Source of the DNA: Verrucomicrobiota bacterium
Lineage (GTDB): Bacteria; Verrucomicrobiota; Verrucomicrobiia; Verrucomicrobiales; Akkermansiaceae
Reading direction: 5' to 3'
DNA length: 45,440 nt
NCBI GenBank assembly: GCA_018969605.1
Contig: JAGWXY010000011.1
Span: 1-45,440 of the forward strand
Positions within the stretch are counted from its first letter, which is position 1, and every line of letters starts with the position of its first letter. Below the pieces are notes generated by a model. The model was given only the letters and a program-made list of their open reading frames with translations. It was not told where the DNA came from and ran no database searches. The translations under genes were made by a program, and so were the position numbers. This document shows, one piece after another, positions 1-45,440 of the stretch.

Positions 1-14
1 CAAAGAGGGCTTTG

Positions 15-101
15 ACCACAGATTACACAGATTGCACAGATAAAGAAAAATCACAAAAAATGCGCTCCTCGATAATCAGTAAATCTGCGAAATCAGTGGT
101 T
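15..101. repeat. Empty element with inverted nonamer triplets
   Basis: The left arm (15-41) is three 9-base units of the form nCACAGATT. The right arm (75-101) is the same pattern on the other strand (CCACTGATT, TCGCAGATT, then TACTGAT). About 33 AT-rich bases lie between them and encode nothing visible. The build matches the termini of the GxxExxY cassette at 25848-26282, which also uses three 9-base units, but with a different unit. It may be a non-autonomous or emptied copy of a related element; that origin is inferred. Confidence 0.6.
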
Positions 102-196
102 AAAATGATTCGAATGATATTTCGACTTCGGATTTCGGGTTGAATTGCGAGCGTAATCAAATAAAGAAGTGGCATCATCGTTGTCGCGTCATCGAA

Positions 197-224
197 CGGA
201 CCTTTGCGGAGAAAGGTCCCTGCC
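197..224 (+). repeat. GGACC hairpin repeat, copy 1
   Basis: GGACCTTT and AAAGGTCC form an 8-base stem around the loop GCGGAG, followed by CTGCC. Two more copies lie at 42162-42188 (inverted) and 42219-42247. The stem carries paired changes between copies (CTTT/AAAG against CGTT/AACG), so the structure is kept. It lies downstream of ybeY; any role as terminator or mobile repeat is open. Confidence 0.7.
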
Positions 225-266
225 TAATTTTGCTGTCCTTTCTCTGCCGCCTATTTGCAAAATTCG

Positions 267-734
267 CTAACAGCCGAGCTTGGCTTCGAGGTGCTGCGAC
301 CAGAGCGTGGTGACAATTTTTTCCTGGGCGTTTTCCATGCGCTCGCGTTCGTCAGCTTCGGCATCTTCGTGCCCGGCCAGATGGAGAAGGCCATGCACCA
401 AATAGCGGAAGATTTCGCGGGCGAGCGGCTCGCCGTATTCCGCGGCTTGGCGACGCGCGACTTCGGCACCGATCACGATTTCACCGTGATGAAAGGTGAT
501 CACATCGGTCGGGCCTTCGATCTTCATGAAATCGCGGTGGACTTGATCGCTAGTGGCATCATCGACGAGTGCCACTTCGAGAGTGGCGAGGTGGGAAAGT
601 GGCGAGTCTTCTTCTGCCGCATGTTCCAATGCCAACTGCGCGGCTTGGTGTGCGACAGCCTCAAGCGCGGTGAGCCAGTGCTCCGGAATTTCGGCGGCCT
701 CCTGATGGTTTCCGATGATTACCTCGAGTGTCAT
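267..734 (-). CDS. ybeY: Endoribonuclease YbeY (rRNA maturation factor)
   Basis: YbeY is a single-domain zinc metalloprotein needed for 16S rRNA 3'-end processing and 70S ribosome quality control. The 155-residue length is normal. The zinc signature is seen near residue 114 as HGLLHLAGHED: the first two histidines are present, and the third ligand position holds Asp instead of the common His, a substitution the family tolerates. The start codon overlaps the stop of the upstream HD-domain gene in an ATGA, so the two are probably translationally coupled. The pgpH-ybeY order is also familiar from other phyla. Confidence in the family is high; only the metal-ligand variant is unusual. Confidence 0.95.
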   Translation of the reverse strand: MTLEVIIGNHQEAAEIPEHWLTALEAVAHQAAQLALEHAAEEDSPLSHLATLEVALVDDATSDQVHRDFMKIEGPTDVITFHHGEIVIGAEVARRQAAEYGEPLAREIFRYLVHGLLHLAGHEDAEADERERMENAQEKIVTTLWSQHLEAKLGC

Positions 735-2416
735 GAAAGTGAGTCGCGCGTGCGTGGTGTCTTGCGGCGTTGGGGTTCAGGCACCGTCCGTGAGTTGCGC
801 GCGCTTTCGCGATCCGGCTCCGCGCGGTTGGCAGCGGCCGAGGGGGTATCATCGGCTTTCGGGTAATCGATGCGGCTGTGAAGCATGCTGCGCAGCGTCG
901 ATGCGAAGCTTTCCTTGATTGCGACGATCTCCTGAAAAGTGAGCGGGCATTGGTCGAGTTGCCTGTCGTCGATTTTTGCGCGAACGATGTCGTCGATCAA
1001 TGTGCGGATGCGTGCGGGAGTGGGTTTGACGAGGGTTCGCGAGGCGCTTTCGACCGAGTCGGCGATGCAGATGATGCCGCTCTCACGGGTGGTCGGGCGG
1101 TCGCCGGGGTAGCGGAAATTCTTTTCGTCGACCGTGATGAGATCCTCAGGATTTTCGATTTTGCGGTCGACCTTTTCGAGCTCGAGTTTCTTTTGGTTGC
1201 GCGCCTTGTGATAAAAGAAACTCACGATCGATCCGGCGTGATGTTCCTTGATCACATCGATGATGCGCGGGTTGAGCTTGTTTTTGACGGCCATGTCGAC
1301 GCCGTCCTTCACATGGGCGATGATGATGAGCGAGCTCATCGTTGGTGTGAGCGAGTCGTGCGGGTTTTCGGTGCCCTCGTGTTGGTTTTCGATGAAGTAG
1401 GAAGGTTTTGCGAGTTTGCCGACATCGTGAAAATACGAGCAGACGCGGCTGAGCGGGGCGTTGGCGCCGATTTTTTCTGCGGCCGCTTCGGCGAGCGCAG
1501 CGACCACGAGGCTGTGGTGAAAGGTGCCGGGTGCCTCGAGTTGCATTTGGCGAAGCAGCTTGTGGTTGAGGTCGCTGAGTTCCAGCCAGCTGATGTCGGT
1601 GGTTAGTGCGAAGAGGCCTTCGAGCAATGGCAGCAGGCCATTGATGAGCATCGCGGTGAACAGGGCTGTGCCAATGGCTGTCGCAACGCCAATGCCAAAG
1701 ATTTGAGCGTGGCCTATGGGGTCTGGCCCGAAGCAGGAGGCGATGTCGAGGCGACCGAGCAAGAGGCCGAGGCCGAGCGTGACCGCTCCGACATGCAGGC
1801 CGATTTGCATCAGCTGCGCGCGTTTGCGCACGCGGTTGGCGAGCAGTACGCTGGTGATGCCGGCGACCAGGCTGAGGATCATGTAGGCAAGTGCTTCGCT
1901 TTGGGGGGCGAAAAGGCAGCCGAGGAGGGTGACAAAAACTGCGGAGAACGCGCCGACCGAGCGGCCGAGCAAAATCCCGTGCAGCATCGGGGCTAGGGCG
2001 AAGGGGATCGCGAAAAGGTGGAGTTCGCGGGGGATCAGGCCCGAAGAGGCGAGGCTCATGATCAGACGCACCACCAGAAGATGGCAGATGAGGCCGCCGA
2101 AAACGAGAAGCACCCGGCTGTTGCGATTGCAGGTGTTTTGCAGGCTCACTTGGAACATTACCACTGCGGCGAAGGCGATGACCGCGCCATAGAGCGCGCC
2201 CATGCCCGGGGTGCTGGCGAAGGCCGACGCGGGAGCCGCGTTGTAGACCATCACGGCGGAGATCAGGGCAAAGGACACAAACAGCGACCAGCGGATCCAG
2301 AAGCTTTGCTGGAGAATTTTCAGGAGAGGGTTTCCCGTATGAATCCGTCTTTTTCTGCCGGACGAAAGGCCTTGTTGGGCCAATCGCCAGCGTTTGATGG
2401 CATCCAGGTATCGCAC
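731..2416 (-). CDS. pgpH: Membrane HD-domain phosphodiesterase (PgpH/YqfF-like)
   Basis: This 561-residue protein joins several hydrophobic helices (about residues 40-270) to a cytoplasmic HD domain. HD hallmarks are seen in order: HHSLVV near residue 300, FHDVGK near 328, KEHH near 390, and FRYPGDRPTTRESGI followed by IADSVES near 440-460. This set is typical of the 7TMR-HD family, whose members hydrolyse cyclic di-AMP to pApA. The large extracytoplasmic HDED domain that Firmicutes PgpH carries before the membrane region is absent; only about 40 residues precede the first helix. The C-terminus is a polar, probably disordered tail. The gene lies downstream of an ECF sigma gene and is coupled to ybeY. 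The substrate is inferred from the family. Confidence 0.9.
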   Translation of the reverse strand: MRYLDAIKRWRLAQQGLSSGRKRRIHTGNPLLKILQQSFWIRWSLFVSFALISAVMVYNAAPASAFASTPGMGALYGAVIAFAAVVMFQVSLQNTCNRNSRVLLVFGGLICHLLVVRLIMSLASSGLIPRELHLFAIPFALAPMLHGILLGRSVGAFSAVFVTLLGCLFAPQSEALAYMILSLVAGITSVLLANRVRKRAQLMQIGLHVGAVTLGLGLLLGRLDIASCFGPDPIGHAQIFGIGVATAIGTALFTAMLINGLLPLLEGLFALTTDISWLELSDLNHKLLRQMQLEAPGTFHHSLVVAALAEAAAEKIGANAPLSRVCSYFHDVGKLAKPSYFIENQHEGTENPHDSLTPTMSSLIIIAHVKDGVDMAVKNKLNPRIIDVIKEHHAGSIVSFFYHKARNQKKLELEKVDRKIENPEDLITVDEKNFRYPGDRPTTRESGIICIADSVESASRTLVKPTPARIRTLIDDIVRAKIDDRQLDQCPLTFQEIVAIKESFASTLRSMLHSRIDYPKADDTPSAAANRAEPDRESARNSRTVPEPQRRKTPRTRDSLS

Positions 2417-2509
2417 TGCGGTGAAACGGTCGGTTGTCTCGCGCGGGCACCCGTGGCGGGTGGGCGGGGGGAGAGCTTAGGGCCGGCGGGTGGGTCTTGG
2501 CAAGAACGC

Positions 2510-2548
2510 AAAAAAGCCCTCCTGAAAATCGCAATCGATTGATTTTCA
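2510..2548 (-). terminator. Possible intrinsic terminator after the sigma factor
   Basis: Read on the minus strand, TGAAAATC and GATTTTCA pair across a self-complementary centre, and a run of six T follows a few bases later. The hairpin starts on the sigma gene stop codon. It could separate the sigma gene from pgpH or act as an attenuator. The stem is AT-rich, so confidence is moderate. Confidence 0.4.
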
Positions 2549-3133
2549 ATCATTTAAATATCCGGCCAAGGCCTCACGCAGACTGCTGCGGGCCCGGAAG
2601 AGCTGGCTTTTGACGGCTGATACCGAGAGGTCGAGCACCTCGGCGATTTCCTCGTAGGAGAGGCTTTCGTAGCGGCGAAGGATCACCGCGAGGCGTTGGG
2701 TTTCGGGGAGGGAGGCGATGGCTTTGTCGACCGCGATGCGGAGTTCGGCCTCGAGCAGAGTGGCATCGGGCTGGCGGTGCGGGGCTTCGCCGGGCTCATG
2801 ATGGCTGCCAGATGGGTCGCCGGTGTCGAGGGGGATTTCCTTTTTGCGGCTGCGGCGGCGGGTCTCGTTGAAGACCAAGTTGCGGGTGATCGAGAAAAGG
2901 TAGGTGGTGAATTTGGCATCGGGCCGATAGCTTTTGGCGTGTTGCCAGACGCGAAGAAAAACCTGCTGGGCGATGTCCTCCGCATCGCTAGAGCTGCCGA
3001 GCATTTTGGCGACCGTGCCGACCACCGCGTCCTGATGTCGCTCGAGAAGCAAGCGAAATGCTGACTCACTCCCGCCAGCGATCTGTTTCATCAGCGCGAA
3101 GTCCTGAGCCCCGTCGTCATCGGGCTGGTTCAT
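2546..3133 (-). CDS. ECF-type RNA polymerase sigma factor
   Basis: A sigma-70 family factor of about 195 residues. Region 2 is seen around residues 25-75 (DAEDIAQQVFLRVW) and region 4 near the C-terminus (LPETQRLAVILRR, then an HTH ending in VKSQLFRARSSL). Regions 1 and 3 are missing, as in extracytoplasmic-function sigma factors. Two in-frame ATGs exist. The first, at 3148, follows a C-run; the second, at 3133, has GGAG nine bases upstream and is chosen. No anti-sigma gene is adjacent: the upstream neighbour is the divergent kdsB and the downstream one is pgpH. The regulon cannot be told from sequence. Confidence 0.9.
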   Translation of the reverse strand: MNQPDDDGAQDFALMKQIAGGSESAFRLLLERHQDAVVGTVAKMLGSSSDAEDIAQQVFLRVWQHAKSYRPDAKFTTYLFSITRNLVFNETRRRSRKKEIPLDTGDPSGSHHEPGEAPHRQPDATLLEAELRIAVDKAIASLPETQRLAVILRRYESLSYEEIAEVLDLSVSAVKSQLFRARSSLREALAGYLND

Positions 3134-3331
3134 CGCGTTTGGCTCCATGGGGGGTGATTGAATGTGGCTTTCAGAATGGCGCCGTGGCTCGGGGATTCAA
3201 CCTCATTCGGGCGGCGAAGTTGCGCAAGTGCGGTGAAATGATTCGGGTTTGTGCAGGCTGGATGATTTTTCCGAAACCGCTCTTGTCCGAACGAGTCCCG
3301 CTGTTGTACCGTTGCCCAACCTCATATCAGC

Positions 3332-4093
3332 GTGCTCAAAAATTCATCCGCCGACCATGTTTTAGGCATTCTTCCCGCACGCTGGGGATCCACCCGGTTC
3401 CCCGGCAAGCCGCTCCATCTCATCGCCGGCAAGCCTCTGATCCAGCATGTTTGGGAGCGATGCCGCCCATGTGAGCGGCTCGATGCGGTCTTGGTCGCCA
3501 CCGATGACGCGCGGATTTTTGATGCCGTGCATGCCTTCGGCGGCAAGGCGGTGATGACCTCGCCGGATCACCCGACCGGTACCGATCGGATCGCGGAGGC
3601 GGTCAAAGCCGTGCCGCAGGCGAGTCACATCATCAACATCCAGGGCGACGAACCCTTGATTGATCCGGGGCTGATCGATGAGTTGGCGCAGGCCATGTTG
3701 GCGGATCCGACCCTCGATATGGCCACGGCGGCCAATCCGCTTGATCCGGCCGATCCTGCGGTGGCTGATCCGAATGTGGTGAAAGTCGTGACCGCGCTCG
3801 ATGGTCGTGCGCTTTATTTTTCGCGGTCGCCGCTGCCGTATTTTCGCAACGCGGTGCCGGGGCTTGCGGTGCTTCGTCACAAGGGTATCTACGCTTACAG
3901 CCGATCCTTTCTCGAGCGCTTTGTCACATGGCCGCCATCGCCGCTTGAACAGGCCGAGTCTCTCGAGCAACTTCGCGCTTTGGAAAACGGCGCATCGATC
4001 AAGGTGCTTCACACCAGTGACACCTCTCCCGGCGTGGACACCCCCGAACAAGCCGCGGAAATCGAACGCATGCTTTCATCAACCGCTCACTGA
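3332..4093 (+). CDS. kdsB: 3-deoxy-manno-octulosonate cytidylyltransferase
   Basis: KdsB activates KDO with CTP to give CMP-KDO, the donor for the inner core of lipopolysaccharide. The 253-residue protein shows the nucleotide-binding start ILPARWGSTRFPGKPL, the TGTDRIAEA segment, INIQGDEPLI, and the later RHKGIYAY, all in family order. The start is a GTG with no clear ribosome site. pyrG, which makes its co-substrate CTP, follows after 21 bases, so the two are likely co-transcribed. Together with kdsD further on and lptD it indicates an LPS-bearing outer membrane. Confidence 0.95.
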   Translation: MLKNSSADHVLGILPARWGSTRFPGKPLHLIAGKPLIQHVWERCRPCERLDAVLVATDDARIFDAVHAFGGKAVMTSPDHPTGTDRIAEAVKAVPQASHIINIQGDEPLIDPGLIDELAQAMLADPTLDMATAANPLDPADPAVADPNVVKVVTALDGRALYFSRSPLPYFRNAVPGLAVLRHKGIYAYSRSFLERFVTWPPSPLEQAESLEQLRALENGASIKVLHTSDTSPGVDTPEQAAEIERMLSSTAH

Positions 4094-4114
4094 TCCATTC
4101 GCACCTCACACTTT

Positions 4115-5734
4115 ATGAAATACATTTTTGTCACCGGCGGCGTCGTTTCCTCACTCGGCAAAGGGCTTGCCGCAGCATCCATCGGCACGCTGCTCGAACA
4201 CCGCGGGCTCAAGGTGCTGATGCAGAAATTTGATCCCTATCTCAATGTCGATCCCGGCACGATGTCGCCTTATCAGCATGGTGAGGTCTATGTGCTCGAT
4301 GACGGTGCGGAGACCGACCTCGACCTTGGTCACTACGAACGCTTCACCTCCGGCGTGTTGTCGCAGATGAACAACCTGACATCGGGTCAAGTCTTCGACT
4401 CGGTGATCCGCAAAGAGCGGCGCGGCGAGTACTTGGGCAAGACCGTGCAGTTCATTCCGCATGTGACCGATGAGATCAAGGCGCGCATCTACGAAGTCGC
4501 GGAAAAGAATCCCGATGTCGATGTGCTGATCACCGAAATCGGCGGCACTGTGGGCGACATGGAGGGACTGCTTTTCCTTGAAGCGCTGAGGCAGTACGCG
4601 CTCGAGGTCGGAAAGGAAAATGTCTGTTTCATTCATGTCACGCTGCTGCCGTACATCAAGGCGGCGGGTGAGGCGAAGACCAAGCCGACCCAGCAGTCGG
4701 TTGCCAAGCTGCGCGAGATCGGCATTCAGCCCGACATCATCATTTGCCGCACCGAGACCGACCTCGATGAGGACAATCGCCGCAAGATCGCGATGTTCTG
4801 CAATGTCGAGCGCAAGAATGTTGTCGCCTTCCGCGATGTCGACCACTCGATTTATGAATGCCCGCTCGACCTGCGCCGCGACAAGATCGACCGTCTCGTG
4901 GTCGACAAGATCGGCCTCGGTCACACGCCATCGCCTGCACTTGAGAGCTGGGAGCGCTTTGTGCAGCGGGTGATCCATCCCAAGCACAAGATCACCATCG
5001 CGGTGGCCGGAAAATACATCGAGCTGCAGGATGCTTACAAATCGATCTATGAGTCGCTGATCCATGCCGGCGCGCATCACGATACCAAGGTGCATGTTGT
5101 GCGGGTCGATACCGAAGAGATCGAGGACAAGGGCGCGCGCGAGGTCATTGGATTGGTTGATGGCATTTTGGTGCCCGGCGGTTTCGGTGATCGCGGTACC
5201 GAAGGGAAAATTCTTGCGGCAAAGTATGCGCGCGAAAAACGCATTCCGTATTTCGGCATTTGCCTTGGCATGCAAATCGCGACCATCGAATTTGCGCGCA
5301 ATGTCTGCGGGCTCAAGGGAGCGAACTCCACCGAGTTCGACAAAGCCACGCCGCATCCGGTGATCTGTCTGCAAGAAGAGCAGAAGGGCATTGAGGACAT
5401 GGGTGCGACCATGCGTTTGGGAGCCTCGGAAGCGATCCTCTTTGCCGGAACGCGAGCTGCGCAGCTTTACGGCAATGCCGAGCGCATCCAAGAGCGCCAT
5501 CGCCACCGCTACGAATTCAATTCGGACTACCAGGAGCGACTGCAGGAAAAGGGCTTTGTCATTTCATCGGTATCCGCCGAAGAGGGCTTGGTGGAAATTG
5601 TCGAGCTACCGGAGCATCCGTTCTACATCGGCGCGCAGTTCCACCCGGAATTCCAATCGAAGCCGAATCATCCGCATCCGCTTTTCTCCGGATTCGTCGC
5701 CGCAGCGCTCGAGCATTCGCAGCGCGAGGGGTGA
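4115..5734 (+). CDS. pyrG: CTP synthase
   Basis: CTP synthase aminates UTP to CTP using glutamine and ATP. All 539 residues of the usual two-domain enzyme are present. The synthase half opens with [17 protein letters not shown] and includes [13 protein letters not shown]. The class-I glutamine amidotransferase half shows [10 protein letters not shown], the nucleophile Cys in GICLGMQ near residue 383, and the His/Glu pair in FHPEF near 508-512. It lies 21 bases behind kdsB. No hairpin terminator follows; instead a short GTTTCAA tandem repeat lies just past the stop. Confidence 0.98.
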
Positions 5735-5740
5735 AAAAAA

Positions 5741-5771
5741 GTTTCAAGTTTCAAGTGGTCAGCGGCCGCTG
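5741..5771. repeat. Short GTTTCAA repeat plus palindrome after pyrG
   Basis: Two copies of GTTTCAA (5741-5754) follow an A-run after the pyrG stop, then the perfect palindrome CAGCGGCCGCTG at 5760-5771. It lies between the convergent ends of pyrG and the HTH gene. Similar 7-8 base tandem repeats lie downstream of two other plus-strand genes (36574 and 42112). Confidence 0.5.
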
Positions 5772-5779
5772 CGCGCATC

Positions 5780-6208
5780 TCACTTGCCCATGCGTCTGAT
5801 CGGCCTTGGGCTCTCGGCGACTTGGGGCATGAGCTCCGGTTCGTGGCGATAGCTCGAGCGCTTGCGGGCGGCGAGGATTTCATCGGCACGCTTGAGGATC
5901 GAGTGACGGCAAAAATCCTCGAGGCTCTCGGATCTCACGATGCGGCTTGCGCGGTCGACTCTGCTGAACTCCTCGTGGGATTGAAAGAGCGTTCGCCAAT
6001 GTGATGCATGCGGATCTTGCGAGCGCATTTTGGCTTCCTCGCGCTCAATGGCCTCCGAGGCATGGCGCAGAAATTCGGGGGTTCGCTTTCCCTTGGGGCC
6101 CAAGTACTGGCGAATGGTGTTTTCGCTGTAGCCGGTTTGCTCGGAAAGCCATAGCCGACTGCGCCCAAGACCTGCCAAACGCCGTTTCAAATGCTCAAAG
6201 GGTATCAC
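5780..6208 (-). CDS. Putative HTH transcriptional regulator
   Basis: I do not recognise a named family. Residues about 15-40 (LWLSEQTGYSENTIRQYLG) look like a helix-turn-helix. Residues about 78-112 (EEFSRVDRASRIVRSESLED and following) resemble the strand-helix-helix pattern of DUF1778-type antitoxins. The tail is basic and proline-rich. It diverges from a 63-residue ORF; the 92 bases between them hold two TAGACAA sites spaced 11 bases apart, and a palindrome containing the same site follows the small ORF. An autoregulated two-gene unit is inferred. It could be an antitoxin-like repressor, but no toxin is identifiable. Confidence 0.65.
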   Translation of the reverse strand: MIPFEHLKRRLAGLGRSRLWLSEQTGYSENTIRQYLGPKGKRTPEFLRHASEAIEREEAKMRSQDPHASHWRTLFQSHEEFSRVDRASRIVRSESLEDFCRHSILKRADEILAARKRSSYRHEPELMPQVAESPRPIRRMGK

Positions 6209-6254
6209 CCACCGAAACTAATGAAGTGCGATGCTTCGATGAACCTTAATTTGA

Positions 6255-6277
6255 TAGACAATAGATAGACAAATTGT
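6255..6277. promoter_or_regulatory. Tandem TAGACAA operator-like sites
   Basis: TAGACAA occurs at 6255 and again at 6266, one helical turn apart, between two divergent genes. The second copy extends to TAGACAAATTGT, which recurs exactly at 6502-6513 inside a perfect palindrome. This is a good candidate binding site for the neighbouring HTH protein; binding is inferred. Confidence 0.55.
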
Positions 6278-6300
6278 ATTGGATTAAGGAATCGAAACTT

Positions 6301-6492
6301 ATGAATTGGACGAGCGAAAATGATTTTTTTCCAGAAGGGGAATTTTCCTTCGTGGTCGATGGTTGGCGCATTGAAAAAGAGCACTTTAAGCTCATTTGCG
6401 ACCTCGCACGGGATCAGGGCAAGGATCCCTACGACTACCTCGAGAGTCTTATGAAGTGGATGCGGGAGCGGGGCTGCGTACCGCTTGAATGA
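6301..6492 (+). CDS. Small acidic protein of unknown function
   Basis: This 63-residue ORF has an ATG preceded by AAGGA at a spacing of ten bases, which favours this start over an in-frame TTG at 6274. The product is acidic and aromatic-rich at its N-terminus (NDFFPEGEFSF), with a charged helix after it and a single Cys near the end. No domain is recognised. It diverges from the HTH gene and is bracketed by TAGACAAATTGT copies upstream and directly after its stop. The pairing suggests a regulator and its target, or an unrecognised toxin-antitoxin-like unit. Confidence 0.55.
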   Translation: MNWTSENDFFPEGEFSFVVDGWRIEKEHFKLICDLARDQGKDPYDYLESLMKWMRERGCVPLE

Positions 6493-6496
6493 GACA

Positions 6497-6521
6497 AAAT
6501 TTAGACAAATTGTCTAAATTT
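6497..6521. promoter_or_regulatory. Perfect 12+12 base palindrome (operator or hairpin)
   Basis: AAATTTAGACAA and TTGTCTAAATTT are exact inverted copies around one A, starting five bases after the small ORF stop. No U-run follows, so a classical terminator is less likely. The core TAGACAAATTGT is shared with the upstream site at 6266, which points to a protein-binding site. Confidence 0.65.
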
Positions 6522-6570
6522 GATCGGTAGAAAATCCTACTGATGACGGAACTAGGGTAAGCCAATTGGC

Positions 6571-6659
6571 AGGAGCCTCACGCCTTCATCAGGTCGGCCT
6601 CCTTGGCGACGGCGAGTTCGTCGACCCTTTTGGTGTATTTGTTGGTGAGGGTCTGGACT
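6571..6659 (-). pseudogene. Duplicate 3' end of frr (integration scar)
   Basis: These 89 bases match the frr 3' end at 7118-7206 at 84 positions. On the minus strand they still encode the last 26 codons and stop of ribosome recycling factor. Four of five differences are silent and the fifth changes the last residue Val to Ala. Similarity ends abruptly on both sides. The silent bias says both copies evolved as working frr ends, most simply because one came in with an integrating element. No integrase is visible. Confidence 0.75.
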
Positions 6660-6734
6660 CGACGAATTGTAGGGGGCGCTAAGGAAAAAAATACCCCATT
6701 CGAGAAGTGAGTGATCGACGGATTTTATGAGGGG

Positions 6735-7031
6735 TCAGCAAGAGGTGGCATGATGCGGGTAGGCATTGGGTCCATCAACTTTTTCGGATTTTTCTGATTT
6801 AATGCGCTCGCTCAGCCACACTTTGATAATCGACTGGCGAGTGACACCGATGAGCGAGGCTTGCTTGTCGAGTTCGGAAATCATCCAACTTGGCAGATCA
6901 ACATTCACTCGTCGCTGCTCAAGGCCAGGGCGTCGTGCGCTATCCCAATCAAGGAAATCGCTGATATTTTCTCCATCGTCAAAACGACGATCAAATTCTT
7001 CAGCGGTTATTGTAGGCTTCTTTTTCTTCAT
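6735..7031 (-). CDS. brnA: BrnA-family antitoxin, without an intact toxin gene
   Basis: BrnA is the ribbon-helix-helix antitoxin of the BrnT/BrnA type II system; it neutralises the RNase BrnT and represses the operon. The 98-residue product shows the family order: AEEFDRRFDDGE, then DWDSARRPG, then the RHH part RVNVDLP...LDKQASLIGVTRQSIIKVWL. AAGGAG lies eight bases before the ATG. brnT normally precedes brnA, but here only 93 bases separate it from the frr stop, holding at most a C-terminal relic of a toxin. The gene lies between the two frr 3' ends, so it was probably imported. The last 20 residues look like unselected extension. Confidence 0.85.
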   Translation of the reverse strand: MKKKKPTITAEEFDRRFDDGENISDFLDWDSARRPGLEQRRVNVDLPSWMISELDKQASLIGVTRQSIIKVWLSERIKSEKSEKVDGPNAYPHHATSC

Positions 7032-7032
7032 C

Positions 7033-7117
7033 TCATGATCTCCTTACTGATATGAGTCGAAATGGATCCGCAGCTTCCACAGATCTGATGCAAATTTCAG
7101 CAAGATCTACCAGCGCG
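7033..7117 (-). pseudogene. Possible BrnT C-terminal remnant
   Basis: The frame that stops one base before the brnA ATG reads ...DPFRLISVRRS, which resembles the RxISxRxA strand near the BrnT C-terminus. The position directly before brnA is where the toxin should end. Upstream of about 7118 the sequence is frr, so any toxin gene was cut by the duplication event. The match is short, so this is tentative. Confidence 0.4.
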
Positions 7118-7124
7118 AGGAGCC

Positions 7125-7691
7125 TCACACCTTCATCAGGTCGGCTTCCTTCGCGACGGCGAGTTCGTCGACCCTTTTGGTGTACTTGTTGGTGAGAGTC
7201 TGGACTTCTTCCTCGAAGTCCTTTTGTCCGTCCTCGGTGATGAGGTTGTTGGCCTTCATTTTCTTGGCGGCGTCCATGCCGTCCTTGCGGGCAGCGCGGA
7301 GGCGGACTTTGGCTTCCTCGGCGAGTTGCTTGATGAGCTTGACCATGTCGCGGCGGCGCTCCTCGGAGAGTTCGGGGATCGGGACGCGCAGTGAGCGGTC
7401 GGCGGCAGCGGGGTTTAGGCCGAGTTTGCATTCGCGGATCGCGCGTTCGATGTCGCGGGTGGTCGAGGGGTCGAAAGGTTGGACCATGAGCATGCGCGGC
7501 TCGGGTGTGCTGATGACCGCGAGGCTCTTGAGTTTGCTCACGGCGCCATAGGCTTGGACATGGACATCGAGGTTTTCGATCAGCGCGGGGCTGGCCTTGC
7601 CGGTGCGCACGCCGGCGAATTCATGGGTGAGGTAATCCACACATTTTTGCATGGCTTCTTCGACTTCGAGAATGGCGGTGTCCGGGTCCAT
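7125..7691 (-). CDS. frr: Ribosome recycling factor
   Basis: RRF works with EF-G to split the post-termination ribosome. The 188-residue length is normal. The start at MDPDTAILEVEEAM gives the typical first helix; a longer in-frame extension upstream overlaps pyrH and is rejected. Family segments are seen in order: GVRTGKASPALIENL, PEPRMLMVQPFD, AIRECKLGLNP, and LRVPIPELSEERRRDMVK. pyrH lies 50 bases upstream on the same strand, the conserved pyrH-frr order. The final 27 codons were probably replaced by an incoming copy, since a diverged duplicate lies 546 bases downstream. Confidence 0.97.
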   Translation of the reverse strand: MDPDTAILEVEEAMQKCVDYLTHEFAGVRTGKASPALIENLDVHVQAYGAVSKLKSLAVISTPEPRMLMVQPFDPSTTRDIERAIRECKLGLNPAAADRSLRVPIPELSEERRRDMVKLIKQLAEEAKVRLRAARKDGMDAAKKMKANNLITEDGQKDFEEEVQTLTNKYTKRVDELAVAKEADLMKV

Positions 7692-7741
7692 GATGATTTG
7701 AAGGTTGGATGTTGAGTGAGAAATTTGCTTGGGAGAAAATT

Positions 7742-8479
7742 TTATTCGCCGTGAACGAGTGTGCCGATCGGTTGACCGCGCAGCGCGTGGGAGAGGTTGC
7801 CGTGCGGGCCGAGGTCGAAGACGATGATCGGGATGTGGTTGTCCATGCAAAGGCTAAACGCAGTGGTGTCCATCACATTGAGGCGTTGTGAAATGCACTG
7901 GTGGAAAGTGACTGACTCGAAGCGGTTGGCGGCCGGGTTCTTGTGCGGATCGCAATCGTAAACACCGTCGACTTGGGTTGCCTTGAGGATCACATCGGCG
8001 CCCATTTCGCTGGCGCGAAGGGCGGCGGTCGTGTCGGTCGAGAAGAAGGGGTTGCCGGTGCCGGCGCCGAAGATCACCACTTTGCCATCGGCGAGTTGGC
8101 GTTCGGCGCGGCGGCGGATGAATGGCTCGGCGACATTTTTCATTTCGATGGCCGATTGCACAACGCACTCGACGCCGTGGTGGCTGAGCGCGCCTTCGAT
8201 GGCGAGTGCGTTCATCACCGTGGCGAGCATGCCGACATAATCGGCGGTGGCGCGATCCATGCCGCGTGCCGAGGCGCTGGCACCGCGCCAGAAATTTCCG
8301 CCGCCGACGACGATGCCGAGTTGCAGGCCGAGGCTCACCGCTTCCTTGATCTCGCGTGCGATGCGATCGACGATTTCCGGCGAGATGTTGTCCTGCGATC
8401 CTTTTTCGCGGAGTGCTTCACCGCTGAGTTTGAGAATGGCGCGTTTGAAGGGGCGGGGGTCTTTGGTGCTTGATTTCAT
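7742..8479 (-). CDS. pyrH: Uridylate kinase (UMP kinase)
   Basis: PyrH phosphorylates UMP to UDP with ATP, upstream of pyrG in pyrimidine nucleotide synthesis. The 245-residue protein is an amino-acid-kinase fold: [11 protein letters not shown] at the start, the glycine loop [11 protein letters not shown] near residue 58, [20 protein letters not shown], and [20 protein letters not shown] near 140-160. It ends in a normal C-terminus. frr follows after 50 bases, so co-transcription is likely. The 63 bases upstream separate it from an exported protein gene on the same strand. Confidence 0.97.
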
Positions 8480-8542
8480 GCGTGGCGTGGCTGGGCGATC
8501 AAAGGCGATGATGCGGTCGCTTGCAAAGGCAAAACCGCGGGA

Positions 8543-9103
8543 TCATGGCGCGGCGGGTCCGGGGGCGAGGGTGAAGCGTGAGGCGAGATCGCGCAGGTGG
8601 GATTTTGCATCGTCGGCACCCACGATCGCGAGGTTCACATTGAGCGGTTTTTTGAGCGGCAACTGGTAGGCCTCGAGGGTTTTGCGCAAGGCGCCGATCG
8701 CGAGCTTGAGGATTTGGCGCGCGGTGAGGTCGACCTCCGGCGGGATCGCGAGCTGCGAGACATCGATGCGGGCATCGAGGCCATCGGGTGTCATTTCCGC
8801 ATCGATGGTGATGTTGCATAGCACCAGCAGGTTGGCTTCCTGGACTTTGTAATTCGGATTGTTGCTGGGCAGCAGATGAGGGCTTCGGATCGCCTCGACG
8901 AGGGCTTCGGGAAAATCGCCACTCATTGCCATCGGCCGCGAAGCGATGCAGGCTTGCAGGGATTCGCCGGTGTCGGAGACCGCCTCATCCACATCGGTGC
9001 CCTGAAGGCTTAGCGGTTCGAAGATCGGCACCACGGAGATCGTGCTCGCCGGGGCCTTGATGCAGAGAATGGCCGCAATCAGCAGAAAAAATGGCGGTTT
9101 CAT
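8543..9103 (-). CDS. Exported protein of unknown function
   Basis: The chosen ATG gives a 186-residue product with a clear signal peptide (MKPPFFLLIAAILCIKAPAS). A longer frame begins 38 codons earlier but would bury this signal and overlap the divergent kdsD region, so it is not used. The rest is mixed alpha/beta without a motif I can name; it contains two cysteines and ends in a proline/alanine tail. It lies upstream of pyrH on the same strand and diverges from kdsD across 92 bases. A periplasmic or envelope role is inferred from the signal alone. Confidence 0.75.
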   Translation of the reverse strand: MKPPFFLLIAAILCIKAPASTISVVPIFEPLSLQGTDVDEAVSDTGESLQACIASRPMAMSGDFPEALVEAIRSPHLLPSNNPNYKVQEANLLVLCNITIDAEMTPDGLDARIDVSQLAIPPEVDLTARQILKLAIGALRKTLEAYQLPLKKPLNVNLAIVGADDAKSHLRDLASRFTLAPGPAAP

Positions 9104-9195
9104 GACATCACCATGCACCCAACCCGCGATCATGGCGAGGGTAAAGGCGGAGCTCCGCGCTTGCCAAGCGGGAGGCGTGTGGTTTGTGATGGGGC

Positions 9196-10167
9196 ATGGA
9201 TCAACTGACGAGGGCAAGATGCGTGATCGACATTGAAGTCGATGGATTGCGGCGCATGGCGGATCGTCTCGATGGGGCCTTTCCGCAGGTGGTGGAAATG
9301 CTGCGCGAAACTCTCGGTCGTCGTGGCAAGATCATCGTGGTTGGCGTCGGCAAATCCGGCAACATTGGCCAGAAAATTGCCGCGACCTTCAACTCGACCG
9401 GCGCCACTGCGGTGGTGCTAGACTCGCAAAACGCACTGCATGGCGATCTTGGTTTGCTCAACGACGGCGATGCGGTGCTGGCACTTTCGTACTCCGGCGA
9501 AACCCGCGAGCTGCTCGATCTCATGCCGTTCATCCGGCGCTTCGATGTCGCCATTGTCGCGCTCACCGGCAAGCCAGATTCGACACTCGCGCAGCTGGCG
9601 GATTTCACCTTGGACACCTCGGTCGAACGCGAGGCCTGCCCTTTGAATCTTGCGCCGACATCCTCGTCAACGGCGATGCTGGTGATGGGCGATGCCCTGG
9701 CAATGGTGCTGCTCGAGGCCCGCGGCTTCAGTGAGGATGACTTCGCACGATTTCACCCCGGTGGCTCTTTGGGTCGGGCTTTGCTGACGCGGGTTTCCGA
9801 CATCATGCGCTGCGATGCCCAGCTACCGGTCGTCAGTGAAAATGCGGATGTCTTTGCCGCGCTTGATGCGATGAAGAATGCGCGGGCCGGCGCATGTTTG
9901 ATCCTTGATTCGCGAGGCTGTTTGGCAGGGATTTTCACTCATGGTGATTTTGCGCGCTGCTTTCGCGCAGATCCGCTGCTTGGCGATAAGTTAGTGGCCG
10001 GGCTCATGACCAAAAGCCCGATCACAGTCAACGCCGACGCCCTTGCCGTCGAGGTCCTCCGGACGCTTGGCGAGAACCGCATTGACGACATCGTGGTGCT
10101 GGATGAGGCTGGAAAACCCGTCGGTTTGATCGACACGCAGGACTTGGCGCGTTTGAAAATCGTCTGA
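9196..10167 (+). CDS. kdsD: Arabinose-5-phosphate isomerase (KdsD/KpsF)
   Basis: KdsD converts ribulose 5-phosphate to arabinose 5-phosphate, the first committed step toward KDO. The 323-residue protein has a SIS sugar-isomerase domain (KIIVVGVGKSGNIGQKIAATF, LALSYSGETRELL, then EREACPLNLAPTSSSTAMLV) followed by two CBS domains from about residue 205. HPGGSLGRALL marks the linker, as in the family. It shares a pathway with kdsB at 3332. A weak hairpin with a T-run overlaps its stop codon. Confidence 0.95.
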   Translation: MDQLTRARCVIDIEVDGLRRMADRLDGAFPQVVEMLRETLGRRGKIIVVGVGKSGNIGQKIAATFNSTGATAVVLDSQNALHGDLGLLNDGDAVLALSYSGETRELLDLMPFIRRFDVAIVALTGKPDSTLAQLADFTLDTSVEREACPLNLAPTSSSTAMLVMGDALAMVLLEARGFSEDDFARFHPGGSLGRALLTRVSDIMRCDAQLPVVSENADVFAALDAMKNARAGACLILDSRGCLAGIFTHGDFARCFRADPLLGDKLVAGLMTKSPITVNADALAVEVLRTLGENRIDDIVVLDEAGKPVGLIDTQDLARLKIV

Positions 10168-10173
10168 TTTTTT
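10155..10173 (+). terminator. Weak intrinsic terminator overlapping the kdsD stop
   Basis: AAAATC and GATTTT form a 6-base stem around GTCT and run into six T. The stop codon TGA is part of the stem. The AT-rich stem makes it weak, but its place between kdsD and clpB fits. Confidence 0.4.
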
Positions 10174-10270
10174 CGCTGCTCTGTTTTATCTAACAGATTT
10201 GAAAAAAATTCGCGTTTGACCCGTTGCGCTGCGCGGACTGCTGTTTTAGGTTGAATCAAAGGATACAACC

Positions 10271-12847
10271 ATGGGACTTGAGAAAATCACCCGAAAGCTC
10301 CAGGAAGCCCTGCAGGCCGCGCAGGGGATTGCTTCGAAATCGGCCCATCCGGAACTCAAAAGCGCGCACGTGCTGCTGGCCTTGTTGCAGCAGGAAGGCG
10401 GCATCGCGGTGCCGATTCTGCAGAAGGCTGGAGTCGACATCACGACGCTAAAGGCGGCGGTTGCCAACGCATTGGGCCGCGAGCCGAGCGTGCAGGGGGC
10501 ATCGACGCAGCCACAGATCAGCGTCGGGCTTCGTGCGACACTCGATGCGGCCGATGAGGTGCGCGAGTCGCTCGGCGATGAGTTTCTGAGCGTCGAGCAT
10601 TTCTTGCTTGGTTCGTTGAAGGGTGATTCGCCCGCGGGCAAATTGCTCAAGGAAGCGGGGCTCGATGAAAAGAAGGCGCGTGATGCGGTGAAGGATGTTC
10701 GCGGGTCGCAAAAAGTGACCGATGAAAATCCCGAGGGCAAATACCAGACGCTGGAAAAATACGGCACCGACCTCACCGCTCGCGCGCGGGCAGGCAAGAT
10801 TGATCCGGTGGTCGGGCGCGATCATGAGATCCGCCGCGTGCTGCAGGTACTTTCACGCAGAACAAAGAACAATCCGGTGCTTATTGGTGAGCCGGGCGTG
10901 GGCAAGACGGCGATTGTCGAAGGTCTCGCGCGGCGGATTGTTTCCGGCGATGTGCCGGATTCGATGAAGGACAAGCGCGTCATCGTGATGGACCTTGGCG
11001 GCATGCTTGCGGGGGCAAAGTACCGTGGTGAGTTTGAGGATCGCTTGAAGGCATTTCTCAAGGAAGTGACCGAGGCCGAGGGGAGGATCATTTTGTTCAT
11101 CGACGAGTTGCACACGATTGTCGGTGCTGGTGCGAGCGAGGGCGCGGTCGACGCGTCGAATTTGCTCAAGCCGCAACTTGCGCGCGGCGAGCTGCATACC
11201 ATCGGCGCGACCACGCTCGATGAATATCGCAAGCACATCGAAAAGGATGCCGCGCTTGAGCGACGATTCCAACCGGTGATGGTTGGCGAGCCATCGGTCG
11301 AGGACACGGTGGCCATTTTGCGCGGACTCAAGGAGCGCTACGAAGTTCATCACGGCGTGCGGATTCAGGATGGCGCTTTGGTTGCTGCGGCGGCTTTGTC
11401 CGACCGCTACATTTCCGACCGTTTCCTACCCGACAAGGCGGTCGACTTGATTGATGAGGCTGCATCGCGGCTCAAGATCGAGCTCGACTCGATGCCGACT
11501 GAGATTGATGCGCTCGAGCGTCAGATCATGCAGCTCGAGATGGAGAAAAAAGCCCTCGAAAAGGAAACCGACAAGGCCTCGGCCGCGAGGTTGGGCAAGG
11601 TGGTCGAGGAGCAATCGAATCTGCGCGAGCAGTCGTCGGGCCTGATGGCGCAATGGCGCAATGAGAAGGCGGTGATCGATGAGGTTCGCAGTGCTCAGGG
11701 AAAAATCGAATCGCTCAAGGGCGATGCCGAGCGCGCGCAGCGCATTGGTGATTTGACGCGTGCGTCGCAGATCACTTACGGCGATTTGCCCGATGCGATG
11801 AAGTCGCTCGAGGCGGCCAAGGATCAGCTCGCTGTGCTGCAGAAAAATGGCGCGATGCTCAAGGAAGAGGTCACCGAAGAGGACATCGCGCGGGTGGTGT
11901 CGTCGTGGACCGGAATTCCGGTGAACCGCTTGCAGGAAGGAGAAAAGCAAAAGCTCGTGCAGATGGAAGAGCGCCTGGGCGCGCGGGTAGTGGGTCAAAA
12001 GCGTGCGATCAAGGCGGTGTCAAATGCCGTGCGACGCGCGCGTGCCGGACTGCAAGACGAGAACCGCCCGATCGGCTCGTTTTTGTTTCTCGGTCCGACC
12101 GGTGTCGGCAAGACCGAGCTGTCGAAGGCCTTGGCGGAATTTTTATTCGACGACGAAGGTGCGATGGTGCGCATCGACATGTCGGAGTACATGGAGAAAC
12201 ACAGCGTTGCGCGATTGATCGGCGCCCCTCCGGGATATGTCGGCTACGAGGAGGGCGGGCAGCTTTCCGAGCATGTGCGGCGCAAGCCTTACTCGGTCGT
12301 GCTTTTCGACGAGGTGGAAAAAGCGCATCACGATGTGTTCAATGTCTTGCTGCAGGTGCTCGATGATGGCCGCATCACGGATGGTCAAGGTCGCACGGTG
12401 GACTTTCGCAACACGGTGATCATTCTCACCTCCAACATCGGCTCGCAGCACATCCTCCACGAAGAGAATGCCGAGCAGCGCGAGGCAAAGGTCAATGAAG
12501 CGCTGCGCGGGCACTTTCGGCCGGAGTTTCTCAATCGCATCGATGAGATCATCATCTTTGATCGGCTCGTGCGGGAGGAGATCTCGACCATTGTGGATCT
12601 TCAACTCGACCGCGTGCGCAAGCGCTTGGCCAAGCAGGGATTGGCACTGGCGCTCAGCGAGGAGGCAAAGGAATTCATCGGAAATCAGGGCTATGATCCG
12701 GTCTATGGGGCCCGACCCCTCAAGCGGGCGATCCAGCATCTGCTGCTCGACCCGCTGAGCCTTGATGTGCTCGACGGAAAATTTTCCGATGGCGATGTCA
12801 TCCGCGCGGAGGTCGATCACGGGTCGATCGTTTTCGCGAAGGCCTGA
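10271..12847 (+). CDS. clpB: ATP-dependent disaggregase ClpB
   Basis: ClpB is a hexameric AAA+ chaperone that pulls polypeptides out of aggregates together with DnaK. All 858 residues expected are present: a Clp N-domain (about 1-145), a first ATPase domain with Walker A GEPGVGKT near residue 206 and Walker B ILFIDELH, a coiled middle domain (about 410-530), and a second ATPase domain with GPTGVGKT near 608 and [15 protein letters not shown]. The C-terminal D2-small domain ends in [21 protein letters not shown] lies seven bases before the ATG. No heat-shock consensus is evident upstream. A strong hairpin terminator follows. Confidence 0.98.
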
Positions 12848-12865
12848 TCATCTTTTTTTGGGCAC

Positions 12866-12902
12866 AAAAAACCCGGTCGCTCGGATGAGTGACCGGGCTT
12901 TT
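12866..12902. terminator. Bidirectional intrinsic terminator
   Basis: CCCGGTC/GACCGGG plus CTC/GAG form an 11-position stem with one G-T pair and a GGAT loop (12872-12897). A-rich sequence precedes and T-rich sequence follows, so it can serve both clpB and the convergent small lipoprotein gene. Confidence 0.8.
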
Positions 12903-12916
12903 CAAGGGGTTTCGAA

Positions 12917-13027
12917 TTACTTCGAAGAAGCCGGTGCAGGAGCGGGAGCCGGAGCTGCGGTGGGGCAGCAGGAAGCGGCAAACAGCGATGCGACAGCGGC
13001 AACGATAGCGATTTTAACGATTTTCAT
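12917..13027 (-). CDS. Tiny lipoprotein with Ala-Pro tail
   Basis: This 36-residue product has a hydrophobic signal (MKIVKIAIVAAVASLFAAS) leading into CC, consistent with a lipobox, and a mature part of only about 17 residues made mostly of alternating Ala and Pro. It ends in Ser-Ser-Lys. It converges on clpB with a shared terminator hairpin 15 bases from its stop. No ribosome site is clear. Such small lipoproteins are easily missed by gene callers; a second one lies at 38342-38524. The role is unknown, perhaps envelope-associated. Confidence 0.65.
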   Translation of the reverse strand: MKIVKIAIVAAVASLFAASCCPTAAPAPAPAPASSK

Positions 13028-13173
13028 ATTTGGTTGTTCGGTTGTTGTTTGGCAACCAGGAATCCCCGGTTGATGTTGCGAACACTAACAGAACTTAACT
13101 ATCTGGCAAGCACGGAATTTGGGGGCTTGAAATGGAGGAATTGCCTTAAATGAGGCCAAATCCCGTTACAGAG

Positions 13174-13212
13174 TCACGAAATTGACGAAGGGCACGAACC
13201 TGGAAGAGAGGA
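13174..13212 (+). repeat. Decayed left terminus of a GxxExxY-type cassette
   Basis: Three 9-base units (TCACGAAAT, TGACGAAGG, GCACGAACC) are followed by TGGAAGAGAG. This closely follows the left repeat and first codons of the GxxExxY cassette at 25850-25888. The start codon is lost and no gene or right terminus follows, so it is a relic lying between the tiny lipoprotein gene and ftsY. Confidence 0.6.
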
Positions 13213-13244
13213 TGGTATTGGTCCCTAACCGAATATCGGTGGGC

Positions 13245-14096
13245 TCAGAGCACCTCGCGGACGAACGAGGATTTTGCGAAGATCGCGAAGGCTTCGGGTT
13301 CTTCGCCGGTGCCGATGAATCTTGGCGGGATGCCGAGCTGGCTGTGGATGGTCACCGCGATTCCGCCTTTGCCCGAGCCGTCGAGTTTGGTGACGATGAG
13401 TCCGTCGAGCGGGCAGGCCTTGTGAAATTCTTTCGCTTGTTGTAGCGCGTTGCTGCCAGTGGTGGCATCGACCACGAGCAGGGTGAGGTGCGGGGCGCCG
13501 TCGTCTTGCTTGGCGATGGTGCGGCGGATTTTTCCCAGCTCTTCCATCAGGTTGTGGCGGGTATGGATGCGGCCGGCTGTGTCGCAGATGAGAAATTGCG
13601 TGCCGTTGGCAATTGCTTTTTGATGCGCGTTGAAGCAGACCGATGAGGGGTCGGCATTCGGGTTGCCGGCGACCACGGGGATGCCGAGTCGATCGCCCCA
13701 GCGTTGGAGTTGCTCGACGGCGGCGGCGCGGAAGGTATCGGCAGCGGCGAGCAGTACCGAGTGTCCGCGCGATTGCAGCCAGCGTGCGAGCTTGGCCGAC
13801 GAAGTTGTTTTGCCGGTGCCGTTCACGCCGACGACGAGGATCACGAAAGGTTTGCCATCGGGCCTCGGTGTGGGCGCGGGGAAATCCTCGGGCAGCATCT
13901 GTGCGAGGTGCTTGCGGGTGGTTTCGACGACATCGTCGGCAGAAATTTCGCGGCCGAGGTCGCGGAGTTCGTCGATGATTTTCGTGCTCGTGTGGATGCC
14001 GAGGTCGGCGCTGATCAGGTCGGCCTCGAGTTCGTCCCAATCGATTTCCGCGCGGTTGGCGATCTTGTTGAAGAGGGATTTGAAAAAACCTGCCAT
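13245..14096 (-). CDS. ftsY: Signal recognition particle receptor FtsY
   Basis: FtsY is the SRP receptor GTPase that delivers ribosomes with nascent membrane proteins to the translocon. The 283-residue product is only the NG core: a four-helix N domain (about 1-80) and a G domain with GVNGTGKTT near residue 91, DTFRAAAVEQL, DTAGR near 170, TKLDGSGKGG, and GTGEEPEAF. The long acidic A domain of E. coli FtsY is missing, as in many other bacteria. It diverges from mutL across about 120 bases. Confidence 0.97.
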   Translation of the reverse strand: MAGFFKSLFNKIANRAEIDWDELEADLISADLGIHTSTKIIDELRDLGREISADDVVETTRKHLAQMLPEDFPAPTPRPDGKPFVILVVGVNGTGKTTSSAKLARWLQSRGHSVLLAAADTFRAAAVEQLQRWGDRLGIPVVAGNPNADPSSVCFNAHQKAIANGTQFLICDTAGRIHTRHNLMEELGKIRRTIAKQDDGAPHLTLLVVDATTGSNALQQAKEFHKACPLDGLIVTKLDGSGKGGIAVTIHSQLGIPPRFIGTGEEPEAFAIFAKSSFVREVL

Positions 14097-14217
14097 GTGC
14101 TTGCTGGCGGGGAGCTAAGGGCAAATCGCGCGATGCGGGGAGCACAAAATGTGCGGGAAATCGGCGCGATCGCGGATTTGATCTTTGCGCCGGGCTTTCA
14201 ATTTATACTCTTGGCGG

Positions 14218-16023
14218 GTGCAGAAGATCCGCGTGCTTTCCGACATTCTGGCTAGCCAGGTCGCGGCGGGCGAGGTCGTTGAGCGTCCGGCTTCGGTGGT
14301 GAAGGAGCTCGTCGAGAACAGCATCGATGCCGGGGCGGGTGAGATTCGCGTGGACATCGATCAGGGTGGGGTCGCTTTGATCCGCGTGACCGATGACGGT
14401 TGTGGCATGTCACGTGAGGATGCGATGCTTTCGCTCGAGCGGCACGCGACGAGCAAGTTGCGTACGGTGGGGGATTTGGCGGAGATCCGCACCTTGGGTT
14501 TTCGCGGTGAGGCGGTGCCGAGCATTGCGAGTGTGTCGCGCTTTCGGATGGTGACGCGCGAAAAGGATGCGGTGGCGGGCACGGAGCTTGTCGTTGAGGG
14601 TGGCAAGCTGCGCGATGTCCGGGAGGCGGGCTGTGCGCCGGGAACGGTGATCGAGGCCCGTTCCTTGTTTTTCAACATGCCGGCGCGGCGAAAATTTTTG
14701 CGGGCCGAGAGTACCGAGTCGGCACACATCGAGCACCAGTTGCGCTTGCATGCCTTGGCGGCACCGGGTGTGCGCTTTCGATTGCGGCGCGACGATCGTG
14801 AGGTCTTTGATTTGCCGCCGGCGGCGCGGGTGATTGAGCGGGTGCGGCAGTTGGTGGGTACGCAGTTGGCGCAAGAGTTGATCCCGCTGCCGCGCGTCTT
14901 GGGCAACGGAGTGTCGGTCGAGGGTTTTGTGCTGCCATCAACGCACGCGCGAAAGGGGCGTCGACATCAGTGCGTGTTTCTCAACGGCAGGCCGGTGGAG
15001 GATGTGGTGATTTCGCGTGGACTTACCGAAGGATTTCGTGGCGCGGTGGCAGAGGGCTTGCATCCTGCGGCGTGGTTGTGGATCGAGCTCGAGCCGTCGA
15101 TGGTCGATGTGAATGTGCATCCGGCCAAGCGAGAGGTGCGTTTTCATCGTCCGGTCGAGGTGCGCGAGGTGATTGCCAAAAGCGTGCGCGAAGGTTTACG
15201 CGAATCGCAAGCGGCGACCACCCCCGTTTCAAGCGCCCCCACATTTTCGCCGCCGGTTTTTCCAGCATCGGCTGCGGTGGCTCGTGAAATTCCTTTCACT
15301 GCCCCTACGCCTTTGAATGTGCTGACGCGTGAAGAGCAAACGATGATCGATGATTTGCTCGCATCGGCACAAACGGAGGAATCGGGCCTTGCTGCGGATG
15401 AGCTCGTGGCACCTACGCTTGGCCAGTCAACGGAAAGGTTTCGTTTGTTTGGGCTTTTGCAGCGGCGTTTTGTGCTGATGGAAAGCGATGATGGCTTGGT
15501 CTTGTTTGACCCCAAAGCCGCACGCGAACGGATCATTTACGAAGGCATGCTTCAGCATCGCGAGTCTGGTGTGCCGGTGCAGCATTTGTTGGTGCCGGTG
15601 TTGCTGGATCTGGATCCCCGGGACATGGATCTGATTCTGCGTGAGCGGAGCAGTCTTGCATCGGCTGGCATTGAAATCGAAGAGTTTGGCGGCAATACTG
15701 TGCAGGTTAGATCTTTGCCCGAAGGCCTCGGCGTTGGTGATTCGTTGGGCTTTGTCCGCGAGTTGCTCGATGAGCTGCTGCATGGTCCGGTGCAGGGAGG
15801 GAAATTTGCGTTCGAGCGCTTGGCAAAGTTGCTCGCGCGACGAGCCTCGCTCTTGGTCTCGCCCTCGCTCGAGGAGGCCCGGCATTTGCTCGAAGAATTG
15901 TTCCGCTGCGAGCTGCCCTACTGCGCCGCCGATGGCCGTCCCACCATGATCGAATTCGGCATGCGCGAGCTGGAACGGCGCTTCGGAGGTGGGCGGCTTG
16001 GAACAACCAGCATAAACGCCTGA
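14218..16023 (+). CDS. mutL: DNA mismatch repair protein MutL
   Basis: MutL links mismatch recognition by MutS to strand removal. The N-terminal GHKL ATPase shows ELVENSIDAGAG, DDGCGM, TLGFRGEAVPS and the arm NGRPVED. The GTG at 14218, just after GGCGG, is preferred over an upstream TTG because the family begins close to IRVLSDILASQVAAGEVVERP. The 601-residue product includes a C-terminal dimerisation domain, but the endonuclease signature DQHAxxE reads DPKAARER near residue 431, and the later C-P-H-G-R-P motif reads CAADGRP. The metal-binding His residues are therefore missing, so nicking activity is doubtful. Confidence 0.95.
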   Translation: MQKIRVLSDILASQVAAGEVVERPASVVKELVENSIDAGAGEIRVDIDQGGVALIRVTDDGCGMSREDAMLSLERHATSKLRTVGDLAEIRTLGFRGEAVPSIASVSRFRMVTREKDAVAGTELVVEGGKLRDVREAGCAPGTVIEARSLFFNMPARRKFLRAESTESAHIEHQLRLHALAAPGVRFRLRRDDREVFDLPPAARVIERVRQLVGTQLAQELIPLPRVLGNGVSVEGFVLPSTHARKGRRHQCVFLNGRPVEDVVISRGLTEGFRGAVAEGLHPAAWLWIELEPSMVDVNVHPAKREVRFHRPVEVREVIAKSVREGLRESQAATTPVSSAPTFSPPVFPASAAVAREIPFTAPTPLNVLTREEQTMIDDLLASAQTEESGLAADELVAPTLGQSTERFRLFGLLQRRFVLMESDDGLVLFDPKAARERIIYEGMLQHRESGVPVQHLLVPVLLDLDPRDMDLILRERSSLASAGIEIEEFGGNTVQVRSLPEGLGVGDSLGFVRELLDELLHGPVQGGKFAFERLAKLLARRASLLVSPSLEEARHLLEELFRCELPYCAADGRPTMIEFGMRELERRFGGGRLGTTSINA

Positions 16024-16075
16024 GTGAAAAGCGTTGATGGATCACTGAAAATCATTGTCCGCGTGCGAGGTGCCG

Positions 16076-16606
16076 ATGCATAAGAGGCACATGCGTCCGC
16101 ACTCGCGTCAGATTCTCCTTGTTGAAGAAACCTTTGGCCGCAATGGCTGGCACTGTGAGCTGGTTGAAGGCCGCGATGTGTTGCGTGCCGGCTTTGAGGC
16201 TCACCACACGCGGGTGGATCTCATCGCGCAGGCATTTCCCGAAATCAATGCTTTGAGCATTGTTTCCGAAGTGCCGATGGAGCTTGGTGCGGGACACTTG
16301 CCTTCGGTGCTTGAATTGCTCGCGCGTGCCAACAAGCCGCTCACGCTTGGTGGATTCGAATATGACCTTGACCGCGGCATGCTGGTTTTTCGCATCACCA
16401 ATCTTTTCGAAAGGGAGAAGTACGATTCGGACATCATCAGCTCGATGGTGCACTGTGCGATTGCCGAGCTTGATCGGATCGTTCCCTATGTTGCGATCTT
16501 GAGAAGCACGGCAGAGGATCTTCTGCCGGATCTCGATATCAAGCGCCTGTTGATGCGCGAGGATGTGATTCCACCGGTGCCGGGTGATGAAGAGGAGGAG
16601 TATTGA
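16076..16606 (+). CDS. YbjN-like / type III chaperone-fold protein
   Basis: A 176-residue soluble protein with the pattern of the YbjN / secretion-chaperone-like fold. The segments NGWHCELVEGRDVLRAGFEA, PMELGAGHLPSVLELLARAN and LTLGGFEYDLDRGMLVFRIT alternate helices and strands as in that fold. It ends in an acidic DEEEEY tail. The ATG at 16076 has GAGG upstream and is chosen over an in-frame TTG at 16055. It follows mutL after about 50 bases on the same strand. The function is not known; YbjN-type proteins are sometimes tied to stress responses. The assignment is from pattern only. Confidence 0.6.
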   Translation: MHKRHMRPHSRQILLVEETFGRNGWHCELVEGRDVLRAGFEAHHTRVDLIAQAFPEINALSIVSEVPMELGAGHLPSVLELLARANKPLTLGGFEYDLDRGMLVFRITNLFEREKYDSDIISSMVHCAIAELDRIVPYVAILRSTAEDLLPDLDIKRLLMREDVIPPVPGDEEEEY

Positions 16607-16878
16607 AACGGGGTGAGCCTGCTCCATCGGCGGCGAATTTTGTCCGTAGCCAAACTCCAATTACTTTCGGACGCGGTGAAGAGCCGGATCGATCACCGCT
16701 TTCATCGCATCGAATCGCTCGGGCTTTCCAACGAAAGCAGCGATCTGCGGCAAAACTTGATTCGCGCGGTTGGATCATATCGGCGTGGAAAACGCACAGC
16801 GCCGAAATGCCGGGCCCGCTGAGCTGCATTTTGGCGTGGCGGACTTGCTGGGGATAAGCATTGGCAGTATGCGCTCCG

Positions 16879-17207
16879 CTAGAGCTGCTGTTGCCGAGGC
16901 GTCCGAGCAAGATTTCCTGGCTGGAGAGGATTTCCTTGGCGAAATTTTCCCTCCTCTAGCGTCTTGAGTAAATCCTCGGCCACGGCACCTGAAACCGTCG
17001 GCTTGCGCGCTCCTTCCACTTGTGCTCGAGCAAGCCCTCAAGCCCTCTTTCAACCACCGTGTCGCGGTGGGTGAAGACCGTATGGCGGCTCACTCCCGCA
17101 ATTTTCATGATTTCGTCTACCGTGTGTTCGTGCTGTGCAATCAAGCGCACGACCAGCAAGCGCTTGCGCGCCCAATCCGCCTGCGGTTTATCCCAGGCGT
17201 CATCAAT
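16879..17207 (-). pseudogene. IS630-type transposase N-terminal remnant, frameshifted
   Basis: On the minus strand the first frame encodes a homeodomain-like HTH (KRLLVVRLIAQ, DEIMKIAGVSRHTVF, VERGLEGLLEHKWK). The match then continues in another frame as GARKPTVSGAVAEDLLKTLE and EGKFRQ, ending at a stop at 16879. This order is that of IS630-family transposase N-termini. The catalytic DDE region and the insertion-sequence ends are not recognisable. The flanks 16607-16878 and 17208-17339 hold no gene I can support; the former may be further decayed transposase. Confidence 0.7.
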
Positions 17208-17339
17208 TTATTTTACGATCTCATTTCCGAGTTTGGGAAGTGTTTATGGAGTCCATGGTATGGTAGCTGTGTGGGCAAGAACTGGACCGATTTTTCGTTT
17301 GCAACCCTGAATTCAAAGTTTGCGTTTGAAGCATTTGCA

Positions 17340-17645
17340 TCAGAACAGCGATGCTTGTGAGTCTGTTTGTGAACTCGGCCTGCTTGGGCCGGCAAGCAGT
17401 GCGTCGATACGGGTGAGCAGTTCGATGGATGGCACTTCGTGGTCATCTATCATGGTGCGAAGTCTGGCGACCCACTCCTCGGTGGTGCCGTCGCCCTGTG
17501 CGGCAAGCAGCGTGGCGGTCTGGGTGAGGCGACCGCTGACGGCGAACTGTCGCTTCGTCCTGCGAAGCCATGCTTCGAAGTAGGGGCGGTCGGGTTTGAG
17601 GGTGAACACGGGTGCAAGCCTTGTCGGATGCCTGAGCGAGGTCAA
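17340..17645 (-). CDS. UvrB-coupled small protein, possible clamp binder
   Basis: A 101-residue protein whose TTG start overlaps the uvrB stop (TTGA), so its translation is probably coupled to uvrB. The middle (about 35-88: RLTQTATLLAAQGDGTTEEW, then VPSIELLTRIDALL) looks like an XRE-type HTH. The very C-terminus is SQASLF, which fits the QxxLF pattern of bacterial sliding-clamp-binding motifs that often end DNA repair and replication proteins. No family name is recognised. A DNA-repair accessory role is inferred from the coupling and the motif. Confidence 0.7.
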   Translation of the reverse strand: MTSLRHPTRLAPVFTLKPDRPYFEAWLRRTKRQFAVSGRLTQTATLLAAQGDGTTEEWVARLRTMIDDHEVPSIELLTRIDALLAGPSRPSSQTDSQASLF

Positions 17646-19822
17646 GATGAGGATCGCCGTTTCGCGGATTTGCGGGCGCTTGGATATTTGGCCGGTTGGC
17701 TTGGTGTTTTGGGAGTTGCCTTAGCGGGATCCTTGAGTGCGGCGATCTGGTCTCGCAGGTGAGCGGCGCGTTCGAACTCGAGTCGTGCGGATGCGGCGCG
17801 CATTTGCTCTTCGAGATCGGCGATGGTACGATGTTTATCGTAGATGGGCTCGTCTTCGGCAACGAATGACCCGCCGGTCATCGGGTCGATGGCTTCGTTG
17901 GTCTGCAGGCTTTCCTGCACCGCACGTTTCACGCTTTGTGGGGTGATGCCGTGAGCTTCGTTGTGGGCTTGCTGGCGGCTGCGGCGGTATGCGGTGGTGT
18001 CGAGCAGGGTTTGGATCGAATCGGTTACCTTGTCGCAGAAGAGCACGCATTCGCCGGCGAGGTGGCGGGCGGCGCGGCCGGCGGTTTGGATGAGTGAGGT
18101 TTCGTTGCGCAGAAATCCTTCCTTGTCGGCATCGAGGATGCAAACGAGCGAGACTTCTGGCAGGTCGAGTCCTTCGCGCAGGAGGTTGATGCCGACCAGC
18201 ACATCGATCGCCGCGGCGCGGAGTTGGCGGAGGATTTCGACGCGCTCGACCGTGTCGATGTCGGCGTGGATGTAGCGGACCTTGAGTCCGGTGCCGGCGA
18301 GGTATTCGCTGAGGTCCTCGGCGGTTTTTTTGGTGAGAGTGGTGATGAGGACCCGTTCGTGGCGCTCGACGCGTTGGCGGCAGAGTTCGATGGTTTCGTC
18401 GATTTGTCCCTTGAGCGGACGAAGGGTGATGATCGGATCGATGAGGCCGGTCGGGCGGATGATTTGTTCGACGACGAGTGGCGTGCCGGCCTTGGTGGGA
18501 TTGAATGATTCGATCGGTTCGTCATTGCCACTCGGTTTCACGCGGACTTTTTTCAGTGCGGGTGCTGCGCCTTTGTCGGCGGATTTTACCGGGATGTAGT
18601 TTTGATTTTCCGGGCGTGAGTTGATGATTTCGAAGGGGCCTGGAGTGGCGGAGACATAGACCCTTTGGCCGGTGGATTGCATGAACTCCTCGAAGCGCAG
18701 TGGTCGGTTGTCGAGTGCGCTGGGCAAGCGGAAGCCGTGCTCGACGAGGACCGTCTTGCGGCTTTTGTCACCTTCGTACATTCCGCCGATCTGAGGAATG
18801 GTCGCGTGGCTTTCATCGATGAGCAGGAGGAAATCGTCGGGAAAGAAATCCAGCAGCGTGTGGGGTTTGGCGCCGGGTTCGCGTCCGGTGAGGTGGCGCG
18901 AGTAGTTTTCGATGCCTTGGCAGAAGCCCATTTCCGCCATCATTTCCAAGTCGTACTCCGTCCGCATGCGGATGCGTTGGGCTTCGAGGAGTTTTCCTTC
19001 CTTTTCGAATCGGGCGACCTGTTGTTCGAGTTCGTCGCGGATCGCGCGCGTCGCCGATTTCATTTTGTCGCCAGGGGTGACGAATTGTTTGGCGGGGAAA
19101 AAGGTGTGGGATTCGAGTCGTTCGATGGTGCGGCCGGTAAGCGTGTGGATGCTGGTGAGGCGCTCGACTTCGTCGTCGAAGAACTCGACGCGGATGGCAG
19201 TTTCCTCGAGGTAAGCCGGGTGGACTTCGACCACATCGCCACGGACGCGGAACTGGCCGCGGCCGAAGTTGAAATCATCGCGCTCGAAAAGCATGCCGAC
19301 GATCGAATCGAGAAACTCCGCACGGGTGAGCTTTTGTCCGGTGCGGACCGGCAGCATCATGTTTTCGTAATCCTCGGGCGAGCCGAGGCCGTAGATGCAG
19401 GACACCGATGCGACCACGATCGTGTCGCGGCGAGTGATCAGCGAGCCCATCGTCGAGAGGCGCAGGCGTTCGATCTCGTCGTTGATCGACGAATCCTTTT
19501 CGATGTAGGTGTCGCTGCGCGGGATGTAGGCCTCGGGTTGGTAGTAATCGAAGTAGGAAACGAAGTACTCCACCGCGTTGTGCGGGAAGAAATTTTTAAA
19601 CTCCGAGTAAAGTTGGGCAGCGAGCGTTTTGTTGTGGCTCATGATCAGCGCCGGGCGATTGTGCCGCGCGATCAGATTGGCCATGGTGAAGGTCTTGCCC
19701 GAGCCGGTGACGCCGAGAAGTGTCTGATGCCGATTACCGGCGGCGAGGGACTTCGAGAGTTTTTCAATCGCCTGCGCCTGATCGCCCATCGGCCGATAGT
19801 CGCTGGTGAGTTGGAATTCCAT
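17642..19822 (-). CDS. uvrB: Excinuclease ABC subunit B
   Basis: UvrB verifies DNA damage handed over by UvrA and recruits UvrC. The 726-residue protein has Walker A GVTGSGKT near residue 38, the beta-hairpin YFDYYQPEAYIP near 91, DESHATIPQIGGMYEGD near 336, the helicase C part with TTLTKKTAEDLSEYL, and a C-terminal UVR domain (about 664-700). Between SATPGPFEI (about 390) and VVEQIIRPTG (about 447) lie some 44 residues more than E. coli UvrB has, so the protein is longer than usual. The C-terminus is basic and overlaps the next gene. Confidence 0.97.
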   Translation of the reverse strand: MEFQLTSDYRPMGDQAQAIEKLSKSLAAGNRHQTLLGVTGSGKTFTMANLIARHNRPALIMSHNKTLAAQLYSEFKNFFPHNAVEYFVSYFDYYQPEAYIPRSDTYIEKDSSINDEIERLRLSTMGSLITRRDTIVVASVSCIYGLGSPEDYENMMLPVRTGQKLTRAEFLDSIVGMLFERDDFNFGRGQFRVRGDVVEVHPAYLEETAIRVEFFDDEVERLTSIHTLTGRTIERLESHTFFPAKQFVTPGDKMKSATRAIRDELEQQVARFEKEGKLLEAQRIRMRTEYDLEMMAEMGFCQGIENYSRHLTGREPGAKPHTLLDFFPDDFLLLIDESHATIPQIGGMYEGDKSRKTVLVEHGFRLPSALDNRPLRFEEFMQSTGQRVYVSATPGPFEIINSRPENQNYIPVKSADKGAAPALKKVRVKPSGNDEPIESFNPTKAGTPLVVEQIIRPTGLIDPIITLRPLKGQIDETIELCRQRVERHERVLITTLTKKTAEDLSEYLAGTGLKVRYIHADIDTVERVEILRQLRAAAIDVLVGINLLREGLDLPEVSLVCILDADKEGFLRNETSLIQTAGRAARHLAGECVLFCDKVTDSIQTLLDTTAYRRSRQQAHNEAHGITPQSVKRAVQESLQTNEAIDPMTGGSFVAEDEPIYDKHRTIADLEEQMRAASARLEFERAAHLRDQIAALKDPAKATPKTPSQPAKYPSARKSAKRRSSS

Positions 19823-19900
19823 GTGGCGGAGTGATAAACGGGAAATGCCGTCTCCGCAAGGGTGGGGAGAACGCGGTGGGGTGCAAGGGGTTGCACCAGT

Positions 19901-20287
19901 TTAAGGTTTTAGTGCCTTGGCAATCATGGCAAAGTGTCGATCGCGCTCGAGCAATCGCACTTTGTATCGGCGCGCACACGCGTCCACCAAAAGGTCTCCG
20001 AAAGGCACATTGACACCAGAGCGGAGGCATGTGCGGGCGCTAAGGGCTGCCTGACGCCAGCAATTTGCATCAAAATCCAACCAAACGCTGAGTTCTCTCC
20101 AGCGCGTTATCTGTTCCTCCTCCCGTTTGCCTCTGGCACCTTGGTAGAGTTCAAGCCAGATCGGTTCGGTCATGGCTGTGAGTCCGAGTCGAATCAATCC
20201 TTCGAGTTTAACAGCAATCGCTTTGTCGCCGCCGGCACGGGCAGCCTCGACCCATGCGGAGCTATCGACCAGAACAAGACCTTTCAT
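19901..20287 (-). CDS. vapC: PIN-domain ribonuclease toxin, VapC-like
   Basis: VapC toxins are Mg-dependent PIN RNases, usually against tRNA or rRNA. The acidic residues expected are seen: VDSSAWVE (Asp 8), EPIWLELYQGA (Glu near 48), VPFGDLLVDA (Asp near 99 and 103), and LERDRHF near the end. The ATG at 20287 overlaps the antitoxin stop as ATGA, which decides the start; an in-frame extension upstream is not used. The 128-residue length is normal and the gene appears intact. It lies between uvrB and the HIT gene. Confidence 0.9.
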   Translation of the reverse strand: MKGLVLVDSSAWVEAARAGGDKAIAVKLEGLIRLGLTAMTEPIWLELYQGARGKREEEQITRWRELSVWLDFDANCWRQAALSARTCLRSGVNVPFGDLLVDACARRYKVRLLERDRHFAMIAKALKP

Positions 20288-20526
20288 TTGTGTGCGAGCT
20301 TGGGTTTTTTCTTTGTGCGGCATGAGAGTTCCTCCATATCGCCGGCTTCGATTTCTTCGTTGGTGGCGAAGTCGAGTGTCCCGAAGTTTGCCACCACTTC
20401 CTTAACGAGTTGCAAGCGGTTAAAGCTCTCGATCGCCTTCACCACGGCATCGCGCTTGGTTTTGGCGCCGGTGAACTTCATGGCATCGGCGAGGAGCTCG
20501 TCTGGAATATCAATGGTGGTCTTCAT
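20284..20526 (-). CDS. vapB: VapB-family antitoxin
   Basis: This 80-residue antitoxin opens with MKTTIDIPDELLADAMKFTG, followed by KTKRDAVVKAIESFNR, the strand-helix-helix DNA-binding part of the VapB family. The C-terminal half should wrap the toxin. It ends in a lysine-rich tail overlapping vapC by four bases. A slightly longer start six codons upstream is possible but does not fit the family N-terminus. Autoregulation by the VapBC complex is expected from the family; no operator was picked out. Confidence 0.88.
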   Translation of the reverse strand: MKTTIDIPDELLADAMKFTGAKTKRDAVVKAIESFNRLQLVKEVVANFGTLDFATNEEIEAGDMEELSCRTKKKPKLAHK

Positions 20527-20618
20527 GGAATCCAAAATAATCATGATTTGGATTCCTGCAATTGGAAAATTGGAATATTTGGATTTACGGCGGCGGAATC
20601 ATGGTTTTTCATCTCCGC

Positions 20619-21032
20619 ATGGAATTTCAATTGCACCCGCGCTTGGCGGCGGGAGGGTTTGAGCTGGGGCGGGCCGATGGCTGCCGGGTCTTGCTCAAGA
20701 ATCAGGCCTCGTTTCCGTGGATTCTGATCGTGCCCGAGCTTGCCGATGGGATTGAGGATTTGCATCAGCTTGACGAGGGGCGTTTTGCTGAGGTGGTGGG
20801 CCTGGTTCGTCGGGTTTCGCTGTTTGTTGCCGATTATTTCCGTCCGGAGAAACTCAATGTCGGGTGCATTGGCAACATGGTGCGGCAGATGCACATCCAT
20901 GTGGTGGGGCGTCATTCTGATGATCCCGCGTGGCCCGGCACTGTGTGGGCCTACGAGGGGAAATCGGCCTATGCGCCGGAGGCGGTGGAAGAGATCCGCG
21001 TTGCGGCGCGTGAGTATCTCGGCCTTGAGTGA
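20619..21032 (+). CDS. HIT-family hydrolase
   Basis: HIT proteins hydrolyse or transfer nucleotides using a histidine triad. The 137-residue product shows MEFQLHPRL at the start, RVLLKNQASFPWILIVP, and the signature MHIHVVGRHSDDPAWPG near residue 104, the short HIT form in which the last triad position is replaced by Arg. The start matches the family N-terminus; an ATG six codons upstream is an alternative. It diverges from vapB and converges with the MFS gene. The substrate is unknown. Confidence 0.85.
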   Translation: MEFQLHPRLAAGGFELGRADGCRVLLKNQASFPWILIVPELADGIEDLHQLDEGRFAEVVGLVRRVSLFVADYFRPEKLNVGCIGNMVRQMHIHVVGRHSDDPAWPGTVWAYEGKSAYAPEAVEEIRVAAREYLGLE

Positions 21033-21038
21033 GTGGCC

Positions 21039-22358
21039 TCAGGCGTTGCGGGCGAGGGCGCCGCGTTTTTCGTTGATGAAAATGCTGAGCACGAGGCCGA
21101 CCGCAACAAATGCGGCGAGCACCAACAGGGCTTCGGTGTTACCGACCACATCTTTGACCCATGCGAAGGGGAAGGTCGTGATGGCGGTGATTTTCCAGAC
21201 GAGTCCCCAGATGCCGAAAGTTTCCGCTTCGCGGCCGGTTGGTGTGAGGTAGCTGACAAATGCGCGGTTGGCTGAGCCGAGTGAGCCGAGGCCGAAGCCA
21301 AGCAGGTTGCCGATGAGCCAGAGCGGCCAAACGGGAAACGTGCTTTGCGGGTGCTGCGCGAGATGGGCGCTGTGAAGTGCCGAGTAGCCGGCAAATCCAA
21401 GAGCGGTGAATAACCAAAGAGTGGTGAAGATGAGGATCGAGCGTCGATGGCCGATGCGATCCTGAAAGAGCGTGGGGACGATGGTGCCGATCACGCCGGA
21501 GACCGTGATCACCGCAACAAACAGCACGAGTTTCACCTGCGTGAATCCAAACTCTTCGGCAAGTTTGCTCGCGTAAAAAACAATCACCGTCATGCCGGTG
21601 CCGTAAAACAGCGATGCGATCAACAGCAGCGCGAGGTCACGATGCTGGCCGATGTGGCGCAGGGAATCGGCGAGACGGCTGAATCCTGCGATGATCAAAT
21701 TTCGCCGTGGCTGATTGCTTTCCGCCACTGGCGGTTCCTTGAGCCAGAGCATCGTCGGAATGGTGAACACGATGAACCAGAGTCCGGCAAAGACAAAAAA
21801 TGGTCTCCAGCTTTCCACTGACTGAAGTCCGCAGGCGAGCATGAGGATCGCGGTGATGATCAGTAACAAGAGCGCGGCCATGTAGGCGCAGGCCCATGAG
21901 AATCCGCTGACACGACCGACCTGGTCCTGGCGTGCGAGCGAGGGTAGGAAGCTGGCGAGGAAATTTTCGCCGATCGAGAATGCGAAGTTTGCCGGAACAT
22001 AGAGAAGTACCGCTAGCCAGAGATTGCCGCTGTCGATGAGGGCCAGGGCGCAGGTTAGAAGGCCGCATGATAAGCCTGTGCCGATCATCCACTTTTTCTT
22101 GCAGGCGCGTTCGTCGGCCATTGCGCCGGCGATCGGTGAGAAGAGTGCGGTGATGAGCATGCTTGAGCCGAAGGCGAGCGCCCAGACGCGGTCGTCAATC
22201 GAGTCGTCGCGCACCACCACTTGCGAGAGGAAGATCGGAAAGAGCAGCGTGTTGATCAGCAGCGTGAAGGACTGATTGGCCACATCGAAGGAGATCCACG
22301 ACCAAAGCTGGCGGGGCTTGGCCACATCCTTGAGCGGTGAAAATTTCAAGAGGTTCAT
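21039..22358 (-). CDS. Major facilitator superfamily transporter, UMF1-like
   Basis: A 439-residue inner-membrane transporter with about twelve hydrophobic helices. The opening LWSWISFDVANQSFTLLINT resembles the SWxxYDxANS start of the UMF1/Atg22-like MFS branch. The loop SPIAGAMADERACKKKWM between helices 2 and 3 matches the MFS motif A position, and a basic loop with DRIGHRRS lies in the second half. The substrate cannot be told. It diverges from htpG across about 210 bases that include a G-run (around 22370). Confidence 0.85.
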   Translation of the reverse strand: MNLLKFSPLKDVAKPRQLWSWISFDVANQSFTLLINTLLFPIFLSQVVVRDDSIDDRVWALAFGSSMLITALFSPIAGAMADERACKKKWMIGTGLSCGLLTCALALIDSGNLWLAVLLYVPANFAFSIGENFLASFLPSLARQDQVGRVSGFSWACAYMAALLLLIITAILMLACGLQSVESWRPFFVFAGLWFIVFTIPTMLWLKEPPVAESNQPRRNLIIAGFSRLADSLRHIGQHRDLALLLIASLFYGTGMTVIVFYASKLAEEFGFTQVKLVLFVAVITVSGVIGTIVPTLFQDRIGHRRSILIFTTLWLFTALGFAGYSALHSAHLAQHPQSTFPVWPLWLIGNLLGFGLGSLGSANRAFVSYLTPTGREAETFGIWGLVWKITAITTFPFAWVKDVVGNTEALLVLAAFVAVGLVLSIFINEKRGALARNA

Positions 22359-22511
22359 GGGGGATGGTGCCCGGGGGGGGATGGGTGCGTCATGGATTTG
22401 CGCGATTTTTGGCCGCAGCGCGACAGAATTTGTGGGTCGCGGGCGATTTGGGGCTTAGGCGCGAATTTTTTAACTGTTAGATTTACGCATGCTTGGGCGT
22501 GACATCGGATT

Positions 22512-22539
22512 TTGACAGATCCGCGATCCTGCGTATCTT
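22512..22539 (+). promoter_or_regulatory. Sigma-70-type promoter of htpG
   Basis: TTGACA at 22512-22517 and TATCTT at 22534-22539 are separated by 16 bases. This is close to consensus and puts the transcript start about 25 bases before the htpG ATG at 22571. It also excludes a longer in-frame htpG start upstream at 22493. Confidence 0.7.
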
Positions 22540-22570
22540 GCGCCCCGTTTCCCAAACCGTTGATAGAATC

Positions 22571-24418
22571 ATGAGCACATCGACTTCCGAAAAGCACACA
22601 TTCCAAGCCGAGATCCAGCAACTTCTCGATCTGGTCGTCCACTCGCTTTACACCGACAAGGAGATTTTCCTGCGCGAGTTGATATCGAATGCCTCCGATG
22701 CGATGGAGAAACTCCGTCATCTTGAAGGGACCGAGAAGAACATTCATCAGGCCGACCTGCCGTTGGAGATCCACATCACGACCGACGAAGAAGCAAAGAC
22801 TCTCACGATTGCCGATCATGGCATTGGCATGACGCATGACGAGTTGGTAGAAAATCTTGGAACGATTGCCCACTCCGGCACCAAGGCGTTTCTGAAAGCC
22901 GTGAAGGAAAGCGGTGGATCGCCATCGAACATGATCGGCCAATTCGGCGTCGGTTTTTATTCCGCGTTCATGGTGGCGGACAAGGTGAGCGTGCATTCGC
23001 GCAGCTGGCGTTCCGATGGCGGCGAGCTGGTGTGGACGAGCGATGGCATGAGCGGATATGAAATTGCTGATTCGCCGGGTCAGCAACGTGGCGCAAAGAT
23101 CGTGATGCATCTCAAGGAGGACTGCGCGGAGTACGCGACTGAATCCCGGGTGAAGCATCTGATCGAAACCTACAGCAACTTTGTTGGATTCCCGATTTTG
23201 CTCAACGGCAAGCGCGTGAATGAAGTTGAGGCGCTGTGGCTGAAGAACAAGTCGGAGGTCAGTGACGAGCAATACAAGGCCTTCTATCAATTTGCCTGCA
23301 AGGCTTGGGATGAGCCTTCCTACCGCTTGCATTTCAGTGCCGACGCGCCCTTGGCGATCAACGCGCTGTTGTTTTCTCCCTCGGAAAACCCCGAGCGAAT
23401 GGGCTTCAACAAGACCGAGTGCGGCGTAGCGCTTTACAGCCGCAAGGTGTTGATCGATCCCGCGCCGAAGGAGCTTTTGCCCGATTGGATGCGCTTCATG
23501 AAGGGTGTGGTCGACAGTGCCGACATCCCGCTGAACATTTCGCGCGAAACGATGCAGGACAGCGCGCTCATCCGCAAGTTGGGCGGTGTGATCAGCAAAC
23601 GCGTGATCAAGATGTTCGAAAAGGAGGCCGAGGCTGATCCGGAAAAATTCCGTGGATTTTACCGCAAGTTTGATCGCTTTTTCAAAGAAGGTGTCGCGAC
23701 CGATTACGCCAACCGCGAGGCGCTGGCGAAACTGCTGCGTTTTGAGACATCGCTCACCGAAGGCGGCAGCGTCTGCGGCTTCACCGATTATGTTTCACGG
23801 ATGAAGGAAGGTCAGGAATCGATCTATTACCTCGTCGGCAGCACCCGTGAGCAGATCGAGAGCAGTCCGTATCTTGAGGCCTTCAAATCGCGTGGGCTAG
23901 AGGTTGTTTACTTCACCGATGCGGTCGACGAATATGTGGTCGATGCCTTGGGAACTTTCGACGGCAAGAAATTGGTTTCCGTACGCCATGCCGGCGTTGA
24001 GTTGGAGGATCAGGCGGCTGAAGGAGAGTCCCTCAGTGAGGACGAGACCAAGGTCTTGTGCGAGTTTCTCAAAAACGAGTTGGGCGAGCGCGTGGTGTCC
24101 GTTTCCAGCGGCAAGCGTTTGGTGGAAAACCCGGTCATCGCGCTGGTGCCGGCCGATGGCATGAGCCCGCAGATGCGCCAGATGATGAAGGCGATGGACG
24201 AGAACTTCAAAGACGAGGTCAAGGTCGAGCTCGAGATCAACCCGCGTCATGTGCTCATTCGCAAGTTGGCTCAGGCGAAAGACAGCAACCCCGAGTTGGC
24301 GAAGTTGGTTTCGCTTCAGTTGCTCGACAACGCGCTGATTGCCGCTGGTCTGCTGGAAGATGCACGCGATACCGTCAGCCGCATGAATGCCCTCATGCAG
24401 AAGGCCATGGGGGATTGA
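22571..24418 (+). CDS. htpG: Chaperone protein HtpG (Hsp90)
   Basis: HtpG is the bacterial Hsp90, a dimeric ATP-dependent chaperone. The 615-residue protein has the GHKL ATPase elements ELISNASDAMEKLR, IADHGIGMTHDEL, GTIAHSGTKAF and GQFGVGFYSAFMVAD within the first 135 residues. The middle domain has LYSRKVLID and NISRETMQDS; the dimerisation domain ends the protein. The start MSTSTSEKHTFQAE is set by the promoter 30 bases upstream. It is apparently monocistronic, with the M20 peptidase about 90 bases on. Confidence 0.97.
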   Translation: MSTSTSEKHTFQAEIQQLLDLVVHSLYTDKEIFLRELISNASDAMEKLRHLEGTEKNIHQADLPLEIHITTDEEAKTLTIADHGIGMTHDELVENLGTIAHSGTKAFLKAVKESGGSPSNMIGQFGVGFYSAFMVADKVSVHSRSWRSDGGELVWTSDGMSGYEIADSPGQQRGAKIVMHLKEDCAEYATESRVKHLIETYSNFVGFPILLNGKRVNEVEALWLKNKSEVSDEQYKAFYQFACKAWDEPSYRLHFSADAPLAINALLFSPSENPERMGFNKTECGVALYSRKVLIDPAPKELLPDWMRFMKGVVDSADIPLNISRETMQDSALIRKLGGVISKRVIKMFEKEAEADPEKFRGFYRKFDRFFKEGVATDYANREALAKLLRFETSLTEGGSVCGFTDYVSRMKEGQESIYYLVGSTREQIESSPYLEAFKSRGLEVVYFTDAVDEYVVDALGTFDGKKLVSVRHAGVELEDQAAEGESLSEDETKVLCEFLKNELGERVVSVSSGKRLVENPVIALVPADGMSPQMRQMMKAMDENFKDEVKVELEINPRHVLIRKLAQAKDSNPELAKLVSLQLLDNALIAAGLLEDARDTVSRMNALMQKAMGD

Positions 24419-24505
24419 GTTGATCGGGCACAAGGGACTGATAATCCGTGATTTTCCTCCGGATTCGCCTTGAGGGACGGAGCGGGAGCGTCGAGCATCT
24501 GCGCC

Positions 24506-25840
24506 GTGAGCCCGCAGCTTGAGGATCTGTTTTCGTTTCTCCGATTTGCCAGTGTGTCGACCGATTCTCGGCATGCGGGAGATGTGCGTGCCTGTGCCGA
24601 ATGGTTGCGTGGGAAACTTGACGGCATGGGTTTGATCGCAACCTTGCACGAGACTCCCGGGCATCCGGTGGTGCTTGCAAAGAACGCGCATTTTGAGGGT
24701 CGGCGCACGGTTTTGATTTACGGCCACTACGATGTTCAGCCGGTGGATCCCTTGGACTTGTGGACGACCCAGCCGTTTGACCCGGTGCTTCGCGATGGAA
24801 AAATCCTGGCGCGTGGCGCCACTGACAACAAAGGGCAGATGATGGCCCATGTGCTTGGTGTCGAGGAGACGCTGCGCGAGGAAGGTGATTTGCCGGTGAA
24901 TTTGATTTTCCTGTTTGAAGGTGAAGAAGAAATCGGTAGCCCGAACCTTGCGGAATTTTTGCGTCAGAATCGCGAGGAATTGCGCTGCGATGTGATTGCG
25001 ATTTCCGACACCGGCATGGTGGCGGCCGGTGTGCCGACGCTCGGTTATGGTCTGCGCGGGATCGTGTGCTGCGAGGTAGTGTTGCGCGGGCCGAAGGGTG
25101 ATTTGCACTCGGGGATTTTTGGTGGAGCGGTGTCGAATCCGGCGACCGCGATCGCGCGACTGGTGGCAAGCTTGCATGACAATCATGGGCGTGTGGCGGT
25201 GGAGGGTTTTTACGATGCCGTCAAACCACTCGAAGGGTGGGAGCGCGAAATGTGGGCCAGCGTGCCGGGTGTGAGCGATGCGGATTTTCTGGATGTGACA
25301 GGAGCGCCCGCATTGTTTGGCGAGGAAACTTATTCATCGGCCGAACGCGTTTGGGCGCGGCCGACGGCGGAGGTGAACGGTATCGGTGGTGGATATCAGG
25401 GCGAGGGCTCGAAGACCGTTTTGCCTGCCGAGGCATTTGTGAAACTTTCATTTCGTCTCGTGCCCGATCAAGACCCGGCAGACATCATGCGCAAGGTGAC
25501 CGATCATCTCGAACGCCATTGCCCACCCGGTGTGCAAATCGAGGTGAAGCCCGGTCACGATGGCAAACCCTACCTTGTCGATCCGCATTCCAAATATGCG
25601 AATGCGGCGCAGGATGCGTTGAGGGCATCGTTCGGTGCTGAGCCGGTTTTGATTCGCGAAGGTGGGAGCATTCCGATTGTGCAAACATTTCGCGACATTC
25701 TTGGGGTCGATACCCTTTTGCTTGGTCTCGCGCTGGCCGACGCGCAGGTGCATGCGCCGAACGAGAACTTTCCGGTCGCAAACTTCGAGGCCGGCATTCG
25801 CATGAACCGGGCCTTGCTTGTCGAGCTTGCGAAGTGCTGA
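24506..25840 (+). CDS. M20-family zinc dipeptidase
   Basis: A 444-residue M20 metallopeptidase of the dipeptidase branch (CNDP-like), expected to cleave dipeptides in the cytoplasm. The two-zinc site is seen: GHYDVQP near residue 82, ARGATDNKGQ near 112, EGEEEIGS near 145, SDTG near 175, and VHAPNENF near the end. The dimerisation insert includes GPKGDLHSGIFGG. The GTG at 24506 starts at VSPQLEDL; an earlier TTG at 24470 adds twelve residues that fit poorly. The repeat of the GxxExxY cassette begins seven bases after its stop. Confidence 0.9.
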   Translation: MSPQLEDLFSFLRFASVSTDSRHAGDVRACAEWLRGKLDGMGLIATLHETPGHPVVLAKNAHFEGRRTVLIYGHYDVQPVDPLDLWTTQPFDPVLRDGKILARGATDNKGQMMAHVLGVEETLREEGDLPVNLIFLFEGEEEIGSPNLAEFLRQNREELRCDVIAISDTGMVAAGVPTLGYGLRGIVCCEVVLRGPKGDLHSGIFGGAVSNPATAIARLVASLHDNHGRVAVEGFYDAVKPLEGWEREMWASVPGVSDADFLDVTGAPALFGEETYSSAERVWARPTAEVNGIGGGYQGEGSKTVLPAEAFVKLSFRLVPDQDPADIMRKVTDHLERHCPPGVQIEVKPGHDGKPYLVDPHSKYANAAQDALRASFGAEPVLIREGGSIPIVQTFRDILGVDTLLLGLALADAQVHAPNENFPVANFEAGIRMNRALLVELAKC

Positions 25841-25847
25841 AGATTTT

Positions 25848-25877
25848 AAACCACGAAAATCACGAAGGGCACGAAAT
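25848..25877 (+). repeat. Left inverted repeat of the GxxExxY cassette
   Basis: Thirty bases beginning AAACCACGAAA and built of three 9-base units (CCACGAAAA, TCACGAAGG, GCACGAAAT). It matches the reverse complement of 26253-26282 at 26 of 30 positions. Its last two bases are the first two of the GxxExxY start codon. Confidence 0.85.
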
Positions 25878-26253
25878 GGAAGAGAGATGCCAATTGTTTT
25901 ACGAGGAGGTCGGGAAAATTCTCGATGCTGCAGTGGAGGTTCATCGTGTTCTCGGCTACGGATTGCTTGAAAAGCCAAATGAAAACGCATTGGTGCGTGA
26001 ATTTGTGCTTCGCGGGATTCGTTTTATACAGCAGCCAAGATTTCCTGTTGAATACAAAGATGTAAAGGTAGGAGAGTTTGTGCCTGATCTCATTGTTTTT
26101 GATTCGATCATCGTCGACACCAAGACGATCAATCGAATAACCGACCTGGAAGTTGGGCAAATGATCAATTATTTGAGGGTCACAAAACTGCGTGTCGGTT
26201 TCATCATCAACTTTAAAAATCATCGTCTCGAAACACGCAGAATTGTTCTCTAA
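25876..26253 (+). CDS. GxxExxY protein (PD-(D/E)XK nuclease-like)
   Basis: A 125-residue protein of the GxxExxY group, which belongs to the PD-(D/E)XK nuclease superfamily (PDDEXK_3). The naming motif near residue 36 is GLLEKPN, so the final Tyr is replaced by Asn. The nuclease core is kept: Glu in ENALVREF, then VPDLIVFDSIIVDTK, giving PD-x9-DTK. The ATG at 25876 is preferred; an earlier ATG inside the peptidase gene would translate the repeat. Start and stop codons abut the two inverted repeats. Base composition is AT-richer than the neighbours, which supports import. The biological role is unknown. Confidence 0.85.
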   Translation: MEERCQLFYEEVGKILDAAVEVHRVLGYGLLEKPNENALVREFVLRGIRFIQQPRFPVEYKDVKVGEFVPDLIVFDSIIVDTKTINRITDLEVGQMINYLRVTKLRVGFIINFKNHRLETRRIVL

Positions 26254-26282
26254 TTTCGTGTCTTTCGTGCCTTTCGTGGTTT
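26253..26282 (-). repeat. Right inverted repeat of the GxxExxY cassette
   Basis: Inverted partner of 25848-25877, also in three 9-base steps. Its first base is the last base of the GxxExxY stop codon. glnS starts 17 bases later, so the cassette fills almost the whole gap between the M20 gene and glnS. No target-site duplication is evident. Confidence 0.85.
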
Positions 26283-26299
26283 CCAAATTTTAATTTCCC

Positions 26300-27988
26300 A
26301 TGTCCGAATCCGATCCAATCCATAAAAGCGACTTCATCCGCGACATCATTGCGGAGGATCTTGCAAGCGGTGTGCATGCCACGACCATCACGCGTTTTCC
26401 GCCCGAGCCGAATGGCTACTTGCACATCGGGCATGCGAAGTCGATTTGCCTGAATTTCGGCATTGCGGAGGAGAATTCAAAAACCGGCGCGAAATGTCAT
26501 TTGAGGTTCGATGATACGAATCCGGAGAAGGAGGAGTCCGAGTATGTCGAGAGCATCAAGCGTGATGTTCGCTGGTTGGGCTTTGATTGGGGTGATGATC
26601 TCTATTTCGCGAGCAATTACTTTGGGTTTTTCCATGAATGTGCGCTGCATCTGATCAAGGCCGGCAAGGCCTATGTTGAGAACGAGTCCGCCGAGGAAAT
26701 GCGAATCAAGCGTGGCAATCTTACCACTCACGGCACGCATTCCGCTTATCGTGATCGGTCGGTTGAGGAGAATCTCGCATTGTTTGAAAAGATGCGCCGT
26801 GGTGAGTTCAAGGAGGGTGAATGCGTCTTGCGGGCAAAGATCGACATGGCATCGCCTAACATGAACATGCGCGATCCGGTGCTTTATCGCATCATGCACA
26901 CGCCGCATCACAACACAGGCGATGCCTGGTGCATTTATCCGATGTATGACTTTGCGCATCCGTTGGAAGACGCGCTCGAGCACATCACCCATTCGCTATG
27001 TACGCTTGAGTTTGAGAATCATCGACCGCTTTACGATTGGTTCATCGAGAACTGCCCGGTGCCTTCAAAGCCGCGTCAGATCGAATTCGCGCGGCTCAAT
27101 CTGACCTACACGGTCATGAGCAAGCGCAAGCTCCTGCAGTTGGTGCAAGAGGGTCATGTCGACGGGTGGGATGATCCCCGCTTGCCGACGATTTCCGGCC
27201 TGCGGCGGCGCGGATATCCGGCGGCGGCGATTCGCGATTTCTGCAAGCGCATCGGCATCACCAAGTTCAATGGAACGACCGATGTGGCCTTGCTGGAGTT
27301 TGAAGTGCGCGACTATCTCAACAGGTCGGCGCCGCGCCGCATGGCGGTGCTCGATCCGGTGAAGGTGGTTTTGGAAAACTGGTTGGACGAACCTTTGGCG
27401 AAGGCGCTGGTGTCGAATCACCCGCAGAACCCTGATATGGGTGAGCGGGAAGTGGCGATGAGTGGCGCGGTCTGGATCGAACGAGAGGACTTCATGGAGG
27501 ATCCACCGAAGAAATTTTATCGCCTCGGGCCGGGGCGTTGCGTGCGTTTGCGCGGAGGTCACATCATCCGCTGTGTTTCATATGATAAAGACGCGGATGA
27601 TCAGGTTTCATTGATTCGTGCCGAGATTATTCCCGGTACGGTTGGTGTTGATGCACCGGAGGGCATCGAGTGCCGTGCGGCGATCCATTGGGTCGATGTT
27701 GCCGACGGTGTCGATGCCGAGGTGCGCCTCTACGATCGTCTGTTCGGTGTCGAGGATCCCGATGCGGCGGAAGGCGGGTTCCTAACCGTTTTGAATCCGC
27801 ATTCTTTGAAAAAAATCACGGCCAAGGTTGAGCCATTGCTTCTCGCGGCAGAGGCAGGTTTTGTCTGTCAGTTTGAGCGTGTCGGATATTTTGTTGCCGA
27901 TGAGGTTGAGCATCAACCAGGTCAACGGGCGGTATTCAACCGAAGCGTAGCGCTTAAAGATTCGTGGGGCAAACAGGCGGGCAGGTGA
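26300..27988 (+). CDS. glnS: Glutaminyl-tRNA synthetase
   Basis: GlnRS charges tRNA-Gln directly. The 562-residue class I enzyme has the ATP site RFPPEPNGYLHIGHAKS near residue 32, RFDDTNPEKE, WLGFDWG, HSLCTLEFENHRPLYDW, and the KMSKS equivalent VMSKRKL near 273. The C-terminal anticodon-binding beta barrels end with VADEVEHQPGQRAVFNRSVAL. The start MSESDPIHKSDFIRDII fits the family. It lies just behind the GxxExxY cassette, which may have separated it from its own promoter region. Confidence 0.97.
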   Translation: MSESDPIHKSDFIRDIIAEDLASGVHATTITRFPPEPNGYLHIGHAKSICLNFGIAEENSKTGAKCHLRFDDTNPEKEESEYVESIKRDVRWLGFDWGDDLYFASNYFGFFHECALHLIKAGKAYVENESAEEMRIKRGNLTTHGTHSAYRDRSVEENLALFEKMRRGEFKEGECVLRAKIDMASPNMNMRDPVLYRIMHTPHHNTGDAWCIYPMYDFAHPLEDALEHITHSLCTLEFENHRPLYDWFIENCPVPSKPRQIEFARLNLTYTVMSKRKLLQLVQEGHVDGWDDPRLPTISGLRRRGYPAAAIRDFCKRIGITKFNGTTDVALLEFEVRDYLNRSAPRRMAVLDPVKVVLENWLDEPLAKALVSNHPQNPDMGEREVAMSGAVWIEREDFMEDPPKKFYRLGPGRCVRLRGGHIIRCVSYDKDADDQVSLIRAEIIPGTVGVDAPEGIECRAAIHWVDVADGVDAEVRLYDRLFGVEDPDAAEGGFLTVLNPHSLKKITAKVEPLLLAAEAGFVCQFERVGYFVADEVEHQPGQRAVFNRSVALKDSWGKQAGR

Positions 27989-28057
27989 GGCGGGAGTTGT
28001 TGGGGTAAGCCAATGACCCATTTGCGCCTTTATCCGTATTGGAAAGTGACCGATCGC

Positions 28058-28345
28058 TCAAGGTGCGAGCAGACGTTTGATACGGCGGAGGATGAAGCCG
28101 ATAAGTGCGATGGCGGCAAAGATCAATGCGGCGGCGAGCACGAATCCCAAGCCGAGGATGAGAGCCAGCGCGATGAGGAGGCGTTGGATGGGCGAGCGGG
28201 CGTTGAATTTTTGGCCGAGGTTGGACCACCATGGGCCATGGACATGCGGGGCGTCGCGGGTTTTTTCTTCGCGCAGGGGAGCGTTGGAAAGATTCACCAC
28301 CTCGACTTCGATCTCAGTCGCATGTTTTGTCTCAGTGGGATTCAT
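28058..28345 (-). CDS. Small membrane protein of unknown function
   Basis: About 95 residues: a polar N-terminus with PHVHGPWWSNLGQKF and one long or two short hydrophobic helices (about 52-85), then RRIKRLL. The ATG at 28345 avoids overlap with the M16 peptidase stop; an ATG at 28378 would overlap it by 14 bases. It is the downstream partner of the M16 gene, 19 bases away, and converges with glnS. No family is recognised. Confidence 0.6.
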   Translation of the reverse strand: MNPTETKHATEIEVEVVNLSNAPLREEKTRDAPHVHGPWWSNLGQKFNARSPIQRLLIALALILGLGFVLAAALIFAAIALIGFILRRIKRLLAP

Positions 28346-28364
28346 GAAAATGGGTGTGATGGTT

Positions 28365-30884
28365 TCAGGCTTCGGCATGTGCCGGCATTACGGTGGCGAT
28401 GGTGGCTGCTTGGGAGAAAATTTGCTCTGCGGTATCGGCGATCATTTTGGGGGTCATGTGGCGGTAGGCTTCGAGCGTGCGTTGGTCTTCATTGATGGGC
28501 AGGCCGAAGAGCAGGTTGAGTGCGGCGTTTTGTGAGGTGCGTGCGAGAGATTGTTGTTGGATTGCGAGGCTGCTGATGAGGGTGGCTCGCACTCGTTCGA
28601 AAGCGGCATCGGGGATGCCTTTGTGTGCAATTTTTTCGATTTCTTTGAGCAGTTCGATGCGTGCGAGGGGTGCCTGTTTTGGCGAAGTTGCGACATAGAA
28701 CATGAAGAGGCCGCTGTCGTATCCGTGAAATTGGCTGGCGCCGACCTGGTAGGCGAGTCCGAGGTTTTCGCGGATGTGAGTGAAGAGCGGGCCTGCCATG
28801 TCGGAGGCGTATTCGTGGATCATGGCGAGCGTGCGTCGCTCGGGCGAAATGGCCGACGCGCCGTGGTAGCCGATGGTGATGACCGCCTGTTTTTTCGGCA
28901 GGTGATGGATCAGGTCGGCACCTTGTGCGGCGATCGTGTCGGGTGGGGTCCAAATTTCGCCCGCAGGAAGAGCAGAGAATTTTTCGGTGATCAATTCGAG
29001 CATCTGTGCCGAATCAAAATCGCCGGTGATCGCGATGGTTGTGTTGGTGGCATTGAAGTGGCGCGCGTGGTGATTGGCGAGTGAACTACGGCTCAATGCC
29101 GCGAGGCTTTCGTGTGAGCCAAGCGGTTCGAGGCCATAGCTGGTGCTACTGAATGCCGCGGCGCGAAGGGCGCGGAATCCAACATGCAGCGGGTCCTGCT
29201 GTGCTTCTTCGAGAGCGGCGAGTTGGCTGGCTTTTTCCGGAGCGATCGCCTCATCGTTGAGTGAGGGGTTGAGCATCACATCGGCGAAGAGGTCGATGAT
29301 TTCCGCCGCGTCGTTGGCGAGACCGCCGGCTTGGATCATGAGTGCGTTGTTGCCGGCGTGAGCGGAGACGGCTGCGCCGAGTGATTCAAGTGAAACTGCG
29401 ATGGCGGAGGCGCTGCGTGTGGTCGTGCCTTTTGGAAGTGTGGAAGCGAGCAGTTGGTTGATGCCGTTGGTGGCGGATGTTTCCGATGGAAGGCCTGCGC
29501 GGACGGCGGCCTGGATGTGGATGAGCGGCACGCGGTGGTCGGGCAGCAGCGCGATGCGAAGACCGTTTGGCAGTGTGTGTACGGTGGCTTCGGCTTTCTC
29601 GCGACGAGTGCCTGCGGTTTGCGATGTGGCGGGGGTGTCGAGTGGATCGATCACCGTGTGAATGAGTCGTTCGCGGGTGAGGCGAGTGGCTGCGCGGCGG
29701 ATGTCGGCTTCGGTGATGAGCTTGATTGCATTGATATGGCGACGAGTGAAATCGAGGTCGCGTGCTTCGAGCCAATTGCTGGCAAGGTCTGCGGCGCGGC
29801 CTGATGCGGTGGTGAGTGAGCGGAACTGGCTGGTGATGATTTGGCGTTTGGCTTTTTCGATCTCGTCGTTGAGGTCGGAGTTTTGGATGTCGGCGAGTTC
29901 AAGCATGATTGCATCGACGAGATTGCTGGAGAGTGATGGTTCCGCTTCGGCGTTGATGGCGAAGAGTCCTTCGCGAGCGGGTAATGACCACGAGAAGGAG
30001 GAGATTTCCAGTGCGAGGCCTTTTTCCTCGCGGATTCGACGGTAGAGGCGTGCCGAGCGTCCGCGGCCGAGGAGGGTGGCGAGGACATCCAGCGCGAGTG
30101 CATCCGGGTGATCGATGGATGGAATTTTCCATGCCAGCGTGATCTTGCTCGCGGGGACTGCGAAGGTGTCGCGTGCGAAGCGCGGTGCGACTTGGGGTGG
30201 GTCGGCGACGAGCAAGGGTTCCTTGCCGCAGCCGGGTTGGCATTCGCGGGTGAGATCGATAAGTGATTGGCGGGCTTGTTGCGGATTGAAGTCGCCGGAG
30301 ATCACCATGAAGCAGCGATCGGTGGTGTAGCGCTTGCGGTGGTAGGTCGTGAGATCGAGGTATTGGATTTGATCGAAGAGGTGGCGGTGGCCGATGACCG
30401 GGTGGCGGCGCGGGTCGCGTTGGAAGGCGGTGGAGAACAGGAGGCGTGAGGCGGCGTTGTCGGGATCGTCTAGGCCCATGTCGATTTCCCGACGGATGAT
30501 GTCCTTTTCCTTTTCGAATTCCGATTCCGGCAGGATTGGAAAGAATACCAGGCCGGTGAGACATTTGAGAAACATCGCGAGTGAGTCCGAGGGGCCATCG
30601 ATGTAGTACACCGTGCGATCGAAGCTCGTGTAGGCGTTCCAATGCCCACCGGCTGATTGGACGGTGGCGGCGAGTTCGCCGGCGTCGAAGTCGCGGGTAC
30701 CCTTGAAGACCATGTGTTCGAGGAAGTGCGAGATGCCGGAGCCGAGGTGTTGGTCTTCGTGCATGCTGCCAGTCTCGACCCAGATTTGGGTGCTGATGAC
30801 TGGGTTTGCCGGTTCCGGCTGGAGGATGAGGGTGAGCCCGTTTGGGAGGGTTTCAACGGTGGCGGTGGTGGCTGGATATTCCAT
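28365..30884 (-). CDS. M16 family zinc peptidase, two-domain
   Basis: An 839-residue insulinase/pitrilysin-type peptidase made of two fused M16 halves. The active half has the inverted zinc motif HFLEH near residue 48 and EFEKEKDIIRREI downstream, where the third ligand lies. The second half starts near residue 435 (VHTLPNGLRIALLPDHRVPL) and lacks the zinc motif, as in processing-type peptidases. No signal peptide is seen, so a cytoplasmic site or leaderless export are both possible. It probably shares a transcript with the small membrane protein gene. Confidence 0.93.
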   Translation of the reverse strand: MEYPATTATVETLPNGLTLILQPEPANPVISTQIWVETGSMHEDQHLGSGISHFLEHMVFKGTRDFDAGELAATVQSAGGHWNAYTSFDRTVYYIDGPSDSLAMFLKCLTGLVFFPILPESEFEKEKDIIRREIDMGLDDPDNAASRLLFSTAFQRDPRRHPVIGHRHLFDQIQYLDLTTYHRKRYTTDRCFMVISGDFNPQQARQSLIDLTRECQPGCGKEPLLVADPPQVAPRFARDTFAVPASKITLAWKIPSIDHPDALALDVLATLLGRGRSARLYRRIREEKGLALEISSFSWSLPAREGLFAINAEAEPSLSSNLVDAIMLELADIQNSDLNDEIEKAKRQIITSQFRSLTTASGRAADLASNWLEARDLDFTRRHINAIKLITEADIRRAATRLTRERLIHTVIDPLDTPATSQTAGTRREKAEATVHTLPNGLRIALLPDHRVPLIHIQAAVRAGLPSETSATNGINQLLASTLPKGTTTRSASAIAVSLESLGAAVSAHAGNNALMIQAGGLANDAAEIIDLFADVMLNPSLNDEAIAPEKASQLAALEEAQQDPLHVGFRALRAAAFSSTSYGLEPLGSHESLAALSRSSLANHHARHFNATNTTIAITGDFDSAQMLELITEKFSALPAGEIWTPPDTIAAQGADLIHHLPKKQAVITIGYHGASAISPERRTLAMIHEYASDMAGPLFTHIRENLGLAYQVGASQFHGYDSGLFMFYVATSPKQAPLARIELLKEIEKIAHKGIPDAAFERVRATLISSLAIQQQSLARTSQNAALNLLFGLPINEDQRTLEAYRHMTPKMIADTAEQIFSQAATIATVMPAHAEA

Positions 30885-30930
30885 GAAATTCCTACTTGGA
30901 TAGGGGTAGCTTGGATGCTAACTATCGTTG

Positions 30931-31383
30931 ATGCAACGATGGCTTTTGATTGCTGGTGCGGCTCTGATTCTGTTTTTTGGTATTGGTCTTCCGACCGCCT
31001 ACCATTTTTACAAGCAGAGTCGCCCGCACCCGGTGTGGTTCCCGATCCCGCTCAACCCCGAGGCACCATTCGGTCAAACCGAGGCCGTGATCCGCGCGCT
31101 GACTGCAAAGCTTTCCGATCGAGAAAATTTGTTGAGGATCGGCAGGGATCTTGATTTGCAAAAGAAGTGGAAGATGGATTCCGACGTCGAGGTAGCCGAT
31201 GAGATTGGCAGCAGGCTTTTTGTGAAGCGTGGTGACATGGACACGCCGATGGGAAAAGCACCGTCGATTCATGTGGGTTTTCGCGGGACGAATCGCGATC
31301 GCGAAATTTCCTATGCGATGCTCGATGCCTTGCTTCCTGAAGTGTGGAAAGTTTTGGGCATCGATCCGCCGAAGAAGCCATGA
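30931..31383 (+). CDS. Mini Wzz-like membrane-anchored protein
   Basis: A 150-residue protein with one N-terminal membrane helix (LLIAGAALILFFGIG) and an extracytoplasmic domain. The segment AVIRALTAKLSDRENLLRIG followed by DLDLQKKW, and later PSIHVGFRGTNRDREISYAM, follow the pattern of Wzz/polysaccharide co-polymerase N-domains (repeated-end 'srenLlxVxxxLxLxxxW' and 'I.V.f...D...A'). The second membrane helix and long coiled coil of Wzz are missing. It diverges from the M16 gene. The family link is from pattern only. Confidence 0.5.
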   Translation: MQRWLLIAGAALILFFGIGLPTAYHFYKQSRPHPVWFPIPLNPEAPFGQTEAVIRALTAKLSDRENLLRIGRDLDLQKKWKMDSDVEVADEIGSRLFVKRGDMDTPMGKAPSIHVGFRGTNRDREISYAMLDALLPEVWKVLGIDPPKKP

Positions 31384-31394
31384 GCGTTGATGGC

Positions 31395-32048
31395 TCAAAC
31401 CTTGCCGACATGCTCGATCACGCGCGTGCGATCGAAGCGGGCCTTGGGGGTGCTGGCGTATTTGTCCGCTGGATCGCGGTAGCCGAGCGCGCAGGCCACG
31501 ACGGTGGCGTAGCCTGAATTTTCAAGGCCGAGCGCGCGATCGTATGCGGCGGGGTCGATGCCTTCTAGTGGGCAGGTATCGATGTTGAGCATCGCGGCGG
31601 TGGTCATGAGTTGACCGAGAGCGATGTAGACTTGGCGTGAGTTCCATGCGCGGCGTGCATCGGCCGACATCGATGAGCTGAAGCCGGCGATCATGCCCGC
31701 GAGCGGTGCGAAATTTTCCTTCGGACATCCTTGGACTTCAGCCATGCGGTTGATCCATGCGTCGATGTCGTTTTGGGTGAGGTCGGTGCGTGTGGTGAGC
31801 ACGACGAGGTGTGAGGCGTCGGTGACTTGGGGTTGGTTCCACGATGCTGAGCGAAGTTCGCTGCGGATGGCGGGATCGCCGACGACGAGGAATTTCCATG
31901 GCTGGAGGCCGAAGGATGAGGGGGTAAGGATGAGGGATTGTTCGATCGCGTTCCATGTTTCCGCATCAATTTTTCGGGTGGCATCGAATTGCTTGGTGGC
32001 GTAGCGCCATTGCAGCGCGTTGAGGACGGAGGTGGTGGAGATGTTCAT
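31395..32048 (-). CDS. Nitroreductase-family NAD(P)H oxidoreductase
   Basis: A 217-residue FMN-dependent nitroreductase of the NfsB-like branch. FMN-binding segments are seen: WRYATKQFD near residue 14, LTPSSFGLQPWKFLVV near 41-56, and the later DTCPLEGIDPAAYDRALGL and VACALGYRDPADKY. It likely reduces quinones or nitro compounds; the substrate is open. It starts 11 bases after the lptD stop on the same strand and may be co-transcribed with it. A small gene converges from the other side. Confidence 0.9.
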   Translation of the reverse strand: MNISTTSVLNALQWRYATKQFDATRKIDAETWNAIEQSLILTPSSFGLQPWKFLVVGDPAIRSELRSASWNQPQVTDASHLVVLTTRTDLTQNDIDAWINRMAEVQGCPKENFAPLAGMIAGFSSSMSADARRAWNSRQVYIALGQLMTTAAMLNIDTCPLEGIDPAAYDRALGLENSGYATVVACALGYRDPADKYASTPKARFDRTRVIEHVGKV

Positions 32049-32059
32049 GTGGGAGAGGG

Positions 32060-34522
32060 TCAGTAACCGGCATCGACTTCGAGCGGCAGGGAGATCATAG
32101 GCAAATCCTTGAGGGTGAAAAGCAGGATCGCGCCGTATTCCTTTTCGAAGCGGTTGTCGCGGGTGTTGAGGCCGAGGGTAAAGACCCAGTTGCCGAGATT
32201 GTGATGGATTGTGTATTGCTGGAGTTCGAGCACATTGTCATCGAGCTCGGTCGTGTGTTGGGTGCCGAGGCCCCAGTTTTCCGAGAGGCTGGTGTAGGTG
32301 CGGAATGTAACGCGGTTGGTGTCGGTGAGGTAGGGGTGTTGATCGAGGCGAACAAAACCGAGCGAGCATTCGAACCAGTCGACCGGTTGATAGTTGATCG
32401 AGCTGTTGATGCTGGTGAAGCCGGGGCCTGAGGTGCCGATGGGGATTTGGGTTTCGATGCTGGTGCCGAGCCATGGGAGCGGCTGCCAGCGCAGGTCGTT
32501 GTAGAGATTGGAGAGGTTGCGTTCGCCTTCCGGTTCGTTGAGGAAGGCATCGATGTAGGTGTCGAGGAAGAGCCACTCCATGCTTTGGTTGTCGCGCCGC
32601 GTGAGGAGGCGGTTGCGCACGCCGAGGCGGGCGATTTCCCAGCTTTGGAGTTCGTCGGTGGCGGTGAAGCGGAGTGGGTCGAGCGGTTGTGGGCGGGTGG
32701 TGGGGCTGAGATGATCGACTGACGGGTCGCCTATTTCGTAGTCGTTGGTGCGAAGGACCGAAATGTTGCTGTAGGGTTGGACGATGTGGAGGAGGCCGTT
32801 GAGGCCCCAATCGCGGCCGCCGACATTGCCGTAGTCTTTGGAAATTTTGAATGCGGATTCGACGCCGGCATGGATGGTGGCGCGGTCGAGATTGTCGGAA
32901 TTGCCCTCGGTGATTTTGTAAGCCGAGTATCCGACGCCGGCTTGGGGTGTGACGCTGAGGAAATCACCGTAAGTGCGCGGGAGGGAAAATTCCTGATAGG
33001 TGTGGAAGCGGGCGTAGCCGGAGTCGATAAGCTGAGTGCGGATGTCTTCGCGTCGTGGATCGCCAAGCGGGAGGGCGATCATGCTCTCGGCAAGGCGACG
33101 CTCATATGCCCCGAGTTGATTCAGGTATGTGTTGGCGGCAGGGTCATCGGGGGTGAGCTTGACCAGTGGGTCGATGACGGCGTTGAGGGTGGTGTCGGGT
33201 GCTTTTTCGGCGATGATGCCGAGCGATGTCGTGCCCTCGTGGAGGAGGGGAAGGCCGAAGCGGGGTCCGCGTGCTTGGTCGAAGGTAATTTCCGGAAGGC
33301 GCGTGTCGGCGCGGTAGAAATCGTTGATGCGGAAGCGGGTGAGGAATGAGAGCAGCGATGAATCATCCTGGCGGAAAATGCCGAAGGTGTTGTCCGGGTA
33401 GGGGTCGGTCGAGTAGGTGTCGCGGCTGAAGTCGCCGAGGTAGTATTGATCGCTGAGCAGGCTGAGTTGGGTATCGGCGCGCCATTTCGTGTCGGCGTCA
33501 TTTCCGAAAAATTTGCGATGTTGCAAATGGGCGCGGTAGCGTTCCGGGTCGATGGGATCGCGGGGGAAGCCGTTGCGGGTGGTTTCGGGTGCGGTGTCGT
33601 TGAGGTAGTAGAGGCTGAGCTTGGCGAGGTCGCCGGTGGTGTCGGGTTTTTTGTCGATGAGGTCGAGTCCGGTGCCGATGCCGCGTTTGCTGTAGAGGTC
33701 GAAGCGCCAGCGCGAGAGCAGCCAGCCGTCATCGGACTTGCCGGTGACCGGGTCGGTATTGCCGCCGAGCATGATGCCATAGGTGTTGAGCAGGAAGGGT
33801 CCCCAGTTTGAACGGGTGCCGGGCAGGAAGTGGTAGCCGAGCTCCTCGTTGAGGGGTTGGCTCAAATAGGGCAGCCAGAAAACCGGGACATCGCCGGCGT
33901 AGACCTTGAGGTTGTTGAAGACGATTTTTTTGTTCGGGTAGACGCGGGTCTTTTTTGCGCGGAGCCAAAAATTTGGTTTTTCGTAATCATGCGTCGTCAT
34001 GCCGCCGTCGGTGCCGACATAGACTTTTTCGCCATCGATTTCCTCAAGTGTGAATTTCCCCGCTTCGAGGATGACTGGATCCATCGACGCGCGCATGTCG
34101 GATGAATCGAGAAATTTTCTCTCATAGTAATAGACTGCGCGGTGGCCGCGACGGAGGCTGTTGGCTTCGTAGGCTGCGACATTTCCGGTGAGGGTTACCG
34201 ACTTGGCGACGAGATCGATCACCGCGGTGTCGGCGAAAACTTCGAGGCCGTTGTCACCGTTGATTTTGACGGGTCCGCCAAGGATGATTTGTTCGCGGAC
34301 ATTGCCGCTGATCGTGCCGCCGAGGTTTTCGATATCGAGTTCCTTGGGGATGGGTCCGCCGGTGTTGGGGAGTGGCGGGAGCGCGGGTGAGGGTACCGGC
34401 GTGATCGTGTCGACCGGTGTCGAAACCATCAAGTCCGGCAGAAGGCCTGGGTCCGACATGTCCTGGCCGGGCGCAGGAATCAGCAGGAGCAGGAAGGCCA
34501 GCCATGCGCCGAATTTCAACAT
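32060..34522 (-). CDS. lptD: LPS-assembly outer membrane protein LptD
   Basis: LptD is the outer-membrane barrel that inserts lipopolysaccharide into the outer leaflet. The 820-residue product has a signal peptide (MLKFGAWLAFLLLLIPAPGQ), a proline-rich linker, a short OstA/LptA-like jellyroll (about 70-150: ISGNVREQIILGG, VFADTAVIDL, SVTLTGNVAAY), then FWLPYLSQPLNEELGYHFLPG and a long beta-barrel ending in LPLEVDAGY with a terminal aromatic residue. Only one Cys is evident, so the disulphide switch of E. coli LptD is absent. The start is at the second Met, four codons in. Confidence 0.88.
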   Translation of the reverse strand: MLKFGAWLAFLLLLIPAPGQDMSDPGLLPDLMVSTPVDTITPVPSPALPPLPNTGGPIPKELDIENLGGTISGNVREQIILGGPVKINGDNGLEVFADTAVIDLVAKSVTLTGNVAAYEANSLRRGHRAVYYYERKFLDSSDMRASMDPVILEAGKFTLEEIDGEKVYVGTDGGMTTHDYEKPNFWLRAKKTRVYPNKKIVFNNLKVYAGDVPVFWLPYLSQPLNEELGYHFLPGTRSNWGPFLLNTYGIMLGGNTDPVTGKSDDGWLLSRWRFDLYSKRGIGTGLDLIDKKPDTTGDLAKLSLYYLNDTAPETTRNGFPRDPIDPERYRAHLQHRKFFGNDADTKWRADTQLSLLSDQYYLGDFSRDTYSTDPYPDNTFGIFRQDDSSLLSFLTRFRINDFYRADTRLPEITFDQARGPRFGLPLLHEGTTSLGIIAEKAPDTTLNAVIDPLVKLTPDDPAANTYLNQLGAYERRLAESMIALPLGDPRREDIRTQLIDSGYARFHTYQEFSLPRTYGDFLSVTPQAGVGYSAYKITEGNSDNLDRATIHAGVESAFKISKDYGNVGGRDWGLNGLLHIVQPYSNISVLRTNDYEIGDPSVDHLSPTTRPQPLDPLRFTATDELQSWEIARLGVRNRLLTRRDNQSMEWLFLDTYIDAFLNEPEGERNLSNLYNDLRWQPLPWLGTSIETQIPIGTSGPGFTSINSSINYQPVDWFECSLGFVRLDQHPYLTDTNRVTFRTYTSLSENWGLGTQHTTELDDNVLELQQYTIHHNLGNWVFTLGLNTRDNRFEKEYGAILLFTLKDLPMISLPLEVDAGY

Positions 34523-34622
34523 TGGGAGGATCACAAATCCCCCGGCGGGTGAAGTAAAGTGGAAAGCGGGCGTGAGCAGAGTTTGCGGTTTACCGAGGCG
34601 AGATTTCGGGCATGTTTTTTTG

Positions 34623-35525
34623 ATGTCAAACGAGTCGGTTGTGGCGGTGATCGGGGTGAGTGGTTTTGTGGGTCGCGGCTTGCCAAAGCTACTCCGCGAG
34701 CGTGGGTTTGGTGTCCTGGGCCTGAGTCGGTCGGGTGGTGGCGAGGTGGTGGGCGTGGAGCGATGGCAATCGGTGGCGGCGATGGATTTTGCCGGGTGCC
34801 ATGCGGTGGTGAATTTGGCGGGGGAGTCGATCGACCGGCGATGGTCGGCGGCGAACCGGAAAAAATTTCATGATAGCCGGATTGGTGTGACGCGGCGGGT
34901 GGTGGAGCTCATGCGAAATTTGCCGGTGGACCAACGGCCGAAGGTGTTGGTGAATGCCTCGGCGGTGGGGATTTATGGGGATCGTGGTGAAGAAGAACTC
35001 GATGAGCGATCGGCGATGGGTAAGGGGTATTTGGCGGATCTTTGCCGTGAGTGGGAGGAAGTGGCGATGGAGGCTGAGGCTTTGGGAGTGCGTGTTGTGC
35101 GCTTGCGCATCGGCGTGGTGCTCGGGCGGGGAGGATCGGCGTTTGAGAAATTGGTGCGGGTGATGAAGACCGGTCTGGGTGGCAAGCTTGGCCATGGCCG
35201 GCAGTGGATGCCGTGGATTCATCTGCATGATTTGCGCCGCGCGATTGTTGAGGCGGTGGCGGATGAGCGGATGAGCGGCGCGGTCAATGCGGTTGCACCA
35301 ATGGGCGAGCGCAATGCAGACTTCACGCAAAAGTTTGCGAAGCGTTTGCGGCGTCCGGCGATATTGCCGGTGCCAGCCTTTGCGTTGAAGTTGGTGCTGG
35401 GCGGATTTGGCGGTGTTTTGCTGGCGAGTCAAAAGGTTCGGCCCGCGGTGTTGGAGTCGCTTGGATTTTATTTTTGCCACGCGGACTTCGAGAGCGCCTT
35501 GGATGATTTGTTGGGGGCGGGTTGA
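34623..35525 (+). CDS. TIGR01777-type NAD-dependent epimerase
   Basis: A 300-residue short-chain dehydrogenase of the TIGR01777/SDR39U1 group. It shows the cofactor loop VIGVSGFVGRGL at the start, AVVNLAGESIDRRWSAANR near residue 61, ASAVGIYGDRG near 115, and MPWIHLHDLRRAI near 200. The C-terminal DUF1731-like part has QKVRPAVLESLGFYF. The reaction is unknown for the family. The ATG at 34623 is used; a much longer frame would overlap lptD on the other strand. It starts about 100 bases from the divergent lptD. Confidence 0.9.
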   Translation: MSNESVVAVIGVSGFVGRGLPKLLRERGFGVLGLSRSGGGEVVGVERWQSVAAMDFAGCHAVVNLAGESIDRRWSAANRKKFHDSRIGVTRRVVELMRNLPVDQRPKVLVNASAVGIYGDRGEEELDERSAMGKGYLADLCREWEEVAMEAEALGVRVVRLRIGVVLGRGGSAFEKLVRVMKTGLGGKLGHGRQWMPWIHLHDLRRAIVEAVADERMSGAVNAVAPMGERNADFTQKFAKRLRRPAILPVPAFALKLVLGGFGGVLLASQKVRPAVLESLGFYFCHADFESALDDLLGAG

Positions 35526-35564
35526 TGGCCTTGGGGCTTGGCATGGAATTTATGCTGCCTCATC

Positions 35565-36572
35565 ATGGTCGGCGTGAAACATGACGGAAATGAACTGCGT
35601 GGAAGGCGTCTGTTTTTTGCGAGGTGTGGAAAACCGGAGGAGGTGCTAGGCGTGGAGGAATTTGAACCGCGAGAGCCTGCGGCGGGTGAGGTGCTGGTGC
35701 GCATCGAGGCGGCACCGATCAACCCGGCGGATCTGAATCTGATCGAGGGCACTTATGGTGTGAAGGCCGCGTTACCGGCGGTGCCGGGGATCGAGGGTTG
35801 CGGTGTCGTGGTGTCGAGCGGATCAGCGCGTTTTGAGGCGGGCCGGCGCGTGATGTTTTTGCGGCGTGCGTCGACATGGGCGAGTCATGTTATTGTGCCG
35901 GAGGATGTGCTGTTTGCTTTGCCCGACGGCATCGACATGCAACAGGCGGCGATGCTGAAGGTGAATCCGGCGACCGCGTGGAGGTTGCTGCATGGCTTTG
36001 CCGCATTGAAGCCTGGTGATTGGGTGGTGCAGAATGCGGGAAATTCTGCGGTCGGCCGCTGCGTGATTCAGTTGGCGCGTGAGAGCGGTGTGCGCACGGT
36101 TTCCTTCGTGCGGCGAGCCGATTTGGTGGATGAACTTCGCGAACTGGGTGGAGATGTCGTGTTGCTTGATGGAGATGCCGCGGTTGCGGATGCTCTCGAG
36201 CATCTCGGTGGTGCGACTGCACGTTTGGCATTCAATGCTGTCGGCGGCGAAAGCGCGCTGCGCTTGATGAAGTTGCTTGAGGAAGGTGGCACGCACATCA
36301 CTTATGGCGCGATGTCGCGCAAGCCGCTCACGCTGCCAAACGGGTTGTTGATTTTTCGCGACATCAGGGTGCGCGGATTATGGGTCACCAAGTGGTTGGA
36401 GCATGCGCCATGCGAAGAGGTGCGGGCGACTTATGAAAAGTTGGCGGAGCTGGTGAATGCAGGGCGCTTGGTCCAGAAGATGGATTTGGTTTTTTCGCTC
36501 GATGAATGGCCGATGGCATTGCAACGGCTCAAAGATGCGGATCGCAATGGCAAGGTGTTGTTGGCTCCCTAA
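35565..36572 (+). CDS. Zinc-independent MDR enoyl reductase-like protein
   Basis: A 335-residue medium-chain dehydrogenase/reductase of the trans-2-enoyl reductase (MECR/ETR1) type. Seen are APINPADLNLIEGTYG near residue 48, PAVPGIEGCGVV, GDWVVQNAGNSAVGRCVIQLA (nucleotide fold) and MSRKPLTLPNGLLIFRDIRVRG, all in the family order. Catalytic zinc cysteines are absent, as expected. It probably reduces an enoyl thioester or quinone with NADPH. Two start codons are possible; the ATG at 35565 is preferred. A heptamer tandem repeat begins just after its stop. Confidence 0.85.
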   Translation: MVGVKHDGNELRGRRLFFARCGKPEEVLGVEEFEPREPAAGEVLVRIEAAPINPADLNLIEGTYGVKAALPAVPGIEGCGVVVSSGSARFEAGRRVMFLRRASTWASHVIVPEDVLFALPDGIDMQQAAMLKVNPATAWRLLHGFAALKPGDWVVQNAGNSAVGRCVIQLARESGVRTVSFVRRADLVDELRELGGDVVLLDGDAAVADALEHLGGATARLAFNAVGGESALRLMKLLEEGGTHITYGAMSRKPLTLPNGLLIFRDIRVRGLWVTKWLEHAPCEEVRATYEKLAELVNAGRLVQKMDLVFSLDEWPMALQRLKDADRNGKVLLAP

Positions 36573-36573
36573 A

Positions 36574-36641
36574 AAATCAGAAATCAGAAATCAGAAATCA
36601 GAAAGCGGAAAGCGGAAAGCGGAAAGCGGAAAGCGGAAAGC
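36574..36641. repeat. Heptamer tandem repeat, two variants
   Basis: Four AAATCAG units are followed by five AAAGCGG units and a partial sixth, 68 bases in all, two bases after the enoyl reductase stop codon. The switch between unit types halfway suggests stepwise expansion by slippage. Confidence 0.9.
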
Positions 36642-36676
36642 AAGAGAAGAAGTAGCTAAAGCTTGGCTTCACAAAA

Positions 36677-36722
36677 CATGGAGCGGGACGCTCCATGGAC
36701 GGCCTGGATCAAGATGATCCAG
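36677..36722. repeat. Two adjacent hairpins
   Basis: CATGGAGCG/CGCTCCATG (loop GGA, 36677-36697) is followed by CTGGATCA/TGATCCAG (loop AGA, 36704-36722). Both are perfect stems with three-base loops. They lie between convergent genes and could end either transcript, although no T-run follows. Confidence 0.6.
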
Positions 36723-36740
36723 TCACATGAAGAGGTGGCC

Positions 36741-37475
36741 TTATTTCCTGCGCCATGTGGTGGCGAGTGAGCGCGACCATTGGAATTTGCGGGCTGTTTC
36801 GCGGATAAGAAACGCTTCGTCGCATTGGTGCTGAAGCTCGAAGTCGGGGCTGAGCAATTCTTGCAGCCAATCGAATGTTGAGCCGGTCGGCCAGTTTTGT
36901 GGCGGGGTGTATTCCGCGAGCCAGGTGCAGGGTGTGGCGAGTACGAGTTCGCCGCCGGGATTGACCAGTGAGGGAAGGCGTTTGAGAAATTGCAGTGGTT
37001 CGGGCAGGCGGCAGACGAGGTTGGCGGCGTGTACGCGATCGAAGCTGCCGATCGAAGTGGGAAGATTCATCGCATCGCCGTGGTGGAAGCGGATGCGAGT
37101 GGCATCGATGTTTGGCGGGGCCTGGGCGATGAGCTTTGTGGTGAGCTGTGATTCTTCAAGACGCTGGTAGGGGATGCTTTCTCCGCGGCGAAGTGTCTCT
37201 GCTGCATTGATGAAGGAGTGCGAAAAATCGATGCCGATGACGCTTTCGCAGAAGCGCGACATTTCAAAGGTCGAGCCGCCGACCCCGCAGCCGATGTCGA
37301 GTGCGCTTGCGGCCGGGCATTTTGAAAAATGTGCCACGGTGCGTTGGGTGAACCCGAGTGCGCCGCGCATCGCTGCGGGCCACGCGACATCCGGTGGTAA
37401 TACTTCGTCGGCGGACGCGTAGTGAAAGAGCAGGTATTCGTCGAGCAAGCTCGATGATTCGTAGGTGTTGCTCAT
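36741..37475 (-). CDS. OvoA-type 4-mercaptohistidine N1-methyltransferase
   Basis: A 244-residue SAM-dependent methyltransferase matching the free-standing form of the OvoA C-terminal domain, which puts the last methyl on ovothiol A. Family features are NTYESSSLLDEYLLFHYAS, DIGCGVGGSTFEMSRF (SAM motif I near residue 66), GIDFSHSFINAAETLRRGE, HHGDAMNLP, NLVCRLPEPLQFLKRLPSLV and the end FLIRETARKFQWS. The sulphoxide synthase and lyase parts of OvoA are not in this window. Its ATG overlaps the stop of an EF-hand lipoprotein gene (ATGA). Family confidence is good; the actual substrate is inferred. Confidence 0.85.
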   Translation of the reverse strand: MSNTYESSSLLDEYLLFHYASADEVLPPDVAWPAAMRGALGFTQRTVAHFSKCPAASALDIGCGVGGSTFEMSRFCESVIGIDFSHSFINAAETLRRGESIPYQRLEESQLTTKLIAQAPPNIDATRIRFHHGDAMNLPTSIGSFDRVHAANLVCRLPEPLQFLKRLPSLVNPGGELVLATPCTWLAEYTPPQNWPTGSTFDWLQELLSPDFELQHQCDEAFLIRETARKFQWSRSLATTWRRK

Positions 37476-37798
37476 TGCTTGCCTGCGGCTCGGGATTTGA
37501 TGCGTGCGTCGGCTTCCGGCGCGCGGCTGTAAGCGATTTGTGCCTCTTTGAGTGAAATTTTGCCGTCGCGGTTGGTATCGTAAAACTCCATCACCGCATC
37601 GGGTGGGTGTCCGGTTCCGGCGAGGCCTTCGGCGAGTTCCTTGCGGTCGAGGTAGCCGTTGCCGTCGTCGTCCCAACGGTCGAACTTTTGGAGGAGTCCG
37701 ATCATTTTGCGTTCGACCGGAGTTTCCGGTACGACGGGTCCAATCGATGGTGAGCATGCGCTCAAGGCGACGAGTGCAAGGGTGCTAATGCGCTTCAT
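37472..37798 (-). CDS. EF-hand lipoprotein
   Basis: A 108-residue lipoprotein. The signal ends in ALSACS, a lipobox with the acylated Cys at about 15. Two EF-hand loops follow: DRWDDDGNGYLDRKE near residue 40 and DTNRDGKISLKE near 73, with acidic ligands in place, so calcium binding is likely. The mature protein would face the periplasm. It overlaps the methyltransferase start by four bases and so is coupled to it, although no functional link is obvious. It diverges from rlmH. Confidence 0.85.
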   Translation of the reverse strand: MKRISTLALVALSACSPSIGPVVPETPVERKMIGLLQKFDRWDDDGNGYLDRKELAEGLAGTGHPPDAVMEFYDTNRDGKISLKEAQIAYSRAPEADARIKSRAAGKQ

Positions 37799-37851
37799 GA
37801 ATGATTGATGTTGGCTCTCGTCGCATGATCGGGCAAGCTTCGATGTCCCAC

Positions 37852-38295
37852 ATGAAAGTTCAGATCATCGCCGCCGGGCGTCCGGCGCTCGCTTATGCCC
37901 GGCTTGGCGTGGATGAATACCTCAAGCGGCTTGGCCGATACGGGGCTTACGGCATGGAGGTGGTGAAATCCGGTACTCGCGAGGAGGTGTCCGAGCGATT
38001 GTTGGAGCGTTCGCGCGGGTCGTATCGGATCGCGCTTGATGAGCGGGGTGAATTGCTTGGGACGCGAGAGTTTGCCGGTCGGCTCGATGCCATGGCGCTG
38101 CGCGGTGACTTCAAGTCGCTGTCATTTTTGATCGGCGGATCCGATGGTCATAGCGCGGAATTGCGCGATGCGTGTGGCATGGTGCTTTCGCTTTCGCCGT
38201 TGACGATGCAGCACGAGTTGGCCTTGGTGGTGTTGCTCGAGCAATTGTATCGCGTTGAGACGCTGCGGAGCGGTTCGCCCTATCACCGCGACTGA
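37852..38295 (+). CDS. rlmH: 23S rRNA m3-pseudouridine1915 methyltransferase
   Basis: RlmH methylates pseudouridine 1915 of 23S rRNA in assembled ribosomes. The 147-residue SPOUT protein shows the trefoil-knot segments SFLIGGSDGHSAELRD near residue 92 and LTMQHELALVVLLEQLYR with SPYHRD at the end, the normal C-terminus. The start at MKVQIIAAGR fits the family; upstream in-frame ATGs at 37801, 37825 and 37843 add unrelated residues. It ends about 45 bases from a convergent small lipoprotein gene. Confidence 0.95.
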   Translation: MKVQIIAAGRPALAYARLGVDEYLKRLGRYGAYGMEVVKSGTREEVSERLLERSRGSYRIALDERGELLGTREFAGRLDAMALRGDFKSLSFLIGGSDGHSAELRDACGMVLSLSPLTMQHELALVVLLEQLYRVETLRSGSPYHRD

Positions 38296-38341
38296 AGGCT
38301 TCGAGTTGCCGAAAATTTTTGCAACTTCACAGGAGAATCGC

Positions 38342-38524
38342 TTACCTGCGATACTGGTTTTGCGGCATCATGCCGAACTGGCCCATGCCTTGTCCAGGGA
38401 CTTGCGTGTTCCATGGGATCTTGCTCGTTTCCGACGATGGGCCGACCGGTTTCTTTTCCGGCGTTTCGGCACAGGAGCATAGGGCAAAAAGTGCTGTGAC
38501 GAGGGAGAGGCCTAGGAGTTTCAT
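38342..38524 (-). CDS. Small lipoprotein
   Basis: A 60-residue product with a signal ending in LFALCSCA, where the second Cys is the likely lipidation site. The mature part is about 40 residues, rich in Pro, Gly, Gln and Met (VPGQGMGQFGMMPQNQYRR) and lacks secondary structure signs. It lies downstream of the coiled-coil pair on the same strand, 45 bases after the second stop. No function is recognised. Confidence 0.7.
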   Translation of the reverse strand: MKLLGLSLVTALFALCSCAETPEKKPVGPSSETSKIPWNTQVPGQGMGQFGMMPQNQYRR

Positions 38525-38569
38525 GGCGGTGCGGGGGGGCGGGTTCCGGACAGCGGCCGATTGAGAAAA

Positions 38570-39379
38570 TCAGTTTGAGGAAGGCTTGGCGGTGATCACG
38601 CGGTCGCCGGGCTGCAATCGCACGCCGGTGGCGAGCGTACTGAAGTCGATCTCGGCGATCGTCTGGCTTGGTTCGACCGATGAGGGGCGGACGCGGCCGA
38701 GCGTTTTGCCATTGCGCTCGACGATGAGCGGCGTTTGCGGGGTGAAGCCCGAGTTGGATCCGGCTGCAATGACGAGGAAGCCCCAGTCCTGGTTGACCGC
38801 GCTTACGACCGATTCCATTGAGCCACGGCTTTGGCGTGAGGTTCTTTCGATGTCGCGCTTCATTTGGCGGTCGAGTTCCGCGCGGTTGGTGGCGAGAAGT
38901 TTTTCGGCGGCGGTGATGAGGGTTTGGAGTTCCTCAAGTTTCGTTTCCTGAGTTTTTTTACTTTCGTCGAACTCTTTAATTTTGTCGCCGAGGGTTTCGA
39001 TGGTCACATCGCCGCCGAGGTCGGACATGATGCGGCCGAGTTCGTCCTTGGCCTTGTTGAGTTCTGCGAAGTCATCCGTTTGATTTTTGAGTGTGGCATC
39101 GATGCCCCCGAGGTCGCGTTCGGTGGTGGCTCCGGCAGATTTGAGTGCGTCGAGTTTTTGGGTGATTTCCTCTTTTTTGGTATCGGCGGCGACGAGCGCG
39201 CTTTTTAGGTCTTTCAATTGTTTCTCGGTGGCATTGGCAGCGCTGGCGACCTGATTGCGTTCGGTGATGGTTTCGAGTCGGGTTTGTTGAATTTCTTTGA
39301 ATTTCCCGGATTGTTTGAAGGAGAAAAACGCGGCGCCACCGGCCAGCAGGATGGCGATGATATAGAGGATGTTTTTCAT
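38570..39379 (-). CDS. Coiled-coil membrane-anchored protein, paralogue B
   Basis: A 269-residue protein: one N-terminal membrane helix (NILYIIAILLAGGAAFF), a long charged coiled coil (about 25-190), and a C-terminal beta domain (NQDWGFLVIAAGSNSGFTP...GKTLGRVRPSSVEPSQTIAEI...LQPGDRVI). The upstream neighbour has the same plan and matching C-terminal landmarks (WGF, GS-SG, GDRV), so they are paralogues 44 bases apart. The beta domain recalls small barrels of envelope proteins such as FlgT-C, but that is pattern only. A pair of envelope scaffold proteins facing the periplasm is inferred. Confidence 0.75.
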   Translation of the reverse strand: MKNILYIIAILLAGGAAFFSFKQSGKFKEIQQTRLETITERNQVASAANATEKQLKDLKSALVAADTKKEEITQKLDALKSAGATTERDLGGIDATLKNQTDDFAELNKAKDELGRIMSDLGGDVTIETLGDKIKEFDESKKTQETKLEELQTLITAAEKLLATNRAELDRQMKRDIERTSRQSRGSMESVVSAVNQDWGFLVIAAGSNSGFTPQTPLIVERNGKTLGRVRPSSVEPSQTIAEIDFSTLATGVRLQPGDRVITAKPSSN

Positions 39380-39423
39380 GAAAATGTGATGGTGAATTGT
39401 TTTGAAATGGGGCTTTTGTCGCT

Positions 39424-40212
39424 TTAGTTGCGTGGTGTAGCGGCTTTTTGGGCGGATGCTGTTACGCGGTCGCCGACCATGAGGCTGGTATCGTTGGCCA
39501 TTGAGTCGGGAATGATGCTGGCAGCGGCGGTATTTGATTCGACGGAAGTCACAAGCAGTTTGGCGACCGTGCTGTCGCCACGCACGACATCCAAGGTGGA
39601 ATTGGCCACCACTCCGCCAGAGCTGCCGGTGCCGAGGGTGACGAAGCCCCAAGCGGGGTAAATCGAGCGGATTCTGGTGTTAAGGCTTGGAAGCGACTGG
39701 CCGCTGCTGAGGGTATCAAATTTTTGTTTCAGAGCGTTGCTTTGACTTTCGCACTGTTTGTTTTGGGCGGTGAGATTGGCGAGTTTTGCCTCTGCAGTGC
39801 CGATGGTTTGGGCGAGTTCCTCCATTTCGGCCTTGGTGGTTCTCATTTTGGATGCGAGCGAGCTCAGGTCGCCGATCTTGCTGGTTTTTTCTCGGATCTG
39901 GTCGAGTTGTTGTTTGTTGGTGGCGACTTGCGCGGTTTTTGCGTCGAAGTCCTGTTTGAGTTCCTCGTTGCGTTTTGTCTGATTTTCGGCGCTTTTTTCG
40001 AGCTCGGCGATTTCCGCTTCGGCTTCGGCCAACGGAGTGGTTTTATTGTAGGTCGATTGGGTCGTTTTGAGGCGTGCCTGTTCCTTGCCGAGGGCTTCCT
40101 TCTCGGTAGCTAGGTTGGCGATTTCCGTTTCGTAGGCGGACTTGTTTTTGGACGCGACGAGTGCGGCGAGGGCGAGCACGACTGCCGTGATGATGCCGAG
40201 GATTTTGGCCAT
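39424..40212 (-). CDS. Coiled-coil membrane-anchored protein, paralogue A
   Basis: A 262-residue protein: membrane helix (ILGIITAVVLALAALVAS), coiled coil (about 25-180) rich in Glu, Lys, Gln and Thr with one Cys, then a beta domain (YPAWGFVTLGTGSSGGVVAN...LDVVRGDSTVAKLLVTSVES...LMVGDRVTAS). It is transcribed before its paralogue and the small lipoprotein. The chosen ATG puts the membrane helix at the very N-terminus; an upstream extension of 28 codons is rejected. The conserved WGF and GDRV blocks suggest the beta domain is the functional part. It diverges from the ABC exporter. Confidence 0.75.
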   Translation of the reverse strand: MAKILGIITAVVLALAALVASKNKSAYETEIANLATEKEALGKEQARLKTTQSTYNKTTPLAEAEAEIAELEKSAENQTKRNEELKQDFDAKTAQVATNKQQLDQIREKTSKIGDLSSLASKMRTTKAEMEELAQTIGTAEAKLANLTAQNKQCESQSNALKQKFDTLSSGQSLPSLNTRIRSIYPAWGFVTLGTGSSGGVVANSTLDVVRGDSTVAKLLVTSVESNTAAASIIPDSMANDTSLMVGDRVTASAQKAATPRN

Positions 40213-40368
40213 GGGATTTAAACGGTTGCGGGGTGGGTTCGAAAAAAAACGCTGTGGCGAACAAGCTAGGCGTAGCCATGCGTGGCTGCAATGCAAAATT
40301 TAGGCTTCTCAAAGTTCCCGCGCGCGGTGCTTTACAAATGCCCCGGCGGCGGGCATCGCTCGCGCCGC

Positions 40369-42108
40369 ATGAAATCGATCCTGCGGGTTTTTTCCTATCT
40401 TCGGCGCTATCCGGTGATGGCGCTGGTGCAGCTGTTGTGTGCAGTGGGCATGACCTTGGCGGTGTTCGTGTTCCCGAATGCCACGGGTCATGTGATCGAC
40501 AAGGTGATTCCGGATCCGTCGAGGCATCATGAGTTTTTGTTTTGGACGCTGGTGGCGCTGGCGGGATTTTTGCTCAAGGACGGATTGAACGCGCTGCGGA
40601 TTTTCGTGAACAACACCTTTGAGCAAAAGGTCATTTTCGACATTCGCTCGGATCTTTACGGCAAGATCCAAAAATTGCCGCTGGGTTGGTTTGATGGAAA
40701 ACGCACGGGCGACATCATGACGCGGGTGGTCGAGGATGTGACCAACATGGAGCGGGTGCTCATCGATGGCATCGAGCAGGGCTTGGTCGCGGCGCTGCAG
40801 GTGCTGGGGATCGGGATTTTTCTTTTCATCCTCAACCCGGCGGTCGCGGCATGGGCGACTTTGCCGGTGCCCTTGCTGGCGGTGGGCGCGTGGATTTATT
40901 CGACAAAGGGAAGGGATCGTTATCGCAATCAGCGCGATGCCGCATCGGATCTCAACGCCTTGTTGCACGACAACATCTCGGGCGTGCGCCAGATCAAGGC
41001 CTATGCCGCAGAGGCTGCGGAACATGAAAGGTTCAATCAGTTTTCCGATCAACTTCGCGTGACGACATTGCGAATGATGAAGTGGTGGGCGCTGTACTCA
41101 CCGGGCATGTCTTTTTTGAGGATGGTAGGATATGTGCTGGTGCTTGGCTTTGGTGGAGCGGCAGTGATGAGGGGGGAGCTGTCGAATGGCGACTTCACGA
41201 AATTCCTGCTTTTTCTCGCGCTTTTTTACGAGCCGATCGACCGGCTCAACTCGCTCAACCAGATGTTGCTTTCCGGTCGTGCGGCTGCGGATCGCGTGTT
41301 CGAGATTCTCGATTCCGAGGACGAGCCGCAAGCAGTCGGGGGCAAAGAATTGCCGACGAAAATCAAAGGCCATGTGCGCTTCGAAAATGTTTCGTTTTCG
41401 TATCAGGATCAACCGACCTTGCGCGGCGTGACGCTTGAGGCCGAGCCCGGGCGCACGATCGCCTTGGTGGGATCGACCGGTGCCGGCAAGTCGACCGTGC
41501 TGTCGCTGCTGGCGCGGTTTTATGAAATCGATTCCGGCCGGATCACGATTGATGGCCTGTCGATTGGCGAGTTGTCGAAGGCCTCCTTGAGGGGGCGCAT
41601 GGCCTATGTGACGCAAGAGCCGTTTTTGTTTAATGGTTCGGTGAGGGAGAACCTCTTGCTGGCCAAAAGGAATGCCTCGGAAAGTGAAATGTGGGCGGCC
41701 TTGAAAGCGGCGCATGCCGAGGGTTTTGTGAGCTCATTGCCTCGACAGCTCGACACCCATGTCGGCGAGCGTGGGGTGAAACTTTCGGGCGGTGAAAAAC
41801 AACGCCTGTCGATTGCGCGGGCCTTGTTGAAGGATGCGCCGATCCTCTTGCTCGATGAGGCCACCGCATCGGTCGATTCCGAGACCGAGCGGTTGATTCA
41901 AGATGCGCTCGACCACCTCATGGCCAATCGCACGGCATTTGTGATCGCCCATCGCCTGTCGACGATTCGCAATGCCGACCACATTTATGTGCTCGAAGCA
42001 GGTGAGGTCATCGAGCAGGGCACGCATGATACGCTGCTCACCAGGGGTGGCAAATATGCCGAACTGTGCCGTAAGTCGTTTCTCGCCGCGGAACAAGGCG
42101 GTGAATAA
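40369..42108 (+). CDS. ABC exporter, MsbA-like fused permease and ATPase
   Basis: A 579-residue half-transporter acting as a homodimer in the inner membrane. Residues 1-310 form six membrane helices; the ATPase follows with Walker A GSTGAGKST near 368, the Q-loop in YVTQEPFLFNGSVREN, signature LSGGEKQRLSIARAL near 475, Walker B ILLLDEATASVDS, and the switch His in IAHRLSTIRNAD. It is of the MsbA/lipid exporter type, which fits the LPS genes nearby, but the substrate is not certain. The ATG at 40369 is used; the 29-codon extension upstream lacks a ribosome site. Confidence 0.9.
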   Translation: MKSILRVFSYLRRYPVMALVQLLCAVGMTLAVFVFPNATGHVIDKVIPDPSRHHEFLFWTLVALAGFLLKDGLNALRIFVNNTFEQKVIFDIRSDLYGKIQKLPLGWFDGKRTGDIMTRVVEDVTNMERVLIDGIEQGLVAALQVLGIGIFLFILNPAVAAWATLPVPLLAVGAWIYSTKGRDRYRNQRDAASDLNALLHDNISGVRQIKAYAAEAAEHERFNQFSDQLRVTTLRMMKWWALYSPGMSFLRMVGYVLVLGFGGAAVMRGELSNGDFTKFLLFLALFYEPIDRLNSLNQMLLSGRAAADRVFEILDSEDEPQAVGGKELPTKIKGHVRFENVSFSYQDQPTLRGVTLEAEPGRTIALVGSTGAGKSTVLSLLARFYEIDSGRITIDGLSIGELSKASLRGRMAYVTQEPFLFNGSVRENLLLAKRNASESEMWAALKAAHAEGFVSSLPRQLDTHVGERGVKLSGGEKQRLSIARALLKDAPILLLDEATASVDSETERLIQDALDHLMANRTAFVIAHRLSTIRNADHIYVLEAGEVIEQGTHDTLLTRGGKYAELCRKSFLAAEQGGE

Positions 42109-42111
42109 ATG

Positions 42112-42142
42112 CTGAAATTCTGAAAAGCTGAAAAGCTGAAAG
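42112..42142. repeat. Octamer tandem repeat after the ABC exporter
   Basis: CTGAAATT, CTGAAAAG, CTGAAAAG, CTGAAAGA: nearly four units of eight bases starting at the third base after the stop codon. It is followed by GAAGAAGC/GCTTCTTC, a further inverted repeat. Confidence 0.75.
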
Positions 42143-42161
42143 AAGAAGCGGCTTCTTCGTT

Positions 42162-42188
42162 GGCAGGGACCTTTGTCCCAAAGGTCCG
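42162..42188 (-). repeat. GGACC hairpin repeat, copy 2 (inverted)
   Basis: GGACCTTTG and CAAAGGTCC form a 9-base stem around TCC, preceded by GGCA. It is the inverted relative of copy 3, 30 bases further on, and of copy 1 at 197. The pair itself forms a larger inverted repeat (42162-42247). Confidence 0.7.
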
Positions 42189-42218
42189 TGAGTCGAAGCG
42201 CTGATGAGCCGAAGCCAA

Positions 42219-42247
42219 GCGGACCGTTGCGGAGAACGGTCCCTGCC
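42219..42247 (+). repeat. GGACC hairpin repeat, copy 3
   Basis: GGACCGTT and AACGGTCC pair around GCGGAG, followed by CTGCC as in copy 1. The stem changes are compensatory relative to copy 1. Confidence 0.7.
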
Positions 42248-42314
42248 TTGAATGCTCTGGGCGCGGTTAAGACGCGGCTTCTTCAATCTTCAATTCAAGA
42301 TCCACGATCCCCCC

Positions 42315-43388
42315 TCAAAGATTTCCGTCGGGGTATAGCTGGTGGTACTTGATCGCCTCGACTGCCACGGCAGCCGAGGTGCCGAAGATTGTTTCTTCGT
42401 CGACGGTGCGAGGGACTTGGGCGGCGGGGCGGGCGAGGCCGAGGATGAGTTGGCCGTAGTTTCTGGCACCGGCGACATGCTGCAGGAGCTTGAGCGAGAT
42501 GTGGGCGGCGTCGAGGTTGGGAAAGACCAGCACATCGGCGCTGCGGCGGGACTCGGCCGCCGGAATTTTGATTTCGGCCGCGGCGGGGTCGAGTGCGACA
42601 TCGGCTTGGAGTTCGCCTTCGATGTCGATTTCGAGAAACTGGCGGTGGGCTTCGGCTTGGGCGAGTGAGGCGGCGGCGGCCATGCGTTTCGCATCGGCGG
42701 TGGAGGCGCTGCCTTTGGTCGAGTGGCTGAGCATCGCGACCCGGGTTTTGCGGCCGAGGAAATGGTGGGCGAGTTTGCCGGTCTCGATGGCGATGGCGGA
42801 GAGCTCGGCAACATCGGGGTTCGGGTTGAGCGCGCTGTCGGCCATGAAGATGATGCCAGATTCGCCGAGGTGCTGGAGGTGGTTGCCGGTGATGATCGAG
42901 ACACCGAAAATTTTCGGCACATGCGGCAGCGGCTTGATCGTGTGGAGCAGCGCGCGGAAGTAGGCGGCGGGCAGTGCCTGATTTCCGCCGACGATGGCGT
43001 CGGCCTGGCCGTATTGGACCATCAGCGCGCCGAAGTAGTGGGGCTTGGCGACGAGTTCCTCCGCTTCGACAATGCTGTTGCTGCGGTAGCGGGCCATGTT
43101 TTCGACCCGCTGGCAGAAGAGCTTGAAGTCGGTCGCGCTGGGCGGATCGATGATGTGGATGAAGGTGAGCGGCACTGCATGTTGTTCGGCAAGGGCGCGG
43201 ATGCGTTCGCGGTTGCCGAGCAGGATCGGTGCGACCACTTCCTCGCGAACGAGGCGGGCGGCGGCGCGGATCACGCGGATGTCCTCGCCCTCGGTGAAGA
43301 CCACGCGTTTGGGGTGGTTGCGCAGTTGCGAGAGCAGGTGTTGGATCACCGGGTTGGCGGCGGGTGTCGTGTCGGAAGAGGAGCTCAT
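42315..43388 (-). CDS. pta: Phosphate acetyltransferase
   Basis: Pta interconverts acetyl-CoA and acetyl phosphate. The 357-residue product is the short form that contains only the catalytic PTA_PTB domain: VVFTEGEDIRVIRAAARL near residue 28, ADAIVGGNQALPAAYFRALLHTI near 130, GIIFMADSALNPNPDV near 175, TRVAMLSHSTKGSAST, VLVFPNLDAAHISLKLLQ and GLARPAAQVPRTVDEETI. The regulatory N-terminal DRTGG part of E. coli Pta is missing. No ackA is visible in the window. The ATG at 43388 gives MSSSSDTTPA; an extension of seven codons is possible. Confidence 0.92.
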   Translation of the reverse strand: MSSSSDTTPAANPVIQHLLSQLRNHPKRVVFTEGEDIRVIRAAARLVREEVVAPILLGNRERIRALAEQHAVPLTFIHIIDPPSATDFKLFCQRVENMARYRSNSIVEAEELVAKPHYFGALMVQYGQADAIVGGNQALPAAYFRALLHTIKPLPHVPKIFGVSIITGNHLQHLGESGIIFMADSALNPNPDVAELSAIAIETGKLAHHFLGRKTRVAMLSHSTKGSASTADAKRMAAAASLAQAEAHRQFLEIDIEGELQADVALDPAAAEIKIPAAESRRSADVLVFPNLDAAHISLKLLQHVAGARNYGQLILGLARPAAQVPRTVDEETIFGTSAAVAVEAIKYHQLYPDGNL

Positions 43389-43467
43389 GAAATGCGCTGG
43401 TGCTTGCACCGTGGCGCAAGTCTAGTATGGCTTGGGCGGATCATTCAACCGGATTCATCGCAAACAC

Positions 43468-44262
43468 ATGCCAGCCGACTACCATACGCACACACCGATG
43501 TGTCGTCATGCGACCGGAACGCCGGAGGAGTATGTGGACGCCGCGTTAGCGGCGGGCTTGAGTGAGTATGGCATATCCGATCACGCGCCGCAGGTCCCCG
43601 AGCCATTTGACGACTGGCGGATGCGCCGTGACGAGTTGCCGGAATACTTCGCATGGGTCGAGCGCGCGCGGGCGCGTGCGGCGGGAAAATTGCCGGTACG
43701 CATCGGGTTGGAGTGCGATTGGCTGGAGGGCTGCGATGAGTGGATCGGTGAGCTCGAAAGCGAGTGCCGTTGGGACTATCTGATCGGATCGGTGCATTAC
43801 CTTGGCGATTGGGATTTCGACAACCCGAAGTGGCTTGGTCGTTGGGCCGAGAGCGATGTCGAAGCGGTGTGGGCACGCTACTGGCAGACTTATGCGCGGA
43901 TGGCGTCGAGCGGCTTGTTTGACATTTTGGCGCATCCGGATCTGGTGAAAAAGTTCGCGCATGTGCCGGTGGGGGATCTCGCAAGATTTTATGAGCCAGC
44001 GATCGATGCGATCGCGGCGGCGGGTTGCGTGATTGAGCTCAACACTGCGGGTTGGCACAAGCCGTGTGCGGAGGCTTATCCGTCAGTCGGATTTCTTGAG
44101 CTCGCCTGTTCGGCGGGTGTGCCTTTGGTGATTTCATCCGATGCCCACGCGCCCAATGAGGTTGCGCGCGATTTTCATCAGGCCGCGGCGATGGCCCGGG
44201 TTGCCGGGTACAGGGAAACTGTGCTGTTTGAAGATCGCCGCAGGAGAACTGAAGCCCTTTGA
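43468..44262 (+). CDS. PHP-family histidinol phosphatase-like
   Basis: A 264-residue PHP-domain metallophosphatase of the HisK/HisJ type, expected to dephosphorylate histidinol phosphate. Metal ligands are seen: DYHTHTPMCRHA at the N-terminus, ISDHAPQVPE near residue 36, GLECDWLEG near 77, IGSVHYLGDW near 107, DILAHPDLVKK near 150 and ISSDAHAPNEV near 223. No other his gene is adjacent. The ATG at 43468 is the family start; an in-frame extension of twelve codons upstream is rejected. The gene diverges from pta. Confidence 0.88.
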   Translation: MPADYHTHTPMCRHATGTPEEYVDAALAAGLSEYGISDHAPQVPEPFDDWRMRRDELPEYFAWVERARARAAGKLPVRIGLECDWLEGCDEWIGELESECRWDYLIGSVHYLGDWDFDNPKWLGRWAESDVEAVWARYWQTYARMASSGLFDILAHPDLVKKFAHVPVGDLARFYEPAIDAIAAAGCVIELNTAGWHKPCAEAYPSVGFLELACSAGVPLVISSDAHAPNEVARDFHQAAAMARVAGYRETVLFEDRRRRTEAL

Positions 44263-44326
44263 TGCTCTTTCGAAAAATCCGGCGATGGATCCGAGTTTTC
44301 GTTGAACAAAAGATGGTGGTACTTTG

Positions 44327-45217
44327 CTAGGGCTGGGCTTGTTCAGCTTGTTGTTCGCCGCGTGGTTTGCGTTCCACTCGTTCGGTGCGCGGCTGTCTGC
44401 TCTCGCGTGTGCTTTCGAGTGTTCGGTCTTGGCGGCCCATGCGATTGCCAAATGAGTTCTGGCGTTCGCCTCCGAAGTTGGGGCGTGCGGCTTGGGCTGC
44501 TTGTTGGCCGCCATCAAATGCCGGGCGTGTCGAGCCGAAGCTCGGGCGCGTCAGGGCTTGTGGTTGCGGTGTATTGTTAACCGTTGTGTTGAATGCCGAG
44601 GGTCTTGACTGTTGTTGCTCGCGCCATGATTCGCGCGAGGGGCGTCCCGGGCGTGATTCTTGCTGTTGCTGGAATCCGGGTGCGGGTCGGGTGTAATTTT
44701 GTTGCGGGCGTACTTCTTGTTCCGGGCGTTGGAAGAACGATGGTTTCGTTTCCGGGCGGCTTTGTTGCGTGGCATATTGCCCGCGATAGCCTTCTTGAAT
44801 GTAGCCGCCGCGACGGTAGGCGGATTCGCGGTTGCGGTAGTTTACGATCGTGATGTTGCTGACTCTGCGCGGAGGCGGGCAATAGCTCAACCCGGGGCGC
44901 CAGCCGTGGGGGTGGACGCAGCCGGCAAAGACCGGCGGGCGGAAGCCGACCGGGTAGAATCCGTTTAGGTAAGGATCGTAATAGGCGCGGCGGTAATAAT
45001 TGTAATAGCTGTAGGTGTAAGGGTCATAACCCCATTCGGGACTGCCGGTGCTGATGAAGACCGAGCTGGAATAGCCTCCACCCCCGCCATAGTAGCTCGA
45101 GCCGGTCCCGTAGGTCGCGCCGACCGAGGTGAAGTAAGGGTCGTAGTAGCAGGATGTGAGCGTGGTGGCTGTGGCGATGACAGCGGCAATGCCACAGGTG
45201 CGGATGATTTTAATCAT
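44327..45217 (-). CDS. Low-complexity Arg/Gln/Pro-rich lipoprotein
   Basis: A 296-residue protein with a signal ending in TLTSCY, a lipobox at about residue 23. The first third is rich in Tyr and Gly (YDPYTYSYYNYYRRAYYDPYL); a middle stretch has three cysteines, one in CVHPHGWRPGL and one in YCPPPRR; the last half is disordered and rich in Arg, Gln, Pro and Ser, with repeated GxxRPxF motifs. No enzyme domain is seen. A surface or cell-wall-associated structural role is guessed. It diverges from galE and converges with the PHP gene. Confidence 0.7.
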   Translation of the reverse strand: MIKIIRTCGIAAVIATATTLTSCYYDPYFTSVGATYGTGSSYYGGGGGYSSSVFISTGSPEWGYDPYTYSYYNYYRRAYYDPYLNGFYPVGFRPPVFAGCVHPHGWRPGLSYCPPPRRVSNITIVNYRNRESAYRRGGYIQEGYRGQYATQQSRPETKPSFFQRPEQEVRPQQNYTRPAPGFQQQQESRPGRPSRESWREQQQSRPSAFNTTVNNTPQPQALTRPSFGSTRPAFDGGQQAAQAARPNFGGERQNSFGNRMGRQDRTLESTRESRQPRTERVERKPRGEQQAEQAQP

Positions 45218-45336
45218 GTTGGTGAGACTACATGATGCCGTAGGTCATTCGAGAAATATTTTGGGAATTTTCGAGTTTTGGGGTGATACGAGCGTGATTG
45301 ACACTTGGGCGGTTTTGGCTGTTTCTGTCCGCACCT

Positions 45337-45440
45337 ATGAGTGATCACGCAGCGCCCATTCTTGTGACCGGTGGAGCCGGCTACATCGGTTCCCACACCG
45401 TCAGACTTCTTGCCGGCCAAGGGCGGCGGGTGGTGGTCCT
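45337..45440 (+). CDS. galE: UDP-glucose 4-epimerase, 5' end only
   Basis: The window ends inside this gene. The 34 codons present read MSDHAAPILVTGGAGYIGSH and on, the NAD-binding GxxGxxG fold of GalE-type epimerases, which interconvert UDP-glucose and UDP-galactose for LPS or exopolysaccharide. No ribosome site is obvious. TTGACA lies 34 bases before the start but has no good -10 partner. Related SDR epimerases share this start, so galE is likely rather than proven. Confidence 0.75.
   Translation, partial: MSDHAAPILVTGGAGYIGSHTVRLLAGQGRRVVV

Follow-up and report, generated by a model that had tools for sequence, protein, structure and literature searches.

Introduction

The described repeat system closest to the arrangement reported here is that of the REP-associated tyrosine transposases (RAYTs), which are thought, according to the available text of PMC3116915, to spread REPINs, that is, doublets of REP sequences. 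REPs themselves are described in the accessible part of another source as palindromes ending in GTAG (PMC3733652). Translational control has been suggested for a different set of short repeats, the TAACTGA heptamers of Beggiatoaceae, in the portion of PMC4679880 that is available. In regard to the GxxExxY protein family, our literature search found no functional study, and it found no account of GxxExxY genes with flanking arrays; preprints and most subscription papers lie outside the coverage of this search, which is not proof of novelty. The name GxxExxY turned up in two papers, PMC8934634 and PMC12085832, and PF13366 in one.

Here we analyze a GxxExxY gene that lies between two inverted arrays of short direct units in the window, by which we mean the whole 45,440-nt stretch of DNA under study. 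The locus resembles REPIN/RAYT in that a chromosomal gene is flanked by the repeat, gene-less inverted doublets are dispersed, and the repeat type is tied to the gene. REPIN doublets adopt a hairpin in the mobile intermediate; the two window arms are complementary, and arm mismatches in the family show no G.U bias. The differences concern both components: RAYTs are tyrosine (Y1, HUH) transposases whereas GxxExxY proteins are PD-(D/E)XK nucleases by profile and predicted fold, and the REP palindrome is tagged GTAG or CGTC whereas each window arm has AAC followed by three direct CACGAA units. With enzyme and repeat both of another kind, the GxxExxY gene and its arrays most likely work like REPIN/RAYT yet fall outside that system.

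Two other comparisons are worth drawing. Like MITEs and insertion sequences, the GxxExxY units have inverted ends, gene-bearing and gene-less copies, and one near-identical multi-copy family in the window's own genome, but they have no recognized transposase class and their ends are arrays of short direct units. The Beggiatoaceae repeats, as far as the available text of PMC4679880 describes them, likewise form small sets of short direct units, which lie mostly between genes and are patchy across phyla; in contrast, they are heptamers in direct sets rather than inverted pairs, and that text names no nuclease.

Results

The cassette in the window

The gene at 25876..26253 (+ strand) encodes a GxxExxY / PDDEXK_3 nuclease of 125 aa plus stop. 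Its left arm (25848..25877, +) consists of AAAC followed by three nonamer units with a CACGAA core and ends on the start codon, while the right arm (26253..26282, −) is an inverted copy, again of three nonamer units with a CACGAA core, that starts on the stop codon. A first-pass annotation of this DNA had described 30-nt inverted repeats built from nonamer triplets and overlapping the start and stop codons, and our recount agrees: the arms, 375 nt apart, are complementary at 26 of 30 positions (87%), each has three CACGAA cores at 9-nt spacing, the end of the left arm supplies the first two bases of the ATG at 25876-25878, and the first base of the right arm is the last base of the TAA at 26251-26253. 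It had also seen correctly that the cassette nearly fills its gap, occupying 435 of the 459 nt between the M20 gene (ending at 25840) and glnS (starting at 26300), and that the gene is richer in AT than its neighbors (G+C 42.6%, against 58.4% for M20 and 54.9% for glnS). The claim that the unit has no spare sequence holds for the window copy but not elsewhere, as the distance between arm and matched coding stretch at other loci varies from 0 to well over 100 nt.

The inverted arms of the window are beyond chance. Whereas the best 30-mer inverted repeat in the 901-nt region around the cassette has 26 matches, 300 dinucleotide shuffles of that region reached 19.4 on average and never more than 23. 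Elsewhere in the window, a lone CACGAA triplet with one core mismatch lies at 13175-13198 (+), and no partner array for it was found within the window. This triplet adjoins TGGAAGAGAGGATGG, which is similar to the start of the window gene, and is a possible relic.

A predicted PD-(D/E)XK nuclease

The window protein scores 118.9 bits against TIGR04256 of NCBIfam (cut-off 35) and 112.5 bits against PF13366 of Pfam (cut-off 22), in both cases above the curated cut-off; these are its sole profile matches at E<=1, and no transposase class was recognized in it by either collection. The PD-x9-DTK nuclease core noted at first pass is present, and the tyrosine of the naming motif is indeed lost, residue 35 being Asn, with the tyrosine present in the same-site relatives L131 and L138. 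Family membership stands on the score, and the GxxExxY motif supplies the name only. Across 29 aligned members, G29xxE32 of the naming motif (25960..25971, +) is invariant in 29/29, as are the catalytic-type Asp71 of the PD (26086..26088, +), the Lys of the (D/E)xK motif D81-T-K83 (26116..26124, +), and both residues of Q95xxxY99 (26158..26172, +), a motif that characterizes nucleases of the RecB/Cas4/lambda-exonuclease type. Of ten gene pairs, two are far from saturation, and their dN/dS is ~0.09 (L076/L075) and ~0.11 (L148/L142), which shows purifying selection on the protein in the measurable pairs.

The AlphaFold2 model of the window protein (mean pLDDT 96.2, pTM 0.87) has its best Foldseek matches in the LHK-Exo alkaline exonuclease (E 2.5e-4), lambda exonuclease, and SSO0001. 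The top match of a second structure aligner was SSO0001 (4ic1), a Cas4, with Z 9.9 and rmsd 2.7 over 97 residues; its next match had Z 7.5, a level that the aligner's own warning calls possibly common. The predicted fold resembles that of Cas4 and lambda exonuclease, of the PD-(D/E)XK type. A search by sequence for a solved structural homologue returned one chain only, at E 0.73, which is not credible.

Cas4 proteins have the RecB-type motifs D, (D/E)xK, and QxxxY as well as four Fe-S cysteines. The motifs are all present in the window protein (D71, D81-K83, Q95-Y99), and their order, D...(E/D)xK...QxxxY, together with the predicted fold, constitutes the likeness to Cas4, lambda exonuclease, and LHK-Exo. 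The window protein has one Cys and therefore no Cas4-type Fe-S site, and no Cys is invariant among the 29 aligned members. GxxExxY proteins differ from Cas4 and lambda exonuclease also in being only ~125 aa long and in being linked to their own flanking arrays. Cas4 profiles in Pfam match 12 of the 29 members weakly (best 0.003); among those in PADLOC there is a weak match to L018 (2.8e-4) and none to the window protein or L002. In PMC8934634, the authors' pipeline is reported to have detected just a GxxExxY domain at a place for which CRISPRone proposed a cas4.

Inverted arrays around the family

Two further GxxExxY genes in the window's own genome each lie between inverted arrays of ~9-nt units, and the unit sequence differs between genes, being CACTGATTn-like at one (L002) and CGCCAAGnn at the other (L003). 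Because these arms are of other sequence, the feature is a pattern rather than one repeat. Among 39 genomes, one of them the window's own, 36 have the family, often as several copies; it was also found in 171 of the 288 sampled genomes of the phylum, with 117 giving no match. Judging from record titles, its carriers in other phyla include Bacteroidota, Acidobacteria, Planctomycetes, Chloroflexi, Proteobacteria, Cyanobacteria, and the archaeal Methanosarcinales, among others.

We compared the flanks of 112 loci from the window's order (30 + 80 fetched rows plus L001 and L002, with weaker or partial rows left out; L022 in this set is the same gene as L003) and of a cross-phylum set consisting of the best 80 of 582 confirmed loci, which were found via the motifs LGPGLLES[AT] and HxAQ and hence favor one subgroup. 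An inverted-flank score of >=20 was reached at 85/112 order loci, compared with 4.4% of mismatched up- and downstream flank pairs, and at 52/80 cross-phylum loci, compared with 7.8% of mismatched flanks; 27/112 and 28/80 loci scored below 20. Direct, non-inverted flank scores of >=20 were seen at 26/112 order and 16/80 cross-phylum loci.

Counts of an explicit array pattern, CRCNRA units at 8-10 nt spacing, gave a similar picture. Forward arrays stand upstream of the gene at 56/112 order and 41/80 cross-phylum loci and reverse arrays downstream at 48/112 and 40/80; both occur together at 40 and 29 loci, against 7 and 2 with the opposite arrangement. The background in distant 220-nt chunks of the same loci is 5/455 and 7/1129 for forward arrays and 4/455 and 9/1129 for reverse ones. 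In the flanks of the control gene glnS an array was found upstream in 1/30 and downstream in 0/30 cases, the single match being the gene-less unit at the M20-glnS site in G007. These data support the conclusion that a nuclease gene between inverted arms is the common arrangement of the family, in the order and in many phyla. Units of strict period 9 proved too narrow a definition, as the spacing is 8-10 nt and matched between arms. Other unit types, e.g., ACAGGATTn, are visible in the alignments and fall outside the CRCNRA counts.

What the arms share

The two arms of an element were compared in 68 of 192 elements, namely those with both arms passing the array filter; the window copy, whose last unit abuts the start codon, is for that reason outside this set. 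Between the two arms of an element, identity is.94,.77,.91, and.97 at unit positions 2, 4, 5, and 7, compared with.50,.34,.50, and.52 between elements, and at spacer positions 8 and 9 it is.56 and.43 (cross-element.36 and.32). The spacing pattern is identical in both arms in 59 of the 68 elements, where permutation gives a mean of 14.3 and a maximum of 32. A reading of the arms as an RNA stem was examined by way of G.U asymmetry, and none was seen: arm mismatches at core positions comprise 27 G/A and 34 A/G. Since matched units and the lack of a G.U bias fit protein reading of DNA units better than an RNA stem, we infer that recognition of the units on DNA by a protein is to be favored.

Arm similarity also follows protein similarity over part of the range. 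In the subset of order loci passing arm-length filters (62/112), the Mantel r is 0.60 for all pairs and 0.34 for pairs below 60% identity, values reached by 0/5000 permutations each, and the link is absent in pairs below 45% protein identity (r -0.003). In the corresponding cross-phylum subset (33/80) the correlation is weak over all pairs (r 0.22, reached by 10/5000 permutations) and absent below 60% identity (r 0.05). A link that holds at moderate distance and is lost at large distance indicates that the arm type is inherited with the gene and then turns over, and shared descent of whole elements may account for it. Among orthologous pairs, 18 usable and non-independent ones out of 47 listed, concerted and one-arm changes number 17 vs 30 at core and 17 vs 25 at spacer positions, so concerted change is no more typical of the core than of the spacer in these 18 pairs.

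Residence of the gene

Of 30 glnS loci, those from 18 genomes have M20 adjoining glnS and allow the site to be compared. The gene with CACGAA arms is present there in G000, G003, and G014. In the nearest relative, G007 (glnS 94%, M20 97%), the gap measures 131 nt and contains the two arms but not the gene, and of the remaining 14 gaps, 13 are without an array and one (L253, in G004) has a single reverse array. Thus two relatives carry the gene at this site with matching arms, not with the diverged or absent repeats that the first-pass annotation had named as counter-evidence. The same gap in G018 (L245) contains successive heptamers of the GAAATCTGAAATCTGAAATTCG type, which may be related to the arrays but with a period of 7.

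More broadly, flanks are homologous in 56 of 83 close pairs (>=60% identity); the other 27 lack shared flanks, an example being L020 compared with L018 and L027 at 82-83% identity. The GxxExxY gene is thus mostly a vertical resident at orthologous sites. One copy in G018 (L314, G018:C6:8500-9300) has a gene shortened in frame with intact CACGAATTT-type arms around it and is an intermediate between gene-bearing and gene-less forms. Taken together, the arms without a gene in G007, the shortened copy, and the shared sites indicate that genes persist and can decay to gene-less pairs. In the other genomes compared, the window site is without the gene, which was either lost or never there. Carriage by phages and by plasmids was also considered and set aside, as a search with L018 as the one query matched none of 50,697 records from phages and 7 of 72,556 from plasmids.

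Arrays with and without the gene

We counted arrays in 58 genomes, which have between 0 and 111 each; over all of them the reversed control gave 10 matches. By the stricter leading pattern, arrays are present in 34/35 gene-bearing genomes (1 to 111), which were hand-picked and not random, vs 3/23 gene-free genomes, of which 19 come from one genus, so that the contrast amounts to few independent events. The gene-free group consists of G019, G023, and G028 plus 20 listed of the 117 genomes without a match, and no array was found in these 20 same-family gene-free genomes. An independent contrast comes from another genus, where G271 has no gene and no array while G274 has four genes and 16 arrays. 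The correlation between gene number and array density is weak (rho 0.38, p 0.02). G089, which belongs to the same genus as the 19 gene-free genomes, carries three genes, and the leading pattern finds no array in it; the arms of its genes may be of another type.

Exact dependence of the arrays on the gene can be rejected, as three genomes hold arrays without it: G019 (15, where other counts for this genome also include long tandem, coding-type repeats), G023 (12), and G028 (5). No family member was found in them at E<=10, except for a weak match in G023 (E 0.69, below cut-off).

The window itself begins with a gene-less element that is present in many copies in its assembly. This element (1..141, +), cut by the contig start, has inner CACAGAT nonamer arms at 15-41 and ~74-102 and an outer heptamer-type right arm at ~119-141, part of an outer inverted heptamer-like repeat, CCGAAAT CCGAAGT CGAAAT, that surrounds the inner arms. 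Near-identical miniature elements match at 14 places (window 1-141; L055, L056, L058-L061, L063, L064, L066-L071), with 98.9% mean identity over the parts compared. As copies split over two contigs match twice, these 14 matches correspond to at least 8 distinct insertions by their flanks, and because a contig end is the location of 12 of the 14, the element probably broke the assembly. At one of its sites G007 lacks the element, where the indel, the one compared, is 296 bp long, larger than the element and not an exact excision; neither a target-site duplication nor an exact empty site was seen.

Gene-less pairs in another genome have arms identical to those of a resident gene. An exact 26-mer of the arms of the resident gene in G010 recurs there at four gene-less places, two of which (L306, L308) are copies of one larger unit around CGCCAAG arms and look like nonamer pairs nested in another miniature element. 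Like the element at the start of the window, these two have outer ends that resemble an additional inverted repeat. The spacer letters of the G010 arms occur in 6 of the 7 exact matches listed in G010 (two of them the gene's own arms) and in 0 of the 29 listed in G000, G004, G011, and G018. With up to 3 mismatches allowed, genomes of the genus each have between 0 and 98 arrays of the CGCCAAG class; 14 genomes from other families of the order have 4 altogether, and the reversed control matched once in 39 genomes. G018 has 98 such matches, yet none of its four gene copies that were read (L046, L105, L113, L314) has those arms; at one place in this genome (L311, G018:C1:35600-37100), CGCCAAG-type arrays with GAGCGCGGCTAC-type spacers run in the same direction at intervals of ~120 nt and more.

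The window's own genome holds 20 arrays vs 3 genes, and what scatters is mainly arrays without a gene.

Discussion

The first-pass annotation had proposed a mobile or homing-like unit encoding a nuclease that is recognized through its own termini. Partner arms as the common arrangement of the family, which is how the 85/112 order loci and the 52/80 cross-phylum loci can be read, and variable array numbers speak for part of this proposal, but the gene is mostly vertical and shows no sign of homing, and the window unit therefore probably neither jumps freely nor homes. The same annotation had regarded repeats that occur mostly without the gene and lack copy-number mobility as evidence against it; the arrays are indeed mostly gene-less, but the copy-number differences between genomes are clear.

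With a probability of roughly 0.57, we consider the window cassette to be one resident copy of a widespread two-part system, consisting of a nuclease and its recognition arrays, in which the nuclease spreads arm pairs much as in REPIN/RAYT but with an unrelated enzyme and an unrelated repeat. The nuclease component would be the single-domain, Cas4/lambda-exonuclease-like PD-(D/E)XK protein GxxExxY, and the recognition arrays would be two inverted arms of ~three direct units, most commonly with the core C[AG]CN[AG]A at 8-10 nt spacing and usually preceded by AAC. The protein would most likely bind an array as a run of half-sites and cut at or beside the arm, and repair or copying and replication after the cut would then spread arm pairs in the genome. 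This spread, if the enzyme is indeed its cause, would mostly take place in trans, through short elements that lack the gene; only rarely would the gene itself be carried along. A bolder extension, for which we would give slightly less than even odds, is that such elements constitute a class of miniature mobile DNA that evolved independently and extends across domains, a counterpart to RAYT/REPIN based on a Cas4-like nuclease, in which each protein reads an array code (positions 2, 4, 5, and 7 plus spacing), so that several families, distinguished by this code, could coexist in one genome.

Alternatively, the arrays may be spread by another agent, such as a different transposase, replication slippage, or repair, with the nuclease gene as passenger or domesticated user. 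This explanation, which we regard as unlikely though the most serious of the alternatives, draws on the three gene-free genomes that keep arrays, on some gene-less copies being nested in larger miniature elements whose outer repeats are different, on the predominance of genes at orthologous sites, and on the fading of the arm-protein link with protein distance. A passenger, however, does not explain why arrays flank this one family across many phyla, nor why the 20 same-family gene-free genomes taken have zero arrays. In regard to homing or self-mobilization, in which the nuclease would cut a cassette-free allele, into which the entire cassette would then be copied, the predicted nuclease fold with intact catalytic-type residues, the cassette architecture, and the 27/83 pairs of similar genes without shared flanks are all compatible with such a process. 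Yet the cassette resides at the same site in G000, G003, and G014, 56/83 close pairs share flanks, the site is intergenic in all three carriers with no split target gene seen, and arrays outnumber genes, as in the own genome with 20 vs 3; we therefore hold homing to be improbable, and less likely than the two-part system.

Less likely still is that the arms are mere regulatory or RNA elements, whether operator, mRNA hairpin, or translation control, rather than recognition ends. The left arm of the window copy does abut the start codon, and the available text of PMC4679880 places the Beggiatoaceae heptamer repeats just upstream of start codons and proposes them as translational signals, but an inverted arm also stands behind the gene, gene-less pairs exist, and arm mismatches are without the G.U bias that an RNA stem would predict. 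Finally, the idea that the pattern is due to chance, or is an unremarkable repeat beside an ordinary gene, might appeal to the 27/112 and 28/80 loci that miss the flank score, and it is refuted by the shuffles, mismatched flanks, background chunks, and glnS flanks, leaving it hardly any credence.

We return to a nuclease and its recognition arrays as our preferred explanation. As far as we have checked, its architecture, with a gene between repeats and dispersed gene-less doublets, is of a known kind, while the class of enzyme and the array-type ends are new. If true, it would assign a function to nucleases of a family present in 171/288 sampled genomes of the phylum and in many other phyla. 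It would also explain a class of intergenic repeats found at contig breaks, as exemplified by the 12 of 14 matches of one such element. The system would rest on a short sequence code that could be checked directly on the purified protein, and it would represent a second, unrelated solution for keeping small repeat populations in prokaryotic genomes.
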